Below, in pieces: positions 1-64,000 of a stretch of DNA of 64,000 nt (positions are counted from its first letter, which is position 1; every line of letters starts with the position of its first letter). The translations under genes and the position numbers were made by a program. Source of the DNA: Planctomycetia bacterium (GTDB lineage Bacteria > Planctomycetota > Phycisphaerae > Phycisphaerales > SM1A02); the NCBI GenBank assembly GCA_005776885.1, contig SXOD01000011.1, positions 1 to 64,000 of the forward strand, read 5' to 3'. Below the pieces are notes generated by a model. The model was not told where the DNA came from. It worked only from the letters and a program-made list of their open reading frames with translations, and ran no database searches.

Positions 1-1
1 C

Positions 2-772
<771 letters not shown>

Positions 773-781
773 CCGGGCTGC

Positions 782-1987
782 TCAGGGCGCGCTGGCTGTC
801 GGAATCGTCAACCCGCACTCCTTCGTTGCGGCGGGGATATGCGCGGGTCGGGGCGCCAGCGCACACTGTCCCTCACTCGAGGCGAGCTGGTGACCGTATG
901 CCGTGAATGTCATGTTTCCCCTCAGTTCGATATGGGAGACGCTCTGGCAATCATTGCCGTATTCGAAAACATAGCGCTGCCCGTAACCCGAGCAGGTCCG
1001 CGTCCACAGGCACACGCAGATACTGATCGATGCGCCGACACCGCCTGAGACACGAATGGTCGTCCCGGCTGGAGGTGGAAATGGGATCAGGAGTTCCACG
1101 ACACCTTCCGCGTTGGCCGTGAAGGTTCCGCAGACACTGGACCATGGGCCATCGGTTTCACATTGGCATGGCGTCCCGGATGGAACCCATTCTCCGTATT
1201 CCGTACGCGGGAGACAGTCTCCGGTCTGCAGCGGTGTGATCGCACCGGCGGCCACGGCATCCAGCTCCGCGGCGACGAAGTGCTTCCCGATGGCGGCCTC
1301 AAAGTAACTTGCACGATTCAGAAGCCAAGCGTGCAGAGCCGCATCAGATTCCCGCTCGACCGGGACCTGGGCAGCCGCATGCCCGCCTGCCACCAGTGCC
1401 TCAAGCACCTCACCTCGGTGCCCACACTCGAGCGCATTGATCGCCGATGCGATCGGGTCTGTGGCGTGAAATCCGCGTGTATACGGCGCACCCGGTGCCG
1501 GAACAGCCCCGGGCTCCGGCTGAACATCCCAAAGTACGTCAAGGCTGTCTGGAATGCCGTACATGGCCTTGATTGAAGCGACCGCCCCCCAAGGCGAGCT
1601 TCCACACCATGCGCGCGCACTCCACCCACCGGTCGCTTCTGCGTCTCTGCTGTAGTAGACCGCCACGATGTTCATCCCCACCCACGGACTGTCGAGGGTC
1701 GCGAGTATCCCGACCACGCTGACATCGCCCTCAGGCCCGGTCCCACTCGCAAGTCGGTACACCGGCTTGAAACTCCAATCCCCGAGCGATGTCTTCATGT
1801 CGGAGACGGCGAACTGGGGGAGTTCCGTTCCGCTCAACATTGCGACTCCCGCGTAACTCCCGGAATCCCCGTATCCCGCTTGGACTTCAGGCACCCCAAG
1901 CGCACCGAGAGCCCTGCTAGCCAAAAGGCTCGCCGTGCCAAGGGAGGCGATAACACCAACACGGGACGGCATTCGACGTTGCCGCAT
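782..1987 (-). CDS. Secreted protein of unknown function
   Basis: A 401-residue protein of no family I recognise. The N-terminus (MRQRR, then a hydrophobic stretch rich in Ala, Ser and Leu) looks like a signal peptide of about 30 residues, so export is inferred. The mature part is Gly/Ala/Ser rich. Its C-terminal third (roughly residues 260-390) has many cysteines (CLPR, CQCETDG, ICVCLWTRTC), which suggests a disulfide-bonded domain in an oxidising compartment. I chose the ATG at 1987 over upstream starts because a TATGCT box lies exactly six bases before it; a second ATG at 1972 is possible. It converges on gcvP with a nine-base gap and is divergent from the next gene. Confidence 0.6.
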   Translation of the reverse strand: MRQRRMPSRVGVIASLGTASLLASRALGALGVPEVQAGYGDSGSYAGVAMLSGTELPQFAVSDMKTSLGDWSFKPVYRLASGTGPEGDVSVVGILATLDSPWVGMNIVAVYYSRDAEATGGWSARAWCGSSPWGAVASIKAMYGIPDSLDVLWDVQPEPGAVPAPGAPYTRGFHATDPIASAINALECGHRGEVLEALVAGGHAAAQVPVERESDAALHAWLLNRASYFEAAIGKHFVAAELDAVAAGAITPLQTGDCLPRTEYGEWVPSGTPCQCETDGPWSSVCGTFTANAEGVVELLIPFPPPAGTTIRVSGGVGASISICVCLWTRTCSGYGQRYVFEYGNDCQSVSHIELRGNMTFTAYGHQLASSEGQCALAPRPAHIPAATKECGLTIPTASAP

Positions 1988-1993
1988 GGGGCA

Positions 1994-1999
1994 AGCATA
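1994..1999 (-). promoter_or_regulatory. -10-like box TATGCT, six bases before a start codon
   Basis: On the minus strand TATGCT is followed by six bases and then the ATG at 1987. The spacing would put the transcript start at or next to the start codon (leaderless). Confidence 0.45.
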
Positions 2000-2070
2000 G
2001 TGCTGTGGGCAGGAATCCTCGAAACTGGCGGATCGGATTCTGGGACACACTCCCTATAGTGCCTGACGAA

Positions 2071-3711
2071 GTGAGTGATTCACCACCCACCCCGGGTCCC
2101 GACTCCACCGACGGCATGGCGCCGGTGGTGCGGCTGCTCTCCAGCCTCGCTGCGTGGGTCGACCAGAATCGCTCGCTCATTCGCGAGGCCAATGCGCTCT
2201 TGGATTCGCGGGCGAACGACGCCTTGCGCGGCGAGTCGCTCCCACGAACGGTGGTGGAGGTCGCGTCACTTGTCACGGCGCTCGATGCTGCTCTCGATGC
2301 CGATGCCGACGATGCCGACGATGCCAACGACGACGTGATCGACTTGGATGAGGCGATCGACCTTGCCGCTCCCGCGCCAACGCCGGGCCCGGTGCCGTCC
2401 GAGGTCCCCACGGCTCCCTCGGCTCCCACGCCGATGGCGGCCGCGCTTCACCAGCCTGACCCCGCGTCAGTCGCCCAATTGCTCTCGCGCTTTGGTGGCG
2501 GCGCGGCGACATCCGCTCCCACGGCGACCCAACCGAGCCACACGAATACCCGTGAACTGGCGCAAGGAGCAACGGGCCTCGCCGCAGCGCAAGAGTTCCT
2601 GGAAGACATCATTGACCGACTCCGTGCGGTGCAGTCCAACGCCCGCTTGATAGCCGGTGGCCTGCGACTGGAACTGGCGCGGCGCGCAGGCTCATTCGAC
2701 GGCTCGCCTGTGCTGCGACAGGCGCGCGACATCGACGATGCGATCCGCGAGGCGCGCATCGAGCCGTGGCCCCTTGCGGATGCGATCCGCGGCGCGGACG
2801 ACGATTCGGTCGAGCTGGCACAGGAGTCGTATCGAGGGATGGCCGTGGCCTGCGACCAGATCGCTTCGTTCATCGAGGCTCGGGCGATCGACGTCTGCGA
2901 GTGCCGGCCAAAGGTCATCAAGAACCTGGACTACCTCGTGCACCGGCTGGCGACGTTCCAGAATGCGGCGATGCATGCGGCGCGTCCGTGTCGAGGCGGC
3001 CGTGCCGGCTTCTGCCCCGTGCAGAAGTCGACCCACGAGGTGCTCCGCGACCTGGTGAACCGCACGGCATTGAAGATCCGCATCAAGCGATTCATGCGCC
3101 TGGACGAGCGCGCCACGGCCGAGGACGTCGAGCGTGCGCATGAGGAGGTCGAGCTCTTTGGGGCACGCTTCGTCGAAGGGTCCGCGGGGCTCGGCGAAGA
3201 GCTGACGGCCCGTCGACAGCGGCGTCGCACGCGCCGCGACCGAGACGCCAGGTCCGCCCACCGATTCCGCACGGTGGCTGATGCGCTCGACGCAGCCATC
3301 CGCGACTACTTCAGCGACGACTCAAATCCCAGCCCCGTCGTGATCACGAAGGCGGCGCGCGATTCGGCAGAGGACTCGCCATTCCTCCGGCCCGACGACG
3401 TGTACGACTTCTTCGGCGTGCTGGACCGGGTGGCCCGGAGTTGGGTGGGCAACCTGCTGAATCGACCCTTCAACGAGGCGATGCGCGACCACGGGTACGA
3501 GGAGAAGGGCATCTCCAAGACGGCGGAGACTCGACACCGTCGCCACTACCAGGTGCACTGGCGTGGGAGGCTGCGGATCATGGGGTACCACTACACCTTT
3601 GGCGCGCGGGACGCCAACACCTGCCTCAGCATCCACTGGCTGCGCGACGAGGAGGAGCGGAAGATCGTGGTGGGCCACTGCGGCAACCACCTTCCGAATA
3701 CGCTCTCCTGA
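2071..3711 (+). CDS. Hypothetical protein with acidic and helical regions
   Basis: A protein of about 546 residues that I do not recognise. It starts with a Pro/Ser-rich segment, followed by an Asp-rich run (DADADDADDANDD) and an Ala/Pro-rich linker. A long charged helical middle has CRP..CRGGRAGFCP cysteines, and the C-terminal region ends YHYTFG, LSIHWLRDEEERKIVVGHCGNHLP. That ending resembles the last segment of many uncharacterised bacterial proteins that sense or bind small ligands or nucleic acid, but I cannot name the family. Starts at GTG 2005, 2059 and 2071 are all in frame. A TATAGT box at 2055-2060 favours 2071 or the ATG at 2116. The stop codon overlaps the next start by one base (TGATG), so the two are probably co-translated. 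Confidence 0.6.
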   Translation: MSDSPPTPGPDSTDGMAPVVRLLSSLAAWVDQNRSLIREANALLDSRANDALRGESLPRTVVEVASLVTALDAALDADADDADDANDDVIDLDEAIDLAAPAPTPGPVPSEVPTAPSAPTPMAAALHQPDPASVAQLLSRFGGGAATSAPTATQPSHTNTRELAQGATGLAAAQEFLEDIIDRLRAVQSNARLIAGGLRLELARRAGSFDGSPVLRQARDIDDAIREARIEPWPLADAIRGADDDSVELAQESYRGMAVACDQIASFIEARAIDVCECRPKVIKNLDYLVHRLATFQNAAMHAARPCRGGRAGFCPVQKSTHEVLRDLVNRTALKIRIKRFMRLDERATAEDVERAHEEVELFGARFVEGSAGLGEELTARRQRRRTRRDRDARSAHRFRTVADALDAAIRDYFSDDSNPSPVVITKAARDSAEDSPFLRPDDVYDFFGVLDRVARSWVGNLLNRPFNEAMRDHGYEEKGISKTAETRHRRHYQVHWRGRLRIMGYHYTFGARDANTCLSIHWLRDEEERKIVVGHCGNHLPNTLS

Positions 3712-4088
3712 TGTTTGGCCCGAGTCCCACGCCGCTTGACCCGTCGCGCAACTACGGCGACGCGCTCCCCGTCATCCTGCGAAACCCCCGGGCGGAACTG
3801 GTGGCCGGCTTTTCCAGGCTGCGAGACTTGCTGGCGGCGGAAGGTGCGCAGACCCGGGCAATGGTGGAGATCTACGGGCGCGCGGCTTCGGGCAACGCCA
3901 CCAGCCCGGAGATCGCCCAGGCCAACGCGCAGATGATGGACCTTTTCCGGATGGCCGGGCTCGGTGCGTTCTTCGCATTCATCCCAGGCAGCGCGCTCTT
4001 GCTGCCATTGGCGGTGCAGGCGGCGTCGAAGCTTGGGATCCGCTTGCTGCCCGATTCCTGGGACAACCCACCCCAGCCTCCGAAGTAG
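3711..4088 (+). CDS. Small LETM1-like domain protein
   Basis: A 125-residue protein whose C-terminal half (GAFFAFIPGSALLLPLAVQ, then GIRLLPDSW) resembles the short hydrophobic segment and LLPSxF/W ending of LETM1-related proteins. Those proteins are membrane-linked and best known from mitochondrial ion and volume homeostasis. The N-terminal half is soluble and helical. The start overlaps the stop of the upstream gene by one base, so the two likely form a unit. The LETM1 relation is a motif-level judgement. The alternative is a generic small protein with one hydrophobic hairpin. Confidence 0.6.
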   Translation: MFGPSPTPLDPSRNYGDALPVILRNPRAELVAGFSRLRDLLAAEGAQTRAMVEIYGRAASGNATSPEIAQANAQMMDLFRMAGLGAFFAFIPGSALLLPLAVQAASKLGIRLLPDSWDNPPQPPK

Positions 4089-4108
4089 CGGGGAACCCAT
4101 GAAAGAGT

Positions 4109-4141
4109 GGAGGCCGACCGCCCCCACGGCAGTCGGCCTCC
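4109..4141. terminator. Hairpin after the LETM1-like gene
   Basis: A perfect 10-bp stem, GGAGGCCGAC at 4109-4118 pairing with GTCGGCCTCC at 4132-4141, with a 13-base loop. It lies 20 bases after the stop at 4088. No T-run follows, so it is either a non-canonical terminator or a 3' stabilising hairpin. Confidence 0.5.
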
Positions 4142-4200
4142 GATGACCAAGGCGGAGAGTCTGACGGGTCCCGTCCGTCGCGACGCCGCCGAGGAAGTGG

Positions 4201-4509
4201 TCAGCAGTGGAATGCGGTCGTGGAATCGCCGCATCCGTTGACATGGGGTGCATCGAGAATGATTCGGTAGGTTCCGGTTGGTACCTCGAAACGGAATCGG
4301 CCGTCTCCACCGAGCGTGCGCGTGGCGCACGCGATCCCGGAGGATTCTTCGATCAGGATGACGACGCCGCTGGGGAGTGCGGTCGGCGCGCCGTGGTGTG
4401 TGGGGCGACAACGTCCCTCGATCCAACAGGTGCGCCGAGTGGGTGACGTCACGCCTGTGCGCCACGTCAGGCCGAGCGCCTCATGGGATAGCGGTTTGCG
4501 ACGTGGCAT
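4201..4509 (-). CDS. Small protein with carboxypeptidase-regulatory-like repeat (possible remnant)
   Basis: A 102-residue reading frame. Its second half (SGVVILIEESSG, CATRTLGGDGRFRFEVPTG, TYRIILDAP) looks like one carboxypeptidase-regulatory-like beta-sandwich unit, a fold common in exported proteins. No clear signal peptide is visible, so this may be the tail of a decayed larger gene. ATG 4509 is chosen over an upstream TTG at 4521. It lies 103 bases downstream of mgtE on the same strand. The rest of the 4142-4612 interval shows nothing else I can support. Confidence 0.4.
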   Translation of the reverse strand: MPRRKPLSHEALGLTWRTGVTSPTRRTCWIEGRCRPTHHGAPTALPSGVVILIEESSGIACATRTLGGDGRFRFEVPTGTYRIILDAPHVNGCGDSTTAFHC

Positions 4510-4612
4510 GGTGCACGCCAATGGAGGCCCGAGTGGCTGTGGAGATACACGCGGAGCGAACCCACACGGCGCACCGGCCAGAAGTGGCCAATAACACCAC
4601 TTCGTGGGTCGA

Positions 4613-6103
4613 CTAGGTGGTGGCGTGCAAGAGCCACCCCGAGAGCAGGCTGGCCAACCCCAAGAAGACGAAAAAACTCAGGCTGTCCGTCACCATCGTG
4701 AGGAAGATCGTGCTGGCCGTCGCGGGGTCGAACCCGAATCGATCCATCAGGATCGGGAGACTGGCTCCCCAGAGGCAGCCAACCGCAAGGGTGATCGTCA
4801 TGCTCACGGCGACGACAAGGCCGAGGTGCCATTGGCCGCCTCCCGCCAGCTGCACGATCGCCACGGTGGTGCCGACCAGCACGCCGCAGAGGGCGCCGTT
4901 GATCGACCCCACCAGCATCTCTCGACCGATGTGGGAGAGCGCTCGCTTGGGACGCACGTGGCCCAGCACCAGCGCGCGAAGCGTCACGGCCAGCGATTGC
5001 TGCCCCGCGTTGCCGGACTGGTTCGCGATCATTCCCATGAGGACGGCCAAGACCGCAAGCTCGCCAATGAGGTCGTCAAACGTGAGGACAACCAGCGCGG
5101 CGACGGAACTGGTGAACAGGTTCACGATCAGCCAGGGGAAGCGGCCGCGCAGCTTTTCGACCAGCGTCGACCACACGGCCTCGTCGCTGCCGGCGCCCAC
5201 CATGCGCTGTGCGTCCTCGGTCCCCTCGGCACGAATGATGTCGATCACGTCATCGACCGTCACGACGCCGAGAAGGCGGTGCTCGGCATCGACGACAGGC
5301 AACGAAAGAAAGTCATACTTCTCGAACTGGTGGGCCACTTCCTCACGGTCCATGTCAGGCGGGACGGCGTCCAGCTCCTTGGTGCAGATGTCGCCCACCC
5401 GATCGCTGTTGCGAGCCAAGAGGATGCGCCGAAGCGAAACGTTGCCGACCAGCTTCCCCTTGCGATCTACCACCCACATGGATTCCTGCCCGTCCGCCAC
5501 CTCGTGCCCACGGATCCACTCCGTGGCCTCCAGGACCGTCATGTGGTCCCGGAGCGCCTGGTACGCCGTCGTCATGAGGCCGCCCGCCGTCTCCGGCGGA
5601 TAGCTCATGAGCTCGCGCAACCGTCGCGCACCTGACGCGCTCATCGACGCCAGGAGCCGGTCGCGGTCGCGCGCGGGAAGCTGCTGCAGGAGGTCGGTGG
5701 CGTCATCCGGCGCCATCTCTTCCAGCAGCCGCCGCGCCATCTCCGGGGAGTCTTCGATGAGGTCTTCCAGGATGCTCAGCGCCAGCGGTGCCTCCATGTG
5801 CACCAACGCATCCGCCGCGGCGTCGGCCTCCATCTCGGCGACCACTTCCGTGGCCTCGCCCGGCGTGAGGAGTTCGAGCGTGTCGGCGGCGTCCGCCGGC
5901 TCCTGTGCCTCCACCGCATCGGCCAGCTCGGCGGCATCGATGGTGTGCTGGATGAGCTGCGTTGCACGGCGATCCTCTTCGGTCGGGATCGAGGGGTTGT
6001 CGATCTCCAGCACGGAGCCCGGCAGGTCCCCCGCTGGGCGGTCATGCAGCGTGTCCCCTTCGCCGTGTGCCGAGTGCTCGCGCTCGGGGCCATCAGGCGT
6101 CAT
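4613..6103 (-). CDS. mgtE: Magnesium transporter MgtE
   Basis: A 496-residue inner-membrane Mg2+ channel. In order: an acidic N-domain of superhelical MgtE_N repeats (roughly residues 50-190, with LLQQLPARDRDRLL and MSYPPETAGGLMTT), two CBS domains that sense Mg2+ (roughly 190-310, with FDFLSLPVVD-type and VTVDDVIDII motifs), a plug helix, and five membrane helices at the C-terminus. The ion-pore signature NQSGNAGQQSLAV is intact. The start is ATG 6103, because TAGACT sits seven bases before it and upstream in-frame codons run into the divergent crotonase gene. The N-terminus is somewhat longer than usual. Its promoter region is shared with the gene at 6174. Confidence 0.93.
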   Translation of the reverse strand: MTPDGPEREHSAHGEGDTLHDRPAGDLPGSVLEIDNPSIPTEEDRRATQLIQHTIDAAELADAVEAQEPADAADTLELLTPGEATEVVAEMEADAAADALVHMEAPLALSILEDLIEDSPEMARRLLEEMAPDDATDLLQQLPARDRDRLLASMSASGARRLRELMSYPPETAGGLMTTAYQALRDHMTVLEATEWIRGHEVADGQESMWVVDRKGKLVGNVSLRRILLARNSDRVGDICTKELDAVPPDMDREEVAHQFEKYDFLSLPVVDAEHRLLGVVTVDDVIDIIRAEGTEDAQRMVGAGSDEAVWSTLVEKLRGRFPWLIVNLFTSSVAALVVLTFDDLIGELAVLAVLMGMIANQSGNAGQQSLAVTLRALVLGHVRPKRALSHIGREMLVGSINGALCGVLVGTTVAIVQLAGGGQWHLGLVVAVSMTITLAVGCLWGASLPILMDRFGFDPATASTIFLTMVTDSLSFFVFLGLASLLSGWLLHATT

Positions 6104-6110
6104 GCGGCGC

Positions 6111-6116
6111 AGTCTA
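6111..6116 (-). promoter_or_regulatory. -10-like TAGACT for mgtE
   Basis: Minus-strand TAGACT, seven bases before the mgtE ATG. It lies in the 70-bp gap between divergent genes. Confidence 0.45.
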
Positions 6117-6161
6117 TCGATGGTGGTTGGCGACCACCACGCGGCACCGTCGCCGCCATGG

Positions 6162-6167
6162 CAGAAT
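6162..6167 (+). promoter_or_regulatory. -10-like CAGAAT, six bases before ATG 6174
   Basis: CAGAAT followed by exactly six bases and the ATG. This is one of nine such arrangements in the window, suggesting a leaderless mRNA. Confidence 0.35.
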
Positions 6168-6173
6168 GCACGC

Positions 6174-6950
6174 ATGAGCGATGCGGCCGTCGACGACACA
6201 CCAAGCCTCCGAGTGGACGGGCTGGGGACCGCCGTCGTGACCATCACGCTTGCGCGGCCGGCGTCGCGCAACGCGATGGGACTCCAGTTCTTCGAGGCCT
6301 TCGACGAGGCGCTGGACGCGGTGGCCAACGCCTCCACGAGTGCGCACGTCGTGCTGCTCCGGGCCGAGGGGCGAGCATTCTGCGCCGGCTTTGACTTGGG
6401 AGCGTGTGCGGCGGACCCTCGGCTCGCCGCCCGACTGGTTGAACGATTGAGCGAGCTGAGCCAGCGGGTGCGGTCGATGCCGGCGGTCGTGGTGGCCAGC
6501 GTGCAAGGGCCTGCGTTGGCGGGCGGTTGTGCGCTGGTCGCCTCGTGCGACATCGTGATCGCCACGACGAGCGCCCGCTTCGGCTATCCCGTTCACCGCA
6601 TCGGGATTTCGCCCGCGGTCAGCCTCCCGATCCTGGCGCGATCCATCGGCGGAGGCGCCGCACGCACGTTGGCTCTCGGCGGAGAGTTGATTGACGGCGC
6701 ACGTGCGCAGGCGATCGGCCTGGTCCATGAGTTGGTGGAGCCAGAGGCTGCACTCCCCGAGCGCACCCAGGCACTGGTCGAGTCGCTCGCCGCCAAGGGA
6801 CCGGGAGCGCTGCGAGCCACCAAGAAGTGGCTCAACGAGCTGGATCGCACGACCGACGCCACGACCGCAGGAGCCGCAGCACACGCCAGCATGGGGACGG
6901 CGTTGACGGAGGAGTGTCACGCCATGATCGCGAGGGTGTGGGAGCGGTAG
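6174..6950 (+). CDS. Crotonase/enoyl-CoA hydratase family protein, atypical active site
   Basis: A 258-residue crotonase-fold protein. The CoA-binding and oxyanion-hole elements are visible (RAEGRAFCAGFDLG near residue 65; GPALAGGCALVASCD near 105). The two glutamates that activate water in true enoyl-CoA hydratases are not at their usual places: GGCALV replaces the usual GGGxE, and GYPVHRIGIS has Val in place of PE. It probably catalyses another crotonase reaction (isomerase, thioesterase or similar), or is a paralogue that has lost hydration. It is followed by a second crotonase gene after nine bases, so the two may share a pathway in acyl-CoA or branched-chain amino-acid breakdown. Confidence 0.85.
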   Translation: MSDAAVDDTPSLRVDGLGTAVVTITLARPASRNAMGLQFFEAFDEALDAVANASTSAHVVLLRAEGRAFCAGFDLGACAADPRLAARLVERLSELSQRVRSMPAVVVASVQGPALAGGCALVASCDIVIATTSARFGYPVHRIGISPAVSLPILARSIGGGAARTLALGGELIDGARAQAIGLVHELVEPEAALPERTQALVESLAAKGPGALRATKKWLNELDRTTDATTAGAAAHASMGTALTEECHAMIARVWER

Positions 6951-6953
6951 AGT
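6948..6953 (+). promoter_or_regulatory. -10-like TAGAGT, six bases before ATG 6960
   Basis: TAGAGT overlaps the stop codon of the upstream gene and is followed by six bases and the ATG, so a separate leaderless transcript is possible. Confidence 0.4.
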
Positions 6954-6959
6954 GGCGTC

Positions 6960-7700
6960 ATGCCCGTGGAACGAACCGACGCCGACGGCATCGTCACCCT
7001 GACGCTCAATCGACCCGACGCGCGCAACGCACTGAGCCTGGACCTGATTCTCGCCTTCCGGGCGGCACTGGACCAGGTACGGGTGGATCAATCGGCGCGT
7101 GTGGTGATCGTGGCCGGCGCGGGCAAATCCTTCTGTGCCGGCATGGACCTGCGTGGGGTGATGGATGACCCAGCCACGATGGGGCGAATGCTCCGTGAAC
7201 TGGCGGAGGCCACGGTGACGTTGCGAAACCTCCCCTGCCCCACGATCGCCTCGGTCCAGGGCGCCGCGGTCGGGGGTGGCTGCGGCCTGGCGGTCGTGTG
7301 CGATTTCGCGATTTCCCACGCCGACGCGAAACTGGGCTACCCCGAGGTGGACCTCGGCGTGAGTCCCGCCGTCGTGGCACCCTGGCTCATCCGGAAGATC
7401 GGGGCGGGTCGCGCCCGCGCGATGCTGCTCCGAGGCGGGACAATCTCCGGAACGGAAGCGCTCGCCATGGGCCTCGTGGATCGACTCGCGCCTCAGGCCG
7501 AAGTTGGTTCGGCAGCCAGCGCACTCGCCGCTGCACTCATGGCGGGTGGGAAGAATGCGTTATCGGTCACAAAGAGATGGCTGAATGAGCTTGATGGATC
7601 GTGGGATTCTGACGCTGTCCTGAGGGGGGCAACGCTCTCGGCAGAAGTGATCCAGACCGAAGAAGCACAGACGCGGGTCCGCGCTCGGATGAATGGGTGA
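6960..7700 (+). CDS. Enoyl-CoA hydratase/isomerase family protein (methylglutaconyl-CoA hydratase-like)
   Basis: A 246-residue crotonase. The oxyanion-hole segment is GAGKSFCAGMDL and the second segment is VQGAAVGGGCGLAVVCD. The second catalytic Glu is present in LGYPEVDLGVSP, while the first Glu position (GGGCxL) is Gly. This pattern occurs in AU-binding/methylglutaconyl-CoA hydratase-type members of leucine breakdown, which would suit the leucine-dehydrogenase-type and 2-oxoacid dehydrogenase genes downstream. It ends KNALSVTKRWLNELDG, close to the C-terminus of the preceding paralogue (ATKKWLNELD), so the pair looks like a tandem duplication. Confidence 0.87.
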   Translation: MPVERTDADGIVTLTLNRPDARNALSLDLILAFRAALDQVRVDQSARVVIVAGAGKSFCAGMDLRGVMDDPATMGRMLRELAEATVTLRNLPCPTIASVQGAAVGGGCGLAVVCDFAISHADAKLGYPEVDLGVSPAVVAPWLIRKIGAGRARAMLLRGGTISGTEALAMGLVDRLAPQAEVGSAASALAAALMAGGKNALSVTKRWLNELDGSWDSDAVLRGATLSAEVIQTEEAQTRVRARMNG

Positions 7701-7728
7701 CGTGTTCCTCGCATCAGAATCGCTGACG

Positions 7729-7813
7729 TTCCATGAGATTCGATGAATATCCATGATTTTCGATGAATATCGAGTCACAATCCATGATTTTCGATCACGA
7801 TCGAACACAATCT
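7729..7813. repeat. AT-rich operator-like repeats upstream of the third crotonase gene
   Basis: Three copies of CCATGAnnTTCGATnA start at 7731, 7751 and 7782. A second motif, TCGAnnCACAATC or close, recurs at 7770 and 7801. The patch is clearly AT-richer than its surroundings and ends 38 bases before the ATG at 7851. Spaced direct repeats in a promoter region suggest a multi-site binding array for a transcription factor. Confidence 0.55.
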
Positions 7814-7850
7814 TGTCGTCAAGTGTTTCACACCAGAGCTGCTTTCAATC

Positions 7851-8750
7851 ATGATGTCGCCACAATCGCTGAAAATCGAATCGGATAGCAATGGTTTCAC
7901 GACGCTTTGGTTGTCTCCGAATCCAGAGAAGCCACGTGGAGGTGTCGTCGTTCTAGATGACTGGCTGATCTCGGAGATCGACGCAAGTTTGCAGATTATC
8001 GCCGAAGATCGGAATCTGAATGGCTTCATTCTGCGATCCGCCAGCGAACGAGTCTTCGTGGCGGGCGCCGATCTTGCAGAAATCGACGCCCTGGATGACC
8101 CATCCCTCAATGCCTACCTGGTGCGAGGCGCGACAGCCTTCGGCCGGATCGCCAAGCTCCCGTGCCCAACCGTCGCGATTCTCAACTCTTCTGCGCTCGG
8201 CGGCGGACTGGAAATCGCGATGCATTGTGACGATATTGTGGCGATCATGTCGCCATCTGACGCGAAACAGTGGCGTATTGGGCTTCCGGAGTGCGGTCTT
8301 GGGATCTGCCCGGGGTGGGGTGGTTCCCAGTGCCTTCCGGCACGAATCGACCCGGCGATCGCCCTCGAAGCGACCGCGACTGGGACTACTTGGGGATGTC
8401 GTGACGCACCCAGTGGCCTTTTTGCGGCCGTGGTGGAGGATGTCTCTTCTGCGGTGGACGCCGCCCGAGTGCTGCTTCAGCGCGCGGGTGCTCGTGGGAT
8501 GACAACCAGAACTATCCCCAAGTCCATCTCGGAGAGCGGCTTGAAGTCGTCCACTCGGGCCGCACTTGATGCCGCATCTCCAGTCGGTTGGCCTTCAACG
8601 GAGACCGGACACGCCATCGCGGACGCCGTCCGAAGGGGCCTGGAAGGCGGGTATTCAATCGGATGCGAAGCCGAGCGTGAACATCTGGTCCGACTGCGTC
8701 ACTCACCAGGCGCCAGGGCCAAACTGGATGCCTTCTTGAAACGCGGGTAA
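7851..8750 (+). CDS. Enoyl-CoA hydratase with canonical catalytic glutamates (FadJ/FadB N-domain-like)
   Basis: A 299-residue crotonase with both hydratase glutamates: GGGLEIAMHCD near residue 122 and GLPECGLGICPGWGG near 143. The length and the C-terminal extension (after about residue 200, ending SPGARAKLDAFLKRG) resemble the N-terminal half of multifunctional FadB/FadJ proteins, without the dehydrogenase half. It likely hydrates trans-2-enoyl-CoA in beta-oxidation, beside the acyl-CoA dehydrogenase that follows. Base composition is lower in GC than neighbouring genes, and it is preceded by the AT-rich repeats, so it may have been acquired or be separately regulated. ATG ATG at 7851 and 7854 are alternative starts. 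Confidence 0.85.
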   Translation: MMSPQSLKIESDSNGFTTLWLSPNPEKPRGGVVVLDDWLISEIDASLQIIAEDRNLNGFILRSASERVFVAGADLAEIDALDDPSLNAYLVRGATAFGRIAKLPCPTVAILNSSALGGGLEIAMHCDDIVAIMSPSDAKQWRIGLPECGLGICPGWGGSQCLPARIDPAIALEATATGTTWGCRDAPSGLFAAVVEDVSSAVDAARVLLQRAGARGMTTRTIPKSISESGLKSSTRAALDAASPVGWPSTETGHAIADAVRRGLEGGYSIGCEAEREHLVRLRHSPGARAKLDAFLKRG

Positions 8751-8826
8751 GGGCCCCGTCGACCCGCCGTGCATTTCAGACCGATTCGATCCGGAACCCT
8801 CTTTTCGCTAGCCTCAACGATCCGCC

Positions 8827-10833
8827 ATGTCCACAAACCTCGCAAACCTCAAGAACCTCTCTGAGAAGGACCGCAAGCAGATCGAGGCTGCCCAGGAGAT
8901 GTTGGGGCCCGACCCCGGCACGATGGGACCGGTGAAGAACTACTTCTGGGGAAACTTCAAGGAGACGTCGCTGTTCCCCTACCCGGTCGCTGATGCGGCG
9001 GAGAGCAAGCGCTGCGACGACCTGCTGGCCAAGCTGGACGCCTACCTGCGAACCGAGCACCCCGCCATCCTCATCGACCAGCAGCAGCACATCCCCGAGT
9101 GGGTGATCCGGCGGCTTTTTGATCTGGGCGTCCTTGGCATGACCATTGCCACGGAGTTCGGCGGTGGCGGCTTTGGGATCACGTCGTACAACCGCGTGCT
9201 GGGGCGCATCGGCGAGACGTGCGGGTCGACCGCCGTGTTGGTGAGCGCGCACCAGTCGATCGGCTGCAAGGCGCTGATGCTCTTTGGCAACGACGAGCAG
9301 AAGAAGCGATACCTGCCACACCTGGCGAAGGACTGGCTCAGTGCCTTTTGCCTGAGCGAGCCGAACGTTGGCTGCGACGCCGGCAGCCAGGAGACGCGCT
9401 GCCGGCTCAGCGACTGCGGCGAGTACTACATCATCAATGGCGAGAAGAAGTGGGCCACCAGCGGTGCCATCAGCGGCCTGTTCACGGTGATGGCCAAGCA
9501 GCGCATCAAGGACCCGAAATCCGGCAAGGAAAGGGACGTCGTCACGGCCCTCATCTGCACGCCGGAGATGGAGGGAATCGACATCTTCAGCCGCAATCGA
9601 TCCAAGTGCGGCATCCGCGGCACGTGGCAGGCGCGGATTCGATTCACCAACGTCAAGGTCCCAAAGGCCAACCTCCTCCACAAGGAGGGTCGAGGGCTGC
9701 AGATCGCGCTGACGTGCCTGAACTTCGGCCGCTGCACGCTCAGTGCCGGCATGGTCGGCGGAGCCAAGACCGCGTTCCGCCAGATGGCGAAGTGGGCGAA
9801 GTACCGGTACCAGTTCGATCGGCCCATCGGGGAGTTTGACCTCATTCGGCAGAAGCTCGCGCGCTCCGCGGGATATCTCTACGCGATGGAGTCGATGCTC
9901 TACATGACCACGGGTTTCTTGGACCGCCGTGACGAAGACATCATGCTGGAGACGGCGATGTGCAAGGTCTTCTGCAGCGAGATGGGATTCCGCGTGGTGG
10001 ATGACGCCATCGAGACGATGGGCGGCGAGTCCTACATGACGGAGAACCACGTCGAGCGCATCTGGCGCGACAGCCGCATCAACATCATCGTCGAAGGCGC
10101 GAACGAGGTGATGCACTCCTTCATCTTTGCCTACGGCTCCAAGCAGCTGGGTGAGTGGATGCTGGCGCTCAAGGCCAACCCGATGAAGGCGCCGATCAAG
10201 GCGCTGGGGATCGGTGCCGAACTCTTCCTCGGCGTGCGGCGTGCGCTTCCCGAGCACCGCGTCACCGACGCCCGCCTCAAGCCCCTCATGGACGACGTGA
10301 TGCTCCGCATCCGCGACCACAGCCATTACGTCAAGCTGATGTTCAAGCAGCACGAGGAGTCGCTGGTCACCAACGAGTTCATCCAGGAGCGACTCAGCCT
10401 CAGTGCGCTCTGGATCCACGGCATGCTCTGCAGCCTCTCGCGGCTGCAGCAGGACCTGGACTCGGCGCTCCCCGAAGCCGAGAAGTCGCACCGCCTCCTC
10501 GTGGTTCGCACCTTCTGCGCGCTGGCGAACGAGCGGATTGAGGCTGAGTCGCGTGCGCTCTTCAACAATCATGACTCGCAGGATCGAGCGTGTGGCGAGT
10601 CCGTCATGGCGTGGATCGACTCCCTCCCCAACGTCGACTATTCCATCCCCGAGAGCACGCCCGTCGTGGCCGTGCGCGGCTCGGGCCGCGTGATGGACCA
10701 GACCGGCATCCCGCAGTTCGGCAGTGGAAGCACGTTTGTCGACGAGCGGTCGGGTTTGTGCACCGGGGGCAGCGGCGGCTCCGCCTCACGGACCGCCGCG
10801 TCGCCTGCCTGTTCGGCAGCGAGCCGCGCCTGA
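8827..10833 (+). CDS. Acyl-CoA dehydrogenase, very-long-chain type
   Basis: A 668-residue flavoprotein that would oxidise acyl-CoA to trans-2-enoyl-CoA and pass electrons to ETF. The length matches the ACADVL/ACAD9 group, with an extra C-terminal helical domain after residue 440, rather than the roughly 390-residue medium-chain type. Visible motifs are FCLSEPNVGCDAGS and YIINGEKKWATSG of the FAD-binding region, YRYQFDRPIGEFDLIRQKLA, and the catalytic-base segment IIVEGANEVMHSF. The last 30 residues are Ser/Gly/Ala-rich and probably disordered. It works with the upstream hydratase in beta-oxidation. A TAGCCT box lies 12 bases before the ATG. Confidence 0.93.
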   Translation: MSTNLANLKNLSEKDRKQIEAAQEMLGPDPGTMGPVKNYFWGNFKETSLFPYPVADAAESKRCDDLLAKLDAYLRTEHPAILIDQQQHIPEWVIRRLFDLGVLGMTIATEFGGGGFGITSYNRVLGRIGETCGSTAVLVSAHQSIGCKALMLFGNDEQKKRYLPHLAKDWLSAFCLSEPNVGCDAGSQETRCRLSDCGEYYIINGEKKWATSGAISGLFTVMAKQRIKDPKSGKERDVVTALICTPEMEGIDIFSRNRSKCGIRGTWQARIRFTNVKVPKANLLHKEGRGLQIALTCLNFGRCTLSAGMVGGAKTAFRQMAKWAKYRYQFDRPIGEFDLIRQKLARSAGYLYAMESMLYMTTGFLDRRDEDIMLETAMCKVFCSEMGFRVVDDAIETMGGESYMTENHVERIWRDSRINIIVEGANEVMHSFIFAYGSKQLGEWMLALKANPMKAPIKALGIGAELFLGVRRALPEHRVTDARLKPLMDDVMLRIRDHSHYVKLMFKQHEESLVTNEFIQERLSLSALWIHGMLCSLSRLQQDLDSALPEAEKSHRLLVVRTFCALANERIEAESRALFNNHDSQDRACGESVMAWIDSLPNVDYSIPESTPVVAVRGSGRVMDQTGIPQFGSGSTFVDERSGLCTGGSGGSASRTAASPACSAASRA

Positions 10834-10883
10834 TTCCATCGGGCTTGGGCGGGTCGACCCGCTCCGGCTTCACCAAACAGCGT

Positions 10884-10912
10884 TTGGCCCTCGAGGGCGC
10901 ATTCGATATCGT
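10884..10912 (+). promoter_or_regulatory. Sigma-70-like promoter for the leucine-dehydrogenase-type gene
   Basis: TTGGCC (10884-10889), a 17-base spacer, then TATCGT (10907-10912). A GGAGA ribosome-binding site at 10938-10942 precedes ATG 10947, so this gene has a normal leader. Confidence 0.45.
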
Positions 10913-10946
10913 TTCGCCAACTGTCGCTTCGCACATTGGAGACCAC

Positions 10947-12245
10947 ATGAACGTCCTCGCAGGAATGAAGAAGCTGGGCCACGAAACCGTGGCGTCCCAC
11001 CACGACCATGAAACCGGCCTTCGCGCCGTCATCGCCGTGCACGACACCACTCTCGGCCCCGCCCTGGGCGGCACGCGTCGATTCTTCTACGAAGACGACC
11101 AGAAGGCGGTTTTCGACGTCCTCCGCCTCTCCGAAGGCATGACCTACAAGAGTGCCGCGGCTGGCCTCCCGCTGGGCGGCGGCAAGAGCGTCATCCTGCT
11201 CCCCAAGCCAGGGCACCAGCCCACCGAGGCCGAGGGACTGGCGATGGGTCGATTCGTCGAGACGTTCCGCGGGCAGTACGTGGCGGCCGAAGACGTCGGC
11301 GTCAGCCCGCAGTTCTGCGACTGGATGGCGCGCGAAACGCAGTACATCATGGGCGGCGAGACGGTCAGCCATGGCGGCGACCCGAGCCCGTGGACCAGCC
11401 TCGGCGCGTTCAACGCGATGAAGGCGTGCCTCAAGCACCTCGGCAAGCCGGTCGACTTCTCCAACCTCACCGTTGCGATCCAGGGCGTGGGCGCGACTGG
11501 CTACAAGCTGGCGAAGTTCCTGCGTGAAGCTGGCGCGGTCGTGTTGGTCACTGACGTCCATGTGCCGACCATCAAGCGCGCCGTCGAGGAACTCGGCTGC
11601 GTCGCGCTTGGCAACGACGAGAACCTCTTCCACCAGAAGGTCGACATCGTCGCTCCGTGCGCGATGGGCGGCATCCTGGACGCGGCGACGATCAACGGCC
11701 TCAAGTGCAGCATCGTCTGTGGCACCGCCAACAACATCCTTCTCGCCCCAGAGACGGATGGTGCATTGCTCAAGTCGCGTGGCATCTGCTACGCGCCGGA
11801 CTTCATCGCCAACGCCGGTGGCGTCATTCGACTCGGCGGCCTCTACGTGGGCTGGAGCGAGGCGGACATCGACGAAGCCGTGGCGCGGGTCGAGGACACC
11901 ACGCTGGAAGTGCTGAAGGCGACTGAGTCCATGCCGAACGCCTACGACGCGGCCGTTGCCGTGGCGCAGCGACGCATCCGGGCCGCGAAGGCCATCAAGG
12001 CCGCAGGTGGCGCGCGCGGCGCGACTGGCGCGACTGGGGCGACTGGCGCGACTGGGGCAACTGGGGCAACTGGGGGGACTGGGGGGACTGGCGGCTGCTG
12101 CCAGTCGAAGGGTCACGCGGCGCAACCGGCGATGGCTGGTGCGGGCGCGGGTTCAGGGTCTGGCTCGCATGGGCACTCGAATGGGAACTCGGATGGGCAT
12201 GGGCATGGGCATGGACATGGCGGGTGCGGATGCAAGGGGCACTGA
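10947..12245 (+). CDS. Leucine/phenylalanine/valine dehydrogenase family enzyme with a collagen-like and His/Cys-rich tail
   Basis: A 432-residue NAD-dependent amino-acid dehydrogenase that would deaminate a branched-chain amino acid to its 2-oxo acid. Lys68 (GMTYKSAAAGLP) and Lys80 (LGGGKSVI) fall at the same numbers as the substrate-binding and catalytic lysines of bacterial leucine dehydrogenase. The Rossmann motif is QGVGATGYKLAKFL. After about residue 355 the protein continues into a Gly-Ala-Thr collagen-like run encoded by 9-bp tandem repeats. It then ends in a tail rich in Gly, His and Cys (HGHGHGHGGCGCKGH), typical of Ni, Zn or Cu binding sequences. That tail is not part of the enzyme family. 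The start is supported by a Shine-Dalgarno site and promoter. Confidence 0.88.
   Translation: MNVLAGMKKLGHETVASHHDHETGLRAVIAVHDTTLGPALGGTRRFFYEDDQKAVFDVLRLSEGMTYKSAAAGLPLGGGKSVILLPKPGHQPTEAEGLAMGRFVETFRGQYVAAEDVGVSPQFCDWMARETQYIMGGETVSHGGDPSPWTSLGAFNAMKACLKHLGKPVDFSNLTVAIQGVGATGYKLAKFLREAGAVVLVTDVHVPTIKRAVEELGCVALGNDENLFHQKVDIVAPCAMGGILDAATINGLKCSIVCGTANNILLAPETDGALLKSRGICYAPDFIANAGGVIRLGGLYVGWSEADIDEAVARVEDTTLEVLKATESMPNAYDAAVAVAQRRIRAAKAIKAAGGARGATGATGATGATGATGATGGTGGTGGCCQSKGHAAQPAMAGAGAGSGSGSHGHSNGNSDGHGHGHGHGGCGCKGH
12018..12089. repeat. Nine-bp tandem repeat inside the dehydrogenase gene
   Basis: Eight units of GGSGSRACT type (for example GGCGCGACT, GGGGCAACT, GGGGGGACT). Each unit encodes Gly-Ala-Thr or Gly-Gly-Thr, giving the collagen-like segment. 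The unit is in frame, so copy number can change without frameshift. Confidence 0.8.
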
Positions 12246-12332
12246 GCGGGTGGCGTTGAGTTTGCGCTGATTGGCGCCGTGTGGCGGTGGGTGCAAAGTC
12301 CATCGACCAACAGATCGTCCACAATCTCTCCA

Positions 12333-12362
12333 CCGCGACGGTCGACCGTCGCGGTTTTTTCT
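12333..12362 (+). terminator. Intrinsic terminator after the dehydrogenase gene
   Basis: A perfect palindrome, CCGCGACGGTC then GACCGTCGCGG (12333-12354), directly followed by six T. This is one of the few classical Rho-independent terminators in the window. It lies 88 bases after the stop at 12245. Confidence 0.75.
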
Positions 12363-12673
12363 TGTGTGGATGGTCGATTCCTGCGCCTTTCGGGAGCGTT
12401 TTGAGCTGGCGCGATTTTCGACCCTAGCGTCCGCCCGACTGTGACTTCATTGTGGGGCTCGTGGGGTCTGCGAGCGCATGGCTGCGCCAAGCGCAGGGGG
12501 TAACTGATGATCGTGATCGTCGACGGCTGGACGTGGGTTGGCATCGATGAGTCGGACCGAGTCGCGCGCCGCGGCCAAGCTGGCCCGGGCACAACGGCAG
12601 TGGTGGAGGCGGAACTGGACGTGGCGGTGGCTGGCTCTTGTGTCAAGGGCGGTTGCTGCGGGGGCGTCTCCGG
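12363..12673. other. Intergenic stretch without a supported gene
   Basis: Between the terminator and repeat copy 1 I see no reading frame with recognisable protein character and no RNA gene. Open frames here are GC-driven, and several continue through the palindrome. Confidence 0.4.
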
Positions 12674-12746
12674 AACGTCCCACCCCGTTATCGGTGGAAA
12701 TGTGACCCTGGAGGGCACATTTCCACCGATAACGGGGGCGGACCTT
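12674..12746. repeat. 75-bp palindromic element, copy 1
   Basis: Hairpin at 12686-12734 (arms begin CGTTATCGGTGGAAATGTG), with outer arms AACGTCC at 12674-12680 and GGACCTT at 12740-12746. The left arm carries one extra-A variant (GTGACCCT). It lies 192 bases before the DUF559 gene. Confidence 0.9.
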
Positions 12747-12937
12747 CGCCTGCGCCGCGCCATACTGGAGCGGGACGCCCGTGACATCAGTTGCATGTGC
12801 TGGTCCAGCGGAGTCGCGGCGCGCGTCGGTGGACGAGTCGGCGAGAGGGCCGCGGGGAGGTTCACTCGGAGGCCTGGCGGCAAGCTCGATGGCAGGGCTC
12901 GACCTGTCAACGGCAAGCAGGGAACGCGGGGTGGTCG

Positions 12938-14071
12938 ATGAGTTCGGTGGCCACCGCGGCGGAAGTGATCGATCCCCATACGTCTGGGAAGGCGGCGGAA
13001 CGAGCCACCGCACGACCGGGCCGACGGGTCAATCGCACCGGCGCGAGTGCACGAGATTTGCGCCGCTTGCTCCTTCAACAGGCGGGCGCACTGACCTGGC
13101 AGCAGGCGGTCCAACTTGGCCTCTCTCGCAAGGCGATTCGACAGCGATTGGAGGAGGGTGAGTGGTACGAGTGCCACGGCGTCCTCGTCGTCCCGGCCGA
13201 CTCGCGCTGGGGAGTCTCCGAGGAGGTGTGGCGTGCCGATCCCGACCATCGATTGGAAAGGGGTGCCATGGCCGACTGGCGCGATGCGTGGTGCCTCTCG
13301 CTCCGGGGTGGTGCGAACTCGATGGTGTCGGGACCGCTGGCCATGCGGCTTGGAGGTTGGTCGATCGACGTCGGGCTCGACCCCCCGATGCAAGCGCTCC
13401 TGTCAACGCTCCACCGGCACTCGCCGATTCGCGGCGTGACGGTCATTCGACGGTGCACGATGCCTCGTGCGGCCATCGTGCGCCACTCCCGACTGGACTC
13501 CGACTGCCGTCCAGTCACGCCAGGCCTGCTGCGCGTGGCCTCGCCACTTGAAGGATTGCTGGATACGGTTTCCATCGCTCCACTGCAGTGCGCTTCCGGC
13601 GTCCTTGACCTGGCGCTGCAGCGCCGGCTCGTCACGCACTCGCAGCTGCGGCGAGCGTGTTTCGTTCGTGGCCGCAAGGCTCGCAGGGGACTGCGGCAAC
13701 TTCGATGGCTCACGCGTGCGGTGCAACGCGGTGGGCACTCCCCAGCCGAGCGCCTTCTCGCCACCATCCTGCGGCGCGCCAAGATCAGGGGTTGGGTGGT
13801 CGATCATCCGGTCCACGCTGCGGATGGGGCGGTGATCGCCCGGTTGGATCTTGCGTTCCCTGACCGGATGATCGCGATGGAGGTCGATGGATACTCGGCA
13901 CACTCATCCTTTCCGACCTTTGTCCGCGACCGCGAGCGGCAGAATCAACTGATCCTGGATGGCTGGACCGTCATTCGATTCACCTGGCCACAGCTGAAGG
14001 ACTCGCCCGACGTGGTGGTGCAGACCGTTCGGAGAGCGTTGGCCAACGTTGGCGCAGGCCGCCGGGACTGA
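12938..14071 (+). CDS. AbiEi-like winged-helix plus DUF559 (Vsr-like nuclease fold) protein
   Basis: A 377-residue protein. Around residues 40-80, GALTWQQAVQLGLSRKAIR followed by VLVVP resembles the N-terminal winged helix of AbiEi-type antitoxin proteins. The last 110 residues match DUF559: SPAERLLATILRRAKI, RLDLAFPDRMIAMEVDG, RDRERQNQLILDGW, VIRFTW. In Vsr-like nucleases the Asp and Glu of LDLAFPD...EVDG bind metal. Such genes occur alone in many genomes, sometimes near defence or mobile regions, and their role is not settled. It is flanked on both sides by copies 1 and 2 of the palindromic element. The start at ATG 12938 is chosen because upstream residues look non-coding. Confidence 0.75.
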   Translation: MSSVATAAEVIDPHTSGKAAERATARPGRRVNRTGASARDLRRLLLQQAGALTWQQAVQLGLSRKAIRQRLEEGEWYECHGVLVVPADSRWGVSEEVWRADPDHRLERGAMADWRDAWCLSLRGGANSMVSGPLAMRLGGWSIDVGLDPPMQALLSTLHRHSPIRGVTVIRRCTMPRAAIVRHSRLDSDCRPVTPGLLRVASPLEGLLDTVSIAPLQCASGVLDLALQRRLVTHSQLRRACFVRGRKARRGLRQLRWLTRAVQRGGHSPAERLLATILRRAKIRGWVVDHPVHAADGAVIARLDLAFPDRMIAMEVDGYSAHSSFPTFVRDRERQNQLILDGWTVIRFTWPQLKDSPDVVVQTVRRALANVGAGRRD

Positions 14072-14121
14072 GTCGGGGTGGTGGCGTGGCCGCTGGGCGG
14101 TCCGATCGGGATCTCGGGGCG

Positions 14122-14196
14122 AACGTCCGGGGGCGGTTATCGGTGGAAATGTGCCCTTGGAGGGCACATTTCCACCGATAACCGAGAGCGGACCTT
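14122..14196. repeat. 75-bp palindromic element, copy 2
   Basis: A perfect hairpin: two identical 23-bp arms with a TGG loop at 14135-14183. Outer arms are AACGTCC at 14122-14128 and GGACCTT at 14190-14196, each six bases from the hairpin. It begins 51 bases after the DUF559 stop and ends five bases before a TACAGT box. Confidence 0.95.
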
Positions 14197-14200
14197 GGGC

Positions 14201-14206
14201 TACAGT
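14201..14206 (+). promoter_or_regulatory. -10-like TACAGT for the gamma-glutamyltransferase gene
   Basis: TACAGT nine bases before ATG 14216, directly downstream of palindromic copy 2. The position expected for a -35 box falls inside the right arm of the hairpin (ATAACC). Confidence 0.45.
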
Positions 14207-14215
14207 CAGGCCACG

Positions 14216-16033
14216 ATGGCCGCCACCGGTTCCGACGACAGTCCGCGCATCAAGTCGACCGCATCTGGCACCACTGGCGCATCCGGCACCAATGACACAT
14301 CTGGCACCACTGGCACGGTCGCCACCAGCCAGGTGCTGGCGTCGGACATCGGCGCATCGATCCTGCGGCGAGGCGGCTCCGCGGCCGACGCCGCCATCGC
14401 GATCGCCGCCGCACTCACAGTGTGCGAGCCGACCACCAATGGTCTGGGTGGCGATTGCTTCGCGCTGGTGTGGGAGCCGCGGGTGCGCGGCGAGGGCGAG
14501 GCGGGCGACGAAGCGGGCGACGAAGCGGGGACTCTCGGCGCGACACGGCGCGGCCGCCTTCACGGCCTCAATGCATCGGGTCGATCTCCCGCGGCGCTGA
14601 CGCCCGGCGTGCTCGCGACCGCTTTGGCTCAGCAGCACGTCGCGGACCGCAGCGGAGGTGGCCAACGCAGCCGGTATCCCACTCGCGGGTGGCTGCCCGT
14701 CACGGTGCCGGGGCAGATCGATGGCTGGGTGCAGCTCCACAGGCGATTTGGCAAGCTGCCATTCGCGGAGTGTCTCGCGAGCGCGATTTCGCTTGCGCGC
14801 GATGGCTACGAAGTGGCGCCGCAAACGGCGGAACTGTGGGATCGATCCGCCTCGGTGTTCGGTGCGGACGAGACCTGGGGCGCCGCGTGGCGCGAGGTGT
14901 TTGCGCCGGCGCGCGGCGCGGGTTCCATCGCCGAGGGACGCGCACCTCGCGCGGGTGAATCGATCCGGCTCCCCGCATTGGCTCGAACGCTGGAGTCGAT
15001 CGCCGCGACGAATGGCGAGTCGTTCTATCGCGGTGAGATTGCGCGAGCGATCGCGGCGCATGCGGCCGCGACCAGCGGCTTGCTCACCGAGGACGATCTT
15101 GCTGGCCACGCGTCCGAGTGGGTCGCTCCCATCGGCGCCCCCTACCGCGGGCATCGACTCTGGGAGATCCCCCCAAACGGCCAGGGCATCGCGGCGCTTG
15201 TCGCACTTGGTGTCCTGGAGCGCATTGCGCCGCGCGACGCGACGGGCGGGGCCGCGATGGATCCCGCACGGCTTCACCGCATGATCGAGGCGATCAAGCT
15301 TGGTTTCCTCGTGGCGCACACGCATGTCGCCGACGCCGCCGAGATGGCTCGCCGCGGTGCCACGCCGGAGTCGTTGCTGGCCCCTGCCGCGCTGGACCGG
15401 CTCGCCGCTCGCTTTGACGCCACGCGCGCGCAGGATTTCCTTGCCGGAACGCCCAAGCCCGGCGGGACGGTGCAGTTTTGCACGGCTGACTCAACCGGCC
15501 TGATGGTGTCGTTCATCCAGAGCAACTACGCCGGATTTGGAAGTGGCGTGGTGATTCCGGGATGGGGCATCGCCATGCAGAATCGCGGCGCGTGCTTCAC
15601 GCTGAAGCCAGGCCATCCCAACGAGGTTGGCCCGCGCAAGCGTCCGTACCACACCATCATTCCTGGCTTCCTCACTCGCATCAACGCGGATGGGACCGAT
15701 TCTCCTGCCACAGCGATGGGCGTCATGGGTGGATTCATGCAGCCGCAGGGTCATGTGCAGGTGGTGTCGCACATGCTGGATCACATGATGTCGCCGCAAG
15801 CCGCGCTCGACATGCCTCGGTGGCAGTGGATGGAGTCGATGACGATTCGAGTGGAGCCGCAGTTGCCGGCGCCCGCAGTCGAGGGGCTTCGTGCGCTTGG
15901 CCACCACGTCGACATCGCCGCGAAAGCCGATGTCGCATTTGGTCGGGGGCAGATCATTGCGGTGTCGGAGGACCGCAACTCCTACACCGGCGGAAGCGAT
16001 TTCCGAGCGGACGGGTGCGTGCGCACCGCCTAG
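14216..16033 (+). CDS. ggt: Gamma-glutamyltransferase family protein
   Basis: A 605-residue N-terminal-nucleophile hydrolase that transfers or hydrolyses gamma-glutamyl groups (for example glutathione turnover) after self-cleavage. Family marks are ASDIGASILRRGGSAADAAIA near residue 45, PTTNGLGGDCFALV, PVTVPGQIDGW, PPNGQGIAALVAL, and the putative nucleophile Thr in KPGGTVQFCTAD. IQSNYAGFGSGVVIPG and GVMGGFMQPQGHVQV follow. No obvious signal peptide is present, although classical GGT is periplasmic; the N-terminus is Thr/Ser rich. The reading frame is open far upstream (to 14078) because it runs through palindrome copy 2, but the TACAGT box and residue character support ATG 14216. Confidence 0.88.
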   Translation: MAATGSDDSPRIKSTASGTTGASGTNDTSGTTGTVATSQVLASDIGASILRRGGSAADAAIAIAAALTVCEPTTNGLGGDCFALVWEPRVRGEGEAGDEAGDEAGTLGATRRGRLHGLNASGRSPAALTPGVLATALAQQHVADRSGGGQRSRYPTRGWLPVTVPGQIDGWVQLHRRFGKLPFAECLASAISLARDGYEVAPQTAELWDRSASVFGADETWGAAWREVFAPARGAGSIAEGRAPRAGESIRLPALARTLESIAATNGESFYRGEIARAIAAHAAATSGLLTEDDLAGHASEWVAPIGAPYRGHRLWEIPPNGQGIAALVALGVLERIAPRDATGGAAMDPARLHRMIEAIKLGFLVAHTHVADAAEMARRGATPESLLAPAALDRLAARFDATRAQDFLAGTPKPGGTVQFCTADSTGLMVSFIQSNYAGFGSGVVIPGWGIAMQNRGACFTLKPGHPNEVGPRKRPYHTIIPGFLTRINADGTDSPATAMGVMGGFMQPQGHVQVVSHMLDHMMSPQAALDMPRWQWMESMTIRVEPQLPAPAVEGLRALGHHVDIAAKADVAFGRGQIIAVSEDRNSYTGGSDFRADGCVRTA

Positions 16034-16092
16034 GCGGATGCGGCGGCGACCGGCCACGATGATCATGGCCGCGCCGGATTGGGTCGTCGATT

Positions 16093-16101
16093 TGCTAGAA
16101 T
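16093..16101 (+). promoter_or_regulatory. Extended -10 (TGCTAGAAT) for the pdh operon
   Basis: TG at 16093-16094, one base, then TAGAAT at 16096-16101, lying 27 bases before ATG 16129. No clear -35 box; extended -10 promoters can work without one. Confidence 0.4.
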
Positions 16102-16128
16102 CGACCCTTCGCCAGAGGGCCCCAGATC

Positions 16129-17274
16129 ATGCCGATAACCACCGCCTACAAGACGGAAATCCAGCGCGTCAGCATCCTCGACGAGCACGGCAACTTCGAC
16201 GAGAAGCTGGGCAAGGACCTGATTCCCGACGCGGACCTCATCCAGCTCTACGAGGCGATGGTGACCTGCCGCGTGCTGGACGAAATCGCGTTCAAGCTGC
16301 AGCGCTCGGGGCGCATGGGCACCTACCCGCAGAACATGGGCCAGGAGGCGCCGTCGCTTGGCGCGGCGTATGTCCTGCACAAGGACGACTGGATCGTGAC
16401 CTGCTATCGAGAGAATTGCGGCCTGTTCTGGCGCGGCGTGCCGATGGAGTCGATCCTCCTCCACTGGATGGGCGACGAGCGCGGCAACGCGATGCCTCGC
16501 GAGCATCACGCCACGCCGATTGCCGTGCCGATCGGGACGCAGATGCTGCATGCGACGGGCCTGGCCTGGGCGGCGAAGTACCGCGGCGAGAAGCGAATCT
16601 CCTGCACCTTCTTTGGCGACGGTGCCAGCAGCGAGGGCGACTTCCATGAGGCGTGCAATTTCGCCGCCAACCTGGAGATTCCGGTCGTCTTCGTGTGCCA
16701 GAACAACTTCTGGGCGATCTCGTCTCCCGGCAAGATCAACTGCAGCGCGCCGACCCTCGCGCAGCGGGCGCTGGCCTATGGCATGCCGACGATCCAGGTG
16801 GACGGCAACGACCTCTTCGCCGTCGTCAAGGTGATGCGCGACGCCGCTGCGTGGACTCGCGAGCACGGCAAGCCGCACTTCGTCGAGGCGGTCACCTACC
16901 GGCTGGGCGACCACACCACCGCCGACGATGCGCGTCGATACCGCGACCAGGCCGAGGTGGAACTGTGGAAGACGCGCGACCCGATCACGCGCATCTACAA
17001 CTACATGAAGTCGCGCAAGCTCTGGGACGATTCCAAGGAAGCGGCCACGCGCGAGCGAGCCACGGCGCGTGCCAACGAGGCCGTCGCCACCGCCGAGGGG
17101 ATCGCCGAGCCGCACCGCGCCGATTACTTCAACGCGATGTACGCGCAGCTGCCAGCCGACCTGGCCACGCAGCTGGCGACGCACAACACGCACTCGCTCG
17201 GGCAGACCGAGGAAGCCGCTCGCGCGGCCGAAGAGGCGTTGCTGAAGGCGCACGCTCACGGGTCGCATCACTGA
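16129..17274 (+). CDS. pdhA: 2-oxoacid (pyruvate) dehydrogenase E1 component, alpha subunit
   Basis: A 381-residue thiamine-diphosphate-dependent E1 alpha. The TPP/Mg motif GDGASSEGDFHEACNFA near residue 163 ends in a typical CQNNFWAIS. The phosphorylation-loop equivalent (YRLGDHTTADDARRYR) is present. RENCGLFWRGVPMESILLHWMG is typical of this group. With the next two genes it forms a complex that decarboxylates pyruvate or branched 2-oxo acids. Overall features fit pyruvate E1, but the nearby leucine-dehydrogenase-type and methylglutaconyl-like genes leave a branched-chain role open. The last residues are His-rich. Confidence 0.92.
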   Translation: MPITTAYKTEIQRVSILDEHGNFDEKLGKDLIPDADLIQLYEAMVTCRVLDEIAFKLQRSGRMGTYPQNMGQEAPSLGAAYVLHKDDWIVTCYRENCGLFWRGVPMESILLHWMGDERGNAMPREHHATPIAVPIGTQMLHATGLAWAAKYRGEKRISCTFFGDGASSEGDFHEACNFAANLEIPVVFVCQNNFWAISSPGKINCSAPTLAQRALAYGMPTIQVDGNDLFAVVKVMRDAAAWTREHGKPHFVEAVTYRLGDHTTADDARRYRDQAEVELWKTRDPITRIYNYMKSRKLWDDSKEAATRERATARANEAVATAEGIAEPHRADYFNAMYAQLPADLATQLATHNTHSLGQTEEAARAAEEALLKAHAHGSHH

Positions 17275-17301
17275 TCGCTGGCCGCAAGAACAGCGCGCAG
17301 A

Positions 17302-17342
17302 CCAGCAGCAAGACCAGCAGCAAGAACAGCAGCAAGAACAGC
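17302..17342. repeat. Twelve-bp tandem repeat in the pdhA-pdhB gap
   Basis: Units of AGCAGCAAGAMC repeated about three and a half times between the two subunit genes. It has no stop codon in one frame and might once have been coding, or act as a spacer in the mRNA. Confidence 0.6.
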
Positions 17343-17356
17343 ACGGACCACCAGCC

Positions 17357-18325
17357 ATGGCAAACCTCAATCTCGTTCAGGCCATCAACCTCGCGCTCAT
17401 CCAGGAAATGGAGAAGGACGATCGCGTTCTCCTCATGGGCGAGGATGTCGGCCTCAACGGCGGCGTCTTTCGAGTGACCGAGGGGCTGCAGGCTCGATTC
17501 GGCAAGGAGCGCGTCGTCGACACGCCCCTCGCCGAGAGCGGGATCATCGGCACCGCGATCGGCCTGGCAATGGCCGGGCTTCGACCCATCCCCGAGATCC
17601 AGTTCGAGGGTTTCCTCGGACCCGCCTACGACCAGATTTGTTCGCACGCGGCACGCATGCGGTCGCGCACGCGCGGTGCGTTCCAGGTGCCGCTCACGAT
17701 TCGAGTGCCGGTCGGCGGCGGCATCCACGCGCCGGAACTGCACAGCGACAGTCCCGAGGCGATCTACGCGCACACGCCGGGCCTCAAGGTGGTGATGCCG
17801 TCCAGCCCGTACGACGCGAAGGGGCTGCTCATTTCGGCGATCCGCGATCCCGACCCCGTCATCTACTTCGAGCCCAAGCGCATCTACCGGGCGTTTCGCG
17901 AGGAGGTTCCCGAGGACGAGTACACGCTGCCGATCGGCAAGGCGCGCACCGTCGCCGAGGGCAAGGAACTCACCATCGTCTCGTGGGGCGCGAGCGTGGT
18001 GCAGTGCATGCAGGCGATCGAGAAGTCGGGCCGCGACATTGAGCTCATCGACCTCCGCACGATCTATCCATTCGATGTCGACGCGGTGGAAACCAGCGTG
18101 AAGAAGACCGGCCGGTGCGTCGTGGTCCACGAGGCCCCGCTCACCTGCGGCTTCGGCGCGGAGATCGCCGCGCGCATCATGGAGCGATGCTTCCTGCACC
18201 TGGAGGCGCCGGTCCAGCGCGTCGCGGGCTTTGACACCACGATGCCCTACTACAAGCTGGAGCTGGACTACCTCCCCGACGCCGCGCGCGTGGGCCGAGC
18301 GATCGACGATTGCCTCGCCTACTGA
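17357..18325 (+). CDS. pdhB: 2-oxoacid (pyruvate) dehydrogenase E1 component, beta subunit
   Basis: A 322-residue E1 beta. Characteristic segments are MGEDVGLNGGVFRVTEGL, DTPLAESGIIGTAIGLAMAG, PVGGGIHAPELHSDSPEA and VMPSSPYDAKGLL, plus the C-terminal half with VVVHEAP and GFGAEIAARI. Glu in GEDVG helps activate TPP bound by the alpha subunit. It follows pdhA after an 82-base gap holding 12-bp tandem repeats, and precedes the E2 gene on the same strand. Confidence 0.93.
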   Translation: MANLNLVQAINLALIQEMEKDDRVLLMGEDVGLNGGVFRVTEGLQARFGKERVVDTPLAESGIIGTAIGLAMAGLRPIPEIQFEGFLGPAYDQICSHAARMRSRTRGAFQVPLTIRVPVGGGIHAPELHSDSPEAIYAHTPGLKVVMPSSPYDAKGLLISAIRDPDPVIYFEPKRIYRAFREEVPEDEYTLPIGKARTVAEGKELTIVSWGASVVQCMQAIEKSGRDIELIDLRTIYPFDVDAVETSVKKTGRCVVVHEAPLTCGFGAEIAARIMERCFLHLEAPVQRVAGFDTTMPYYKLELDYLPDAARVGRAIDDCLAY

Positions 18326-18391
18326 GTCCCGCCAACGACCTCCCCTCCCAAGACCGCACCACCAAGACCGCACGGAGTTAGCCTTCCCACC

Positions 18392-19762
18392 ATGGCCGGC
18401 GTCAAGCAACCATCCGACAAGAGCCACTTCATCCTGCCCGACCTTGGCGAGGGCCTGGTTGAAGCGGAGCTCATCTCCTGGAAAATCAATGCGGGCGATG
18501 CCGTGAAGGAGCAGCAGACGCTCTGCGAGATGCAGACCGACAAGGCGCTGGTCGAGGTGCCCAGTCCCTGGACCGGCACGGTCAGCGAGCTCTGCGGCGG
18601 TGCCGGCGACATGATCAAGGTGGGTGCGGTGCTCGTTCGATACAAGATCGATGCTGGCGCGGTGGCGAGTGCGCCGGCGAGGCCATCCAGCTGCGTCAGC
18701 GCATCCGTGGCCGCCGCCGTCAATGCCGAGGCTGACCAAGGCACCGTGGTGGGCACGATGAGCGGCACGCTGGATGTGGGAAGTCGATTCGCGCGCCGCG
18801 ATGCGGAACACTTGGCGGCTGGCGCGAATGCCCCGAGCACCAACGGAGCCAAGGCGCTGGCCACCCCGGCCGTGCGCGGGGTCGCCAAGAAGCTTGGGAT
18901 CGACATTCATCGAGTTGCCGGCACCGGCCGCGGTGGTCGAGTGACCGCAAGCGATGTCGAGGCGTTTGCGGGCAGCTCGCGAGGAGGGGGCGCTGCCGCC
19001 GGTGGCGCGGCCGCCGCCGGTACGGCTCCTCGCGCCGTCCCCGCACCGATGCCGCTTCCACCCGTCGATGCCGACGGCGTTGCGCAGCGCATTCCATTCC
19101 GGGGCGTGCGTCGCAAGATCGCCGAGGCACTCACGCGAAGCGTCCAGACCGCGGTGCACTTCACCGTCACCAACGAGGCGGATGTCACCGAGCTGGATGC
19201 GCGGCGCCGCGAGTACGGCAAGGTGATCGGCCGCAAGATCAGCATGCTGCCCTTCGTGATGCGCGCGGTGTGCACCGCGTTGCGGCATCACCCTTCGCTC
19301 AATGCGATCGTGGACGACGCCAAGAGCGAGATCCTCGTCAAGGGCGTCATCAATCTCTCGATGGCCGTCGATACCGACTCGGGCTTGATGGTCCCGGTCT
19401 TGCATGGCGCGGACCAGAAGAGCATCCTGGACATCGCCGATGGCGTGAAGCGCCTGGCGGACCGCTGCCGGGATCGATCCATCTCGCGCGAGGAGTCGCT
19501 TGGCGGCACCTTCACGATCAGCAATGTCGGCTCCTACGGCGGCGTGTTTGCGACCCCGATCATCAACTACCCCGAAGTGGCGATCCTCGCGGTCGGCCGT
19601 GCGCGGGAACAAGTGATGGTCAAGGGCGGTCGCTTCTACGCGGGGTTGTCGTTGCCGCTGTCGCTGGCGTGCGACCATCGCGTCGTCGATGGCGCCGAGG
19701 GGGCTCGATTCCTCAACACCGTCGTCGGGCTCCTGGAAGATCCCGCGGCGCTGGTGGGGTGA
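18392..19762 (+). CDS. Dihydrolipoamide acyltransferase (E2) of the 2-oxoacid dehydrogenase complex
   Basis: A 456-residue E2. One lipoyl domain (residues 12-88) carries the lipoylated Lys51 in EMQTDKALVEVPSPW. A peripheral-subunit-binding domain follows near 150-190 (TPAVRGVAKKLGID, GRGGRVTASDVEAF). The catalytic domain ends with LACDHRVVDG, giving His429 and Asp433 of the acyltransfer site. The linkers are Ala/Gly rich. No E3 gene (dihydrolipoamide dehydrogenase) is in the window. Its TGA stop overlaps a possible GTG start of the following methyltransferase gene (GTGA), linking them in one transcript. Confidence 0.92.
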   Translation: MAGVKQPSDKSHFILPDLGEGLVEAELISWKINAGDAVKEQQTLCEMQTDKALVEVPSPWTGTVSELCGGAGDMIKVGAVLVRYKIDAGAVASAPARPSSCVSASVAAAVNAEADQGTVVGTMSGTLDVGSRFARRDAEHLAAGANAPSTNGAKALATPAVRGVAKKLGIDIHRVAGTGRGGRVTASDVEAFAGSSRGGGAAAGGAAAAGTAPRAVPAPMPLPPVDADGVAQRIPFRGVRRKIAEALTRSVQTAVHFTVTNEADVTELDARRREYGKVIGRKISMLPFVMRAVCTALRHHPSLNAIVDDAKSEILVKGVINLSMAVDTDSGLMVPVLHGADQKSILDIADGVKRLADRCRDRSISREESLGGTFTISNVGSYGGVFATPIINYPEVAILAVGRAREQVMVKGGRFYAGLSLPLSLACDHRVVDGAEGARFLNTVVGLLEDPAALVG

Positions 19763-19770
19763 GTGAGCAC

Positions 19771-20685
19771 ATGCCGCTCGCGCCGGACCGGCTGGACCGC
19801 GCCTCTGACATCGATGATCCGCGGCTGGCCGACTTTCGCCTGATGCGGGATCGAGACTTGTTGGGTCGCGCCGGTCGGCCCGGCCTCTTCATCGGCGAGA
19901 GCCTGCTTGTCGTCGAGCGCATGGCTCGAGTGCCGGGCGTGCTCAAGACCGTGCTCGTGGCGGAGGATCGCGTGGATGAGGTGACGGCCTTGGACGGCAT
20001 CGATCGCGCGGCCTGCGTCGTGGCCGCGCCGCGTGCGCTGGTCGCGGAGGTCACTGGCTTTTACTTCCACCGCGGCGTGATCGCGAGCGGATTCCGCGAG
20101 CCGCTGGAGTCGAGGACGGTGGATCAAGTGCTCGCGGGGGCGTCGTGCGCACTCATCTGTGACGACATCTCCAACATGGACAACGCGGGCGCGCTGTTCC
20201 GGGATGGGGCGGCGTTTGGCGTTGACGCGGTCGTGCTCTCGCGAGACTCGCACGATCCTCTCTATCGCAAGTGCCTGCGCACCAGCATGGGCCACGCGCT
20301 GAGCGTGCCGTTTGCGAGGGTAGGCGCGGGGGCGAAGGGGCTCGCGGGGGCCAACGGGACCGCGGGGGCGGTCCGGGACATGGTCGCCGCGGGGTGGATC
20401 GTGCTGGGGACCAGCATCGATGCGTCCGCGGAACCGCTGCGAGAGTGGGTCGATTCAATCGCTGCGACGACTGCTCCGCTGCGTGTTGCCGTCGTGGTCG
20501 GCCACGAGCACCGCGGGGTCTCGGCCAACGTGCTTGAGGCCTGTTCACGCCGCGTGCGGATTCCGATGGCCACTGGAGTCGACAGCTTGAATGTCAGCGT
20601 GGCGGCTGCGGTGGTGCTGCATGAGGTGACGCGGGTTGGCGCGCGCGCCATGCCGATGCGGTTCGACACACCCCCGCCGGGCTAG
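19771..20685 (+). CDS. TrmH/SpoU-family RNA 2'-O-methyltransferase
   Basis: A 304-residue AdoMet-dependent SPOUT methyltransferase. The three family motifs are visible: DDISNMDNAGALFRDGAAFG (motif 1, near 135-155), VVVGHEHRGVS (motif 2) and IPMATGVDSLNVSVAAAV (motif 3, knot). The N-terminal part (LFIGESLLVVERMA) resembles the substrate-binding domain that recognises rRNA or tRNA. The exact RNA target cannot be read from the sequence. An alternative GTG start at 19759 overlaps the E2 stop codon; ATG 19771 is used here. The eboD gene follows after 12 bases. Confidence 0.88.
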   Translation: MPLAPDRLDRASDIDDPRLADFRLMRDRDLLGRAGRPGLFIGESLLVVERMARVPGVLKTVLVAEDRVDEVTALDGIDRAACVVAAPRALVAEVTGFYFHRGVIASGFREPLESRTVDQVLAGASCALICDDISNMDNAGALFRDGAAFGVDAVVLSRDSHDPLYRKCLRTSMGHALSVPFARVGAGAKGLAGANGTAGAVRDMVAAGWIVLGTSIDASAEPLREWVDSIAATTAPLRVAVVVGHEHRGVSANVLEACSRRVRIPMATGVDSLNVSVAAAVVLHEVTRVGARAMPMRFDTPPPG

Positions 20686-20688
20686 ACT
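20683..20688 (+). promoter_or_regulatory. -10-like TAGACT for eboD
   Basis: TAGACT overlaps the stop codon of the methyltransferase gene and lies nine bases before the GTG start at 20698. Confidence 0.4.
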
Positions 20689-20697
20689 GCGCGGCTC

Positions 20698-21897
20698 GTG
20701 ACACCGCCCGCAGGTTTGCACGGATCCGATGGATCGCACGGCCCCACCGCCTTCAGGCAGGTGCACGTGCCGTTCGCCCACCGCGTGGTGTTTGGGCATC
20801 GATTGCTCGAGCCCGTCGGCGGCGCCGAAGCCACACCCGCCGCCCGTGCGCTCCGCGAGGCGTTGACGCTGGGCGAGGACCGCGGGAGTCGAGGGATGGT
20901 CGTCTTCGTCGATGACGGGTTTGCCGCTGCATGGCCTGGGTTCGAGGCCGGCTTGCGCGATTGGGTGGCGCTCCAGCTGCCGGGTGTCGAGCTGCGCGAG
21001 GTTTCGCGAGTCGCGGGCGGTGAACCTTGCAAGAACGACATGGCCGTGGTGGATCGTGTGATCCAAGCCGTCGAACGGCACCACATCGACCGCCGCAGCG
21101 CCGTCATGGCCGTGGGCGGCGGCGCCGTGCTGGACGCGGTCGGGCTTGGGGCCGCGATGGCCCACCGGGGCGTGCGGCACATTCGAGTCGCCACGACGGT
21201 GCTGGCGCAGGATGATGCGGCGATGGGCGTCAAGAACGGCGTCAATCGATTCGGCAAGAAGAACTTCGTCGGGTCGTTCTCGCCGCCCGATGCCGTGCTG
21301 TGCGATCTCGCGCACACGCAGACGCTGCCGCCGCGATGGCAGCGAGCGGGACTGTCGGAGGCCGTGAAGATCTTCGCGCTGCGAGACCCGAAGTGGTTCG
21401 CCACGATGGAGGCGACGGCCAGTGCGTTGCGTGAAAGTGAGCCCAGCGCGATGGAGCCGGTCATCATCCAGAGCGGCATGATGCACCTGGACCACATCGT
21501 GCGTGGTGGAGACCCGTTCGAGCGGCTCGCGGCTCGACCACTGGACTTTGGCCACTGGAGTGCGCATCGATTGGAGTCCATGTCGGAGTGGACGGTGCCG
21601 CACGGCGAGGCTGTGGCGATCGGCATCGCCTTGGATTGCCGCTACGCGCAGCTGTCTGGGCTGATGTCCGAGTCGGCCAGCGATCGAGTCGTCGGGCTGC
21701 TGCGCGCGCTTGAGCTGCCGACTTCGCACCCGCTGCTTCGGGATGCCGACGCGGTCTTCGCCAGCCTTGGGGAGTTCCGCGAGCACCTCGGCGGCGAGCT
21801 CACCATCACGCTCCTGCGCGACATCGGCCAGCCTGTGGAAGTGCACGCGATGGACAGTGCCATCCTTCGGCGGGCGATCCAGTCACTGGGGAGCTGA
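20698..21897 (+). CDS. eboD: EboD, 3-dehydroquinate synthase-like sugar-phosphate cyclase
   Basis: A 399-residue sugar-phosphate cyclase-fold protein starting at GTG. Family segments are FVDDGFAAAWP, GGEPCKND, SAVMAVGGGAVLDAVGLGA, VATTVLAQDDAAMGVKNG, NRFGKKNFVGSFSPP and LDFGHWSAHRLE, then VPHGEAVAIGIALD with the metal-binding His/Glu. The KNG-N-FGKKNF stretch and LDFGHW motif match the EboD branch rather than housekeeping AroB. The true substrate is unknown; the ebo genes are linked to export or processing of a metabolite. It opens the ebo genes here and is followed four bases later by palindromic copy 3. Confidence 0.88.
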   Translation: MTPPAGLHGSDGSHGPTAFRQVHVPFAHRVVFGHRLLEPVGGAEATPAARALREALTLGEDRGSRGMVVFVDDGFAAAWPGFEAGLRDWVALQLPGVELREVSRVAGGEPCKNDMAVVDRVIQAVERHHIDRRSAVMAVGGGAVLDAVGLGAAMAHRGVRHIRVATTVLAQDDAAMGVKNGVNRFGKKNFVGSFSPPDAVLCDLAHTQTLPPRWQRAGLSEAVKIFALRDPKWFATMEATASALRESEPSAMEPVIIQSGMMHLDHIVRGGDPFERLAARPLDFGHWSAHRLESMSEWTVPHGEAVAIGIALDCRYAQLSGLMSESASDRVVGLLRALELPTSHPLLRDADAVFASLGEFREHLGGELTITLLRDIGQPVEVHAMDSAILRRAIQSLGS

Positions 21898-21901
21898 CCC
21901 T

Positions 21902-21976
21902 CACGTCCGGGGTGCGTTATCGGTGGAAATGTGCCCTTGATGGTCACTTTCTCACCGATAACCGAGTGCGGACCCT
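21902..21976. repeat. 75-bp palindromic element, copy 3 (asymmetric arms)
   Basis: Hairpin at 21915-21963 with outer arms CACGTCC at 21902-21908 and GGACCCT at 21970-21976. The left arm is the GGTGGAAATGTGCCC type and the right arm the GGTGAGAA type (read as reverse complement), so the stem has mismatches. It begins four bases after the eboD stop. Confidence 0.85.
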
Positions 21977-21981
21977 GACCC

Positions 21982-21987
21982 TACGAT
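21982..21987 (+). promoter_or_regulatory. -10-like TACGAT, six bases before ATG 21994
   Basis: TACGAT starts five bases after the outer arm of copy 3, followed by exactly six bases and the ATG; probably leaderless. Confidence 0.4.
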
Positions 21988-21993
21988 GGCTCC

Positions 21994-22386
21994 ATGACGA
22001 CTGGGACCACTGCTGGCACCGCCCTTGGGATGCACAATCGCACCAAGCGGCAGGTGATCGACGAAGCCTTCATGGAGCACCGCGCCAAGGTGCTGGACCT
22101 CGCCGCGTTTCTGGACCGGGTGGATCGGGCGGCATCGGCGGCATCGGCGGCATCGGCGGCATCCAGTGGTGCCTCGCTCGTCACGGGTGACCAAGATGAC
22201 GACTTCCGCACTGACGCACTCCGGCGTGCGATCGCCCTGTTGCTCGACGGCAAGCCGGAGCGGGCGCGCCGGATCCTGGAACTTTGGAGCGATCGCTCCA
22301 CTGAACCCATCGCAGTCGCACCGATGAAGGGTGCCCTGGGTGCGGTGGACCTGCGGGCGGAGTTTCAAGCGAAGGGCCGCGCCTGA
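21994..22386 (+). CDS. Small protein of unknown function between eboD and eboB
   Basis: A 130-residue, mostly helical protein I do not recognise. A Thr/Gly-rich start leads to [19 protein letters not shown], an Ala-Ser repeat (encoded by 9-bp tandem repeats at 22132-22164), then a helix pair [19 protein letters not shown] and [16 protein letters not shown]. It occupies the place where some clusters carry eboA, but it is shorter and lacks the features I associate with EboA. Its stop overlaps the eboB start by one base (TGATG), so the two are very likely made together. Confidence 0.65.
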
Positions 22387-23198
22387 TGTACATCGACCCG
22401 CACATCCACATGGTCAGTCGGACGACCGACGACTACCAGCGCATGGCGCTCGCCGGTTGCGTAGCCATCACGGAGCCGGCCTTTTGGGCGGGCTATGACC
22501 GCTCCACGGCGCAGGGTTTTGCCGACTACTTTCGCCTCCTCACCGACGCGGAGCCCAGGCGCGCGGCGCAGTTTGGCATCGCGCACCACACGTGGCTGTG
22601 CATCAACCCGAAGGAGTCGGAAGATGTGGGGCTGGCACGAGAGGTGCTTGGCCTCATCCCTGGATTCCTTGATCGACCCAATGTCCTTGGCATCGGCGAG
22701 ATCGGGCTGAACAAGAACTCGCGCAACGAGCTGCTGGTGCTGGACGAGCACATCGCACTTGCCAAGCGACATGGCGTGCTCATCCTGGTGCACACGCCAC
22801 ACCTGGAGGACAAGCTCAAGGGCACGATCCTCATCATGGACGCGATGCGCAATCAGGGGGTCGATCCCGGTCGCGTGCTCATCGACCATGTGGAGGAGCA
22901 CACCGTTCGCCACGTCCTGGACCGCGGATTCTGGGCCGGCATGACGCTCTATCCCGACACCAAGATGACGCCGCAGCGCGCCGCCGATGTCTTTGAGATG
23001 CACGGGACGGATCGACTGTGGATCAACTCAGCCGGCGACTGGGGCGTGAGCGACCCGCTGGCCGTGCCAAAGTGCCGCCTCGAGATGCGCCGTCGAGGCC
23101 ACCTGCTGGAATCGATCCAGAAAGTGAGCTTCGAAAACCCGAAGCAGTTCTTGTCCCAGTCGGGGCGATTCCGGGTCAGCGTTCAGGGAGAGGCGTAG
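22386..23198 (+). CDS. eboB: EboB, TatD-like metal-dependent hydrolase
   Basis: A 270-residue TIM-barrel hydrolase. The N-terminal metal site is DPHIHM. Other barrel positions are [27 protein letters not shown] with the bridging Glu, [18 protein letters not shown] and the Asp of [23 protein letters not shown] and [11 protein letters not shown] are characteristic of the EboB group. The substrate is unknown. Its TAG stop forms part of the left outer arm of palindromic copy 4. The start overlaps the upstream small gene. Confidence 0.9.
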
Positions 23199-23270
23199 GT
23201 CCGGCCTCGGTTATCGGTGGAAAAGTGCCCCTGAGGGTCACATTCTCACCGATAACCACGAGCGGACGTT
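23196..23270. repeat. 75-bp palindromic element, copy 4, between convergent genes
   Basis: Hairpin at 23209-23257 with outer arms TAGGTCC at 23196-23202 and GGACGTT at 23264-23270. The element fits exactly between two convergent stop codons: the eboB TAG is its first three bases and the opposite gene's TAA (23269-23271) overlaps its last two. Arms are of mixed type, in the same orientation as copy 3. Confidence 0.9.
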
Positions 23271-24792
23271 AGGCGGTAGACGTCGACGACGCGCACGAGG
23301 CGCCGCACACGGCCGAAGCCACGTCGCCCTCGGCCCCCGTCACCTCGCCGCCGCACGCGCACCAGGCCTTGAAGCCGCCGGTGACATTGCGGACATCGAA
23401 CCCTTCGCGCTTGAGGAACGCACACGCCATCGCACTGCGGGTCCCGCCCAGGCAGTGGACATGCACGACCTTGCCCTCGGGAATCGCGGACTCCAGCTCA
23501 TCGAGCCTCGGCAGCAGTCGCGTGTGCGCGACATTGATCGCACCGGGGATCGAGCCCGCCGCGAACTCGCTGGCCTTGCGGACATCCAGTACCACGGTCT
23601 GCGGTGCGGGCGTGTGCGAGAGGAGCGACTTGAGGACGGCGGGGTCCTCGTCCTGGATGGACTCGAACTTGACGCCGAAGTCGCGGCATGCGGCCAGCTC
23701 TTCAGGATCGACCCACCCTTCGATGCGGTCCAGCCCGATGCGGACGAAGTTTCGGATGATGCGCTCGCGCTGGCTCGACGGGCACACCAGCCAGATTGTC
23801 TCTTCAGGCTCCACGTACGAGCCCGCGGAGAGCGTGAGGTTGATGCCCATCGTCGCCCAGATCGATCCCGGCAGGTGCGCCGCGCTGAAGTCCGCCCAGG
23901 GGCGTGTGTCCACCACGGTGATGTCGTCGTTGAAGGCGCGACCGATGTCCTCGGCGCGGAGCGTGCGCGGATGCGGCAGCTTGCCGCCAATCGGTGGCAC
24001 GCCGTCGCGGTTCCACGCCTTCATGCGCGCGTAGTACACGGGTGGTTCGGGCTGTCCTTCCAGGACATGCGCCACGAACGCGCGCTCCCCTGCCTCGCCG
24101 GGCGCCCTGGTGAGGTCTTGCAGGAGCGGTGAAAATCGCTTCTCGTAGCCGACGGTCGATTGCGGCACGGCACCCAGGGCCTTGCCGCACGCGCTTCCCG
24201 CGCCGTGCGCTGGCCACACTTGGACAAATTCCGGCAACTGAAGGAATCGCTTGGCGCTCTCGGCAAGCACCTTGGCGCCGGCTGCAGCAGACCCCTTCAC
24301 GCCGACTGCGGCTTCGAGCAGGTCTGGCCGACCGAGGTCCCCGACAAACACGAAGTCGCCGGAGATCATCGCCATCGGTTCGTCCGCGCCGGCCGCTCGA
24401 TCGATCACCAAGTACGACAGGTGCTCGGGCGTGTGGCCAGGCGAGTGCACGGCCACCAGCACGACGCCGCCCACCTCGATGGTGTCGCCGTCGGCGAGGA
24501 GTTGGTGATCCATCCCGGCCGCCCACTTGCTCTGCCAGTCGGCGCCGCCGAGGCCGGACACGTAGATCGTGGCCCCGGTCTTGATGGCGAGGTCCCGCGC
24601 GCCGCTGAGGAAGTCGGCGTGGATGTGGGTCTCCAGGACGGCGACGATCTTGAGTCCGTGCTCCTTCGCCAGTTCCATCACGCGGTCGATGTCGCGCGGC
24701 GGGTCGATCACGGCGCACTGCTTGATGCCGGGGCAAGCAATCACGTAGCAGGCGTGGGCGAGGTCTTCGTCGTAGAGCTGTCGAACGAGCAT
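23269..24792 (-). CDS. MBL-fold persulfide dioxygenase-like protein with two rhodanese domains
   Basis: A 507-residue fusion. Residues 1-250 are a metallo-beta-lactamase domain with THIHADFLSGA and HSPGHTPEHLSY metal motifs and GDFVFVGDLGRPDLL, as in ETHE1-type persulfide dioxygenases. Two rhodanese domains follow: the first (around 280-370) has VCPS at the active-site loop, and the second (around 390-480) has VHCLGGTRSAMA with the persulfide-carrying Cys. It likely oxidises glutathione persulfide and moves sulfane sulfur. The C-terminal tail is Cys-rich (WCACGG...CGASCASS). It is transcribed against the ebo genes, and its TAA stop lies inside palindromic copy 4. Start at ATG 24792, divergent from the amidotransferase gene. 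Confidence 0.9.
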   Translation of the reverse strand: MLVRQLYDEDLAHACYVIACPGIKQCAVIDPPRDIDRVMELAKEHGLKIVAVLETHIHADFLSGARDLAIKTGATIYVSGLGGADWQSKWAAGMDHQLLADGDTIEVGGVVLVAVHSPGHTPEHLSYLVIDRAAGADEPMAMISGDFVFVGDLGRPDLLEAAVGVKGSAAAGAKVLAESAKRFLQLPEFVQVWPAHGAGSACGKALGAVPQSTVGYEKRFSPLLQDLTRAPGEAGERAFVAHVLEGQPEPPVYYARMKAWNRDGVPPIGGKLPHPRTLRAEDIGRAFNDDITVVDTRPWADFSAAHLPGSIWATMGINLTLSAGSYVEPEETIWLVCPSSQRERIIRNFVRIGLDRIEGWVDPEELAACRDFGVKFESIQDEDPAVLKSLLSHTPAPQTVVLDVRKASEFAAGSIPGAINVAHTRLLPRLDELESAIPEGKVVHVHCLGGTRSAMACAFLKREGFDVRNVTGGFKAWCACGGEVTGAEGDVASAVCGASCASSTSTA

Positions 24793-24930
24793 GGTGTCCT
24801 CACGATCCCGACAAGGCGAAAGGCCGGGCCGCCATCGAGTGATAGGGCCGCCAAGCCTAGCGCAGGTCGAGGCACTCACCAAGAGAGCCGGCCGGGCTCC
24901 ACGGGGATTCAAACTCCTGCTCGGAGGGAA

Positions 24931-24936
24931 TACGAT
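24931..24936 (+). promoter_or_regulatory. -10-like TACGAT, six bases before ATG 24943
   Basis: TACGAT, exactly six bases, then ATG, in the 150-bp gap between divergent genes; suggests a leaderless mRNA for the amidotransferase-eboE unit. Confidence 0.45.
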
Positions 24937-24942
24937 TCCCCG

Positions 24943-25650
24943 ATGCCACGATCGCCCCTCATCGGGATTACCGCCGACCTTGCGAAGAATGATGTTGGCC
25001 GACTCCGCCACCAGGTGAACGAGACCTACATTTCATGCGTGGTCCGCGCCGGCGGCGTGCCGATCATCCTCCCGGCGATCACCGAGGTGCGCCTGGCGAT
25101 GCTGGACCTGCTGGATGGAATCGTGCTGACCGGCGGCGACGACATCGACACCCGGCCGTTCGGGACGCCGCTCCACGAGCGCGCGGCGTGCATGCATCCA
25201 CAGCGCCAGCAAGCGGACTTTGCGTTGCTGGCCGCACTTGAGGATCGACCTGACCTGGCGGTGCTTGGCATCTGCCTGGGGATGCAGCAGATGGGAGTGC
25301 ACGCAGGTTGTCGATTGATCCAGCACCTGCATGATGTGGTGGACAACGGCGATCGGCATGGACGCGACAACGCGCATCCGGTCGCCACCGCCTTTGGCGA
25401 TGGATCGATTGCATCGTGGCACCACCAGGCGTTGGCGGAGCCTGGCCCATTCCACGCCGTCGGCCACAGCGATGATGGGCTGCTGGAGGCGATTCGACAC
25501 CGCGAGCGGCACTTTTATGTCGGCGTGCAGTGGCACCCCGAGCGCACGGACGACGAGGCGCTTGGGCTTGGCATGTTCAAGCAACTCACGGCGGCCGCCG
25601 CAAATGCGAGTGCCAGCGCGAGTGCCGGCGCAAGCGCGGCTGCGCGGTGA
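24943..25650 (+). CDS. Class I glutamine amidotransferase (peptidase C26, PuuD-like)
   Basis: A 235-residue protein resembling gamma-glutamyl-gamma-aminobutyrate hydrolases. The catalytic triad is visible as Cys111 (LGICLGMQQMGVHAG), His198 and Glu200 (GVQWHPERT), and the family glycine loop is DGIVLTGGDDIDT. The C-terminal 20 residues are Ala/Ser repeats. Substrates of this family are gamma-glutamyl amides. Its TGA stop overlaps the GTG start of eboE (GTGA), so the two are translationally coupled. This ties the enzyme to the ebo pathway, although it is not a standard ebo gene. Confidence 0.87.
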   Translation: MPRSPLIGITADLAKNDVGRLRHQVNETYISCVVRAGGVPIILPAITEVRLAMLDLLDGIVLTGGDDIDTRPFGTPLHERAACMHPQRQQADFALLAALEDRPDLAVLGICLGMQQMGVHAGCRLIQHLHDVVDNGDRHGRDNAHPVATAFGDGSIASWHHQALAEPGPFHAVGHSDDGLLEAIRHRERHFYVGVQWHPERTDDEALGLGMFKQLTAAAANASASASAGASAAAR

Positions 25651-26909
25651 CGAACGCGATGCCACCTGTCCTCGGTTACGGCACGAACATCCACGCGGGA
25701 GCCACGCTCAAGCAGTCGCTTGAGGAGATCGGCCGCCACGCGCCCCGTGTACGCGAGCTGGTGAATGCGCAGCGCGGCGCCGCGGCGTCCTCGCCACTTC
25801 CCATCGGCCTCTGGCTGAGTGCGCGGTCGGTCGCGGCGATGAACGAGGGTGGCGATCGCGTGCAGGCGGCTGGCCTGGATCCATCGTCGCCGATCGAAAG
25901 CCTGCGGGAGTGGTTCACGGCGAGAGGCTTGGAGGTCTTCACCTTCAACGCATTCCCTTATGGCGACTTTCATGGTCCGGTCGTCAAGCACGCCGTCTAC
26001 GAGCCGCACTGGGGCGATGCCCGGCGCCTGCTCTACACGCTGGACATCGCGGAGCTGTCGGTGCGGCTCTGCCCGGTCGGCACCAGCGACATCTCCATCT
26101 CCACGCTCCCGCTGGGGTGGCGGGCCACGCTTCCCGGAAGGAGCGAGGCCGCGGCCCTTGGCGTGGCCACCGCCAACCTGCAGAGCGTGATCCGTCGGCT
26201 GGCGGCGCTTGAGGAACGCACCGGCGTGTGCGTGCACCTGGATGTGGAGCCCGAGCCCGGCTGCATGCTCGATCGTGCCGACGATGTCGTGAGACTCTTT
26301 GGCGACATCCTGAAGACCGACGCGGCGATTCCCGGCCTGCCGCGCGATCGCCGCGAAGCGCTGGTGCGCCGCCACCTTCGAGTCTGCCACGACATCTGCC
26401 ACAGTGCCGTCATGTTCGAGGACCAGGCGACGGCGCTGGACACCTATCGCCGCGCCGGCATCTCCGTCGGCAAGGTGCAGGTGAGTGCCGCGATCGAGTG
26501 CGATGGCTCCGACCGCGCCTTTCGGTGGCTCCACCAGTTCGACGAGCCCCGCTGGCTCCACCAGACGTCGGTCATGGATGGCGCGGGGCGCGTCCACTTC
26601 TTCGACGACCTTGGCCGCGCCATCGAGGACGCCCCCGATGGCCTGTGGCGGAGCCATTTCCATGTGCCGGTCTTCGCGGAGGAGCTGGCGCCGGACGGGG
26701 CGGTTCGATCGACCCGCTCGGAGATCGACTCCTGCCTGAGGGCCATCAGCCCCGAGGACCGCATCGCAGCCTACGAAGTGGAGACCTACGCCTGGTCCGC
26801 GCTGCCGGCGGGCGTTCGCAGGGCGACGCTTGCGGAGGACGTCGCGGCGGAGTTGGCATGGGCGCATGGTGCCATGCAGCGCGCAGGCCTCCTCCCCAAG
26901 GACGGGTAA
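25647..26909 (+). CDS. eboE: EboE, metabolite traffic protein (TIM-barrel, sugar-isomerase-like)
   Basis: A 420-residue protein with the diagnostic EboE start GYGTNIHAGATL. Also present are PIGLWLSARSV, EVFTFNAFPYGDFHGPVVK, YEPHWGDARRLLYT, SISTLPLGW, VHLDVEPEPGC, CHDICHSAVMFED and KVQVSAAIE, ordered as in a xylose-isomerase-like TIM barrel. His, Glu and Asp in these strands could bind metal. The reaction is unknown. GTG 25647 overlaps the previous stop; ATG 25659 (MPPVLGYG) is the alternative start. The eboC gene follows after 12 bases. Confidence 0.92.
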   Translation: MTNAMPPVLGYGTNIHAGATLKQSLEEIGRHAPRVRELVNAQRGAAASSPLPIGLWLSARSVAAMNEGGDRVQAAGLDPSSPIESLREWFTARGLEVFTFNAFPYGDFHGPVVKHAVYEPHWGDARRLLYTLDIAELSVRLCPVGTSDISISTLPLGWRATLPGRSEAAALGVATANLQSVIRRLAALEERTGVCVHLDVEPEPGCMLDRADDVVRLFGDILKTDAAIPGLPRDRREALVRRHLRVCHDICHSAVMFEDQATALDTYRRAGISVGKVQVSAAIECDGSDRAFRWLHQFDEPRWLHQTSVMDGAGRVHFFDDLGRAIEDAPDGLWRSHFHVPVFAEELAPDGAVRSTRSEIDSCLRAISPEDRIAAYEVETYAWSALPAGVRRATLAEDVAAELAWAHGAMQRAGLLPKDG

Positions 26910-26921
26910 TCTCCCGCCCAC

Positions 26922-28268
26922 ATGAGCCCCGTCGCACGGATCGCGGCGTTCTTCGAACTGGTTCGATTCGCCAACTGGCCGACACTCCTGTCGGACATCC
27001 TGCTCGGCGTGGTCGTGGCCGCCTTTCTCCTTGGACTCCCGGCGGACCCATTCCTGCTCTGGGTGCGCGAGTATTCGATGCCGTGGGAGCAGGTCGCGAT
27101 GGCCGCGATCGGATTGACGCTGCTCTACTGGGGCGGCATGGCGATGAATGGCGCCGTCGATGCCGCCGTGGATGCCCGCGAGCGACCTGATCGACCCGTG
27201 CCCAGCGGGAAAATCCCACTTCGCGCGGCGTGGGTGCTGGCCGTGGCCATGCTGGTGACCGGCGTGGGGTCATTCTGCGACACCTATCCCTACGAAGGCC
27301 TGCTCGCCCTGCTGGTGGGCATGTTCTGTGTCGGCGTCGTGGAGACCAGGGCTGAGAAGAAGGGTGCGCCGTGGGTGAAGCGACTGGGCCTCATGTGGAT
27401 CGTCTTTGGCGGCGTGGCCACGCTGGCACGCCTCGCTGGCACGGCACTCAATCATGGAACGGACTGGCGCGGCTTCGCGCTCTCGATCGACGTCGGACTC
27501 TTGCTGCTGGCCATCGTCCTTTACAACCAGATCCACCTTCGCGCCCGGTGGAGTGTCGGCTTGCTTGGGCTCTGTCGAGCGCTGGCCGTGCTGGTCGCGG
27601 GCCTTGCGGCGGCTGATGCGAGTGCGTGGCCATTCACCAGTCAGGCCCTCACCTGGAAGTTGGCCCCGCAGTTTGGATCGATCCCCCTCGTCCTCTCGCT
27701 GGTCGGCGTGGGTACCTACATCGCGATGGTGAGCCTCGTGGCGCGGCGGGAGGTGCCAGAGTTCATGTCCGACACGCGTGAGGGGCACGACGCGCCGCTT
27801 TTCTGCCCGTGGTGTGACCATGGCCTCGCGACGCCGACGCCGGGCCATTGCCCCGAGTGCGGGACCGACCTGGCGTCGAGGCCGCCAGTCAAGGCGACAG
27901 AACGGCTGATCGGGTCGCCCAAGTCCGTGCTGGTTGCGGCACTGCTGCTCGCGCTCACGCCGGCGGTCTGCACGGCGTGGAGCTACGACTTGGCCACGAC
28001 GCGACTGCCGCCCTGGTGGCTCTGCGGCAGCGTGGGCGTGCTGTGTGCCGTCGTGTTCTTGGCGCAGGTGCATCGGGCGTCGCGAGCCGCGGCGGTTCAT
28101 CCATCCCGCACGCCGCGCGCGGTCGGTTCGATGCTGGCCGCGCTCCCCGCCGGCGAGGGCGTGATGATGGCCGCACTCGGGGCGCCCTACGCCGCGCTCG
28201 CGGCATTGGCGCTTGGCGTGATCGCCCGATTGCTCCAGCGCATCAAGTGGGCAAGCGTGGGGAGCTGA
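26922..28268 (+). CDS. eboC: EboC, UbiA-family prenyltransferase with an inserted zinc ribbon
   Basis: A 448-residue polytopic membrane protein. The UbiA aspartate motif reads NGAVDAAVDARERPDRPVPSG (Asn76, Asp80, Asp84), which would bind Mg2+-prenyl diphosphate. Seven to nine hydrophobic helices surround it. Unlike usual UbiA proteins (around 300 residues), it has a soluble loop near residues 290-320 with Cys295, Cys298, Cys310 and Cys313 (CPWC...CPEC), a four-cysteine zinc ribbon, between membrane segments. TAATCT lies nine bases before the ATG. It is placed between eboE and eboF. The aromatic or lipid substrate is unknown. Confidence 0.85.
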   Translation: MSPVARIAAFFELVRFANWPTLLSDILLGVVVAAFLLGLPADPFLLWVREYSMPWEQVAMAAIGLTLLYWGGMAMNGAVDAAVDARERPDRPVPSGKIPLRAAWVLAVAMLVTGVGSFCDTYPYEGLLALLVGMFCVGVVETRAEKKGAPWVKRLGLMWIVFGGVATLARLAGTALNHGTDWRGFALSIDVGLLLLAIVLYNQIHLRARWSVGLLGLCRALAVLVAGLAAADASAWPFTSQALTWKLAPQFGSIPLVLSLVGVGTYIAMVSLVARREVPEFMSDTREGHDAPLFCPWCDHGLATPTPGHCPECGTDLASRPPVKATERLIGSPKSVLVAALLLALTPAVCTAWSYDLATTRLPPWWLCGSVGVLCAVVFLAQVHRASRAAAVHPSRTPRAVGSMLAALPAGEGVMMAALGAPYAALAALALGVIARLLQRIKWASVGS

Positions 28269-28271
28269 GCC

Positions 28272-28357
28272 AAGGTCCGCGCAGGGTCCGCGCAGGGTTA
28301 TCGGTGAGAATGTGACCCTCAGGGGCACGTCTCCACCGATAACGCGAGGAGGACCTT
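28272..28357. repeat. 75-bp palindromic element, copy 5, with an 11-bp internal duplication
   Basis: Hairpin at 28296-28344, outer arms AAGGTCC at 28272-28278 and GGACCTT at 28351-28357. The left spacer is lengthened by a tandem copy of GGTCCGCGCAG, so the unit is 86 bp rather than 75. Its centre (GTGACCCTCAGGGGCAC) is the exact reverse complement of copy 4's centre, so the two have opposite orientations. It starts three bases after the eboC stop. Confidence 0.9.
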
Positions 28358-28359
28358 CC

Positions 28360-28365
28360 TACACT
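28360..28365 (+). promoter_or_regulatory. -10-like TACACT, six bases before ATG 28372
   Basis: TACACT begins two bases after copy 5 ends and is followed by six bases and the ATG. This is the clearest case of a promoter abutting the palindromic element. Confidence 0.5.
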
Positions 28366-28371
28366 CCCCCG

Positions 28372-29832
28372 ATGCGCCGCGTCTGCGTCCTCAACATCGT
28401 GGGGCTCTCCACGGGCCTCATCGGGGACGCGACACCAAAGTTGCGAGATTTCGCACGTGCATCAGGTGGCGTGCGAACGCTCCGGCCCCCGTTGCCCGCG
28501 GTGACGTGCTCGTCACAGGCCGCGATGCTCACGGGAAGGTCCGCGGGCGAGCACGGGATCGTCGGCAATGGCTGGTTCGATCGATCGCTCGGCGAGGTCC
28601 AGTTCTGGAAGCAGTCGAGCGGACTGGTGCAGTCGCGGCGCGTGTGGGATGCCGCGCGCGAGCGTGCCGGGTCGGCGAGTCGCACCGCCGACGGGTCTGC
28701 ATTCACCTGCGCGAACCTCTTCTGGTGGTACGCGATGGGTTCGACCGCCGACTTCACCGTCACGCCGCGCCCCCTCTACCCCGCGGACGGGCGCAAGCTC
28801 CCTGACGTGTGGACGCATCCGCCGCGACTGCGCGAGGAGCTGCAGGCGAAGCTGGGTCCCTTCCCGTTGTTTCGGTTCTGGGGCCCTGGCGCCGACATCG
28901 GAAGCACCGACTGGATCGCTGGAGCGGCGATGGAACTCATCGCACGCGAGCGACCAACGCTGTCGCTGGTGTACCTCCCGCATCTGGACTACGCGCTGCA
29001 GAAGCTGGGACCCGGGAATCGACACGTCCGCCAGGACCTTCGCGAGATCGACCGCGTCTTTGGCGTGCTGCTGTCCTTCCTCCAGAAGAATGACATCGAG
29101 CCCATCGTGGTGAGCGAGTACGGGATCGCGCCGGTCTCGCGCGCCGTGCTCCCCAATCGAATCCTGCGTGACGCGGGCTTGTTGAGCGTGCGCGACGAGA
29201 TGGGTCGCGAGGTACTTGATGTCTTCGAGAGTGCGGCATTCGCCGTCTGCGACCACCAGGTCGCCCATGTCGTGGTGCGGGACGGGTCGCGCGCCGGCGC
29301 CGTGCACAAGGCGCTGGAGGGGGTGGATGGAATCGACCAGATCCTCGATCGCGACGCGCAGCGAGCGGCAGGCATTGCACACGGGCGATCCGGCGACTTC
29401 GTGCTGGTGAGTGCCCGCGATGCGTGGTTCGCGTATCCGTGGTGGCACGATGACTCGCGCGCGCCCGACTACGCGAGGACCGTCGACATCCATCGCAAGC
29501 CTGGCTACGACCCGTGTGAACTGTTCTTTGACCCCGCGCTGTGGACACCGCGGCTGCGAGTCGCCCGGAAGTTGCTGATGCGCAGGCTTGGGTTCCGCAC
29601 GCTGCTGGACGTCATCCCGCTCGACCCTGGGTTGGTGCGCGGCTCGCATGGTCGAGTGGACAACGGCAAGGAGTACGAGCCGGTGCTCATCGTCGACGAC
29701 CCGATGGTGGAGGGTCCGCTGCGGATGGAGGGCGTCCACGATGTCATCCTCCGGCGACTCTTCCTGGACGAGGCCGACCCGCCTTGCGCACCACACCCAA
29801 TCATTCCGACGCGCGCGAGTCGTGGTTCATGA
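28372..29832 (+). CDS. eboF: EboF, alkaline-phosphatase-superfamily (nucleotide pyrophosphatase-like) protein
   Basis: A 486-residue member of the alkaline phosphatase / nucleotide pyrophosphatase-phosphodiesterase superfamily. The nucleophile region is PPLPAVTCSSQAAMLTGRSAGEHGIVGNGWFD, in which Thr precedes CSSQA. Metal-site segments VYLPHLDYALQKLG, VVSEYGIA and HGRSGDFVLV also occur. The ending EPVLIVDD and RMEGVHDVILRRLF is typical of the EboF group. It has no signal peptide, so it should act in the cytoplasm. The last four bases (ATGA) overlap the start of the DUF3299-like gene. Confidence 0.9.
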   Translation: MRRVCVLNIVGLSTGLIGDATPKLRDFARASGGVRTLRPPLPAVTCSSQAAMLTGRSAGEHGIVGNGWFDRSLGEVQFWKQSSGLVQSRRVWDAARERAGSASRTADGSAFTCANLFWWYAMGSTADFTVTPRPLYPADGRKLPDVWTHPPRLREELQAKLGPFPLFRFWGPGADIGSTDWIAGAAMELIARERPTLSLVYLPHLDYALQKLGPGNRHVRQDLREIDRVFGVLLSFLQKNDIEPIVVSEYGIAPVSRAVLPNRILRDAGLLSVRDEMGREVLDVFESAAFAVCDHQVAHVVVRDGSRAGAVHKALEGVDGIDQILDRDAQRAAGIAHGRSGDFVLVSARDAWFAYPWWHDDSRAPDYARTVDIHRKPGYDPCELFFDPALWTPRLRVARKLLMRRLGFRTLLDVIPLDPGLVRGSHGRVDNGKEYEPVLIVDDPMVEGPLRMEGVHDVILRRLFLDEADPPCAPHPIIPTRASRGS

Positions 29833-30473
29833 AGTGGTTCTGGCTGGCGCTGCTGGGGCTCGCGGCAGTGGGCGGGTACCTAGCGTGGAATGGATCTGGG
29901 GAATCGGACCCGGTGGCTGGGGAGGCTGGGCTGGCTCGAGAGGAAGGTCCCCTCCCGGTTATCGGTGAGAATGTGACCCTGGAGGGCACTTTCCCACCGA
30001 TAACCGAGTCGGACGTTGTGCGCTTGGATGATCGAACGATTCGAGTCGCTGGCCGCTTCGACCTCACGGGCAATGGCACGCAGAGAGATCCCTACCGAAT
30101 CTCCTGGGAGTACCTCCAGAGTGCGCAGGATGGGTGGAAGCCGAAAGCTGGGAAGGAGTCGCTCGCACGGCACATCCTCCTCCTGGACGGCGCGTGGATC
30201 AGCATCGACGGCTACTGGGCGCCCGGCATCGTCGTGGACGAGACGAAGGAAGTCGTCGTGCTGCTCAATCGCTGGGATGGCTGTTGCCTCGGCATCCCGC
30301 CAACTCCATTTGACTGCATCGAAGCCAAGCTCTCGGAGGCCGTGCGCATCGACAAGCAGCACGCTTTCCGCTACGGCACCGTGACGGGTCGATTGGACGT
30401 GTCGCCGTTCGCGTTTGGCGATGTCATCCTGGGCCTCTACCAACTCCAGGAGGCGCGCATCTCGTCGCAGTGA
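29829..30473 (+). CDS. Membrane-anchored DUF3299-like protein containing a translated palindromic element
   Basis: A 214-residue protein. Residues 3-20 are one membrane helix (FWLALLGLAAVGGYLAW), followed by a Gly/Glu linker. From about residue 85 it resembles DUF3299 proteins: ISWEYLQ, ILLLDGAWISIDGYWAPG, then the NRWDGCCLGIPPTPFDC segment, where family members also keep CC..PPP, and a final GRLDVSPF...GLYQLQEARI. Residues 43-59 (VIGENVTLEGTFPPIT and neighbours) are encoded entirely by palindromic copy 6, which is in frame. ATG 29829 overlaps the eboF stop by four bases, so expression is coupled to eboF. The exported domain may be a small metal-binding or redox module. Confidence 0.75.
   Translation: MKWFWLALLGLAAVGGYLAWNGSGESDPVAGEAGLAREEGPLPVIGENVTLEGTFPPITESDVVRLDDRTIRVAGRFDLTGNGTQRDPYRISWEYLQSAQDGWKPKAGKESLARHILLLDGAWISIDGYWAPGIVVDETKEVVVLLNRWDGCCLGIPPTPFDCIEAKLSEAVRIDKQHAFRYGTVTGRLDVSPFAFGDVILGLYQLQEARISSQ
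29944..30017. repeat. Palindromic element, copy 6, inside a coding region
   Basis: Hairpin at 29957-30005, outer arms AAGGTCC at 29944-29950 and GGACGTT at 30011-30017 (74 bp, one spacer shortened). Arms are mixed type in the orientation of copy 5. It lies wholly within the DUF3299-like gene and contributes 17 codons from the hairpin alone without a stop. Confidence 0.92.
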
Positions 30474-30503
30474 CGGGCGCCACCCGGCTATCGTGCGCGT
30501 CCC

Positions 30504-33062
30504 ATGCACGGTGCTCGACTTCGTTTCATCGTCACTCTCGCCGCGGCGATGTCCGTCGCCTGTGGTCGGACGACGCTCGCCGACGGCATGCCGATCACGG
30601 AGGTCCTCACGATCACCGGGACGGGAAAGGGCGGTCGATCTCCGATCCAGGTCGACCCGATCCAGCGCTTGCTCGTGACCGGCACGTGGCACACGCCCTC
30701 GGCTGGCGACACGATCATCGGCGCCGACGGTCAGCCGCACGCGTGGACCATGGTCACGGCGGGTGACGGCGGCACCTTTGAGGGCGACGATTTCGCTGGC
30801 AGCTATGCGCTGGCCCGCGTGCACTCGGACACCGACCGCGTGGCGCTGCTGCGCGCCGCGGGACACACGCTCGTCTACGTGAACGGGGACGTGCGCATGG
30901 GCGATCCCTATTCGTTCGGGTTCATGGAACTTCCCGTTCAACTCCATGCCGGCGACAACGAGCTTCTCTTCGTGTGCAATCGAGGGCGACTGAAGGCGTC
31001 GGTTGACGATCTCCCCAGCCCTGTCGCCTGGTTCAACGCCGGCGACGTGACGGCCCCGGACCTGCTGGCGATGCGTGCGCCCGCGGACGACGAAGGAACG
31101 CTCTGGTGCTCGATCCCGATCATCAACGCGACCAACGAATGGCTTCGCGACCTGCGCGTGCGTGTGAGCCTCGCGGGTGCGTCGAGCGACTGTGCCGTCC
31201 CCGCGATTCCTCCGCTTGGGTCGATCAAGCCAGCATTGCCGCTGCCGCTGACGGCGGCACTTCCTGCGGGTGACGTGAGTGTCATCGTGGAACTCCTGCG
31301 CGATGCCGACACCCTCTGCTCGGGCACGATTGCGCTCCGCGTCGTCGCTCCCGATGCACGACGAAAGCTCACCTATGTCAGCCCGGTCGACGACAGCGTG
31401 CAGTACTACGCCATGGTTCCCCCGATCGGCTGGACACCGGACGCGGACGTCGCGCCGGACGCGCGCCCCGGCTTGCTTCTGAGCATCCACGGCGCAAGCG
31501 TGGAGGCCACCAGCCAGGCCCGCTGCTACGCGCCGCGCGCAGACGTGGCCGTGGCGTGCGCCACGAATCGTCGGCCATACGGGTTTGACTGGGAAGACTG
31601 GGGCCGGCTCGATGCCATCGACGTGCGTCGACACGCCAATGCGGTCTTCAACACGGACCCTCGGCGGCAATGGCTCACCGGCCATTCGATGGGCGGCCAT
31701 GGCACGATGATTATCGGCGCGCAGCGACCCGACCTCTTTGCCTCGATTGGACCCAGCGCCGGGTGGATCGACTTCTGGAGCTACACGGGCGGATCGTCTA
31801 TTCCCGTCGACTCAGCCCTTGGGCTCCTGCTTCATACCGCACAGAATTCCAGCCGAACGCTGCTGCTCAAGGAGAACTACCTGGGCGAACGCGTCTACGT
31901 GCTGCACGGAGACGCCGACGACAATGTCCCCGTCTCGCAGTCACGGATCCTCCGCGGCGTGCTTGGTGGGTTCCACCCCGACTTCACCTACTTTGAGCAG
32001 CCCGGCGCGGGTCATTGGTGGGGAGACCAGTGCGTGGATTGGCCCCCGATGATCCAGTTCCTCACGGCCGAGTCCCTGCCTGAGCCGAGTGCCGTGCGGA
32101 GCGGCTCGTTCACCACGGTGTCGCCGGCGATCTTCCCGGGATCCAATGGATTTCGCATCGAGCAACAGCTGGAACCCATGATGCCGTCGCGAGTGGAGTG
32201 GTCGGTGCGTGAATCAACCTCGGACAGCCCCGCCACGATCACGCTGGCGACGGCCAACGTGTCGATGCTTTCTGTTGACACCGACTTGCATGGCGCCGAT
32301 GGCGAGGTCCGCATCACCATCGACGGCGAGTCGATCACCGTCGCGGAGCGGGACGGCGGGGCATCAACATGCCTGGCGTTCTCCCCTGCGGGTCACTGGT
32401 CGATCGCGCGCGTCGATCCCGACTGGACCAGGCGCATGAAGCATCCGGGACGCATGGGCCCGTTCAAGGCCGCCTTCGACAACGGCGCCATCCTCGTCAG
32501 TGCAACAGGTGGCGACGCTGCGCACAATGCGTGGGCATTGGCCAAGGCTCGATACGACAGCGAGCAGTTCTGGTACCGGGGCAACGGCCGACTGCCCGTC
32601 ATGACTGACGAGGCGTATCTCGAGTGGCGCGGCCACGCCGCGTTGGAGCCACACGCCGACCGCAATGTGATCCTCTACGGCCGCGCCGACACGAACAAGG
32701 CGTGGGCCTCGCTCGCCGGGCGGGGAGCCATGCATGTCGTGCATGGGTCGATGACCCTTGAATCGACCGGCGGCGGCGATGACGCGACCATCGAGTTCAC
32801 GGGCGGTGACGCACTGCTGCTGGCCGTCGCCCCCGGCCCCGACTCCGCGAAACAGTCCATCGGGCTGGTGTCCCCGACCGGTCCCGCGGCCGAGGGCCTG
32901 TCAATGCGGATCCCGTACTTCGTGGCCGGGGTGCACTACCCAGATTGGTGCGTGATCCGCGCCGACTCGCTGTCGACTGGACTGGATGGTTGGGCCGCGG
33001 CGGGCTGGTTTGACAACGATTGGTCGATTGATTTGCGCCGGTCCGCGGTCGAGTCCAGGTAG
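30504..33062 (+). CDS. Secreted prolyl-oligopeptidase-like alpha/beta hydrolase (esterase or peptidase)
   Basis: An 852-residue exported protein. The signal peptide is MHGARLRFIVTLAAAMSVACG (a Cys at the end makes a lipoprotein possible). The N-terminal half is beta-rich, with a GTWHTPSAGDT region. The alpha/beta-hydrolase core lies around residues 300-520: LLSIHGAS, the nucleophile elbow GHSMGGHGTM, Asp in VLHGDADDNVPVSQS and His in GAGHWWG. The C-terminal 300 residues look like additional beta domains. Probably a cell-envelope esterase or peptidase; the substrate cannot be inferred. It begins 30 bases after the DUF3299-like gene, with TATCGT nine bases before the ATG. Confidence 0.82.
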   Translation: MHGARLRFIVTLAAAMSVACGRTTLADGMPITEVLTITGTGKGGRSPIQVDPIQRLLVTGTWHTPSAGDTIIGADGQPHAWTMVTAGDGGTFEGDDFAGSYALARVHSDTDRVALLRAAGHTLVYVNGDVRMGDPYSFGFMELPVQLHAGDNELLFVCNRGRLKASVDDLPSPVAWFNAGDVTAPDLLAMRAPADDEGTLWCSIPIINATNEWLRDLRVRVSLAGASSDCAVPAIPPLGSIKPALPLPLTAALPAGDVSVIVELLRDADTLCSGTIALRVVAPDARRKLTYVSPVDDSVQYYAMVPPIGWTPDADVAPDARPGLLLSIHGASVEATSQARCYAPRADVAVACATNRRPYGFDWEDWGRLDAIDVRRHANAVFNTDPRRQWLTGHSMGGHGTMIIGAQRPDLFASIGPSAGWIDFWSYTGGSSIPVDSALGLLLHTAQNSSRTLLLKENYLGERVYVLHGDADDNVPVSQSRILRGVLGGFHPDFTYFEQPGAGHWWGDQCVDWPPMIQFLTAESLPEPSAVRSGSFTTVSPAIFPGSNGFRIEQQLEPMMPSRVEWSVRESTSDSPATITLATANVSMLSVDTDLHGADGEVRITIDGESITVAERDGGASTCLAFSPAGHWSIARVDPDWTRRMKHPGRMGPFKAAFDNGAILVSATGGDAAHNAWALAKARYDSEQFWYRGNGRLPVMTDEAYLEWRGHAALEPHADRNVILYGRADTNKAWASLAGRGAMHVVHGSMTLESTGGGDDATIEFTGGDALLLAVAPGPDSAKQSIGLVSPTGPAAEGLSMRIPYFVAGVHYPDWCVIRADSLSTGLDGWAAAGWFDNDWSIDLRRSAVESR

Positions 33063-33187
33063 CTCGCCAGGGCAACCAGGAATCTTCAAGAAAAAAGGGA
33101 GCACTTCGGGGAGTGGGGGATTTGCGCCTTATTGTTTGCCCTTGACCGGCGCGGTGCCGGGGACACGGATTCACTCTCGGGCCAATC
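33063..33187. other. Intergenic region with an A-run
   Basis: Contains AAGAAAAAAGGG near 33090 and the AT-rich TTATTGTTTG near 33129 in otherwise GC-rich DNA. It probably holds the promoter of the dockerin-tailed gene, but no clear -35/-10 pair is visible and no stable hairpin was seen. Confidence 0.3.
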
Positions 33188-34099
33188 ATGCTGAAGACAC
33201 CCTCCATCGGGCGTCGCACGCTGTCATCGTGCGCGCAGGACATCACTCGCCATCAACTCGTTCTCGCGGCTGCGGCGGCAGCGGCCTGCGTGCTTGCGCA
33301 TGCCACACATGCCGCCCTCGCTGACTACATGTCCGCTGACTCCAAGTCCACCGAATCGGAGATCTACATCTCCGAGATCCGGATCGACCAGCCGGGATCC
33401 GACGCGGACGAGTACTTCGAGATCGCCGGCCCGGCCGGCGCGTCGCTCGATGGACTCTCGTACATCGTCGTTGGCGATGGGTCGGCCGCCCAGGGCGGGG
33501 GCGTGATCGAGGTCCTCGTCCCGCTCACGGGCCACACGATTCCAGCAAGCGGCTACTTCGTGGTCGCCGAGTCATCGTTCACCCTCGGAAAGGCCGACCT
33601 CACCGCCAGCCTCAACTTCGAGAATGGCGACAATGTGACTCACTTGCTCGTCCGGGGCCTGACCGCCGCGAACGCGACCGATCTGGACACGGACGATGAC
33701 TGCACGCTCGATCTCCAGCCATGGGAGTCGATCGTCGACGGCGTCACCATGATGAATGTCGCGTCCGGCTCGGAGGGTTCGGAGTGCCCATACCAGCCCG
33801 AGGTTGGCCCATCGAACAAGGCCGTCCCCCAGCACATCTACAGGTGCCGGACCACCATGTGGATGATCGGCGCACCCGAGATCACCGGCGGCGCAGACAC
33901 TCCCGGCTCGTCCAACCCCTGCGCCCACGAGGCCTGTGCGCCCGACCTGGACGGCGATGGCCTCGTCGCCGTTTCGGATCTCGCGCTCCTCCTCGGTTCC
34001 TGGGGATTCCCAGGACAGCCCGCCGACCTGGATTTCGATGGGACGGTCGACGGCCAGGACTTGAACATCCTCCTTGGCGCATGGGGGTCATGCGCGTGA
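33188..34099 (+). CDS. Secreted lamin-tail-like domain protein with C-terminal dockerin-like EF-hands
   Basis: A 303-residue protein with a long N-terminal segment and signal-type hydrophobic core (QLVLAAAAAAACVLAHA). Residues 55-130 (YISEIRIDQPGSDADEYFEI, GLSYIVVGDG, ASGYFVVAESSF) match the lamin-tail domain found in many exported bacterial proteins. The C-terminus has two EF-hand-like loops, DLDGDGLVAVSDLALLLGSWG and DLDFDGTVDGQDLNILLG, ending GSCA. This is the GC-type dockerin arrangement thought to mark secreted proteins of Phycisphaerae-type planctomycetes. The function beyond surface attachment is unknown. Confidence 0.8.
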   Translation: MLKTPSIGRRTLSSCAQDITRHQLVLAAAAAAACVLAHATHAALADYMSADSKSTESEIYISEIRIDQPGSDADEYFEIAGPAGASLDGLSYIVVGDGSAAQGGGVIEVLVPLTGHTIPASGYFVVAESSFTLGKADLTASLNFENGDNVTHLLVRGLTAANATDLDTDDDCTLDLQPWESIVDGVTMMNVASGSEGSECPYQPEVGPSNKAVPQHIYRCRTTMWMIGAPEITGGADTPGSSNPCAHEACAPDLDGDGLVAVSDLALLLGSWGFPGQPADLDFDGTVDGQDLNILLGAWGSCA

Positions 34100-34196
34100 T
34101 GGCCTAGTGCACTGTGGGCATGCCTCGCGTCGCCGCGCCGTGCCTTACCGTGCGGCAGCGGACCCGGCACGAGTGAGTGGACTGACGCGCGCAAGT

Positions 34197-34238
34197 GGGC
34201 GGAGCGGGCGGAGCGGGCGGAGCGGGCGGAGTGGGCGG
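34197..34238. repeat. Nine-bp GGGCGGAGC tandem repeat
   Basis: Four and a half units in the gap between the dockerin-tailed gene and the exonuclease gene; not in a supported coding region. Confidence 0.7.
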
Positions 34239-34304
34239 CTGCGGCGCGCGAGCCGACGGAAGGCCGCGCTCGACACGGTCCACCAAACGGAACCCGGAAT
34301 GGCG

Positions 34305-34335
34305 GCCCGCCACAGGATGTGGCGGGTCGCTTTTT
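34305..34335 (+). terminator. Intrinsic terminator before the exonuclease gene
   Basis: A stem CCCGCCACA (34306-34314) with TGTGGCGGG (34318-34326), loop GGA, followed by TCGC and five T. It closes the transcript of the dockerin-tailed gene and lies 16 bases before the next TACCCT box. Confidence 0.7.
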
Positions 34336-34350
34336 CGTAACCGCCCACAG

Positions 34351-34356
34351 TACCCT
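34351..34356 (+). promoter_or_regulatory. -10-like TACCCT, six bases before ATG 34363
   Basis: TACCCT, six bases, ATG. It is insulated from upstream transcription by the terminator at 34305-34335. Confidence 0.4.
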
Positions 34357-34362
34357 CCGGCG

Positions 34363-34953
34363 ATGGAGACGTTTCGCGCCGCAATCCTTGACACGGAAAC
34401 CACCGGAGCCGGGCCGGGTGACCAAGTAGTCGAGATTGCGATCCTCGTGCACGACTACGCCCTGGAGACCGGCGCGGCCCTGCGAGAGGTCGCCAGTTAC
34501 CAGTCGCTGAACGAGCCGACTGTGGCGATCCACCCGACGGCACAGGCGATCCACGGGCTCTCGATGAAGGAGCTCCGCGGCCACCGCATGCGCGAGTCCG
34601 ACATCGTCCAAGTCCTTCGCGGCTGCCATGCGGTCGTCGCGCACAATGTCCCGTTCGACCGGGGGATGATGCGCAGCCACTTCGCCTGGATGCAGTCACT
34701 GCCATGGCGCTGCTCGTGTTGGAGCATCCCGTGGAAGGCGCTCGGCTTCGAGAATGGCAAGCTCCAGTCGTTGCTCGCTGCACACCGAATCAACCCTGGC
34801 AGCGCCCACCGAGCCATGGACGATGTCCGAGGCCTCCACCAGTTGATGCAGCACGTGCACCCACACTCCGGCCGGCACTACATCTGGCACGCCGTCAAGG
34901 CAGAGGAGTTCGCCGCCGCGGGCGTCGGTGCGGGATTTGACCCGTGGGGGTAA
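34363..34953 (+). CDS. DnaQ-like DEDDh 3'-5' exonuclease
   Basis: A 196-residue exonuclease. Motif I is ILDTETTG (Asp and Glu), motif [12 protein letters not shown], and motif [13 protein letters not shown] with the general-base His. [12 protein letters not shown] is the usual segment between I and II. It is a stand-alone proofreading- or repair-type exonuclease acting on DNA or RNA ends, not fused to a polymerase. The partner is not identifiable. It ends 55 bases before palindromic copy 7 and is followed by the dihydrouridine synthase gene. Confidence 0.88.
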
Positions 34954-35008
34954 GCGAACACGACTTGGGCGATGATCGGGACGAGGTGTCGCCGGCGGAC
35001 GGCACGCC

Positions 35009-35083
35009 AACGTCCTTCCCCGGTTATCGGTGGAAATGTGCCCCCCAGGGGCACATTTCCACCGATAACCCAGCCCGGACCTT
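35009..35083. repeat. 75-bp palindromic element, copy 7 (compensatory base changes)
   Basis: Hairpin at 35022-35070, outer arms AACGTCC at 35009-35015 and GGACCTT at 35077-35083. Near the loop, GCCCC pairs with GGGGC where most copies have GCCCT with AGGGC. Both sides changed together, keeping the stem paired. Confidence 0.93.
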
Positions 35084-36269
35084 GGGTGAGCATGCACGCG
35101 AGCCCGCCGTCCCTCACCCCGACCGGCCCAACCGCCCAGACTCCCCTGGCATTTCCATCAACATCGGCCACCTCAGGCTGGACACCCCGCTCCTCCTGGC
35201 ACCCATCGCCGGGCACTGCGACCTCGCGTTTCGCATTCTGTGCCGTGAACTTGGCGGCGTGGGACTCGCGTCCACGGATCTCCTCAACTCCAACGCCATC
35301 CTCCGCGGGAGCACCCGCACACATGAGCTCGCCGCGACCTGCGAAGCCGACAGCCCCTGCGGCATGCAACTCTACGGATGTGGGGACGACCCGCTCCCCG
35401 AGGCCGCCTGCTGGGCCATCGATCACGGCGCCAAGCTGATCGACATCAACATGGGTTGCCCCGTGGACAAGGTCGCCAAGAAGAACGGCGGCTCACTGCT
35501 CCTGCGCGACTGTGCCGCTACCACCAGCCTCACCGAGCGAATCATCCGTGCCGTTGAGCGCCATTCCGGCGGCCGCGTCCCCGTCACGGCCAAGGTGCGA
35601 CTGGGCTGGGACCCCGATCACATGGTGGCGCCCGACCTGGCGCGCCGACTGGAAGACATCGGCATCCAAGCCGTCACCGTGCACGGGCGATACACCACGC
35701 AACTCTTCCGAGGCGTCGCCGACTGGGGTGCGATCGCACAGGTTGTAGCAGCAGTTCAGTCGATCCCGGTCATCGGCAACGGCGACATCTCCGAGCCAGG
35801 CCACGCCGCAACTCGCATGCAGGAGACCGGCTGCCGGGGCATCATGATCGGGCGCGCGGCGCTTCGGACGCCGTGGCTCTTCGCCCGGACAGAACGGGTA
35901 CTGCGCGGGGAGGGCTCGCCACCAGACCTCTCGCTCACACAAAAGTTCCAGGTCGTGCTTCGCCACATCGACCTGCTGGAGGAGCATGTCGTGCCTGTCG
36001 TGCGTGGCGGTCGTGGCCACGCGGACGGCCACGCGGATGGCCGGAGTCAAGTGGATGGTCACGGCTGCACCGCTGACCTGGGCCGAGGACAGCGTCACGC
36101 GGTCGAGCAGATGCACAAGCGAATCTCTTGGTACGGCCACACGATGGGCCATGTGAAGCCGCTCAAGGAGGCCATTCGAACCGCGCCGGACCTGGCGGCG
36201 ATGCGTGAAGTCTTGCTGGAGTGGATCGAGCGACATTCGGCTGCCGGCAGTCTGTCGCCTCGAGGTTGA
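35082..36269 (+). CDS. dus: tRNA-dihydrouridine synthase (DusB-like) with a His-rich insert
   Basis: A 395-residue flavoprotein that reduces uridines in tRNA. Motifs are [54 protein letters not shown] with the catalytic Cys, [23 protein letters not shown] and VIGNGDI. Near residues 305-340 a stretch rich in Gly, His and Asp ([20 protein letters not shown]) interrupts the helical C-terminal domain; this is unusual. The start is uncertain. The frame is open through copy 7, and the only plausible codon after the palindrome is TTG 35082, giving an N-terminal extension of about 25 residues before the typical start of the fold. Confidence 0.87.
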
Positions 36270-36325
36270 TCTCGCCAGGGTCGGACGCCATCCGACGCTC
36301 CTCTCAGATGCGGAGGCCACCAGGC

Positions 36326-36400
36326 AAGTTCCCTCCCCGGTTATCGGTGGAAATGTGCCCTTCAAGGGCACATTTCCACCGATAACCGGGGTCGGACGTT
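36326..36400. repeat. 75-bp palindromic element, copy 8
   Basis: A near-perfect hairpin at 36339-36387 with stem extended to 24 bp (CCCTT and AAGGG) and a one-base loop. Outer arms are AAGTTCC at 36326-36332 and GGACGTT at 36394-36400. It lies between convergent genes, 56 bases after the dus stop. Confidence 0.93.
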
Positions 36401-36445
36401 GGTGTGCTCGCCGTCGGCGCTCCCTCACCCTCCATCGGCCCCAAC

Positions 36446-36481
36446 GAAAAGCCCCGCCGCAGGAGCGATCCTGCGACGGGA
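36446..36481 (-). terminator. Intrinsic terminator of the PepSY/dockerin gene
   Basis: On the minus strand, TCCCGTCGCAGGA pairs with TCCTGCGGCGGG (one mismatch) around a four-base loop, followed by GCTTTTCG. It lies 80 bases after the minus-strand stop at 36560, with palindromic copy 8 beyond it. Confidence 0.65.
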
Positions 36482-36559
36482 CTTGGTCGGCCGCACTGCC
36501 TCAGTCCAACCTGAGGAGAATGGATTGGACCTCGGTCAGCTGGCTAGCCGGTCAGACAA

Positions 36560-37732
36560 TCACCAGCTGCCGAGGACTTGGGCCAGGTCGCCGCCGTCGA
36601 TGACACCGCTGCCATCCAGGTCGTACCCTGGGTTGACCTGACCCCAGAGGGCGAGGAGTTCGGAGAGGTCGCTGCCGTCGACGGCGCCGTCGGCGTTGAA
36701 GTCGGCGGGATTCTCGTTGACCGGGGCCGCGAAGGACTGCTGCGCGGGGACGGAGGCGTCGATCCACATGTCCAGCTCAACCAGGTCCGCGGTGATGAGC
36801 TCGACCTTCCAGACCAGGTCGCCCTGCTCCACCTTGAGCTCAACCTCGTGGAGGCCGGCGGCGGGGAACGCCGCGTCTGCGCCACCAACGGCACAGGTGG
36901 CGACGCAGGTCATCGTGCCCAGGAGCGGGATGATCTGCGAGAGCTTGCTCGACTGCGACGAGCTGGGGGAATAGGTCGTCACACTGAGGATCGTGCCGTC
37001 AAGGCCGACATCGACCTCGAGGAGGGTCGAGCCCTTCGCGTCGGTGAAGGTGACCTCGATCCGGTCGGTGTCGCTGGAGCCGCTGCTGCCGCTGCTGGAG
37101 CCGGACTCGTCCTCTGCTTCCACCTCGATCGCCGTCCAGCCGTCGCCGGCGGACGCGGTCGCCGCAGCGATGGCCGCGGTGAATGAAGCCGCAGGGTAGG
37201 TGTCCTCCATGTCGTCGCCCTGGCCGTGATGCGGGACGATCCCGCCGGTCGCGGCGTCAACATAGATCTTGGAGAGGTCCCAGAACTCGACCTGGTACGA
37301 GAGGATGTTGTGCTCGATGTCCAGTTGTGTCTTCTGTGCAGCCGAGCCAGATCCCGCGGCGGTCGCAATGTCGATCGCCTCGGCGAAATCGATCTGAATC
37401 TCTTCCAAGCGTGCGAAGATCGCGGTGAGCGTGGCGATGTCCGAGGGGTCGACCGAGTCGACATCCACCAGGATCAGCGCGCCGGTGTCCATGTTGATCC
37501 GGGGATCCCAGTTGGCGGTGAGCGCCGCGGTGTACATGTCACCTTCGTAGACGAGCATGTTGTCGCGCTCGCGGATCTCAATCTGGATGAGCGTGGTGTC
37601 CGGCACGGCGGCTCGGCAGAGGGTGACGGCCTTCGCGAAGCCGATGTCGGCGGACGCTGTCGAGGCTGCGGTTGCGGCGAGGACGGTCGCGGCGATCGTG
37701 GTGGTTCGGAGCACAAATCTGGCTGCGTACAT
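36560..37732 (-). CDS. Secreted PepSY-like protein with dockerin-like EF-hands
   Basis: A 390-residue exported protein. The signal peptide is MYAARFVLRTTTIAATVLAA..ASTASA. Residues 30-200 contain two PepSY-like units (AKAVTLCRAAVPDTTLIQIEI, VYEGDMYT; then VEFWDLSKIYVDAATGGIV); PepSY domains often bind or inhibit peptidases or metals. A Ser/Gly linker and a beta domain follow. The C-terminus carries two EF-hand-like loops, DFNADGAVDGSDLSELLALWG and DLDGSGVIDGGDLAQVLGSW. It is divergent from the ECF sigma gene at 37896. A secreted subtilase in that operon makes an inhibitor or partner role conceivable. Confidence 0.75.
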   Translation of the reverse strand: MYAARFVLRTTTIAATVLAATAASTASADIGFAKAVTLCRAAVPDTTLIQIEIRERDNMLVYEGDMYTAALTANWDPRINMDTGALILVDVDSVDPSDIATLTAIFARLEEIQIDFAEAIDIATAAGSGSAAQKTQLDIEHNILSYQVEFWDLSKIYVDAATGGIVPHHGQGDDMEDTYPAASFTAAIAAATASAGDGWTAIEVEAEDESGSSSGSSGSSDTDRIEVTFTDAKGSTLLEVDVGLDGTILSVTTYSPSSSQSSKLSQIIPLLGTMTCVATCAVGGADAAFPAAGLHEVELKVEQGDLVWKVELITADLVELDMWIDASVPAQQSFAAPVNENPADFNADGAVDGSDLSELLALWGQVNPGYDLDGSGVIDGGDLAQVLGSW

Positions 37733-37860
37733 GGAGTTGCCTTTCAAATACATCGATCTCAAAAGATCTTGGAGTGACTTGCCGACCGAAGGGAGCTTGA
37801 CCGGCGGACCGATCGGCTGAAGGGAAAGTGCTGCCCTGCCGCGCTCAGATACAACTTGAC

Positions 37861-37888
37861 TTGATTCCGGGCCGGCGCGACTTACACT
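37861..37888 (+). promoter_or_regulatory. Promoter of the ECF sigma / CHAT operon
   Basis: TTGATT (37861-37866), a 16-base spacer, then TACACT (37883-37888), seven bases before the ATG. It resembles a housekeeping sigma-70-type promoter, with almost no leader. Confidence 0.5.
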
Positions 37889-37895
37889 CAGGTGC

Positions 37896-38513
37896 ATGAC
37901 CGCCGTTCCGCCACGCCGCGTGACGATGACCGATGACGAGGTCGAACTCGTCCATCGTTGTGCGGAAGGCGATGAGGTGGCTTGGCGATCGCTGGTGGAT
38001 CGATTTTCCCCGCTGGCGTGGTCGATGGTCCGGCGCGCAGGCCTCTCGGATCACTCGGCGGAGGACGTGGTGCAGGAAGCCTTCACCGCGGCATGGCAGG
38101 CGCTTCCCACGATGCGGGAGCCAGATCGATTCGACGCCTGGCTCTCCACTACCTGTCGCAGAATGGCTCAGCGCAGGCGCGGGCTTGACCGGCGCGACGG
38201 GGCCAGCCTCTCCCCGGAATCCGCCAACGCCATCGAATCGGGAGACGACCCAGCACACGCGCTTGAGCTGGACGAGGACCGGCTGCTCGTTCGGGGCGCC
38301 CTGGCCCAGCTGACGCACAAGTGCCAGCTCCTGCTGCGCGCACTGATGCAGTTGGCCGCGTCCAGTCGGCGTGAGGGCCACGCCGACTACGAGGCCGTCT
38401 CGCGCCTCACGGGCATGCCGACGGGTTCGATCGGACCGACCCGACAACGGTGCCTGGACGCCTTGGCCTCGAAATTGCTGCGATTCGGACTCCGTGTATC
38501 CAAACCCACCTAG
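37896..38513 (+). CDS. ECF-type RNA polymerase sigma factor
   Basis: A 205-residue sigma factor. Region 2 has WRSLVDRFSPLAWSMVRRAG and SAEDVVQEAFTAAWQALP. The linker is Asp/Glu rich. The region 4-like segment is YEAVSRLTGMPTGSIGPTRQRCLDAL, including a GSIGPTR turn typical of planctomycete ECF groups. It would direct RNA polymerase to a private set of promoters. It heads a four-gene operon with tight or overlapping junctions: an unknown protein, a TPR-CHAT protease and a secreted subtilase. No membrane anti-sigma factor is next to it. Confidence 0.88.
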   Translation: MTAVPPRRVTMTDDEVELVHRCAEGDEVAWRSLVDRFSPLAWSMVRRAGLSDHSAEDVVQEAFTAAWQALPTMREPDRFDAWLSTTCRRMAQRRRGLDRRDGASLSPESANAIESGDDPAHALELDEDRLLVRGALAQLTHKCQLLLRALMQLAASSRREGHADYEAVSRLTGMPTGSIGPTRQRCLDALASKLLRFGLRVSKPT

Positions 38514-38542
38514 CCGGCACTCTCTGGGCGCAAAGGCACCCC

Positions 38543-39154
38543 ATGACTGACTCCACACAGCTCCACGCCGACCTCCCAGAACCCGATTGGCTGGTCCAGC
38601 GCCTCAGCCAACACGGCGTGACTGTGGCGCGAGCGCACTCCATCGCGCTCGTCGCGAGCGAGCTGCTCGGAGACACGGTGCCCGCGACCCTCTTGGACCG
38701 GCTGAGGCAGATCCCGGCCGCGACGCGCACCGCTCCCCTGACATCGGCCCTTTCCGCCGTCGATGAGTGGCTGGCGAAGGCTCGAGAGTGGATCACGCGC
38801 GGGTGGACGGCCGAGTCTCCGGTGGCGGCGACGGTCGCGCTCCGAGGACATCCAAGTGCCGATCGATTCCGTGTCAAGGGCAACTGTGGGCTCCTTGGGC
38901 TCGATGTCGAGTGCGAGCGCTCCGCCGATGGTGCCGCATGGGACCTGACGGGGGCCATCACGTCGCCAGACGAGGCGCCCGCCGGACTGGTCATTCGATT
39001 CACCCACGATGATCACGCGGACTCGGCCGGGATCTCCTCGACGATCGACGACTTGGCCATGTTTCGCGCTCGCCTCCCCGCGGGCCAGTATTCCATCTCC
39101 ATTGGCTCGCCTGCGCAGGATGCGGTACCCCTGGCCAGTCTGAGCCTCCCGTGA
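38543..39154 (+). CDS. Unknown protein in the ECF-CHAT operon (candidate sigma regulator or protease substrate)
   Basis: A 203-residue soluble protein with no membrane helix or signal peptide and no family I recognise. Residues 1-90 are predicted helical (DWLVQRLSQHGVTVARAHSI, SALSAVDEWLAKAREWI). Residues 95-203 look beta-rich (VALRGHPSADRFRVKG, LAMFRARLPAGQYSISIG). It starts 29 bases after the sigma gene, with AAAGG upstream, and its stop overlaps the GTG start of the CHAT gene (GTGA). Its place between a sigma factor and a TPR-CHAT protease makes it a candidate sigma inhibitor or cleavage target. This is inference from context only. Confidence 0.7.
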   Translation: MTDSTQLHADLPEPDWLVQRLSQHGVTVARAHSIALVASELLGDTVPATLLDRLRQIPAATRTAPLTSALSAVDEWLAKAREWITRGWTAESPVAATVALRGHPSADRFRVKGNCGLLGLDVECERSADGAAWDLTGAITSPDEAPAGLVIRFTHDDHADSAGISSTIDDLAMFRARLPAGQYSISIGSPAQDAVPLASLSLP

Positions 39155-41970
39155 CGACGCCCGCCCCACACGCACACCAACTCCTTGCAGCGCGACTCCA
39201 CGCAGCGCAGGGTGCGGTTGCGCACGCTCCATCGGAGGCTGCGGCGACGCTCGCAGAGATCACGCGCGACGCCGTCCAGGCCGGTGACACGGCGATCGCT
39301 GCCACATCGGCTCGCCTGCGCGCACGAGCCCTGGCCTACCTCGGCGACTACGACGCCAGCATTGTTGCGGCACGGGAATGCGGCTCGATGGCCAGCGCTG
39401 CGGGCCTCGCCGAGGAATGTGCCCGGGCGCGACTGGCCGCGATGCATGCCCTGGTGGAGTCCGGACGATTTGATGAAGCCGAGTCCGAGGGCCTTCGAGC
39501 CCGCGAGCTGCTCGTCTCCCTCGACCGCAGCGACCTCGTGGCGAGGGCGGAGATCAACCTGGGCATCCTGCACCAACGGCAGGGGCGACTGGACGAGGCT
39601 CGCACGCGGTTTGACGCCGCGGCCCCGGCCCTGGCATCCGAACCATTGATCCTGGCCCAGCTCCAGAACAATCGCGCAGAAGTCCTGCTGCGACTCTACG
39701 ACTTCGAGGGCGCTGGCCACGACTTTGCGGCCTCGCACCTGGCGAACATGGCCGCCGGTGCCTCCGTCAACGCCTCCATTGCACTTGGCAACCTCGCCGA
39801 CCTCGAGGCCCGACGCGGCGAATGCGGTGCGGCACTCCGGTCCTTCGAGTCGGCCATCGCGACACTCGCGGGGACGTCAAGTGACACCCACGTCCTTCGC
39901 CTGCGCGCCGAACGGGCCGAGGTCATGGACTCTGTCGGCCTGCACAATGCGGCCCGGGTGGAGCTCGCGTCGGTGCTGGAATCACTGGAGCGTCACGGGC
40001 TTCGACGCGAAGCCGCACGCGCCCGCGTGGCGCTGGGAAGGTCGTGGCAGCACTCGGGTTCGCGCGCCAGTGCCCAGACGCACCTGCTGGCTGCGCAAGC
40101 GCAGTTCGCGGGACTGGGCGATGATCTCGAGGCGGCTCGAGTCACCGTGGACCTTGCCGACCTCGCGTTGGAGGCTGGTGAATGGGCACTCGCTGAGTCA
40201 CTGGCACGAACAGCGCTCGCCGTGGCCGGACTCGGTCGTGTCGACCGATCTCGCGCCAATCTCCTGCTCTCTGCCGCCGCCATCCAGCGCGGCGCCTGGG
40301 ATGAGTCTCTTGCCCAGGCCGACCTCGCTCGCTCGACCGCCGGCGATGTGGCTCCCTTGGTGGCCGCCGCTGACCTGTTGGGAGCGCGCGCATCCCGCGG
40401 TTCGGGCAAGATCGACCAGGCGATGGCCCTGGCGCGCCGTGCGGCCGCCTCGCTGGATCGCCTCCGCACGGACCTGCCCGCTCGCCGATTCCGCCTGGCG
40501 GACAGCTCCGCGACCGACGCGCACCGACTGGTGGCATCGATCGTGCTTGCGCAGCCGCGGCCAGATGCGCTCCTCCTCGCGTGCGCCATGGATGCATCGG
40601 AAGGGACGCGCCACGATGAGGAGCGGGCCCTGGCGATCGAGTCGCTCTCGAGCGGCACCGACGCGCCGACCAACGCGGGGGCCGAGGCGGTGGCCGACGC
40701 GGCGACCGATGCACTCGTGTCACGCCGCGACGGCCTGCTCGCCGACCTCAACGCGATCTACTCGATGGTTGCCGACTCACGCGCGTCGGACTCGCGCCAG
40801 AACTCCTGGCGGCAGCGAGTGGCCACCATCGAGTCTTCGCTGGATGCCATCGAGGCCGACTTGGAGACTCGAGGATTCCAGGCCACCCACGTCGCCCCAC
40901 CCGACGCCGCACCGGCGCTGGAGTCGATGCCGACGGACACGCGCATCATTCGATTCGGCGTGGTCGATCGTTCACTCGTCGCGGCCGTCGTCACCAGGGA
41001 CTCTCCCAGAGTGGTCACGTTGTGCCCCGCGGCCGAAGTGGATCGACTCGTTCGTGCCCTGCTGTTCCACATGCGCGGCGCCGTCGCGTCACCGGACGAA
41101 GCGCCTGTGGCCGACGGCACGGTGCGCCGAATCATTGGCGCGATTGAGGCGCTCGCCCTCACGCCCGTCCTCGAAGTGGGCGGAGGCGACTGCTTCATTG
41201 TTCCGTCGGGACCGCTCTCGCTGCTCCCGCCGCTGGCGTGCGAGTCCATCACTCGGCGTGTCGGGGAGATGCACCTTGTTCCCTCGCTGCGCGATGCACT
41301 CCGCGCCGCGACGAGGCAGGAGCAGCAGGAGCAGGCGGCGCAACACCCACACTCCGGTGCCATTCGCGAACCATCCACGATGAGGGTCTTGGTGGTGGAT
41401 CATGACGATGGCACGCTCCCCGGCGCCACCGGCGAGTGCGATGCCATCGCCAGCTCGTGGTCCCTCGTCGGCGCATCGGTGGATCGACTGAGCGGTTCCC
41501 AGGCGACCGTCTCCAGCGTGATCGGATCGTGCCGACGCGCCGATGTCGTGCACCTTGCATGCCACGGCTGGTTCAGCGGATCCTTGGAAGGGGCCAGCGG
41601 GCTCCGACTCTCTGATGGGTGGCTCACCCGTCAACTGGTCCGCCGATGTCGACTCCAGGCACGGGTCGTCGTCCTCTCCGGATGCGAGACTGGCCCCGGG
41701 CGCGCGCACGATGGGCTTGACAACTCGCCGCCTTCGGGCCTCTTTGCCTCGTTCTTGGCGGCCGGTGCCGGCTCCGTCGTGTCGACGCTGTGGCCCGTCC
41801 GCGACGATATTTGTGCCTTCAGCATGGACTTGCTGCACCGCATGTGGCAGAATGGATCAGCTGTTTCGCTGGCTGGCTCACTCGCACAAGTCGCCGACGC
41901 AGTGCGTGATCGCTCGCCACACCCCTGTCACTGGGCTCCGCTCACGTTGTTCGAGAGAGGTTCGACATGA
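39151..41970 (+). CDS. TPR-CHAT protein (caspase-like protease)
   Basis: A 939-residue cytoplasmic protein. Residues 1 to about 430 are tetratricopeptide-like helical repeats (for example AGLAEECARARLAAMHALVESG and GRVDRSRANLLLSAAAIQRG). A helical linker follows. The C-terminal 300 residues are a CHAT domain: VLVVDHDDG, then the catalytic His805 in VVHLACHGWFSG and Cys845 in VVLSGCETGPG, followed by LFASFLAAGAGSVVSTLWPV. CHAT domains are caspase/separase-related cysteine proteases switched on through their TPR part. GTG 39151 overlaps the preceding stop and its own stop overlaps the subtilase start (ATGA), so all three are translationally coupled. Confidence 0.9.
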   Translation: MTTPAPHAHQLLAARLHAAQGAVAHAPSEAAATLAEITRDAVQAGDTAIAATSARLRARALAYLGDYDASIVAARECGSMASAAGLAEECARARLAAMHALVESGRFDEAESEGLRARELLVSLDRSDLVARAEINLGILHQRQGRLDEARTRFDAAAPALASEPLILAQLQNNRAEVLLRLYDFEGAGHDFAASHLANMAAGASVNASIALGNLADLEARRGECGAALRSFESAIATLAGTSSDTHVLRLRAERAEVMDSVGLHNAARVELASVLESLERHGLRREAARARVALGRSWQHSGSRASAQTHLLAAQAQFAGLGDDLEAARVTVDLADLALEAGEWALAESLARTALAVAGLGRVDRSRANLLLSAAAIQRGAWDESLAQADLARSTAGDVAPLVAAADLLGARASRGSGKIDQAMALARRAAASLDRLRTDLPARRFRLADSSATDAHRLVASIVLAQPRPDALLLACAMDASEGTRHDEERALAIESLSSGTDAPTNAGAEAVADAATDALVSRRDGLLADLNAIYSMVADSRASDSRQNSWRQRVATIESSLDAIEADLETRGFQATHVAPPDAAPALESMPTDTRIIRFGVVDRSLVAAVVTRDSPRVVTLCPAAEVDRLVRALLFHMRGAVASPDEAPVADGTVRRIIGAIEALALTPVLEVGGGDCFIVPSGPLSLLPPLACESITRRVGEMHLVPSLRDALRAATRQEQQEQAAQHPHSGAIREPSTMRVLVVDHDDGTLPGATGECDAIASSWSLVGASVDRLSGSQATVSSVIGSCRRADVVHLACHGWFSGSLEGASGLRLSDGWLTRQLVRRCRLQARVVVLSGCETGPGRAHDGLDNSPPSGLFASFLAAGAGSVVSTLWPVRDDICAFSMDLLHRMWQNGSAVSLAGSLAQVADAVRDRSPHPCHWAPLTLFERGST

Positions 41971-43457
41971 CCCGATCGATTCGAATGTCGGTGCTGCAAC
42001 TGCTGTCCCTCGCCGCTTGGTCGATGTCAGCGTTTGGGCAGGCCGCGGACCACTGCTCCCAACCAAGTGCCGCCATCGCCGACCGCGTCCACCTGGCGCA
42101 CGACGACACGGTATCCGCGTCGCAGGCGATTGCGGCGGTCCAGTCGGCGGCGCCGGGGCTCGTGCTCACGCCGTTGGACTCCATTCCCGGACGCAACATC
42201 CTGCTTCTCTCCGCATCGTGGCCCAATGGCTGGACCGTGGAACAGGCGTCAGCGTGGATGGAATCGGTCGCCACGCTGGGACTGCCTGGTGTCGTGTGGG
42301 GGGAGATCGAGTACGCCGGCCGTGTCCCCGAAGGTGGGACTGGCAGCATCTTTGTGGACGAAGGCCCTGACCTCTCCATCATTCCGGAGCAGTACGCGTG
42401 GCAGACGCTGGGCATCGACCCTGCACAGCAGCTTGCCTCAGGCGCGTCAACCGTGGCCGTCTTGGACACGGGGATCGACCCGCTGCATCCGCTCCTCGTG
42501 GGTCGGCTGGCCATTGGTGGATGGGACTTTGTGGCACGGTCAGGTGACACGACCGATCGGCCTGATGGCGCTGACTCTGATAGTGATGGAGTCGCCAATG
42601 AATTGGTGGGACACGGGACGTTTGTCGCGTCGCTCATCGCCAGCGCGGCGCCTGGTGCACGGATCCTTCCCGTGCGGGTCTTGGATGCCGATGGCGGCGG
42701 GAGCCTGTGGAACCTCGCTCGCGGACTCTTCCACGCCATCGACCGCGGCGTCGAGGTCATCAATGTAAGCATCACCTCGACCTACAGCTCTGAGGCGGTG
42801 GAACTGGCCTTGGACGAGGCTGCGATGCATGGCATCACGGTGGTCGCCAGTGCCGGCAACTGTGATTCCGACACTCGCATGTTTCCCGCAGCAAAGTCGG
42901 GCGTCCTCGCCGTCGCGGCCACCGACCACCTCAATCACCGCGCCGTGTTCTCCAGCTATGGCGACTGGGTCTCGCTGGCCGCGCCAGGTGCCTCAGTGCT
43001 TGACTCGAACGGAACCCCCGCCAACACCATTCTCGGCGCAGGGAGGTCGTCTACAGACACGCCGGGAGTCGTCGCGGCATCGGGCACCAGTTTTGCGGCA
43101 CCCCTTGTCGCCGCCGCGGCCGCGATGGTTCGTGCGCAGCATCCCGAGTGGCCAGCTGACGACACGACCGCAGAGGCCATATCCGACCTGCTCCTCGACA
43201 CGGCGCAGTCGCTCGTGCCTTCCGATCCGCAGTGGGCGCCGTGGCTTGGGGCCGGGCTCCTTGATGTGTCGGCGGCCGTCGCATCGGGGCCGGCCCAGCC
43301 TCGTGTGGGTGACCTTGATGGCGACGGTGTCGTTGGGGCGTCTGACCTCGCGGCCGTTCTCGGCGCCTGGGGACTGGTGCACACCAGCGCAGACATCGAC
43401 GGCGACGGAATCGTGTCGGCCAGCGACCTCGCGGCAGTGCTTGGGAACTGGGGCTGA
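41967..43457 (+). CDS. Secreted subtilisin-like serine protease (S8) with dockerin-like tail
   Basis: A 496-residue exported protease. The signal peptide is within MTRSIRMSVLQLLSLAAWSM. An inhibitor-like prodomain spans roughly residues 30-120. The catalytic domain has Asp167 (VAVLDTGIDPLHP), His216 (ELVGHGTFVASLI), oxyanion Asn298 (VVASAGN) and Ser375 (VAASGTSFAAPLV). The C-terminus carries two EF-hand loops (DLDGDGVVGASDLAAVLGAW and DIDGDGIVSASDLAAVLG). The start overlaps the CHAT stop codon, so it is the fourth gene of the ECF operon. This protease should act outside the cytoplasm, whereas the CHAT protease is inside. The stop lies immediately before palindromic copy 9. Confidence 0.92.
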   Translation: MTRSIRMSVLQLLSLAAWSMSAFGQAADHCSQPSAAIADRVHLAHDDTVSASQAIAAVQSAAPGLVLTPLDSIPGRNILLLSASWPNGWTVEQASAWMESVATLGLPGVVWGEIEYAGRVPEGGTGSIFVDEGPDLSIIPEQYAWQTLGIDPAQQLASGASTVAVLDTGIDPLHPLLVGRLAIGGWDFVARSGDTTDRPDGADSDSDGVANELVGHGTFVASLIASAAPGARILPVRVLDADGGGSLWNLARGLFHAIDRGVEVINVSITSTYSSEAVELALDEAAMHGITVVASAGNCDSDTRMFPAAKSGVLAVAATDHLNHRAVFSSYGDWVSLAAPGASVLDSNGTPANTILGAGRSSTDTPGVVAASGTSFAAPLVAAAAAMVRAQHPEWPADDTTAEAISDLLLDTAQSLVPSDPQWAPWLGAGLLDVSAAVASGPAQPRVGDLDGDGVVGASDLAAVLGAWGLVHTSADIDGDGIVSASDLAAVLGNWG

Positions 43458-43523
43458 TCCCGGTTATCGGTGGAAATGTGCCCTTGGAGGGCACATTTCC
43501 ACCGATAACCGCCAGGGGACGTT
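43456..43523. repeat. Palindromic element, copy 9 (left outer arm missing)
   Basis: A perfect hairpin at 43462-43510 identical to copy 2, right outer arm GGACGTT at 43517-43523. The left outer arm is absent: the subtilase stop codon (43455-43457) lies where it would be. Between convergent genes. Confidence 0.93.
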
Positions 43524-43561
43524 CGGGTCGCGATCAGACGCCGACCGCACGTCGAGCAGGT

Positions 43562-44296
43562 TCAGTTGCCCTTGAGTTCCTTCTGCTGCGGCAGGTCGGT
43601 CACACTGGCGATGCCAAAGGTGCGCAGGAATTCCTGCGTCGTGCCATACAGCATCGGTCGACCAACTTCTTCGGCGCGCCCGGTGATGCGCACGAGGCGT
43701 CGCTCCATGAGTGACCGCAGCACTTCGCCGCACGCGACGCCGCGAATGGACTCGATGTCCGCGCGCAGGATCGGCTGCCGGTAGGCGATGATCGCCAGGG
43801 TTTCCAGCGCCGCCTGCGTGAGTTTGGACTGGTCCTTCACGCCGCGAAGTCGCGCGATCACCGGCGCGAGCGCGGCAATCGTCATGATCTGTCGCCCGCC
43901 GGCGACGGCTTCGATGCGGAAGCCCCGGCCCGTGGACTCGTAACTGGAGTTGAGTCGATCGATGGCATCGCGGACGAGTCGTGGCGCGTCAGCTCGAGTC
44001 CCGTCAGCCCGACGTGCGTCCGCGCGTTGCGCGTCAGCCGAATCCTTCGCGACACCAACGGCCTTGTTCTTGGCTGGCGCCACCGCCTCGGCCAGCGCCG
44101 CCCGAAGCTGCGCACTGGGAACCTCCACCAACCCCAGCACTTCGGCGATGCGAGCCTCGCTCATGGGTCGATCCGCCGCCAGCAGCAGCGCCTCGACGCG
44201 GACATCAAGTGGGATGTGTTCGCAGGGGATTTCTCCGGCGCCCGGCCCGGCAATCGGCTCGGCGGCTTGATTTGATTCAACAGCTGCGGCGTCCAT
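43562..44296 (-). CDS. scpB: Segregation and condensation protein B
   Basis: A 244-residue kleisin-partner protein. Two winged helices carry the family features: VEALLLAADRPMSEARIAEVLG at the start of the first, and TQAALETLAIIAYRQPILRADIESIRGV in the second, ending GRPMLYGTTQEFLRTFGI. It bridges ScpA and SMC in chromosome condensation. A 30-residue Ala/Asp/Arg-rich insert (ADARRADGTRADAPRL) separates the two domains and includes short repeats. It lies 64 bases downstream of atpC on the same strand; no scpA is in the window. Confidence 0.9.
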   Translation of the reverse strand: MDAAAVESNQAAEPIAGPGAGEIPCEHIPLDVRVEALLLAADRPMSEARIAEVLGLVEVPSAQLRAALAEAVAPAKNKAVGVAKDSADAQRADARRADGTRADAPRLVRDAIDRLNSSYESTGRGFRIEAVAGGRQIMTIAALAPVIARLRGVKDQSKLTQAALETLAIIAYRQPILRADIESIRGVACGEVLRSLMERRLVRITGRAEEVGRPMLYGTTQEFLRTFGIASVTDLPQQKELKGN

Positions 44297-44360
44297 GCTC
44301 AGCCAGCAAGGCTACCGCGCGAGCGACTCTTGTTGCCGAGATCCGGTCGCGCTCACCCGC

Positions 44361-44777
44361 TCACTTCCCCTTCGAGGAGAGCGCCACCTTGGTCCGGGCG
44401 ATCTGCTGGGCAGCCTCGATGGCCTCGCGTTCGGTGAGGGTGGAGCCTCGGTCGGTCGTCGCGGTCACCTTGGCGTTGGCGGCGGCAAGCGCAGCCTGCG
44501 CTTCGGTCAGCGAAATGTCCTCGGCAGCGGTCGCCTTGTCCACGAGCAAGGTCAGCTCGTCGCCCTGCATCTGGGCGAAGCCTCCCTCGATGGCGAAGAA
44601 TCGACTTCCCGACGCGGTGTCCACGCGCGTCACGCCAGGCGTGAGCTTGGCCAGGAACGGGCTGCCTCCCGCCATGACGCCGCGCTGGCCGTCCCACGCC
44701 TGGAACGAGGCGTAGTTGATGGCGTCCGAAAAGAGTTCGGCGTCGGGGCTGACGATGGAGCAGCGAAGGGTGGCCAT
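44361..44777 (-). CDS. atpC: F1F0 ATP synthase epsilon subunit
   Basis: A 138-residue F1 epsilon subunit. The N-terminal beta-sandwich reads LRCSIVSPDAELFSDAINYASFQAWDG, with FLAKLTPGVTRVD and FFAIEGGFAQMQGDELTLLVD. The C-terminal pair of regulatory helices is LTEAQAALAAANAKV and REAIEAAQQIARTKVAL. It couples rotation and inhibits ATP hydrolysis. Upstream on this strand there is no atpD; an unrelated gene diverges instead. So atpC is detached from the rest of the atp operon, or the operon is split. TAGACT lies ten bases before the ATG. Confidence 0.9.
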   Translation of the reverse strand: MATLRCSIVSPDAELFSDAINYASFQAWDGQRGVMAGGSPFLAKLTPGVTRVDTASGSRFFAIEGGFAQMQGDELTLLVDKATAAEDISLTEAQAALAAANAKVTATTDRGSTLTEREAIEAAQQIARTKVALSSKGK

Positions 44778-44787
44778 GGGGGCGAAC

Positions 44788-44793
44788 AGTCTA
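44788..44793 (-). promoter_or_regulatory. -10-like TAGACT for atpC
   Basis: Minus-strand TAGACT ten bases before the ATG at 44777, indicating that atpC-scpB has its own promoter. Confidence 0.45.
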
Positions 44794-44840
44794 ATCGACC
44801 CGCTCGGCTGAGTCGGCTGAGTCGGCTGGGCTACCCCCGG

Positions 44841-44888
44841 TGGGCTGATCAGAATCGACCAAAAAAACGTCGAATCCGATCAATCCAA
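44841..44888. repeat. 48-bp repeat, copy A
   Basis: Identical over 48 bases to 47172-47219. It contains an imperfect inverted repeat, GATCAGAATCGAC and GTCGAATCCGATC, around CAAAAAAAC. Here it sits between divergent atpC and the secreted-protein gene. The two copies bracket the second ECF module. Confidence 0.85.
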
Positions 44889-44986
44889 TCGCCAAGGGGC
44901 CGCTCGTGGGCAGGGAACAGCGATTTTCCCGAAATCGCGAGGCCAAGACCCCCTCCGCGCCGTTCAATAGAGTGGAGACACCCCTC

Positions 44987-46075
44987 ATGCGCTCAACAAC
45001 CACGCCCGCTGCAAGCCAAGCCCCCTCGCATCCTCTCACCCAAGCCATCGCCATCGTCCAAGCCGCCGCGATCACCCTTGCTGCGGCATGCTTCATTCCC
45101 GGGGCAAGCGCGGCTGCCGTTGCGCAGGCGGATCCCCCAAGTGTCGGCCCGGCGGCCGGGGAATCGTCCACCCCCACGGTGGCCGGTCAGGCATCGGCAG
45201 CTGACCAATCCCTGGCTGATGGCGACATCACTGTCACCATCGATGTGCCCAATGGGTTCCTCTCGCTCGATCGGCGCGGGAGCTCCCCATTTCTGGAGTG
45301 GCATGGGGCGGTCCCGCTCACAGCGAGCTGCCACCCCATGCCATCGCTCCGGCAAGTGTTGATTCAAGGGCGATCCGAAGACGTAGAGGAGACGATCAAG
45401 CAACTCCGTTCCGCACTGGCGACCCACGAGGCTGTTGCCGCCGACGCGCGGGCGGCCGAGCAGGCATTTGGCGAGAAGCGCGAAGCCGAAGCGATCCATC
45501 GTGATCGACTTCTAAGGCTAGCCAGAGACGGGGAGCGGCTCCAGATTGACTGGCAGGGCGGGTTGTTCAAGCAGTTCGCGGAGATGGTCTCCCGAAAGTG
45601 GGCCGATTCGCACGAGGTCCCACTCAACATTCTCTTCGCCACTCCCGACCTTGGCGAGGTGACGGTGCCCGGGTTCCGCGTCGATGGCGTGTCGCCGGCG
45701 ACCCTGCTCACCTCCGCGGCCACGCTGGCGTCTGGTGCCGACAGTGGCCGCACTCTTTCAGTCCGACAAGTCGATGGGGACACCCCAGCCACCGAGTCCG
45801 TCTTCCTCATCAGCGTGTCGATCTCCAAGGAGCAGCCAAGGAACACCGCGCCCACCTCGCTGGTCAAGGTTTTCCGCCTCGAGGATTTTGGCATCGAGCC
45901 AACTCGGGTTCCCGCCATCCTGGAAGCCCTGTCGATTGCCTTTGAGATGCAGGGCAACTCTGACAGTGTGTCGGTGCGATTCCACGAGGGAACAGGACTG
46001 CTCTTCGTCCGGATTCCCGGCGACCACAACTCCCAGTTCACGCTCGACGAGGTGATGGGACAAGTTCTGCGCTAG
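44987..46075 (+). CDS. Secreted protein of unknown function upstream of an ECF sigma gene
   Basis: A 362-residue protein I do not recognise. A signal-peptide-like N-terminus (TQAIAIVQAAAITLAAACFIPGASA) is followed by an Ala/Ser/Gly linker. Then come an alpha-helical, possibly coiled-coil stretch around residues 145-180 (EAVAADARAAEQAFGEKREAEAIHRDRL) and a mixed alpha/beta C-terminal region (KVFRLEDFGIEPTRVPAI, FVRIPGDHNSQFTLDEVMG). ATG 44987 is favoured over an upstream ATG at 44906. It precedes the ECF sigma gene by 11 bases and is probably co-transcribed. A role in envelope sensing is possible but unproven. Confidence 0.65.
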   Translation: MRSTTTPAASQAPSHPLTQAIAIVQAAAITLAAACFIPGASAAAVAQADPPSVGPAAGESSTPTVAGQASAADQSLADGDITVTIDVPNGFLSLDRRGSSPFLEWHGAVPLTASCHPMPSLRQVLIQGRSEDVEETIKQLRSALATHEAVAADARAAEQAFGEKREAEAIHRDRLLRLARDGERLQIDWQGGLFKQFAEMVSRKWADSHEVPLNILFATPDLGEVTVPGFRVDGVSPATLLTSAATLASGADSGRTLSVRQVDGDTPATESVFLISVSISKEQPRNTAPTSLVKVFRLEDFGIEPTRVPAILEALSIAFEMQGNSDSVSVRFHEGTGLLFVRIPGDHNSQFTLDEVMGQVLR

Positions 46076-46086
46076 CGTGAGGCGAG

Positions 46087-46638
46087 ATGCCCGACCATGA
46101 CTGGGCTCGCTTGGCCACCGAGTCTCTCCGCCGCGGCGACCCAGCCGCCCTCGCGGAGGTGTACGACCGGCTTGCCGCCGGAGTGTGCGCGTCGGTGGTC
46201 CGCGCCACTCGCCTCAGCACTGACTTCGCCATGGACTGCGTGCACGACACCATGCTGACTCTCGCGGCCAAGCCTCCCCGCTGCGGCAGCGAAGGTGAGC
46301 TTCGCGCGTGGATGCGGACCGTGGCGATCAACCACGCAAGGACCCGGCTCGTCTCGGAGGTCCGGCGGTCCCGTCGCGAGGCCGCCGTCGCCGAAGCGTC
46401 GGATTCAACAAGCGCCCCCGTCGCGCCGGTGGCTGCGTTGGAACAACACGCCCAGGCGCGGGAAGCGCTGGCACTGGCCCAGTCGGCGCTTTCGCGCGAA
46501 GAGTTCGCCGTCGTGGACCTCGTCCTCTGGCGGGGCTTCACACGACGCGACGCGGCCGGGATCGTGGGCAAGAGCCTGGCGACGGTGGATCGAGCGATGG
46601 CGCGCGCGTTGTCAATCATTCGAGGATCTGCCGGATGA
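46087..46638 (+). CDS. ECF-type RNA polymerase sigma factor (second in window)
   Basis: A 183-residue sigma factor. Region 2 reads DPAALAEVYDRLAAGVCASVVR and MDCVHDTMLTLAAK, with RAWMRTVAINHARTRLVSE. Region 4 reads LSREEFAVVDLVLWRGFTRRDAAGIVG and ATVDRAMARALSIIRG. It differs from the one at 37896. Its stop overlaps the start of a membrane-anchored downstream gene (ATGA), the usual layout for a sigma/anti-sigma pair. TAGCGT lies eight bases before the ATG. Confidence 0.88.
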   Translation: MPDHDWARLATESLRRGDPAALAEVYDRLAAGVCASVVRATRLSTDFAMDCVHDTMLTLAAKPPRCGSEGELRAWMRTVAINHARTRLVSEVRRSRREAAVAEASDSTSAPVAPVAALEQHAQAREALALAQSALSREEFAVVDLVLWRGFTRRDAAGIVGKSLATVDRAMARALSIIRGSAG

Positions 46639-47159
46639 CCATGGCTCCCGAACAAGAGTCAAGACACGCAGCATCCTCGCGCCGCGAGGCTGTCTTGACG
46701 GCGGCCCGCGAAGCGATGGCCGCCGCAAGGACGGCCCGCCAGCGTCGCCGAGGCGGCCTCGCTGGCGCCACGATGCTTGCGTTGCTCGCCGCGGCCATTT
46801 GGTTCGCGCCGACCGAGGGCGTGGTGCCTGTCCGCCATCCGCTCGACTCAGCCGCCCTCGCGCGCGCCGCCACACCGATCGACTTCCAGTTTGTACGCCA
46901 CGCGCCCGCCGTGCCCTTGCATCAGATCTCCGACGAGGAGCTGGCGATTGCCCTGCGCGACGCGGGCGAGTGTGCCACGCTGGTTCGCGAACAGGTAGCT
47001 CACGCCGGCGGCGGCACCACCTCCCCCACCGAGCGCGTGTGGGTGCTGGAGTGCGACACCGGTCGCGCACTCGTCGAACCGTTCTGGGCGTCACCGACAC
47101 CGTCACCAACACCGACACCGTCGCGGACACCGTCGCCGACACCGTCACCGTCGCGGTGA
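46635..47159 (+). CDS. Putative membrane anti-sigma factor with a Ser/Pro/Thr-rich tail
   Basis: A 174-residue protein coupled to the sigma gene by an ATGA overlap. A cytoplasmic Arg-rich segment (EAMAAARTARQRRRGG) is followed by one membrane helix (LAGATMLALLAAAIWFAP) and an external domain (residues 70-145, ISDEELAIALRDAGECATL). The tail of PTPSPTP-type repeats comes from short DNA tandem repeats near 47092-47156. It has no recognisable zinc-binding anti-sigma motif (HxxxCxxC), so the anti-sigma role rests on gene order and topology. Confidence 0.6.
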   Translation: MTMAPEQESRHAASSRREAVLTAAREAMAAARTARQRRRGGLAGATMLALLAAAIWFAPTEGVVPVRHPLDSAALARAATPIDFQFVRHAPAVPLHQISDEELAIALRDAGECATLVREQVAHAGGGTTSPTERVWVLECDTGRALVEPFWASPTPSPTPTPSRTPSPTPSPSR

Positions 47160-47171
47160 ACTCTGGTCCGT

Positions 47172-47219
47172 TGGGCTGATCAGAATCGACCAAAAAAACG
47201 TCGAATCCGATCAATCCAA
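47172..47219. repeat. 48-bp repeat, copy B
   Basis: An exact copy of 44841-44888. Here it lies between convergent genes and covers the stop codon of the CYTH gene (47211-47213). Confidence 0.85.
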
Positions 47220-47837
47220 CGGAGGGAAGGCCGCGGGGGCCGCGGGGGCCCCGGGAGCCGCCCCAGGCGGCACTCCATTCCTCGCCAGCGACGAGTTCCG
47301 GTACGCCGGCTCCTCAGTGACCTCCCGCACGACCAGCGGCGCCATCCAACCCGGCACCTCCAACGAATCCGCGTGCGACTCCGAATCGCATTCCACCTCG
47401 GCGAGCACCAACTCGAAATCCAGAAACTGGTCGATTTCCCAAGTGAGTCCGCCGCACGCTCCGCCCTCCTGCACGACCCATCGCACCTTCCTCAACCGCG
47501 CTCCGGCCGTCTCCGGCCATGCACGAGCGAATGCCGCCGGGTCGATCAGTCGCTCGGCTTCCTCACGGACTCGACCCAGGCCGCGCTTGATCGTGTGCCA
47601 ATGCTCCACGCGTCCGTCGTCCCACTCCATGCGCCTCACCCGGCCCGTCAGCCCGGCCCGCGCCGCTGCCTCCGCGCCCGGCGCGACGTACCCCTGCTCG
47701 ATCCGCACGCGCGCGACGCTGGAACCCGCTTCCCGCAACGCGCCGAGGTCGGGGAGCGCACGCATGAGCCACGCACGCTCGATCTCAAGCCGCGCGCCGC
47801 CGCCGTGGTCCCCGCTCACGCCGTGGTCCCCGCTCAC
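47211..47837 (-). CDS. CYTH-domain protein (inorganic or organic triphosphatase-like)
   Basis: A 208-residue CYTH-fold protein. The N-terminal EIERAWLM gives the family ExExx signature. YVAPG, RVRRMEWDDGRVEHWHTIKRGLGRVREEAER, KVRWVV, WEIDQF and LVLAEVECDSES supply the basic and acidic residues that line the triphosphate tunnel. CYTH enzymes hydrolyse tripolyphosphate or nucleoside triphosphates. The C-terminal 25 residues are Pro/Gly/Ala rich. GTG 47837 overlaps the holB stop (GTGA). The first 18 bases, including the start codon, are duplicated in tandem, so a second GTG at 47819 is also a possible start. Confidence 0.82.
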   Translation of the reverse strand: MSGDHGVSGDHGGGARLEIERAWLMRALPDLGALREAGSSVARVRIEQGYVAPGAEAAARAGLTGRVRRMEWDDGRVEHWHTIKRGLGRVREEAERLIDPAAFARAWPETAGARLRKVRWVVQEGGACGGLTWEIDQFLDFELVLAEVECDSESHADSLEVPGWMAPLVVREVTEEPAYRNSSLARNGVPPGAAPGAPAAPAAFPPLD

Positions 47838-49084
47838 GCCGTTGTGCCTTGTGACTGACGCACGCCATCAAATGCAGCCATCCACTGCGAGACCAGGTAG
47901 GCCAGGGAATGCTTGAGATTCACGTTCGAGTCCACCGCGTCCTCGGTGTCCGCCAGCACGCCGGGCACTCGCGCCCATCGCTCCAGTTCCTCACTCGACA
48001 GGCCCGATCGACGCATGGCCGAGCGCGCTTCCTCCGCCAGCATGTGCAGCACGGTGGAGAGCGCCCGACGATTGGCGGCTTCCTTGCTCGCTCGCGGATC
48101 ACGCTTCACGGCCGCCTCCGCGTACTCGCCAATGAGATCAGCCATCGCCTCGGCGGCACCCGACGGGAACGTGCCGGCTGCCAGTCGCTTGACGTGCGGC
48201 TCCAGCATGGTCCACCAGGCGTGGAGCCCGTCATCCAAGGCGGCGCGCGCCGCACCCGGGCTGCCCGAGGCGAACTGCAGCGCCCACTGTCGCTCCTCCG
48301 CTGGCGAGTCGGCCAGCTCGCGCCCGGCCCACTGCGACATCTCCGCAGGCGAGAGCGACCCAAAGCCGAGCAGCTGGCACCGCGAGCGGATGGTCGGGAG
48401 CAATCGATCCGCGTGCGAGGCCACGAGCACGAACCACGTCTGCGGCGGCGGCTCCTCCAACACCTTCAGGAGCGCATTCTGTCCCTCGGCATCCATGAGC
48501 TCCGACTCGTCGATGATGAACACCTTGCCGCCCCCCAGCCATGACGTCCGAAACGCCGGGGAATCAAGGTGTTTCCCGTCACTCGTGGTGCCGCCGACAA
48601 TGTGCTCGCGCAGGAGCCCCACGGGCAGGTTCAACTGCTTCCGGTCCCGCAGTGCGGCGTCCACGCTGGTCGCCGCAAGCTCCTTGCGGATGAGCCGGAT
48701 GTCTGGGTGCGTGCCAAGGCGCATGAACCGGGCGCACTCGCCATCGCGTCGTGGCGCGAAGGCAAGCCAGTCGCCCTGGCTCGACTCTGGATCAGCGAGC
48801 AGCGCCGCGAAGCGCATCGCCACCGTGCACTTGCCGACACCGCTGGGCCCGTGGAAGAGCCACGCATGGTGCATCGTTCCGCTCGCCCCGGCGACGGACA
48901 GGGCCTCGACTTGTCGTGCGTGTCCGATGATCGATCCATCCAGCGCCGCGCGCGCCCTCGCGATGAACACAGGGTCGCCGCCGGACGCCGGTGCCGCCGA
49001 GTCCGCGCCGGCTCCCGCCAGGCCGCTCGCGCCGCGCGTGCGAGCCGCCTTGGACGGCGCATGAGTGGACGCACGCTTGGCCAT
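47834..49084 (-). CDS. holB: DNA polymerase III delta' subunit-like clamp-loader ATPase
   Basis: A 416-residue AAA+ protein. After an Ala/Gly-rich lead of about 40 residues come IIGHARQVEAL, Walker A-like GPSGVGKCT at about 79-87, LAFAPRRDGECARF, GTHPDIRLI, FIIDESELMDAEGQNALLKVLEEPPPQTWFVLV (Walker B and sensor region) and LLPTIRSRCQLLGFG. These match the delta' subunit of the sliding-clamp loader. The four-cysteine zinc module usual in clamp-loader subunits is not visible (one Cys only). The remaining 200 residues are helical. It overlaps its neighbours on both sides. Confidence 0.87.
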   Translation of the reverse strand: MAKRASTHAPSKAARTRGASGLAGAGADSAAPASGGDPVFIARARAALDGSIIGHARQVEALSVAGASGTMHHAWLFHGPSGVGKCTVAMRFAALLADPESSQGDWLAFAPRRDGECARFMRLGTHPDIRLIRKELAATSVDAALRDRKQLNLPVGLLREHIVGGTTSDGKHLDSPAFRTSWLGGGKVFIIDESELMDAEGQNALLKVLEEPPPQTWFVLVASHADRLLPTIRSRCQLLGFGSLSPAEMSQWAGRELADSPAEERQWALQFASGSPGAARAALDDGLHAWWTMLEPHVKRLAAGTFPSGAAEAMADLIGEYAEAAVKRDPRASKEAANRRALSTVLHMLAEEARSAMRRSGLSSEELERWARVPGVLADTEDAVDSNVNLKHSLAYLVSQWMAAFDGVRQSQGTTA

Positions 49085-50469
49085 CAGCGCGGGACCTCCA
49101 CCAGTCGAGGCGCCTGCGGCACCATCTTGGTCGGGTCACGAGGGTCGATCCCCACGAGCAGCTCTTCGCCGTTGACCAGGTGTTTCGGGAACTGCTGCAG
49201 CAGCGCGGTCACTTCGTCGGAGAACAGCGTGCTGCGGGCGTCGTAGGCCTCGGCCCCGAAGGCGCCGATCGTCACCACGCTCGTCGTGGTCTGCTCGCTG
49301 TGCGAGTAGAAGGCCAGGTACCCGCGCGTGCGAAGTTCCGCGCAGTACGCCTCCGCCTTGCGGCGGACATCATCAAACGACATCGTGCCGGAACCAAGGT
49401 CACTCCACACGGCCACCTGCAGCGAGTAGAGCGGATTCTGCTCTGGGTATCGAAGTCGCAGCTGCCGGACATCGAACGGCGCAATGAAGTCGCCATCCAC
49501 CACGCCCGACATCACCGTCAGCATCGCGCGCGGAAAGAGCTTCTTGCCATCGGCCTCCATGGACTTGATGGTCCGGAGCAGTCCCTGCGCCGCCGCGTCG
49601 TCAGCGTGCTCGAACTTCCCGGCGAGCACGACGCTTCCGCTGGGCTTGCTCCGCACGTGGATGTCTGGAACCGCCGGGAACCGCTCGCGATACTGCGCCG
49701 CGACGGCATCCGCAGTGGGTCGATTTCCATCGCCGCTGAAGGTCGCCAGCACCACGCCCCAGACCTTGGCGTCGGACGCGGCTCGATTCAGGTCGGTGGT
49801 CGACGATGCAGCCACGGCTGGCTTGGTTTGCACCGCACCCGCCACCGCACCGGCACCCGCCCCCGCGCCCGCCCCTGCACCCGCATCTGGACCAGGCGAC
49901 TCGAGTTCGAGGCTTGAATCGACCCCTTGCCGTTCCGAACTCAACGTCGGCGCCGGGAGTGGAGGCAATCGATCTGCCGCCTTGGCAACCTGTGCCTCTT
50001 GGTCTTTCTGGAACTTGCTCTTGGGGAACGAGTTAGGATTAGTCTCGCCCGCCGTGCCTTTCCCTGCAGCACCGCCAGCACCCGCCGAACCAGCCGCAAG
50101 TCGCATTGGCTTGGGGCCGGTGTAGGGAACGTCTTCGTCAGTGATGTGCTGGCGTCCGGAGGCAGCGCCATCAACCCCGCCTGCGGAGGGAGTTGTCAAG
50201 GTGTCGCCTGCCGCGGCCGTCGACCTCGAAAATCCCTCTGCCTTGGGAAGTTCCACCTTGAGGGCGCTCTGCCTTGCCGACCTGGAGTTGGTGGCCCCCG
50301 GGGAGGTGTCCACCAGTGCCCAATCGGGATCCGCCAGGTTGGAAGTAACACGCGCCGGAGCTCGCGTGGCTTGCTGCGCCGAGTCGCATCCACCGCCGCA
50401 CACCGCCAGCGTGGCGAGCGTTGCCGACGAAGTGGCGATCTGACTCAAAAAACAGCGGGTGGCGGCCAT
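49084..50469 (-). CDS. Probable lipoprotein with a C-terminal SPOR-like alpha/beta region
   Basis: A 461-residue exported protein. The N-terminus has a hydrophobic stretch ending LAVC, a likely lipobox. A long low-complexity region follows (residues 40-215, rich in Ala, Gly, Pro and Ser, with a GAGAGAGAGAGA run). Residues 230-440 are folded: WGVVLATFSGDG, VVLAGKFEHADDAAAQGLLRTI, SLQVAVWSDLG, AEAYCAELRTRGYLAFYSH, VTIGAFGAEAYD. Paired bab units of this sort are reminiscent of SPOR-type peptidoglycan-binding repeats. It is the first gene of a three-gene operon (lipoprotein, holB, CYTH) with one- to four-base overlaps. Confidence 0.65.
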   Translation of the reverse strand: MAATRCFLSQIATSSATLATLAVCGGGCDSAQQATRAPARVTSNLADPDWALVDTSPGATNSRSARQSALKVELPKAEGFSRSTAAAGDTLTTPSAGGVDGAASGRQHITDEDVPYTGPKPMRLAAGSAGAGGAAGKGTAGETNPNSFPKSKFQKDQEAQVAKAADRLPPLPAPTLSSERQGVDSSLELESPGPDAGAGAGAGAGAGAVAGAVQTKPAVAASSTTDLNRAASDAKVWGVVLATFSGDGNRPTADAVAAQYRERFPAVPDIHVRSKPSGSVVLAGKFEHADDAAAQGLLRTIKSMEADGKKLFPRAMLTVMSGVVDGDFIAPFDVRQLRLRYPEQNPLYSLQVAVWSDLGSGTMSFDDVRRKAEAYCAELRTRGYLAFYSHSEQTTTSVVTIGAFGAEAYDARSTLFSDEVTALLQQFPKHLVNGEELLVGIDPRDPTKMVPQAPRLVEVPR

Positions 50470-50767
50470 CGAACCCGGTCATTCTCGCCGCTTCCGCCGA
50501 CTCCCACAAGCGGGGACGGCGTTCCAACCGGAGGTGGCGATGCCAGGCCATCCACAGGCCAAAAAACACTGGGGAAAGTGTGTGGAAAGTGCTCAAGATC
50601 GACGCCCATATTCGACGATGAAACCCTTTGCCCCCGACCACAACTCCATGTGGATCAGGGGCACCGAACCACCACCCTTGGCGTCCGACAGCCAATCCGA
50701 CCCCGTCCAACGCGTGACGGGGCTGATGCCTGCCCGGGACGCGAGGGAACGAACTGAGGAAACTGGA
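50470..50767. other. Divergent intergenic region with a hairpin
   Basis: A 298-bp gap between divergent genes. It holds a perfect 7-bp stem, CCCCGTC at 50701-50707 with GACGGGG at 50716-50722, in the leader of the FlgM-like gene, and a GAGGA ribosome-binding site at 50756-50760. Nothing else is supported. Confidence 0.4.
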
Positions 50768-51097
50768 ATGTCGCAGGTCTTCGAGCAAGTCTCCCAGCAA
50801 GTCTTCCACCAGGTCTTGGATTCGATGCAAGCATTGACCGATAGAGTTGGCAGTAGCAGGATGACTGATCGAAGTCGCGAGCGTGACGAGCCGACTACCG
50901 GCGCCCCGGGCGACGGCGGTCATCGCTCCATCGATCCCATCGCCGCTCGACTGGACGCGATCAAGAACATGCCCGACGTGCGGCTGGATCGCATCGAGGC
51001 GATGAAGCGCGCGATCGCCGATGGCGAGTTTGACACGCCCGAGCGGCTGAACGCCGCGATTCGACGCATGCTCGACGACCTGCATCGCGGCGAGTGA
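50768..51097 (+). CDS. FlgM-like anti-sigma-28 domain protein
   Basis: A 109-residue protein. The last 50 residues (DPIAARLDAIKNMPDVRLDR, then IEAMKRAIADGEFDTPERLN and IRRMLDDL) resemble the C-terminal sigma-28-binding part of FlgM: a PDVR motif, a helix, a GxxD turn and a final helix. The N-terminus (VFEQVSQQVFHQVLDSMQAL) is helical. FlgM holds back flagellar sigma factor FliA; no flagellar gene is nearby. The start is fixed by GAGGA seven bases before the ATG. It lies 31 bases upstream of the beta-CASP gene, which has its own TACTCT box. Confidence 0.65.
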   Translation: MSQVFEQVSQQVFHQVLDSMQALTDRVGSSRMTDRSRERDEPTTGAPGDGGHRSIDPIAARLDAIKNMPDVRLDRIEAMKRAIADGEFDTPERLNAAIRRMLDDLHRGE

Positions 51098-51116
51098 GCC
51101 CCCACCACAACTCGCC

Positions 51117-51122
51117 TACTCT
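51117..51122 (+). promoter_or_regulatory. -10-like TACTCT, six bases before ATG 51129
   Basis: TACTCT, exactly six bases, ATG; suggests a leaderless transcript for the beta-CASP gene. Confidence 0.4.
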
Positions 51123-51128
51123 TCGGGG

Positions 51129-52952
51129 ATGCGCCTTCGGATGATTGTCGTGTCGTTGATGGTCGCACTCGCGCCCGTGTGGCTCGGCGCGCGCGCCACA
51201 CCCGTCGACGAACCATCCATCACCGTCCACGGCGCCGCCGGCCAGGTCTCCGGGTCCAACTCGATCCTTGAGATCGGTGGGAAGAAGTGGGTCATCGATT
51301 GCGGCACCTTCATGCCGGAAGTGGGCGACACCGCCGCCGCGCGCGAAGCGTGGGCCAACACGAACTCCTCCACCGTTCCCGAGGATGAGCTGGACGCAGA
51401 CGGCGTCTTCCTCACGCACGCGCACATCGACCACATCGGTCGAGTGCCGCTCTTGGTGCGCGAGGGGTATCGCGGACCGATCTACGCCACGGAGGGAACG
51501 ATCCAGCTGGCCGCGCCGATGCTCCTGAGCAACGCGCGCTACGACGAGGCCAGCAAGCGCAACTGGATGTGGTCCAGTTCAGCCGCTTCGGCGGGCAAGA
51601 ACTACATCACCGGGCACTGGATGGCTGGATGCCAGTCGGCCAACAGCATCAGCCCGAAGAACGCGACCACATTCACGGGGACCGTCACGGAACTGACTGA
51701 GCAGATCAGCCGAGGGGGCCCGCGGAAATCGGTCTCCCCCTGCCGCGCGTGCGCGGAACTGGAAGTGGCCGGCGTCATCAAGCAGATGAAGGCGGTGAAG
51801 GAGGGGAAGTCGTTCACCCTCCCTGGCGGGATGACGGCCACGCCGTACAGCGCGGGCCACATTCCGGGTTCGTGCTCCTGGCTCCTTGAGACGAAGGCGA
51901 AGAAGGGAAAGAAGGGAAAGCGCGGAGCACCAGACGAGGTTGACACTCCCGCTATCCGCATCCTGTTTTCAGGCGACCTTGGTTGGGATGGCTCCACGCT
52001 CATCGAGGGACCCGAGCCGGCTCCGCCCGTCGATGTGGTGCTCATCGAGACCACCTATGGATGCTCCAATCGAACGAAGCCAGTTGACGAAGGCATGGCC
52101 GAGTTTCGCAAGGCCGTGTCCGACACGATCGCCGAAGGCGGCATCGCCTGGATTCCATCGTTCGCATTGGATCGAACGCAGAAGGTGCTCCACCAACTGA
52201 GGATCGCCCAGCGCGAGGGGCTCATCAGGGAGAATGTCCCGATCTTCGTGCCGTCGCCGTCGGCGCGCGCCGTCACGGAGGTGTACGAGCGCAACAGCAA
52301 GAAGGGTTGGTTCCGCGATCTGTGGGCGAAGGACAAGACCAACCTCCGGCCGCCCGGGTACGAGGACTCAGAGGAAGCGTTCGATGACTGGATGACCAGG
52401 CAATCGCCGGCGATCCTCGTCTCCACCGGTGGATTGCTGGATGTCGCGTTCGGCGGCGGTTCGATGCGACCGCTCTTGGACAACCCCAAGGTCACCGTGT
52501 TCCTCGTCGGCTACCAGGACCCCTTTTCCCCGGGCGGGCAGATGGCGGATTCCGTCACCAAGGGCGAGTCCACCGCAGGCAAGACCATTCGCACGCCCGA
52601 CGGCAAGACGGTGGACATCAAGGTGCAGACCAAGCGCCTGGGCGGCTTCTCCGCGCACGGCCGCGCCAACGAAATCGATGCCTGGCTGGCCAACCAGGAC
52701 AAGGAGACCTGCCGAGTCTTGCTGGTGCACGGTGAGTCGCAGGCACTCAAGGACCGACAAAAGTGCCTGGAAGACCAAGGCTGGAAGCATGTGATGGTGC
52801 CGGAGCGGGCAAAACCGGTCGAGTTGGTGCCGCAGTCGAAGACATCCGCCGCGGCGGCGGCGGCGCCCGCCACCGCATCGGCGGGAGCAGACGGCGTCGG
52901 GACGCCCCGCGCGCTTGGCTCCGATGATTGTGTGCAGCAGCGCTGGCGCTGA
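51129..52952 (+). CDS. Beta-CASP metallo-beta-lactamase-fold hydrolase with a signal peptide
   Basis: A 607-residue protein. The core is a metallo-beta-lactamase fold (SGSNSILEIG, DCGTFMPE, metal site THAHIDHIGRVP, YSAGHIPGS, FSGDLGWDG). A beta-CASP insertion and motifs (ETTYGCSNR, IPSFALDRTQKVLHQL, ISTGGLLDV-like VSTGGLLDVAFGG, VFLVGYQDPFSPG, LGGFSAHGRANEI, VLLVHGE) follow, as in RNA-processing nucleases. Two additions are odd: a hydrophobic N-terminus of signal-peptide type (MRLRMIVVSLMVALAPVWLG), and a Cys-containing insert near residues 170-215. If exported, an RNase role is unlikely. The C-terminus is Ala-rich. It converges on the DUF4143 gene with a six-base gap. Confidence 0.82.
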   Translation: MRLRMIVVSLMVALAPVWLGARATPVDEPSITVHGAAGQVSGSNSILEIGGKKWVIDCGTFMPEVGDTAAAREAWANTNSSTVPEDELDADGVFLTHAHIDHIGRVPLLVREGYRGPIYATEGTIQLAAPMLLSNARYDEASKRNWMWSSSAASAGKNYITGHWMAGCQSANSISPKNATTFTGTVTELTEQISRGGPRKSVSPCRACAELEVAGVIKQMKAVKEGKSFTLPGGMTATPYSAGHIPGSCSWLLETKAKKGKKGKRGAPDEVDTPAIRILFSGDLGWDGSTLIEGPEPAPPVDVVLIETTYGCSNRTKPVDEGMAEFRKAVSDTIAEGGIAWIPSFALDRTQKVLHQLRIAQREGLIRENVPIFVPSPSARAVTEVYERNSKKGWFRDLWAKDKTNLRPPGYEDSEEAFDDWMTRQSPAILVSTGGLLDVAFGGGSMRPLLDNPKVTVFLVGYQDPFSPGGQMADSVTKGESTAGKTIRTPDGKTVDIKVQTKRLGGFSAHGRANEIDAWLANQDKETCRVLLVHGESQALKDRQKCLEDQGWKHVMVPERAKPVELVPQSKTSAAAAAAPATASAGADGVGTPRALGSDDCVQQRWR

Positions 52953-52958
52953 AGTCCC

Positions 52959-54176
52959 CTACCCTCCCACCCACCGATCCACGGGGTGCGAGAGGAACTC
53001 CTCCACCGAGATCCCATCGCCGCCAACCAGCAGCTGTCGATGCACCTTGTGACGCTGGGAGAAGAGCGTTGTGCCCGTGTGCGGACGGTGTGTTGGGTAT
53101 GCCCGACCGCTCTTCACTTCGATCGCCGTGACGCGGCGCCCCTGCCGGACCACGAAGTCCACCTCCGCATCGCCTTCGCGCCAGTAGTACAACTCGCAGA
53201 CACCGGAGGCCGCCGCGTTGGCGAGGTGGGCACCCACCGCCGACTCCACAAGGTGGCCCCAGTGTTCCGGGTCGGTGCGCGCCTCGCCTGGAGCCAAACC
53301 CGTCGTGGCGCTCATGAGCGCGGTGTTGAGGACCTGCAACTTTGGAATGGACCCTCGGACGCGGATGTTGTTGCCCGCGAACTTCTGCAGTCCTCGTACA
53401 AGCCCTGCAGCCGACAGCAGGTCAAGGTAGTGCGCGAGAGTCGTGGTGTTTCCCGCATCCTGGAGTTGGCCAAGCATCTTGGTGTACGAAAGCACCTGAC
53501 CCGATGAGTGGCATGCGAGTTCGAAAAGGCGGCGCAGCAACGCGGGCTTGTCCACGCGCGTCAGCATCAAGACGTCCTTGGAAATGGATGGTTCGATGAG
53601 GCTCTCGCGCACATAACTCATCCATCGTGCGTCGTCGTGCACCAGCGCCGCGGCACCGGGATATCCACCGTGGACAATGAATTGATCCAATGGCCATCCG
53701 AACGCCTCGCGCATCTCCGTAAACGACCAGTGCGGGAGACGGATCACCTCGAACCGTCCCGCCAAGCTCTCGGTGAGACCGGACTGAATGAGAAGTGGCG
53801 CTGACCCGAGGACCGCGACCCGGAGCGGGCGCTTCGCACGGGAGTCTTCGTCCCACAGGCGCTTGACTGACTCAGACCAATCGGGGATCTTTTGGATCTC
53901 ATCGATCACGAGCAGGCTTCCATCGGCGTGAGACCTCGCTTCGATTCGCGCCGCATCCCACTGCTGGGCGATCCATGAGGACCCCAGTGACTGTGGGTCG
54001 TCGGCGCTGGCGTACCGCACTGGATACGGCAGGGAATCCGTGACCTGCTGCACCATCGTGGACTTGCCTACCTGTCGTGGCCCGGCCACCACCTGCACAT
54101 GCCGACGCGGCTCTTCCAACCGCTGCCGCAAGACCGCGGCCTGTGCCCGGATGAACTGGGGTCTTTGTTTATTCAT
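52959..54176 (-). CDS. AAA ATPase with DUF4143 C-terminal domain
   Basis: A 405-residue ATPase. Walker A is AGPRQVGKST near residue 31, Walker B LLVIDEIQKIPDW near 88, and a sensor segment is AVLGSAPLLIQSGLTESLAGR. The C-terminal half is DUF4143: SYTKMLGQLQDAGNTTTLAHYLDLLSAAGLV, then LESAVGAHL-like VESAVGAHLANAA and a nuclease-like YYWREGDAEVDFVV...AIEVKSG segment (Asp and Glu-x-Lys as in PD-(D/E)XK folds). Such proteins are widespread and often horizontally moved; their role is unknown. It has its own strong promoter. Codon use is slightly AT-richer than that of its neighbours. Confidence 0.87.
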   Translation of the reverse strand: MNKQRPQFIRAQAAVLRQRLEEPRRHVQVVAGPRQVGKSTMVQQVTDSLPYPVRYASADDPQSLGSSWIAQQWDAARIEARSHADGSLLVIDEIQKIPDWSESVKRLWDEDSRAKRPLRVAVLGSAPLLIQSGLTESLAGRFEVIRLPHWSFTEMREAFGWPLDQFIVHGGYPGAAALVHDDARWMSYVRESLIEPSISKDVLMLTRVDKPALLRRLFELACHSSGQVLSYTKMLGQLQDAGNTTTLAHYLDLLSAAGLVRGLQKFAGNNIRVRGSIPKLQVLNTALMSATTGLAPGEARTDPEHWGHLVESAVGAHLANAAASGVCELYYWREGDAEVDFVVRQGRRVTAIEVKSGRAYPTHRPHTGTTLFSQRHKVHRQLLVGGDGISVEEFLSHPVDRWVGG

Positions 54177-54187
54177 TGTCGTGAGTA

Positions 54188-54215
54188 ATCGTACTCAATA
54201 TGTTGCGTAAAACAA
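54188..54215 (-). promoter_or_regulatory. Sigma-70-like promoter of the DUF4143 ATPase gene
   Basis: On the minus strand TTGTTT (54210-54215), a 16-base spacer, TACGAT (54188-54193), then 11 bases to the ATG. GAGTA and TACTC around the -10 box form a small inverted repeat (54184-54197) that could be an operator. Confidence 0.6.
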
Positions 54216-54289
54216 GACCGTGCACCAGAATCGGCTTTGCGGGTCCAAGTTCGGGCATTCCGGCTGTGAGTTCCACCCCCCACCCCTCC

Positions 54290-54295
54290 TACACT
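54290..54295 (+). promoter_or_regulatory. -10-like TACACT, six bases before ATG 54302
   Basis: Same hexamer and spacing as upstream of eboF: TACACT, six bases, ATG. Confidence 0.5.
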
Positions 54296-54301
54296 GGGCG
54301 G

Positions 54302-57300
54302 ATGCATCCGACCAATCTGGCCGCGTGGGCGGTGGTTTTCGCCCTGTCTGGCGCGCTCCTCGCCCCCCGCGCGCTGGCCACACCCGCTCCCGCCTCCCCC
54401 CAAGACCTGAACGCCGCCGCCCGCAACCAGCAGAACGGGATGCGCGAAGCCGACATCCGCTGGGATGCGCTCACCAACGCGCGGGTGGTCGTGCGTCCGG
54501 GCCAGGTGATCGAGAACGCCACCGTCATCCTGCGTGACGGATGGGTCGACGCCGTCGGCGTTGGACTGCCCGTCCCCACCGGCGCCCGCGTCCACGACCT
54601 CGCCGGCAAGACCATCTACGCCGGCTTCATCGACCTCAACATTCCAGTCAACACGGCCACGATTGCGGCGCAAGCGGCCTCGGCTCGTGATGGCCACTGG
54701 AATCCTCGCGTCACCCCGCAAGTGGATGCCGCGCTCGCGTCGATCGACGCTGGCGTCGCGGGCGAACTCCGCTCGCTTGGGTTCACAGCCGCCGTCGCCC
54801 GGCCCAACGCCGGCATCTTCCGCGGTGAGTCGCGCGTGCAGCTCCTGGAGTCGGGTGCCTCGCCGGGTGGCACGCCGTTCGCATTCACGACGATCGACCG
54901 CGATGTCGGGCAGGGCATCTCCCTTGAGCGCGGCGAGTTTGACTGGGATGCCCCCAACGCGGACGCTCGCATGCGCAGCGTCACCTTCCCCGGGTCACAG
55001 ATGGGCGCGATTGCCCTCGTGCGGCAGACACTGAGCGATGCCGCGTGGGCCACGCAGGCCAAGCAGGTGTGGGACTCCGCACCATCGGGCGACACCCCAC
55101 CCAATGTGGACATGGCGCTTCTCGCACTTCAACCACTTCTCGCCGGCGACGAGCGCGCGTGGCTCCAGCCGCAGGACGAACAGCAACTCCTCCGGCTGGC
55201 ACGGTGCACCAACGAGGCGGGCATCAAGGCGGCCGCGCTTGGGACGGGCATGGAGTTCAAGCGGTTGGACGATGTCGCCGCCACTCGGATGGACATCGTC
55301 GTCCCGGTGGCCTTCCCAAAGGCGCCGGAGGTTGCGGACCCGCGACTCGCCGAGCAGATCCCGCTCTCGGCACTCAAGGAGTGGGCGATTGCACCGGCGA
55401 ATCCGGCGCTCCTCGCGACTCGCCTTGGCGCGCAGGGCAATCGAATCGCGCTCACCACCAACGGACTGGAGTCGCGCAACCAGTTCCCCGAGCGGGTTCG
55501 GCAAGCGCAAGAAGCGGGACTCACGGCGGATCAAGTCCTCGCCGCACTCACCACCGATGCTGCCGCGATGGCTGGTGTCGCGGACCTCATGGGCACCGTG
55601 GAACCTGGACGCATGGCCAACCTGGTCGTCGTCGAGGGTGGCCCGCTGTTTGGCACCGACACGAAGGTGGTCGATGTCTGGATTGCGGGTCGACGCACCG
55701 AGGTCACCAAGGCCCCCGCGCTCACGATGGATGGCGCGTGCACGCTGGCGATGGAAGGCCAGGATGGAACGGTGCGCGATGTCACGATCGACGCCCGCAA
55801 GGAATCGATCACCGTGCTTGAGCCGCAGGTCGATGAGCAGGGCAACGCGAAGGACCCAAAGCAGCACGCCGCTTCCGAAGTCAAGGTGACGGCACCGCGC
55901 CTCACCTTCAAGATCGCGCCCGAGGCGCTTGGTCTCATCAAGGTGGAAGGCCAGCCGTGGGGAGCCGTGCGGTGCGCGGCCATCGTCGATGGCAACACGA
56001 TGCATGTCCAGGCCACCACGCTCACGGGCGAGGTGGTCGGGTTCACGATTTCGCCCAAGCAGGTTGCAGAAGCGCCCATGGGAGTGGTGCCGGCGACGGC
56101 GATCGCCGTGGCGGCAGCCGCACCAGCTACGACCGACGCCGCAACACCCACCGACAAGCCGGCCAAGAAACTCCTCGCCGTGGACCCGGTGACCGTGCCA
56201 ATCACCACGCCGCTTGGCGTGCGCGGCCTGGACACGCCCCCCGAGCAGGAGACGGTCGTCTTCGCCAACGCCACGGTGTGGACCAGCGGTCCGCAAGGCA
56301 TTCTCTCGCCCGCAAACGTCGTGGTCCACGACGGCAAAGTCGTCGCCGTTGGCCACGACGCCACCATGCCCGGCGCGCGGGTGATCGACTGCACGGGCAA
56401 GCACCTGTCGCCTGGCATGATCGATTGCCACAGCCACACCGGCATCGACGGCGGCGTCAACGAGTTCACGCAGGCGTGCACCGCCGAGGTTCGCATTGGC
56501 GATGTCATCGACCCCGATGACATCAACTGGTATTGGCAGCTGGCCGGCGGACTCACCGCCGCCAACCAGCTCCACGGCAGCGCCAACCCGATGGGCGGCC
56601 AGAACTCCGTCGTGAAGGCGCGGTGGGGCGAGGGTGCCGACGACTTCCCTGCCACCGGATTCAAGCCCGGCATGAAATGGGCGCTTGGCGAGAATGTGGT
56701 GGGGCCATCGGGTCGATACCCCGACACCCGCATGGGGGTGGAGGCGTACCTGCGTGATCGACTGACCGCCGCTTCGCAATACCGCGCCGCGATGGAAGAG
56801 TGGGATCGCAACAAGGGTGTTCGGCAGGGCGGAGAAGTCGCGCCGCGTCGAGACCTGGAACTTGAGGCGTTGTCGCAGATCGTGGCGGGCGAGCGAATCG
56901 TCCACTGCCACTCGTATCGGCAAGATGAAATCCTGATGCTCCTGCGACTTGCCGAAGACTTTGGCTTCCGCATCGGCACCCTGCAACATGTCCTGGAGGG
57001 CTACAAAGTCGCGGAGCTCATTGCCGCACACGGCGCGGGGGCCTCGTGCTTCACCGATTGGTGGGCTTACAAGATGGAAGTGATGGACGCGATCCCCTAC
57101 GCCGGCGCCATCATGCACGACCAGGGCGTGGTCGTCTCCTTCAACAGCGATTCCGACGAGTTGGCTCGACGGCTCAACCTGGAATGCGCCAAGGCGGTCC
57201 GCTACGGCGGGCTGGCACCGGGCGACGCACTGTGCTTCACCACGATCAACCCCGCCAAGCAACTGGGTGTCAGCCAGTTCACCGGCAGCCTGGAGCCCGG

Positions 57301-57715
57301 CAAGGATGCGGACCTGGTGGTGTGGAGCGGCGACCCGCTTTCCACCTTCACCAAGTGCGAGCAGACCTGGATCGACGGCGCCTGCTATTTCAGCCTTGAG
57401 AAGGACGCACAGATGCGTGACCGAGACAACGCACTTCGCACCCGCTTGATCGCTGCCGCCGCCGATGCCGACGGCGCGCGCGGGAGTGGCGGCGATGGTG
57501 GGCCTCCCGGCGAGGGTCGACGAGGCCGAGGCGGTCGCGGCCGTCGCGGACAGGGAGCTGGTGCGCCGGGCAGTCCAGGCGGTCCCGGAACCGACACCCC
57601 GCCCACGCTTCTCTCGCGGATGTGGGAAGAACGAGAGGACGCCGAACTGGAGCGCTGGCGCGCCGGTGCCAACATCGACCAACTCGCCCCGGCGAACTGT
57701 GGGGTGGGTCGATGA
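54302..57715 (+). CDS. Secreted double amidohydrolase-like protein
   Basis: An 1137-residue exported protein with signal peptide (MHPTNLAAWAVVFALSGALLAP). It holds two amidohydrolase-type modules. The first (residues 45-470) has the flanking composite domain (NARVVVRPGQVIENATVILRD and ends DLMGTVEPGRMANLVVVEGG) but GFIDLNIPVN in place of the HxH metal motif, so it looks non-catalytic. A 200-residue linker follows. The second (650-1050) has DCHSHTG, IVHCHSYRQDEI, TLQHVLEGYK and SFNSDSDELARRLN, so its metal centre seems complete. The end is a Gly/Arg-rich run and an acidic helix. ATG 54302 is supported by the TACACT box. The stop overlaps the next gene (ATGA). Confidence 0.85.
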   Translation: MHPTNLAAWAVVFALSGALLAPRALATPAPASPQDLNAAARNQQNGMREADIRWDALTNARVVVRPGQVIENATVILRDGWVDAVGVGLPVPTGARVHDLAGKTIYAGFIDLNIPVNTATIAAQAASARDGHWNPRVTPQVDAALASIDAGVAGELRSLGFTAAVARPNAGIFRGESRVQLLESGASPGGTPFAFTTIDRDVGQGISLERGEFDWDAPNADARMRSVTFPGSQMGAIALVRQTLSDAAWATQAKQVWDSAPSGDTPPNVDMALLALQPLLAGDERAWLQPQDEQQLLRLARCTNEAGIKAAALGTGMEFKRLDDVAATRMDIVVPVAFPKAPEVADPRLAEQIPLSALKEWAIAPANPALLATRLGAQGNRIALTTNGLESRNQFPERVRQAQEAGLTADQVLAALTTDAAAMAGVADLMGTVEPGRMANLVVVEGGPLFGTDTKVVDVWIAGRRTEVTKAPALTMDGACTLAMEGQDGTVRDVTIDARKESITVLEPQVDEQGNAKDPKQHAASEVKVTAPRLTFKIAPEALGLIKVEGQPWGAVRCAAIVDGNTMHVQATTLTGEVVGFTISPKQVAEAPMGVVPATAIAVAAAAPATTDAATPTDKPAKKLLAVDPVTVPITTPLGVRGLDTPPEQETVVFANATVWTSGPQGILSPANVVVHDGKVVAVGHDATMPGARVIDCTGKHLSPGMIDCHSHTGIDGGVNEFTQACTAEVRIGDVIDPDDINWYWQLAGGLTAANQLHGSANPMGGQNSVVKARWGEGADDFPATGFKPGMKWALGENVVGPSGRYPDTRMGVEAYLRDRLTAASQYRAAMEEWDRNKGVRQGGEVAPRRDLELEALSQIVAGERIVHCHSYRQDEILMLLRLAEDFGFRIGTLQHVLEGYKVAELIAAHGAGASCFTDWWAYKMEVMDAIPYAGAIMHDQGVVVSFNSDSDELARRLNLECAKAVRYGGLAPGDALCFTTINPAKQLGVSQFTGSLEPGKDADLVVWSGDPLSTFTKCEQTWIDGACYFSLEKDAQMRDRDNALRTRLIAAAADADGARGSGGDGGPPGEGRRGRGGRGRRGQGAGAPGSPGGPGTDTPPTLLSRMWEEREDAELERWRAGANIDQLAPANCGVGR

Positions 57716-59106
57716 GTTGCCTCTCACGTGATCCCGGTGCCACGACGATCGTTCCTCCCCCCTGCTCCCACCGCCTCGCCGCCGCGTGCGCGCTGGTCGC
57801 TGGAGCAACCCTCGCCCTCCCCAGCCTGGCCCTCGCGCAAAACCCAACCGCGGCGCCAAGGCAGGATCAGGGAGTGGCCATCGTTCACGCCACGATCCAC
57901 CCGATGACACAGGGCGAGCCAACGATCGCCGATGGATTTGCGCTCTTCAGCGACGGGAAGATTGTCGCCGTCGGTGAGTCGGCCACCATGCCGCAGGTCG
58001 ATGGCTACGTGATCCAGGACGCCACCGGCCTCCACCTGTATCCCGGCCTCGTCGCCATCGGCTCACCGATGGGCCTCATCGAGGTGGACCAGGTTCGATC
58101 CACGGACGACCGGAGCGAGCTGGGGCAATGGCACCCGGAGACCATCGCCGCCGTGGCCGTGAATCCTGACTCAGAACTCATCCCCGTGAGCCGGTCCAAC
58201 GGGATTCTCACCAGCATCTCCTTCCCTGGCGGCGGGACGATCTGCGGACACGCCAGTGCGCTCCGGATGGACGGCTGGACCACCGAAGACCTCACGATCA
58301 AGCCTCGCACCGGACTGGTCATCAAGTGGCCCGCCACTGAGCCGCTGATGCGGGTCGGGTTCCGCAATCGAGGCGCCCAGGCCGGCCGATCCGCCGAAAC
58401 AATCGAGCAGATCGACCAGTTCTTCGACGATGCCAAGTCGTGGGCCGACGCCCGCGCGGCGGATCCCACGACGGTGATCGATCTTCGATATGACCGCGTG
58501 CAGGCCGTCCTCGCGGGCACCGAGCCCGTCATCATCGACGCCTCCAGCGCCGGCCAGATCGAGAGTGCCGTCCTGTGGGCCTCGAAGCGTGGGTTCAAGG
58601 CCATCATCATGGGAGGTTCAGGCGCCGTGGAAGTGGCCGAGCTTCTCAAGCGCCACGATGTGCCGGTCGTGATCCGTGGCACGCTCGCGCTTCCGCGCCT
58701 CCCGGACGAACCGTACGACGCGCCGTTCTCGCTCCCCGCCCGGCTTCGTGATGCGGGTGTTCGGTACTGCATCGCGCCGGTGGGCGACTCGCTCGGTGGC
58801 GATGCCTCCAACGACCGATGGCTTCCACACAACGCCGGCGTGGCCGTGGCCCACGGCCTCACGCCCGACCAGGCGATGGCCGCGATCACCCGTGACGCCG
58901 CCACGATCATGGGTCTGGGGGAGTCGCTTGGCACGCTGGAGCCCGGCAAGTCGGCCACGATCATCCTGACGAGCGGCTCGCCGCTGGACATCAGGACTGA
59001 AGTGGTCGGGGCGTGGATCGATGGCCGGCGCATCCAGTTGCACAACAATCAAGACCTCCTTGAGCAGCGCTACCGGGAGAAGTATCGGCAGCTGGCGGAG
59101 CCGTAG
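57712..59106 (+). CDS. Secreted amidohydrolase-fold protein lacking metal ligands
   Basis: A 464-residue exported protein. A signal peptide spans roughly residues 18-42 (LAAACALVAGATLALPSLALA). Amidohydrolase landmarks are VAIVHATIHPMTQGEPTIADGFALF near the start and the terminal THGLTPDQAM-like AHGLTPDQAMAAITRDAAT, GTLEPGKSATIIL and VVGAWIDGRRI. The HxH motif that should follow LHLYPGLV is replaced by AIGSPMG, and later histidines are also missing, so catalysis is unlikely. Coupled by ATGA to the upstream double amidohydrolase, it may be a structural partner of that protein. Confidence 0.82.
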   Translation: MSCLSRDPGATTIVPPPCSHRLAAACALVAGATLALPSLALAQNPTAAPRQDQGVAIVHATIHPMTQGEPTIADGFALFSDGKIVAVGESATMPQVDGYVIQDATGLHLYPGLVAIGSPMGLIEVDQVRSTDDRSELGQWHPETIAAVAVNPDSELIPVSRSNGILTSISFPGGGTICGHASALRMDGWTTEDLTIKPRTGLVIKWPATEPLMRVGFRNRGAQAGRSAETIEQIDQFFDDAKSWADARAADPTTVIDLRYDRVQAVLAGTEPVIIDASSAGQIESAVLWASKRGFKAIIMGGSGAVEVAELLKRHDVPVVIRGTLALPRLPDEPYDAPFSLPARLRDAGVRYCIAPVGDSLGGDASNDRWLPHNAGVAVAHGLTPDQAMAAITRDAATIMGLGESLGTLEPGKSATIILTSGSPLDIRTEVVGAWIDGRRIQLHNNQDLLEQRYREKYRQLAEP

Positions 59107-59118
59107 CATCTGGGCACC

Positions 59119-59844
59119 ATGCTCGTTCGCTTGCTTGCCGAGGCCACACGTCACGCACTGTCCATCTCGATGGCCTCACTGCTGGCGATGGCCCTCGTGG
59201 GCTGCCGCTCCTTCGACACCATGGACCCTTCCGCCGCGTCGGGGGGTGCGCAGGGGGCAAACGCAGCCTCCTCGATGGCGGCCGGCGCCGGGCCAGCCGG
59301 GGCGACGCCAGCGACGATCTCCGTAGGCATTGCCTCGCAGCCCGCCTACGACGTGGTCTTCTCCGAGCAAGGTGACGAGGTGTTCGTCAATGGCCAGCGG
59401 GTGCCCGACTCCAACCTGCGCCGAGAGCCGGACGCGATCGAAGTCGTCGGCCACGATGGGTCCGTGGTCAAGCGGATCCAGCTGCCAGCGCCGCCCCACG
59501 ACCTGCGACCGCGCTCCTTCCTGGGGGCGCAACTGCGCTGGCCGTCGCCGGCGCTGGCCTCGCAGCTTGGCATCGACCCCACCAAGGTGAGTGAAGTTGG
59601 CGCCGTGCTGGCCGGTGGCCCGGCCGCCGCTGCTGGTGTCCGTGAGCACGACCTCATCGTGAAGGTGGATGGCTCGGAGGATGCCTCCCCAGCAACGATC
59701 CGCGCGAGGTTGGCCGCGGACGCGCCCGGCGCCACGGTCGCACTGACGCTGGAGCACGCGGGACAACGTCGCGAGGTCCTGGTGACGCTCGGCGCGTGGC
59801 GACACCAGCCGCTTCCGTCGGCCCCGATCCAGACTCGACCTTGA
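59119..59844 (+). CDS. PDZ-domain lipoprotein
   Basis: A 241-residue envelope protein. The lipobox is LALVGC at about residues 24-29. A Gly/Ala/Ser linker follows, then a beta region (VVFSEQGDEVFVNGQRVPD) and a C-terminal PDZ domain (residues 135-225) with FLGAQLRWPSPALASQLG, GAVLAGGPAAAAGVREHDLIVKVDG and VALTLEHAGQRREV. It probably binds C-terminal peptides of envelope proteins. TAGCAT lies nine bases before the ATG. It is probably the third gene of the amidohydrolase transcript, 12 bases downstream. Confidence 0.8.
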   Translation: MLVRLLAEATRHALSISMASLLAMALVGCRSFDTMDPSAASGGAQGANAASSMAAGAGPAGATPATISVGIASQPAYDVVFSEQGDEVFVNGQRVPDSNLRREPDAIEVVGHDGSVVKRIQLPAPPHDLRPRSFLGAQLRWPSPALASQLGIDPTKVSEVGAVLAGGPAAAAGVREHDLIVKVDGSEDASPATIRARLAADAPGATVALTLEHAGQRREVLVTLGAWRHQPLPSAPIQTRP

Positions 59845-59884
59845 CTCGGCCTTGAGTCCCGGATTCACCGGGTTCCCACAATCC

Positions 59885-60148
59885 CTACAGGGGCTCGATC
59901 TGCGAGTAGTGATCCAAGTTGAGGGTCACCAACTCGCCGTCAGCCTTGCGCAGTTCCAGCCGATCAAGCCACAACTGGTCCCCGTGCGCGTGGGCGAACC
60001 ACGATCCGGTCTTCGCCTGCCGGAATCGAACCACGGTGCCCTCAACGGTGGTGGACCACACCTGTTCCACCTGTGGGACCTGCTGCGTCACTCGCACCCG
60101 GGTGCCGGGGGTGATGGTGGTGACGGCGGTTCCGTGCGACGAGGTCAT
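59885..60148 (-). CDS. Small conserved-looking beta protein downstream of the M16 gene
   Basis: An 87-residue protein I do not recognise. Its sequence (TPGTRVRVTQQVPQVEQVW, VEGTVVRFRQAKTGSWFAH, DQLWLDRLELRKADGELVTL) alternates hydrophobic and polar residues as in a small SH3-like or beta-barrel fold. ATG 60148 overlaps the M16 stop (ATGA), so it is the last gene of the dapB-M16 operon. Function unknown. Confidence 0.65.
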   Translation of the reverse strand: MTSSHGTAVTTITPGTRVRVTQQVPQVEQVWSTTVEGTVVRFRQAKTGSWFAHAHGDQLWLDRLELRKADGELVTLNLDHYSQIEPL

Positions 60149-61446
60149 GGGCTCGACAGCATAGCTCCCGGCCAGCCAATGTCCGCCTTCGCGAATGGAT
60201 CCTCGGGGCCCACCGTGACCACGGTGAGCCCGTCGAGCCACGCGGCATCAAATCGCTTGGCCGCCACCTCGTTCAAGGTGTCGTGCGTCAGCGCATCCAC
60301 TTCCGCCGCGATTTCCGCGAGGGAACGAGGATCGATCCCCCGGACGATGTCCACCGCCAGGCTTCCGGCCCGCGCGGCGCTGCTCTCGCCGGAGAAGACG
60401 ATCGACGACTTGAATCCCGTCCTGGCAATCTCGAACTCATCGCGCGTCACGCCGCGTGACGCCTTGCCCAACTCCTCGCGAATCTGCTTCAGGGTCTCGG
60501 GGGCTCGCGCTGGCGTGCTGGCTGCGTAAATCTGCGTAAATCCGTGGGTGGGGCTGGCCACGACCCCCATCCCGATCCCGTAGCAGAGGCCACGCTTCTC
60601 GCGAACCTCCGTGAAGAGTCGACTGCTGGAGCTCCCCCCCAAGATGTACGACAGCATCTTCAGCGCGATCAGGTCCGAGTCCCGGCCTGTGACACCGTCT
60701 GAGCCGATCATCATGAACGTCTGCGCGGCGGGGTGCGTGAGATGGCTCCGGCCCCGGATCGGCGTGGCTTCCGCCGATTGGGCCAGGCATTCTCCCTCCC
60801 AGCCCTCCACCAGGCCCTCGACGAGTTCAAACACTTCCTCTGGCACGATCCCGCCCGCCACGCAGAGCAATGCGCCCTTCGGCCCTGTCCTTTCCGACCA
60901 CCGTGCACGCAGGCTTGGGCCATCCCAGACCGCCAGCCCCACGGGATGGCCCATGCCGCTGCGGTTGAAGGGGGGTGGGGCCAAGAGCCGGCGGAACTCG
61001 ATTGAACCAAGCGTCGGAGGGACATCATTGACCGACTGCAGCTCCTGCAGGGCCAGGGATCGAGTTGGCTCCACCTCCTCATCCTCGATGCGAGGGCATC
61101 GAGCCACGTCGACGAGCAGCGGGAGCAACTCCGGCAGGTGCTCGCCCAGGCCACTGGCTTCGATCAACGTCGACTCGGGCCCCGCGGAGACGGATGTGCT
61201 CGCGCCGAGGGAATCGACGGCGTCCGCAAAGGCACGGCTCGATCGCTCGCCTGCCCCGCGCTGCACCAGCTCGGCGAGGAGTGTCGCGGCACCTTCGCCT
61301 GCTTCCCCAGCCGGATCGGCGCCGAAACCCCCGGGGAGGCGAAGCATCAAGCCGCATGATCGCAGCGAATGGCTCCGCTCGATCGCGACGTCCAATCCAC
61401 AGGACAGGTGGCGGCGATGAATCGGATGTTCGGCGACCGTGCTCAT
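60145..61446 (-). CDS. M16-family (insulinase-like) protein without the HxxEH zinc motif
   Basis: A 433-residue protein with M16 architecture: the N-terminal half (GLMLRLPGGFGADPAGEAGE, AFADAVDSLGASTSVSAGPE) and the typical second half (LLCVAGGIV, SDLIALKMLSYILGGSSSSRLFTEVREKRGLCYGIG). M16 peptidases keep HxxEH near residue 60; here the segment reads EGAATLLAELVQRGAG, so the zinc ligands are gone. Such members act as non-catalytic partners or processing-protease-like subunits. It is coupled to dapB by an ATGA overlap and to the small gene downstream by another. Confidence 0.85.
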   Translation of the reverse strand: MSTVAEHPIHRRHLSCGLDVAIERSHSLRSCGLMLRLPGGFGADPAGEAGEGAATLLAELVQRGAGERSSRAFADAVDSLGASTSVSAGPESTLIEASGLGEHLPELLPLLVDVARCPRIEDEEVEPTRSLALQELQSVNDVPPTLGSIEFRRLLAPPPFNRSGMGHPVGLAVWDGPSLRARWSERTGPKGALLCVAGGIVPEEVFELVEGLVEGWEGECLAQSAEATPIRGRSHLTHPAAQTFMMIGSDGVTGRDSDLIALKMLSYILGGSSSSRLFTEVREKRGLCYGIGMGVVASPTHGFTQIYAASTPARAPETLKQIREELGKASRGVTRDEFEIARTGFKSSIVFSGESSAARAGSLAVDIVRGIDPRSLAEIAAEVDALTHDTLNEVAAKRFDAAWLDGLTVVTVGPEDPFAKADIGWPGAMLSSP

Positions 61447-62189
61447 GGGCGCGTTGATAGGCGAGGTGCCCCCAAACTGTCTAGCCAGTCGTCAATGGTC
61501 CATGCTCCGGGGGGTTGGGAGACCAGCCACCGCGCCAACCGCAGCGCCCCTTCCGCGAAGAGTTTCCTCGATCCCGCGTCGTGGATGATCGACAACCGTT
61601 CCGAGGCCCCCACAAAGTGCACCTCGTGGTGACCGATGATCTCCCCCTCTCGCGTGACCGCGATCGCCTCTGCTGGAATGGACACTCCAGACCCTGCCGA
61701 AACCGACTCGGCGAGCGATAGGGCGGTCCCGCTTGGGCGATCCTTCTTATGGATGTGATGCGCCTCCATGATCTCTACCGAGTACCCATCCAGCAGGCGC
61801 GCCGCGACTGCCGCCACTCGCCTGGCAACCGCAACGCCAAGGCTGGTGTTTGGTGCAATCATCACGGGTGCAACCGATGCCACGGCAAGCACTTCCGCTC
61901 GCTGGGCCGGCGTCAGCCCGGTTGTCGCGCAGAGCAGCGGGAGCGACGCCTCGCGAGCCGCCCGGGCCATCGAGCATGCGCCTTCCGGGGTGGAGAAATC
62001 GATCGCGACCTGGGCCCCGGCGAGCCGTGAGGCACCAGCCACTTCACTCGCCCGAACAGCACGCCCGACGATCGTGCAGTGGCTCAAGTCACGCGCCACT
62101 TCGGCCTCCACGTATTGACCCATCCGACCGCTGGCGCCATGCAGGAACACTCGAAGTTGATCGCACTCATGGCAACGGATCGTGGTCAT
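61443..62189 (-). CDS. dapB: 4-hydroxy-tetrahydrodipicolinate reductase
   Basis: A 248-residue NAD(P)H-dependent reductase of the lysine and diaminopimelate pathway. The Rossmann motif is VFLHGASGRMGQYV near residue 16. DFSTPEGA, LLCATTGLT and APNTSLGVAV come next, followed by the signature EIMEAHHIHKKDRPSGTA with the catalytic His and Lys and a final GEIIGHHEVHF. ATG 62189 starts MTTIRCHECDQ, ten residues before the fold. It is the first gene of a three-gene operon (dapB, M16-like, small protein) with four-base overlaps. Its product feeds peptidoglycan, or lysine supply if the wall lacks diaminopimelate. Confidence 0.93.
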   Translation of the reverse strand: MTTIRCHECDQLRVFLHGASGRMGQYVEAEVARDLSHCTIVGRAVRASEVAGASRLAGAQVAIDFSTPEGACSMARAAREASLPLLCATTGLTPAQRAEVLAVASVAPVMIAPNTSLGVAVARRVAAVAARLLDGYSVEIMEAHHIHKKDRPSGTALSLAESVSAGSGVSIPAEAIAVTREGEIIGHHEVHFVGASERLSIIHDAGSRKLFAEGALRLARWLVSQPPGAWTIDDWLDSLGAPRLSTRP

Positions 62190-62367
62190 GACCGACTCCG
62201 CAATAGTGGTGGTTCCATGTCCCGTCTTGCGGACGACTCTGCCTTGAAAAAGAAAGTTGACATTTTTTTTCGTGAAGCCCTTCCCAACCATCGGTCGATA
62301 ACGCTACAACATTGACAGTTCGGACCTTGTTACGCGGGCCCGCAACTCTCCGACTCATGCGTAACAC

Positions 62368-62374
62368 TAAGGAG
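62368..62374 (+). promoter_or_regulatory. Strong Shine-Dalgarno site (TAAGGAG)
   Basis: TAAGGAG, seven bases before the ATG at 62382. This is the best ribosome-binding site in the window and strong support for a very short gene. Upstream (62250-62360) is AT-rich with TTGACA at 62257 and 62312, but no matching -10 box is clear. Confidence 0.7.
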
Positions 62375-62381
62375 CCATCCC

Positions 62382-62489
62382 ATGGCAAAGAAGAAGGCTG
62401 CGAAGAAGGCCGCTAAGAAGCCGGCCAAGAAGGCTGCGAAGAAGACCGCGAAGAAGACTGCGAAGAAGAAGACCGCGAAGAAGAAGTAG
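62382..62489 (+). CDS. Lysine/alanine-rich histone H1-like peptide (35 residues)
   Basis: A 35-residue protein made only of Met, Ala, Lys, Thr and one Pro, built from AKKxAKK-type repeats (starts MAKKKAAKKAAKKPAKK, ends TAKKK). About 60 percent of residues are lysine. This is the composition of the C-terminal tail of histone H1 and of bacterial H1-like or AlgP-like proteins that bind DNA or RNA by charge. It is a free-standing gene with a strong ribosome-binding site and its own terminator, so it is very likely expressed. Expansion or contraction of the repeat would keep the frame. Likely nucleoid- or RNA-associated; not proven. Confidence 0.8.
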   Translation: MAKKKAAKKAAKKPAKKAAKKTAKKTAKKKTAKKK

Positions 62490-62512
62490 TTCTCCGCTGT
62501 CTCTCAGCATTG

Positions 62513-62555
62513 ACACCTCGAGCCGGCCCCTTGGGCCGGCTCGCGGTGTTTCTGG
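62513..62555 (+). terminator. Intrinsic terminator after the lysine-rich gene
   Basis: A perfect 11-bp stem, CGAGCCGGCCC (62519-62529) and GGGCCGGCTCG (62533-62543), loop CTT, extended by CAC and GTG, then TTTCT. It lies 24-30 bases after the stop codon. Confidence 0.7.
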
Positions 62556-62585
62556 CGCCCGCACCTCATTATTCCGGGTTTCCCA

Positions 62586-62591
62586 TACACT
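62586..62591 (+). promoter_or_regulatory. -10-like TACACT before the ferredoxin gene
   Basis: TACACT, 11 bases before ATG 62603, just downstream of the terminator. Confidence 0.4.
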
Positions 62592-62602
62592 TTCCGCCCC
62601 CC

Positions 62603-62863
62603 ATGCCACACGTCATTGCTGAGCCGTGCATCGGAACCAAGGACGCCGCCTGCGTCGATGTTTGCCCCGTGGATTGCATCCACCCCACCAAGGCCGAGGG
62701 TGACCATGCTGCGGCCACCCAGCTGTTCATCGACCCGGACGTGTGCATCGATTGCGGCCTCTGCGTCGATGAATGCCCAGTCCACGCCATCTTCCCGGCG
62801 GACGACCTGCCCCAGGAGTGGATCCACTACATCCAGCTGAACTCGGCCCACTTCAAGAAGTAG
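62603..62863 (+). CDS. Ferredoxin with two iron-sulfur cluster motifs
   Basis: An 86-residue small electron carrier. The first cluster site is CIGTKDAACVDVCPVDCI, and the second is the regular CIDCGLCVDECPV. The spacing in the first site (three non-standard residues, then CxxxCP) is that of 7Fe or FdxA-type dicluster ferredoxins with a 3Fe-4S plus a 4Fe-4S cluster. The end AIFPADDLPQEWIHYIQLN is also typical of FdxA. It would serve reductases in the cytoplasm. It lies between its own promoter and a convergent gene. Confidence 0.9.
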   Translation: MPHVIAEPCIGTKDAACVDVCPVDCIHPTKAEGDHAAATQLFIDPDVCIDCGLCVDECPVHAIFPADDLPQEWIHYIQLNSAHFKK

Positions 62864-62899
62864 GCCGCGGCGGGACCCCGGGGGCCCTCACGATCCCGA

Positions 62900-63301
62900 T
62901 CACTCCTCTGACGGGGCGGATGCCTTGCTGACGGCACTGTCGGCGTCGGCGCGCTCGGTCCAATCCTGTGCCCGTGGGCCCAGGTTGAGCTCGCTGGCCA
63001 TCGTCTTCCGGTACCCAAGCTTCCGGACGACCTCCAGAACATCCGTCCAGGACGGGAATGCTTTCTGGTTGACGCGCTTGAAAGCCTCGATGGCCAGCAG
63101 GAAGAGGTACTGCTCGCGGTTCATCTCCCCTTCCTCGGCGGTCTTGATGAAGTCCGTCAGGCGACGCCCGGGACCGCGGCGGCGCTCCAGGTTGGTTGGG
63201 CTCGGCGTCTGGAAGTCCCGTCGGTCCAAGCCACCGCGGCGATCGACCACCCCTTCGTGCTTGGCGTCTTGGGGACTTGGCGAGTCGTTGTGCTGGTTCA
63301 T
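62900..63301 (-). CDS. Conserved-looking hypothetical protein
   Basis: A 133-residue soluble protein with no family I recognise. The first half is polar and Arg-rich (VVDRRGGLDRRDFQTP, ERRRGPGRRLTDF). The second half (MNREQYLFLLAIEAFKRVNQ, then FPSWTDVLEVVRKLGYRKTM) looks like a compact helical domain, possibly a winged helix, which suggests nucleic-acid or protein binding. The ending is acidic. ATG 63301 is chosen because AAGG lies upstream on the minus strand and earlier codons look non-coding. It converges on the ferredoxin gene and diverges from the membrane gene at 63392. Confidence 0.6.
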   Translation of the reverse strand: MNQHNDSPSPQDAKHEGVVDRRGGLDRRDFQTPSPTNLERRRGPGRRLTDFIKTAEEGEMNREQYLFLLAIEAFKRVNQKAFPSWTDVLEVVRKLGYRKTMASELNLGPRAQDWTERADADSAVSKASAPSEE

Positions 63302-63391
63302 TGGTTGGCCTTGCTCCGGCGTGCGTGGTGCGGGACGCCAGTCTAGGGGAATCAATCGGGTACCTTCCCTTCTCACCTGCGGCCCAACGGC

Positions 63392-63865
63392 ATGCCCTCG
63401 GACAACGACGACCATCCACTGAATGTCCAGGCCGCCGTCCTGGGGCTCATTGTCCCGGGCTTGGGACAGATTTCCCTTGGTCACGCCAAGCGGGGCCTCT
63501 TGGCGATGGCCGGAGTGCTTGGCTTGTTCATGGGTGGCCTCCTTGTCGGCGGCATCGACTGCGTCGACCGAAGGGAGGACCGGCTGTGGTTCTATCTCCA
63601 GGCCTGCGCGGGCCCGGTCGCGTTTGCCGCCGATTGGGCCAATGAGGCCTATGTCAGGAGTGGGGCGGCCGGTGAACTGGTTGCCACCCCGCCGGCAACC
63701 ACGATCGATCGGGGCCCCGAGCCCAAGGTCAGCACGCTCAAGGGGATCACCTACGCCAACGAGTTAGGCACCCTCTACTGCGCCTTGGCTGGCCTCCTGA
63801 ACGTCGTGGTTGTGCTGGATGCGCTGACGAGGCTTCCGCGGGAGCTTGAGGAACCAACCCGATGA
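63392..63865 (+). CDS. Small planctomycete-type membrane protein (DUF6677-like)
   Basis: A 157-residue protein with an N-terminal VLGLIVPGLGQISLGHAKRGLL motif (as in TM2-type and related small membrane proteins) and two to three membrane helices (residues 14-50 and about 125-145). Between them is a soluble part with GIDCVDRREDRLWFYLQACAGP and FAADWANEAY. The pattern fits a family seen in planctomycetes (DUF6677, recalled from memory). Its stop overlaps the next start by four bases (ATGA). Confidence 0.65.
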   Translation: MPSDNDDHPLNVQAAVLGLIVPGLGQISLGHAKRGLLAMAGVLGLFMGGLLVGGIDCVDRREDRLWFYLQACAGPVAFAADWANEAYVRSGAAGELVATPPATTIDRGPEPKVSTLKGITYANELGTLYCALAGLLNVVVVLDALTRLPRELEEPTR

Positions 63866-64000
63866 GTGGGATCGAAGTCCTGGCCTGGATGCCATTCCTC
63901 GAACCATCGGCCGCAATGGGCCAGCTCTGGTGGCTCCTTGTCGTCCCATTGACATTCGGGATCGCAATGGTGCACCGGGCCTGTCGATGCACAGACCTCA
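63862..64000 (+). CDS. Membrane protein, 5' part only (cut by window end)
   Basis: The first 46 codons of a gene coupled by ATGA to the preceding membrane gene. It begins MSGIEVLAWMPFLEPSAAMG and then shows a membrane helix (LWWLLVVPLTFGIAMV). The family cannot be told from this fragment. Confidence 0.55.
   Translation, partial: MSGIEVLAWMPFLEPSAAMGQLWWLLVVPLTFGIAMVHRACRCTDL

Follow-up and report, generated by a model that had tools for sequence, protein, structure and literature searches.

Copies of a short palindromic repeat in this planctomycete genome (G000) and in that of its sister species (G002) share sites but not sequences, the stems having been re-paired almost everywhere, and one of the shared sites lies in coding DNA, where the hairpin is read in frame within a membrane protein gene. 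On the evidence of sequence comparison, this combination of shared sites with species-specific sequence points to either concerted turnover of the family or repeated reinsertion, and it is a stronger point than the coding insertion itself. Coordinates given below are, unless a contig is named, those of the window, i.e., the whole 64,000-nt stretch of DNA that was analyzed. G002 shows synteny with the window, at DNA identities of roughly 70 to 88% (mostly near 80%), and G001 is a third member of the genus. G000 is 85% complete; both G000 and G002 are draft genomes, and G002 matches a MAG. Genic and intergenic positions were called with a home-made gene caller, so the genic counts are approximate.

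The coding copy lies, as the original prediction had it, in an open frame that overlaps the upstream gene by four bases (ATGA, 29829-29832). The upstream gene is a type I phosphodiesterase by Pfam family and presumably eboF, the name that it had been given earlier. Translation confirmed that the hairpin is in frame, occupying codons 43 to 59 (29955-30005) and giving the peptide PVIGENVTLEGTFPPIT, and both outer arms are still recognizable as AAGGTCC and GGACGTT (Table 1). The stem of this copy has several mismatches, and its right spacer is one base short.

Table 1. Coordinates, strands and supporting analyses of the repeat copies, the host gene and its parts
Feature	Position	Strand	Basis
Family copy, intergenic	12685..12735	-	Pattern and genome search
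Family copy, intergenic	14134..14184	-	Pattern and genome search
Family copy, intergenic; own hairpin here in sister genome	21914..21964	-	Genome search, G002 comparison
Family copy, intergenic; hairpin absent in sister genome	23208..23258	+	G002 comparison
Family copy, intergenic; hairpin absent in sister genome	28295..28345	+	G002 comparison
Gene for 214-aa membrane-anchored DUF3299-like protein; ATG start overlaps upstream stop	29829..30473	+	
Membrane helix at the N terminus (residues 2-21), conserved among homologues	29832..29891	+	Homologues, structure model
Palindromic element, orientation A, 74 nt (consensus 75 nt)	29944..30017	+	Pattern, alignment
Left outer motif AAGGTCC	29944..29950	+	Alignment
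51-nt hairpin	29956..30006	+	Translation, RNA folding
Right outer motif GGACGTT, after a spacer of 4 nt (usually 5)	30011..30017	+	Alignment
Folded DUF3299-like domain, about residues 63-214	30015..30470	+	Structure model, fold match
Family copy, intergenic; hairpin absent in sister genome	35021..35071	-	G002 comparison
Family copy, intergenic; left end of 7-kb segment missing from sister genome	36338..36388	+	Synteny
Family copy, intergenic; right end of 7-kb segment begun at 36338	43461..43511	+	Synteny

As regards the description of the product as DUF3299-like, the best PDB match of the predicted fold was the DUF3299 protein 4hsp (E 1.1e-5, TM 0.53 by target), whereas the score against Pfam PF11736 (DUF3299) was 14.9 bits, below the cut-off of 22. 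The structure model, made from 27 sequences with a mean pLDDT of 85.5, comprises a helix at residues 2 to 21 and a domain from residue 63, and residues from about 22 to about 60 are predicted to be disordered (pLDDT blocks of 54 to 61). The hairpin would thus be translated into a predicted disordered linker between the membrane helix and the folded domain, where it had been placed from the outset. In the homologues the linker that follows the helix is hypervariable, differing in both length and composition.

Protein matches were found in 46 of the 101 genomes (G000 included), with one clear orthologue, that of G002, at 74% identity. The match in G001 is a more distant homologue without the neighbor gene. 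The site is carried by just two orthologues of the gene. It had been predicted that some orthologues would lack the insert and have contiguous flanking residues. The G002 orthologue is not such an empty allele, as it has a hairpin of its own, with a different sequence (TGTTGGTG-N27-CACCAACA), at the same codons; its linker differs from that of G000 by indels of 15, 9 and 9 nt, and the two hairpin peptides have the residues GE and FPP in common. A covariance model detected no family hairpin at the 28 other homologue loci (two chance-level matches at homologue loci both fell outside genes), but because the outgroup linkers are unalignable, a clean empty allele whose flanks are contiguous is not demonstrable. 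In the comparison with G002, dN/dS was about 0.34 in the helix (pN 0.18, pS 0.41), about 1 in the first part of the linker (pN 0.52, pS 0.53), 0.62 in the hairpin (pN 0.35, pS 0.48; resting on 18 codons) and 0.08 in the domain (pN 0.07, pS 0.56). Tolerance of the insert in a hypervariable linker under weak constraint would explain why the hairpin has been retained. The idea of an exaptation as a linker accordingly survives insofar as the repeat is read in frame within the linker, but the weak constraint and the hypervariability of the linker do not bear out a selected use.

A genome-wide pattern search of G000 found 46 intact copies, every one with a 43-nt core spacing, and 0 matches to a reversed control pattern; the number of copies and their fixed geometry rule out a chance palindrome. 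Nine of the copies are in the window. Aligned and oriented, they give a 75-nt consensus, AAGGTCC-N5-CGG-TTATCGGTG...CACCGATAACCG-N5-GGACGTT, with a hairpin of 24 stem pairs and a 3-nt loop, and they occur in mixed orientation. GACG (the reverse complement of CGTC) is the majority sequence at the right end (41, 42, 40 and 34 of 46 in the successive columns), and the left end is AAGGTCC. In an alignment of the 46 G000 copies with eight from G002 (the hflX row discussed below among the eight), 18 of the 24 stem pairs showed changes on both sides, a number reached by 0 of 500 shuffles. Our gene caller placed 22 copies between unidirectional genes, 18 between convergent and three between divergent genes, two at stretch ends and exactly one wholly within a gene. 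This matches the placement of REP-like repeats near 3' ends, in unidirectional or convergent gaps; in the unidirectional gaps, 15 of 22 copies are closer to the stop than to the start, a difference that is not significant (P 0.07). In 37 of the 46 copies on one strand, and in 39 on the other, two of the three frames have no stop (one frame in the remainder), much as had been read from the coding hairpin, but a general tolerance of insertion into genes is not borne out, with a single genic copy among 46.

The distribution of the family was narrow. Among the 98 genomes of the 101 that lie outside the genus, the covariance model under strict filters gave nothing at an E value of 0.01 or better; weak matches in three of them had E values of 0.06 to 0.08, and the few hairpins in G001 are weak and different. 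As part of the explanation that we favor, the family is probably limited to the genus, akin to REPs and to Rickettsia palindromic elements (RPEs), and would normally lie just after the 3' ends of genes. A search for Y1 transposases (PF01797) found 0 in five genomes (G000 to G003 and G047), with the control matched in 6 of 14. An intrinsic terminator was considered and rejected, the 3' flank being ACCG-N5-GGACGTT without a T run, and no Rfam family reached its threshold in the window (the one weak match, to mir-629 at E 0.57, is irrelevant). A literature search with a few terms, covering open-licence papers, returned no report of this palindrome family.

We examined 20 hairpin loci in G002. Fourteen are in the same gap or at the same site as a G000 copy, five lack a hairpin in G000 (the hflX locus, L113, L114, L115 and L117, with L114 placed in G000 only weakly), and one (L090) is unplaced. 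The coincidence of 14 of the 19 placed loci has a P value of about 4e-16, calculated with a rough per-gap rate and from G000 stretches that had been picked around G000 copies, which biases G002 copies toward being placed near them. In a block fetched for synteny alone, all three G002 copies coincide with G000 copies, and the P value by chance for the two intergenic ones is about 0.03. Several sites, including the C14:59069 and the 12689/14138 pairs, are shared at the level of the gap but not of the individual base. The G002 hairpins at shared sites are mostly of a TTGGTG type, and two others (L085) are decayed hairpins related to the G000 type. A tree of the 46 G000 copies and 13 G002 copies (the latter a set without L091, L112, L114 and L118, which are of other length, the two decayed copies and the hflX copy) consisted of one clade per species. 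Identity was 0.53 to 0.67 in 15 paired comparisons and 0.61 at the between-species level, such that pairing by site brings no gain in similarity over unpaired copies from the two species; within G000 it was 0.90, and within G002 0.73. Since the copies group by species and not by site, and since the stems have changed on both sides, the sites are shared while the sequence is species specific. Several G000 copies (e.g., 28299, 23212 and 104995) have no hairpin in G002, so ancestry need not be assumed for many of the G000 copies, and the G000 family has probably also expanded. When target-site duplications, as left by MITEs, were looked for, the junctions of the hairpin-free G002 sites did not align to the base.

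The second hairpin found inside a G002 gene, besides that at the orthologous linker site, is in a gene that we take from its translation to be hflX. This coding stretch (L089 6327-6377; C34:62327-62377) scored 51 bits against the covariance model. G002 differs here from G000 and G001, which have the ordinary sequence and resemble each other more, and the length is unchanged; the presence of a hairpin without a change in length suggests overwriting rather than insertion. Thus, G002 hflX may have been overwritten by a family-like hairpin, a suggestion from one case that could also be a chance coding hairpin.

We think it reasonably probable that a repeat already present, and harmless, in a tolerant linker before the species split has since been turned over in concert with its family. 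One copy would have landed in the linker-coding part of the gene before G000 and G002 separated, and it could have stayed there, since translation runs through the hairpin without meeting a stop and almost any peptide is acceptable in the linker. The family as a whole would then have turned over, each species acquiring its own stem sequence at the shared sites with pairing kept, and the coding copy and its peptide would have changed along with it; ectopic conversion or template switching, not reinsertion, is the presumed route. The main rival, which we judge unlikely, is independent insertion at hot spots: a mobile palindrome with a strong target preference would have entered the same places in both species, the gene included, each species with its own variant. 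The monophyly of the copies by species with no orthologue signal is what this rival expects, as are the G000 sites that are hairpin free in G002 and the preference for convergent and downstream gaps, and PMC3733652 describes different REPs at about the same recB site in two Xanthomonas species. Yet the hot spots would have to be very precise for 14 of 19 placed G002 loci to coincide, no common target motif was seen and the hflX case shows no change in length.

Selection on the coding hairpin itself, acting on the RNA or on the peptide (for example through ribosome pausing during helix insertion or through linker length), would be a true exaptation, and this we consider improbable. It would account for the fact that in both species the same codons can fold into a hairpin (-31.7 kcal/mol, z -7.3, for the 51-nt hairpin of G000 and -18.2 kcal/mol for that of G002, with 0 of 200 shuffles as good in each case) and for the common residues GE and FPP. 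Both coding copies, however, fold less stably than the two intergenic ones with which they were compared (-44.8 and -44.5), the constraint on the hairpin region is weak, and the 28 other homologue loci have freely variable linkers and no family hairpin. It is very improbable indeed that the repeat is untranslated and that the true start lies downstream of it; a GTG at codon 64 exists and nothing further speaks for such a start, whereas an N-terminal M-K/R-x-x-W motif followed by the membrane helix is common to nearly all of 26 homologues, the start codon lies in the 4-nt overlap with the upstream gene and dN/dS in the helix is low. Concerted turnover of a repeat that predates the split thus remains our preferred reading. 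Its broadest form, that dispersed palindromes of this genus hold their positions while ectopic conversion or templated repair recasts the whole set in a sequence peculiar to each species, even in coding DNA and without a change in length, with the linker and even the conserved gene hflX of G002 following a genome-wide “dialect,” is one that we put forward only tentatively.

In-frame palindromes and gene conversion of REPs are known ideas, and the linker insert alone is a further example; least expected is a rewriting, particular to each species, at sites that the two have in common, including a coding one. RPEs, which are about 150 bp long, are likewise dispersed palindromes that occur in frame inside genes and add a short peptide; the element described here, at 75 nt, is likened to them by description. 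According to PMC10969869, of the RPEs originally described in Rickettsia conorii, close to half are in ORFs; such frequent in-frame presence in unrelated ORFs is not seen here (1 of 46 copies). REPs are described in PMC3733652 as short palindromes by the 3' ends of unidirectional and convergent genes with occasional intragenic copies, and our family resembles them in both respects. The same paper presents CGTC-type REPs without a transposase; most of our copies have CGTC in one terminal motif, but the stem of that superfamily is 8 to 9 bp and its loop 4 to 5 nt, in contrast to 24 bp and 3 nt here. The GTAG superfamily with its RAYT differs in that the present family has no GTAG tag and the five genomes have no Y1 transposase. 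Evolution of REPs by gene conversion was reportedly proposed by Higgins et al. in 1988, a paper cited in PMC3116915. Template switching can create and repair hairpins, as stated in PMC8794818. By analogy, conversion or template-switch repair would homogenize dispersed hairpins or keep their stems paired. If concerted rewriting is true, the two species offer a natural setting in which conversion or template switching among short dispersed hairpins can be tested, and a process long proposed for REPs can reach protein sequence.

The copies are clustered, with nine in 31 kb of C3 (12689-43507, inside the window) and five in 15 kb of C14 (44360-59111), and many G000 contigs have none. Two same-orientation copies bound a 7-kb segment (36338-43511; genes for PepSY, a sigma factor, CHAT/TPR and a subtilase) that is not in G002, and two others flank a nuclease-like gene (12685-14184; MTES_1575/DUF559, below the cut-off) where the matching gap in G002 is shorter and has one hairpin. 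Integron-like cassettes were considered because some copies flank such G000-only segments and were dropped in view of the mixed orientations within clusters. A 2.3-kb segment missing from G002 is flanked by a different direct repeat of 52 nt (44837-44888 and 47168-47219; 98% identical). Elsewhere in the window, imperfect 10-nt direct repeats form a run at 7719-7804, and a 12-nt tandem repeat at 62379-62489 encodes a lysine/alanine-rich stretch that resembles a histone-like tail.

Follow-up and report, generated by a model that had tools for sequence, protein, structure and literature searches.

Four adjacent genes on one strand of a planctomycete contig, encoding an ECF sigma factor, a 203-residue middle protein, a TPR-CHAT protease and a secreted subtilase, constitute a real and conserved regulatory unit that is probably functional. 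They lie in the 64,000-nucleotide stretch of DNA analysed here (the window), which belongs to a planctomycete genome of 2.49 Mb in 83 contigs. The assignment of the middle protein family as an N-terminal class I anti-sigma domain (zf-HC2-like) followed by a CarboxypepD_reg-like beta-sandwich is strong for the family as a whole. The reading favoured here, with confidence somewhat better than even, is a sigma factor switch operated by TPR-CHAT cleavage of a soluble anti-sigma factor, with the secreted subtilase as its output or partner.

Table 1. Features of the four-gene unit and its borders (window positions)
Feature	Position	Strand	Basis
Promoter-like TTGATT-16 bp-TACACT	37861..37888	+	Read from the sequence; predicted only
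ECF sigma factor, 205 aa, sigma4 signature GSIGPTRxRCL	37896..38513	+	Pfam/NCBIfam, profile, invariant residues
Predicted soluble anti-sigma factor, 203 aa	38543..39154	+	Leave-one-out profile, AlphaFold2 model, family-level evidence
TPR-CHAT caspase-like cysteine protease, 939 aa, GTG start, His805/Cys845	39151..41970	+	Pfam, structure profile match
Secreted subtilase (S8), 496 aa	41967..43457	+	Pfam, NCBIfam, catalytic residues
Perfect hairpin of a dispersed palindromic repeat, possible terminator	43462..43510	+	Repeat scan, RNA fold

In the open reading frame list the tetrad is tightly packed, with 29 bases between the sigma stop and the middle ORF and four-base overlaps at the middle/TPR-CHAT (GTGA) and TPR-CHAT/subtilase (ATGA) junctions. 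A first-pass annotation made from the letters had described these four genes, the gap, the overlaps and the catalytic residues (His805/Cys845 in the CHAT protein; Asp167/His216/Ser375 in the subtilase), all of which are as it stated, and the families were confirmed by Pfam and NCBIfam. The start that it gave for the unit, 37861, falls on the TTGATT hexamer upstream of the sigma ORF and not on a start codon. The window sigma factor matches Sigma70_r2 (E 2e-12, Pfam) and TIGR02937 (E 4e-15, NCBIfam), the protease matches the Pfam CHAT family (E 1e-29) as well as TPR_12, and the subtilase matches Peptidase_S8 (E 4e-39) with weak matches to Dockerin_1 (Pfam) and dockerin_GC (NCBIfam). Genes flanking the unit encode Dus, an exonuclease, ScpB, ATP synthase epsilon, a secreted PepSY protein and a second small sigma factor.

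With duplicates removed and all four genes required, 70 non-redundant loci carry the unit; they belong to Planctomycetota, Acidobacteriota and Actinomycetota, and partial loci occur in Chloroflexota and Gemmatimonadota. The window's order (sigma, middle, TPR-CHAT, subtilase) is kept at 60 of the 70 complete loci, far outside close relatives and in other phyla too, which answers the first-pass proposal to look for it in other planctomycetes. Six of the remainder place the subtilase first, two actinobacterial loci carry CHAT ahead of sigma, and two have one gene inverted. The middle gene is co-directional with sigma in 69/70 loci and adjoins CHAT in 68/70, often through four-base overlaps. Further, the pairwise-distance matrices of the four proteins correlate with one another (rho 0.29-0.51, against permutation maxima of 0.11-0.20). 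Because of the number of loci, the shared order and the correlated distances, the co-occurrence goes far beyond chance.

Broader sampling gave the same picture. A CHAT match is present in 41 of 201 genomes of the window's order, and nearly every locus retrieved there has a sigma gene, CHAT and a subtilase together with a middle ORF about 175-250 aa long. The scan of named genomes yielded 78 loci, with the unit in many Phycisphaerales, in Acidobacteria (L120) and in other phyla; the CHAT query for the genome contig scan comprised eight closer sequences. Sampling was then extended to other Planctomycetota classes and to the phylum of an Acidimicrobiales genome, and complete units were found in Actinomycetota (L221, L223-L228). 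In a Chloroflexia genome, L215 holds sigma, the middle gene and CHAT up to the contig end, and L112 holds CHAT and subtilase from a contig start. Within the window's own genome, the sole other CHAT gene belongs to another, diverged copy of all four genes (sigma, a 183-residue middle protein, CHAT and subtilase, 18-36% identical to the window copy), and for all four of its proteins the nearest relative is L062. The genome has only two ECFs of this type, the window sigma being one of them.

The middle protein is the member whose nature was least apparent. The window's 203-residue protein has no Pfam or NCBIfam match by itself, and its relatives had to be gathered with profiles since single-sequence search was too insensitive, returning from 294 planctomycete genomes only the protein itself and one weak match. 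Members of the family are often less than 20% identical to the window protein, and profiles unite them: a leave-one-out family profile built with the window excluded recovers the window protein at E 8e-19 over residues 30-203. Its layout comprises a helical anti-sigma-like part (about residues 1-90), a joint (about 91-106) and a CarboxypepD_reg-like beta-sandwich (about 107-203).

Three lines of evidence identify the family as an anti-sigma factor, namely recurrence of Pfam models, matches to anti-sigma structures in the PDB, and zinc motifs or zf-HC2 proteins in the same slot. When 44 members were searched singly against 24,736 Pfam models, CarboxypepD_reg was matched by 15 members (best 5.6e-6) and zf-HC2 by seven (best 1.8e-5), and every other listed family by at most three. 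Against 177,635 PDB sequences the family profile matches DdvA (0.001), RslA (0.003), MucA (0.017), RseA (0.03) and RsiW (0.2), all on profile positions 3-78, beta-sandwich domains being matched by positions 138-202. When only the zinc-less members go into the profile, MucA, RseA and RslA are still recovered, though weakly (0.024-0.3); a profile built from 35 order-level members, short ones included, found no anti-sigma structure in the PDB. Zinc ligands (HxxxCxxC or HxxxxCxxC) are kept in 7 of the 70 complete loci, none of them in Phycisphaerales, and the window copy is without them. Over the wider set the motif stands at the right place in L109, L116, L132, L144, L146, L153, L177, L178, L179, L181, L215 and L217, of which L109, L116, L132, L153 and L215 lie beyond the count of seven. 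In distant Gemmatimonadota and Acidobacteria ECF/CHAT loci the same slot is filled by zf-HC2 proteins (L151, 1e-8; L142, 3e-7; L123, 4e-5), with L134 just below the cut-off at 2e-4. Variability of the zinc motif is a known trait of class I anti-sigma factors, about half of the ASDIs being without Hx3Cx2C (PMC7406223).

As a separate observation, the ECF and TPR-CHAT genes of the Gemmatimonadota/Acidobacteria loci L123, L134, L142, L151 and L152 flank a membrane-anchored anti-sigma-like protein, which in L134 and L152 carries a TPR-like tail of its own, a wider ECF/anti-sigma/CHAT theme.

Structure prediction is consistent with the profiles. The AlphaFold2 model of the L077 member (mean pLDDT 86.5) shows helices at 8-15, 21-33, 35-55 and 61-71 followed by the beta-sandwich, and that of the window protein (mean pLDDT 79) likewise begins with four helices, of low to moderate confidence, and continues into the beta-sandwich. 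Foldseek searches with full-length models gave generic Ig/FN3/SOD-like matches, with ChrR at rank 10 (E 0.025), and were uninformative for the helical domain. Both middle proteins of this genome, the window's and that of the second copy, resemble the family only from profile positions 46-48 onwards (46 for the window protein), so that in the window copy helices 1-2 of the anti-sigma domain appear eroded or too diverged to see. The first-pass suggestion that the 203-residue protein may restrain the sigma factor is thus a well-supported prediction for the family, which carries the anti-sigma domain by profiles, Pfam and zinc motifs; for the window's own protein, whose first two helices were not seen by profile, the assignment is of moderate strength.

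Both proteases retain their catalytic residues throughout. In the CHAT protein, His801, His805, Cys845 and Asp885 are invariant in 70/70 loci, and its profile matches the Csx29/TPR-CHAT structures and, weakly, separase, with which the His/Cys dyad and an LW-x-V-x-D segment align. The middle protein itself carries a conserved interdomain arginine in 69/70 loci (Arg101 in the window, Arg109 in L077); in the L077 model it sits in the interdomain stretch where confidence is lowest (residues 101-110, mean 53). A separase-like pairing of this residue, as P1, with CHAT Asp885 was considered and not accepted as evidence. In separase of C. thermophilum the P1 arginine is bound by Asp D2151; this residue aligns four positions past Asp885 and is not kept: the aligned positions 888/889 of the CHAT proteins are T/A/S or mixed across the 70 loci, with no conserved Asp. 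Because D2151 is not kept and the cut sites of Craspase orthologues are not conserved (PMC11106740), the conserved arginine cannot be called a cut site, and it may be structural instead.

The subtilase is equally constant. Asp167, His216, the oxyanion Asn298 and Ser375 are invariant in 70/70 loci, the catalytic residues in 76/76 in a further count, and nearly all copies begin with a signal-peptide-like N terminus. It is kept with the unit even when it lies upstream or on the other strand and is therefore regarded as an integral member. Many Phycisphaerales copies have a GC-type dockerin-like C terminus that copies from other groups lack; it is therefore taken as a lineage habit and not as part of the mechanism.

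The sigma factor profile (A7) matches the solved ECFs AlgU, RpoE and SigW, and Cys143, Ser178, Gly180, Arg183, Arg185 and Cys186 are present in 70/70 loci. The two invariant cysteines stand at the start of region 4 (Cys143) and within the GSIGPTRxRCL motif (Cys186), and could have a structural or redox role. Upstream, the predicted -10 element TACACT ends 7 nt before the sigma start codon, so the start may be leaderless. A TANNNT element 6-11 nt before the sigma start was found in 19/52 upstream regions (20 counting the window), with a shuffle mean of 6.6 and a maximum of 11. In the window (37883-37888) and in L043, L046, L048, L053, L076, L088 and L094 the start codon is preceded at 6-10 nt by a TACACTG-like element, a recurrence that suggests leaderless transcripts. 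The housekeeping-type TTGATT-16-TACACT arrangement weakly suggests constitutive expression with control exerted post-translationally. Autoregulation through an ECF-type promoter upstream of sigma was considered and set aside: no ECF-like consensus was seen, just the TANNNT element.

In several Phycisphaerales (L046, L047, L048, L049, L052, L053, L055 and L076) an additional ECF gene of a different type is found upstream of the unit in divergent orientation; L053 and L076 also have a gene for a dockerin-tailed secreted protein in the intervening space. In the window, positions 46087-46638 hold another small sigma-like gene, whose 183-aa product scores below the Pfam cut-off for both region 2 and region 4; the ORF after it has one hydrophobic segment and could encode a membrane anti-sigma factor.

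The first-pass annotation had drawn an analogy with type III-E CRISPR systems, in which the TPR-CHAT protease Csx29 cuts Csx30, a protein that binds and inhibits a sigma factor (PMC10028731). The logic of that analogy is apt and the TPR-CHAT protein aligns with the Csx29 structures; the middle protein, however, is not detectably related to Csx30, no Csx30 chain being found among the PDB matches up to E 10 with three middle-family profiles. CASP/Craspase and the present unit share a TPR-CHAT His/Cys dyad, an ECF/RpoE-like sigma factor and an intervening sigma inhibitor, shown in CASP and predicted here. They differ in that no Cas7-11 or crRNA component occurs among the genes identified here, in the size of the middle protein (about 200 aa against 565 aa for Csx30), in the constant presence of a secreted subtilase and in the occurrence of the unit in several phyla. 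No Cas gene was found among the eight flanking window genes checked, and the window unit is not a type III-E CRISPR system.

Sigma factors of the ECF54 group, reportedly treated in Huang 2015 and Casas-Pastor 2021, offer a further comparison. Their genomic context is described as containing CHAT, subtilase and 'carboxypeptidase' proteins, without an anti-sigma factor and mainly in actinobacteria (PMC8999054). The CHAT, subtilase and carboxypeptidase-like genes recur here, and the four-gene unit is found in Actinomycetota; judged by gene context, the sigma factors described here are likely to be ECF54, and the 'carboxypeptidase' is probably the middle protein with its CarboxypepD_reg domain. 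Unlike in the published description, most loci here are from Planctomycetota and the middle protein is assigned as an anti-sigma factor. Like MucA, RseA, RslA, RsiW and ChrR, the middle protein family has an N-terminal four-helix region and a gene beside its own ECF, and zinc-binding and zinc-less versions coexist, as in the ASDI groups (PMC7406223). The middle protein departs from these class I factors in being soluble, with a CarboxypepD_reg-like beta-sandwich in place of a transmembrane or cupin domain, and in having a cytosolic CHAT as partner protease in place of a site-1/site-2 membrane cascade. With regard to separase and securin (peptidase C50), CHAT is the nearest bacterial relative of separase, but the D2151 position is Thr/Ala/Ser or other and there is no securin-like protein. 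A literature search on CHAT with ECF factors, subtilases or Planctomycetes returned only the Craspase papers and the ECF54 remark; Kaur et al. 2021 describe a different ECF/TPR/caspase context, with EACC2 and TRADD-N.

From these comparisons we infer the following course. The middle protein, here a soluble and zinc-less anti-sigma factor, would hold the ECF sigma inactive in the cytoplasm. The TPR superhelix of the TPR-CHAT protein would sense a cytoplasmic signal and activate the protease, which, by analogy with Csx29, would cleave the middle protein, most likely at its interdomain joint, and the freed sigma would then transcribe its regulon. As a constant member, the secreted subtilase would serve as output or partner and, like DegP within the sigma-E response, would probably act on extracytoplasmic proteins.

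Other arrangements of the same four proteins were weighed against this cleavage switch. CHAT, the subtilase or both could degrade the sigma factor itself, as proposed for ECF54, with no anti-sigma step and the middle protein an adaptor or unrelated. This is unlikely, as the middle family carries an anti-sigma domain and the subtilase, nearly always equipped with a signal-peptide-like N terminus, is not expected to encounter a sigma factor in the cytoplasm. A similarly low probability is given to the middle protein being primarily an inhibitor, chaperone or scaffold of CHAT, in the manner of securin, with sigma binding secondary or shared and release by dissociation. Securin does form an inhibitory complex with separase, to which CHAT is related, and the middle gene stays beside CHAT even where sigma lies on the other strand (L182), yet in L230 and L233 it comes after sigma and not before CHAT, and the anti-sigma domain and the constant ECF gene point to sigma as the partner.

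The first-pass annotation had also entertained a death system. A suicide or anti-phage function, triggered by CHAT and with the subtilase or a sigma target killing the cell, would be in keeping with the action of TPR-CHAT proteases in CRISPR type III-E and gasdermin systems and with the subtilases of some defence systems. PADLOC, however, reported nothing specific (generic subtilase/IetS matches to the protease only), the neighbours checked are mostly housekeeping genes, and the sole candidate effector is a secreted subtilase. In some orders the unit is frequent, and its evolution is that of a stable assembly with vertical variation. Such a role is very unlikely. The earlier remark that no CRISPR or nucleotide-cyclase gene lies nearby agrees with the neighbours identified, among which no CRISPR, gasdermin or nucleotide-signal gene was found. 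Least probable is a loss of anti-sigma function in the window copy, which has no zinc ligands, leaving sigma constitutively active or regulated through CHAT only: the late start of the profile match in both copies of this genome would fit such a loss, but the AlphaFold2 model keeps the four N-terminal helices, if at low to moderate confidence, and all other parts are kept, including Arg101 and both catalytic centres.

The hairpin that follows the subtilase gene (RNA fold -47.5 kcal/mol, z -8.7) is one copy of a near-perfect 49-base palindrome (GGTTATCGGTGGAAATGTGCCC...) found in the window at 12686-12734, 14135-14183, 35022-35070, 36339-36387 and 43462-43510, with half-sites at 21915, 23209 and 29984 and 13 half-sites in the window in total. 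Genome-wide there are 39 half-sites (control 0) and about 20 copies, mostly intergenic, with some ORFs running through. The palindrome is possibly a REP-like element or a shared terminator.

The ECF54 gene context was already on record. New here are the role assigned to the middle protein, that of an anti-sigma factor, the finding that the four genes are conserved jointly, and a distribution that reaches past Actinobacteria, with Planctomycetota prominent among the hosts. A more general proposal, offered tentatively and at somewhat less than even confidence, is that the unit represents a widespread CRISPR-independent switch, with the middle gene encoding an overlooked ECF54-type anti-sigma factor and native CHAT substrate, and that the type III-E CASP is an RNA-guided instance of this general and probably older switch. 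CHAT proteases are common in bacteria, but to our knowledge substrates have been identified for very few of them, most prominently the defence proteins Csx30 and gasdermin. The middle protein is a concrete candidate substrate, present in many phyla and outside CRISPR systems, and it gives the ECF54 group, reported to have no anti-sigma factor, a putative one. Should cleavage by CHAT be borne out, controlled anti-sigma proteolysis would no longer be confined to membrane cascades but would include a caspase-like protease working entirely in the cytosol, and the sigma switch of CRISPR type III-E would gain a plausible, simpler analogue.
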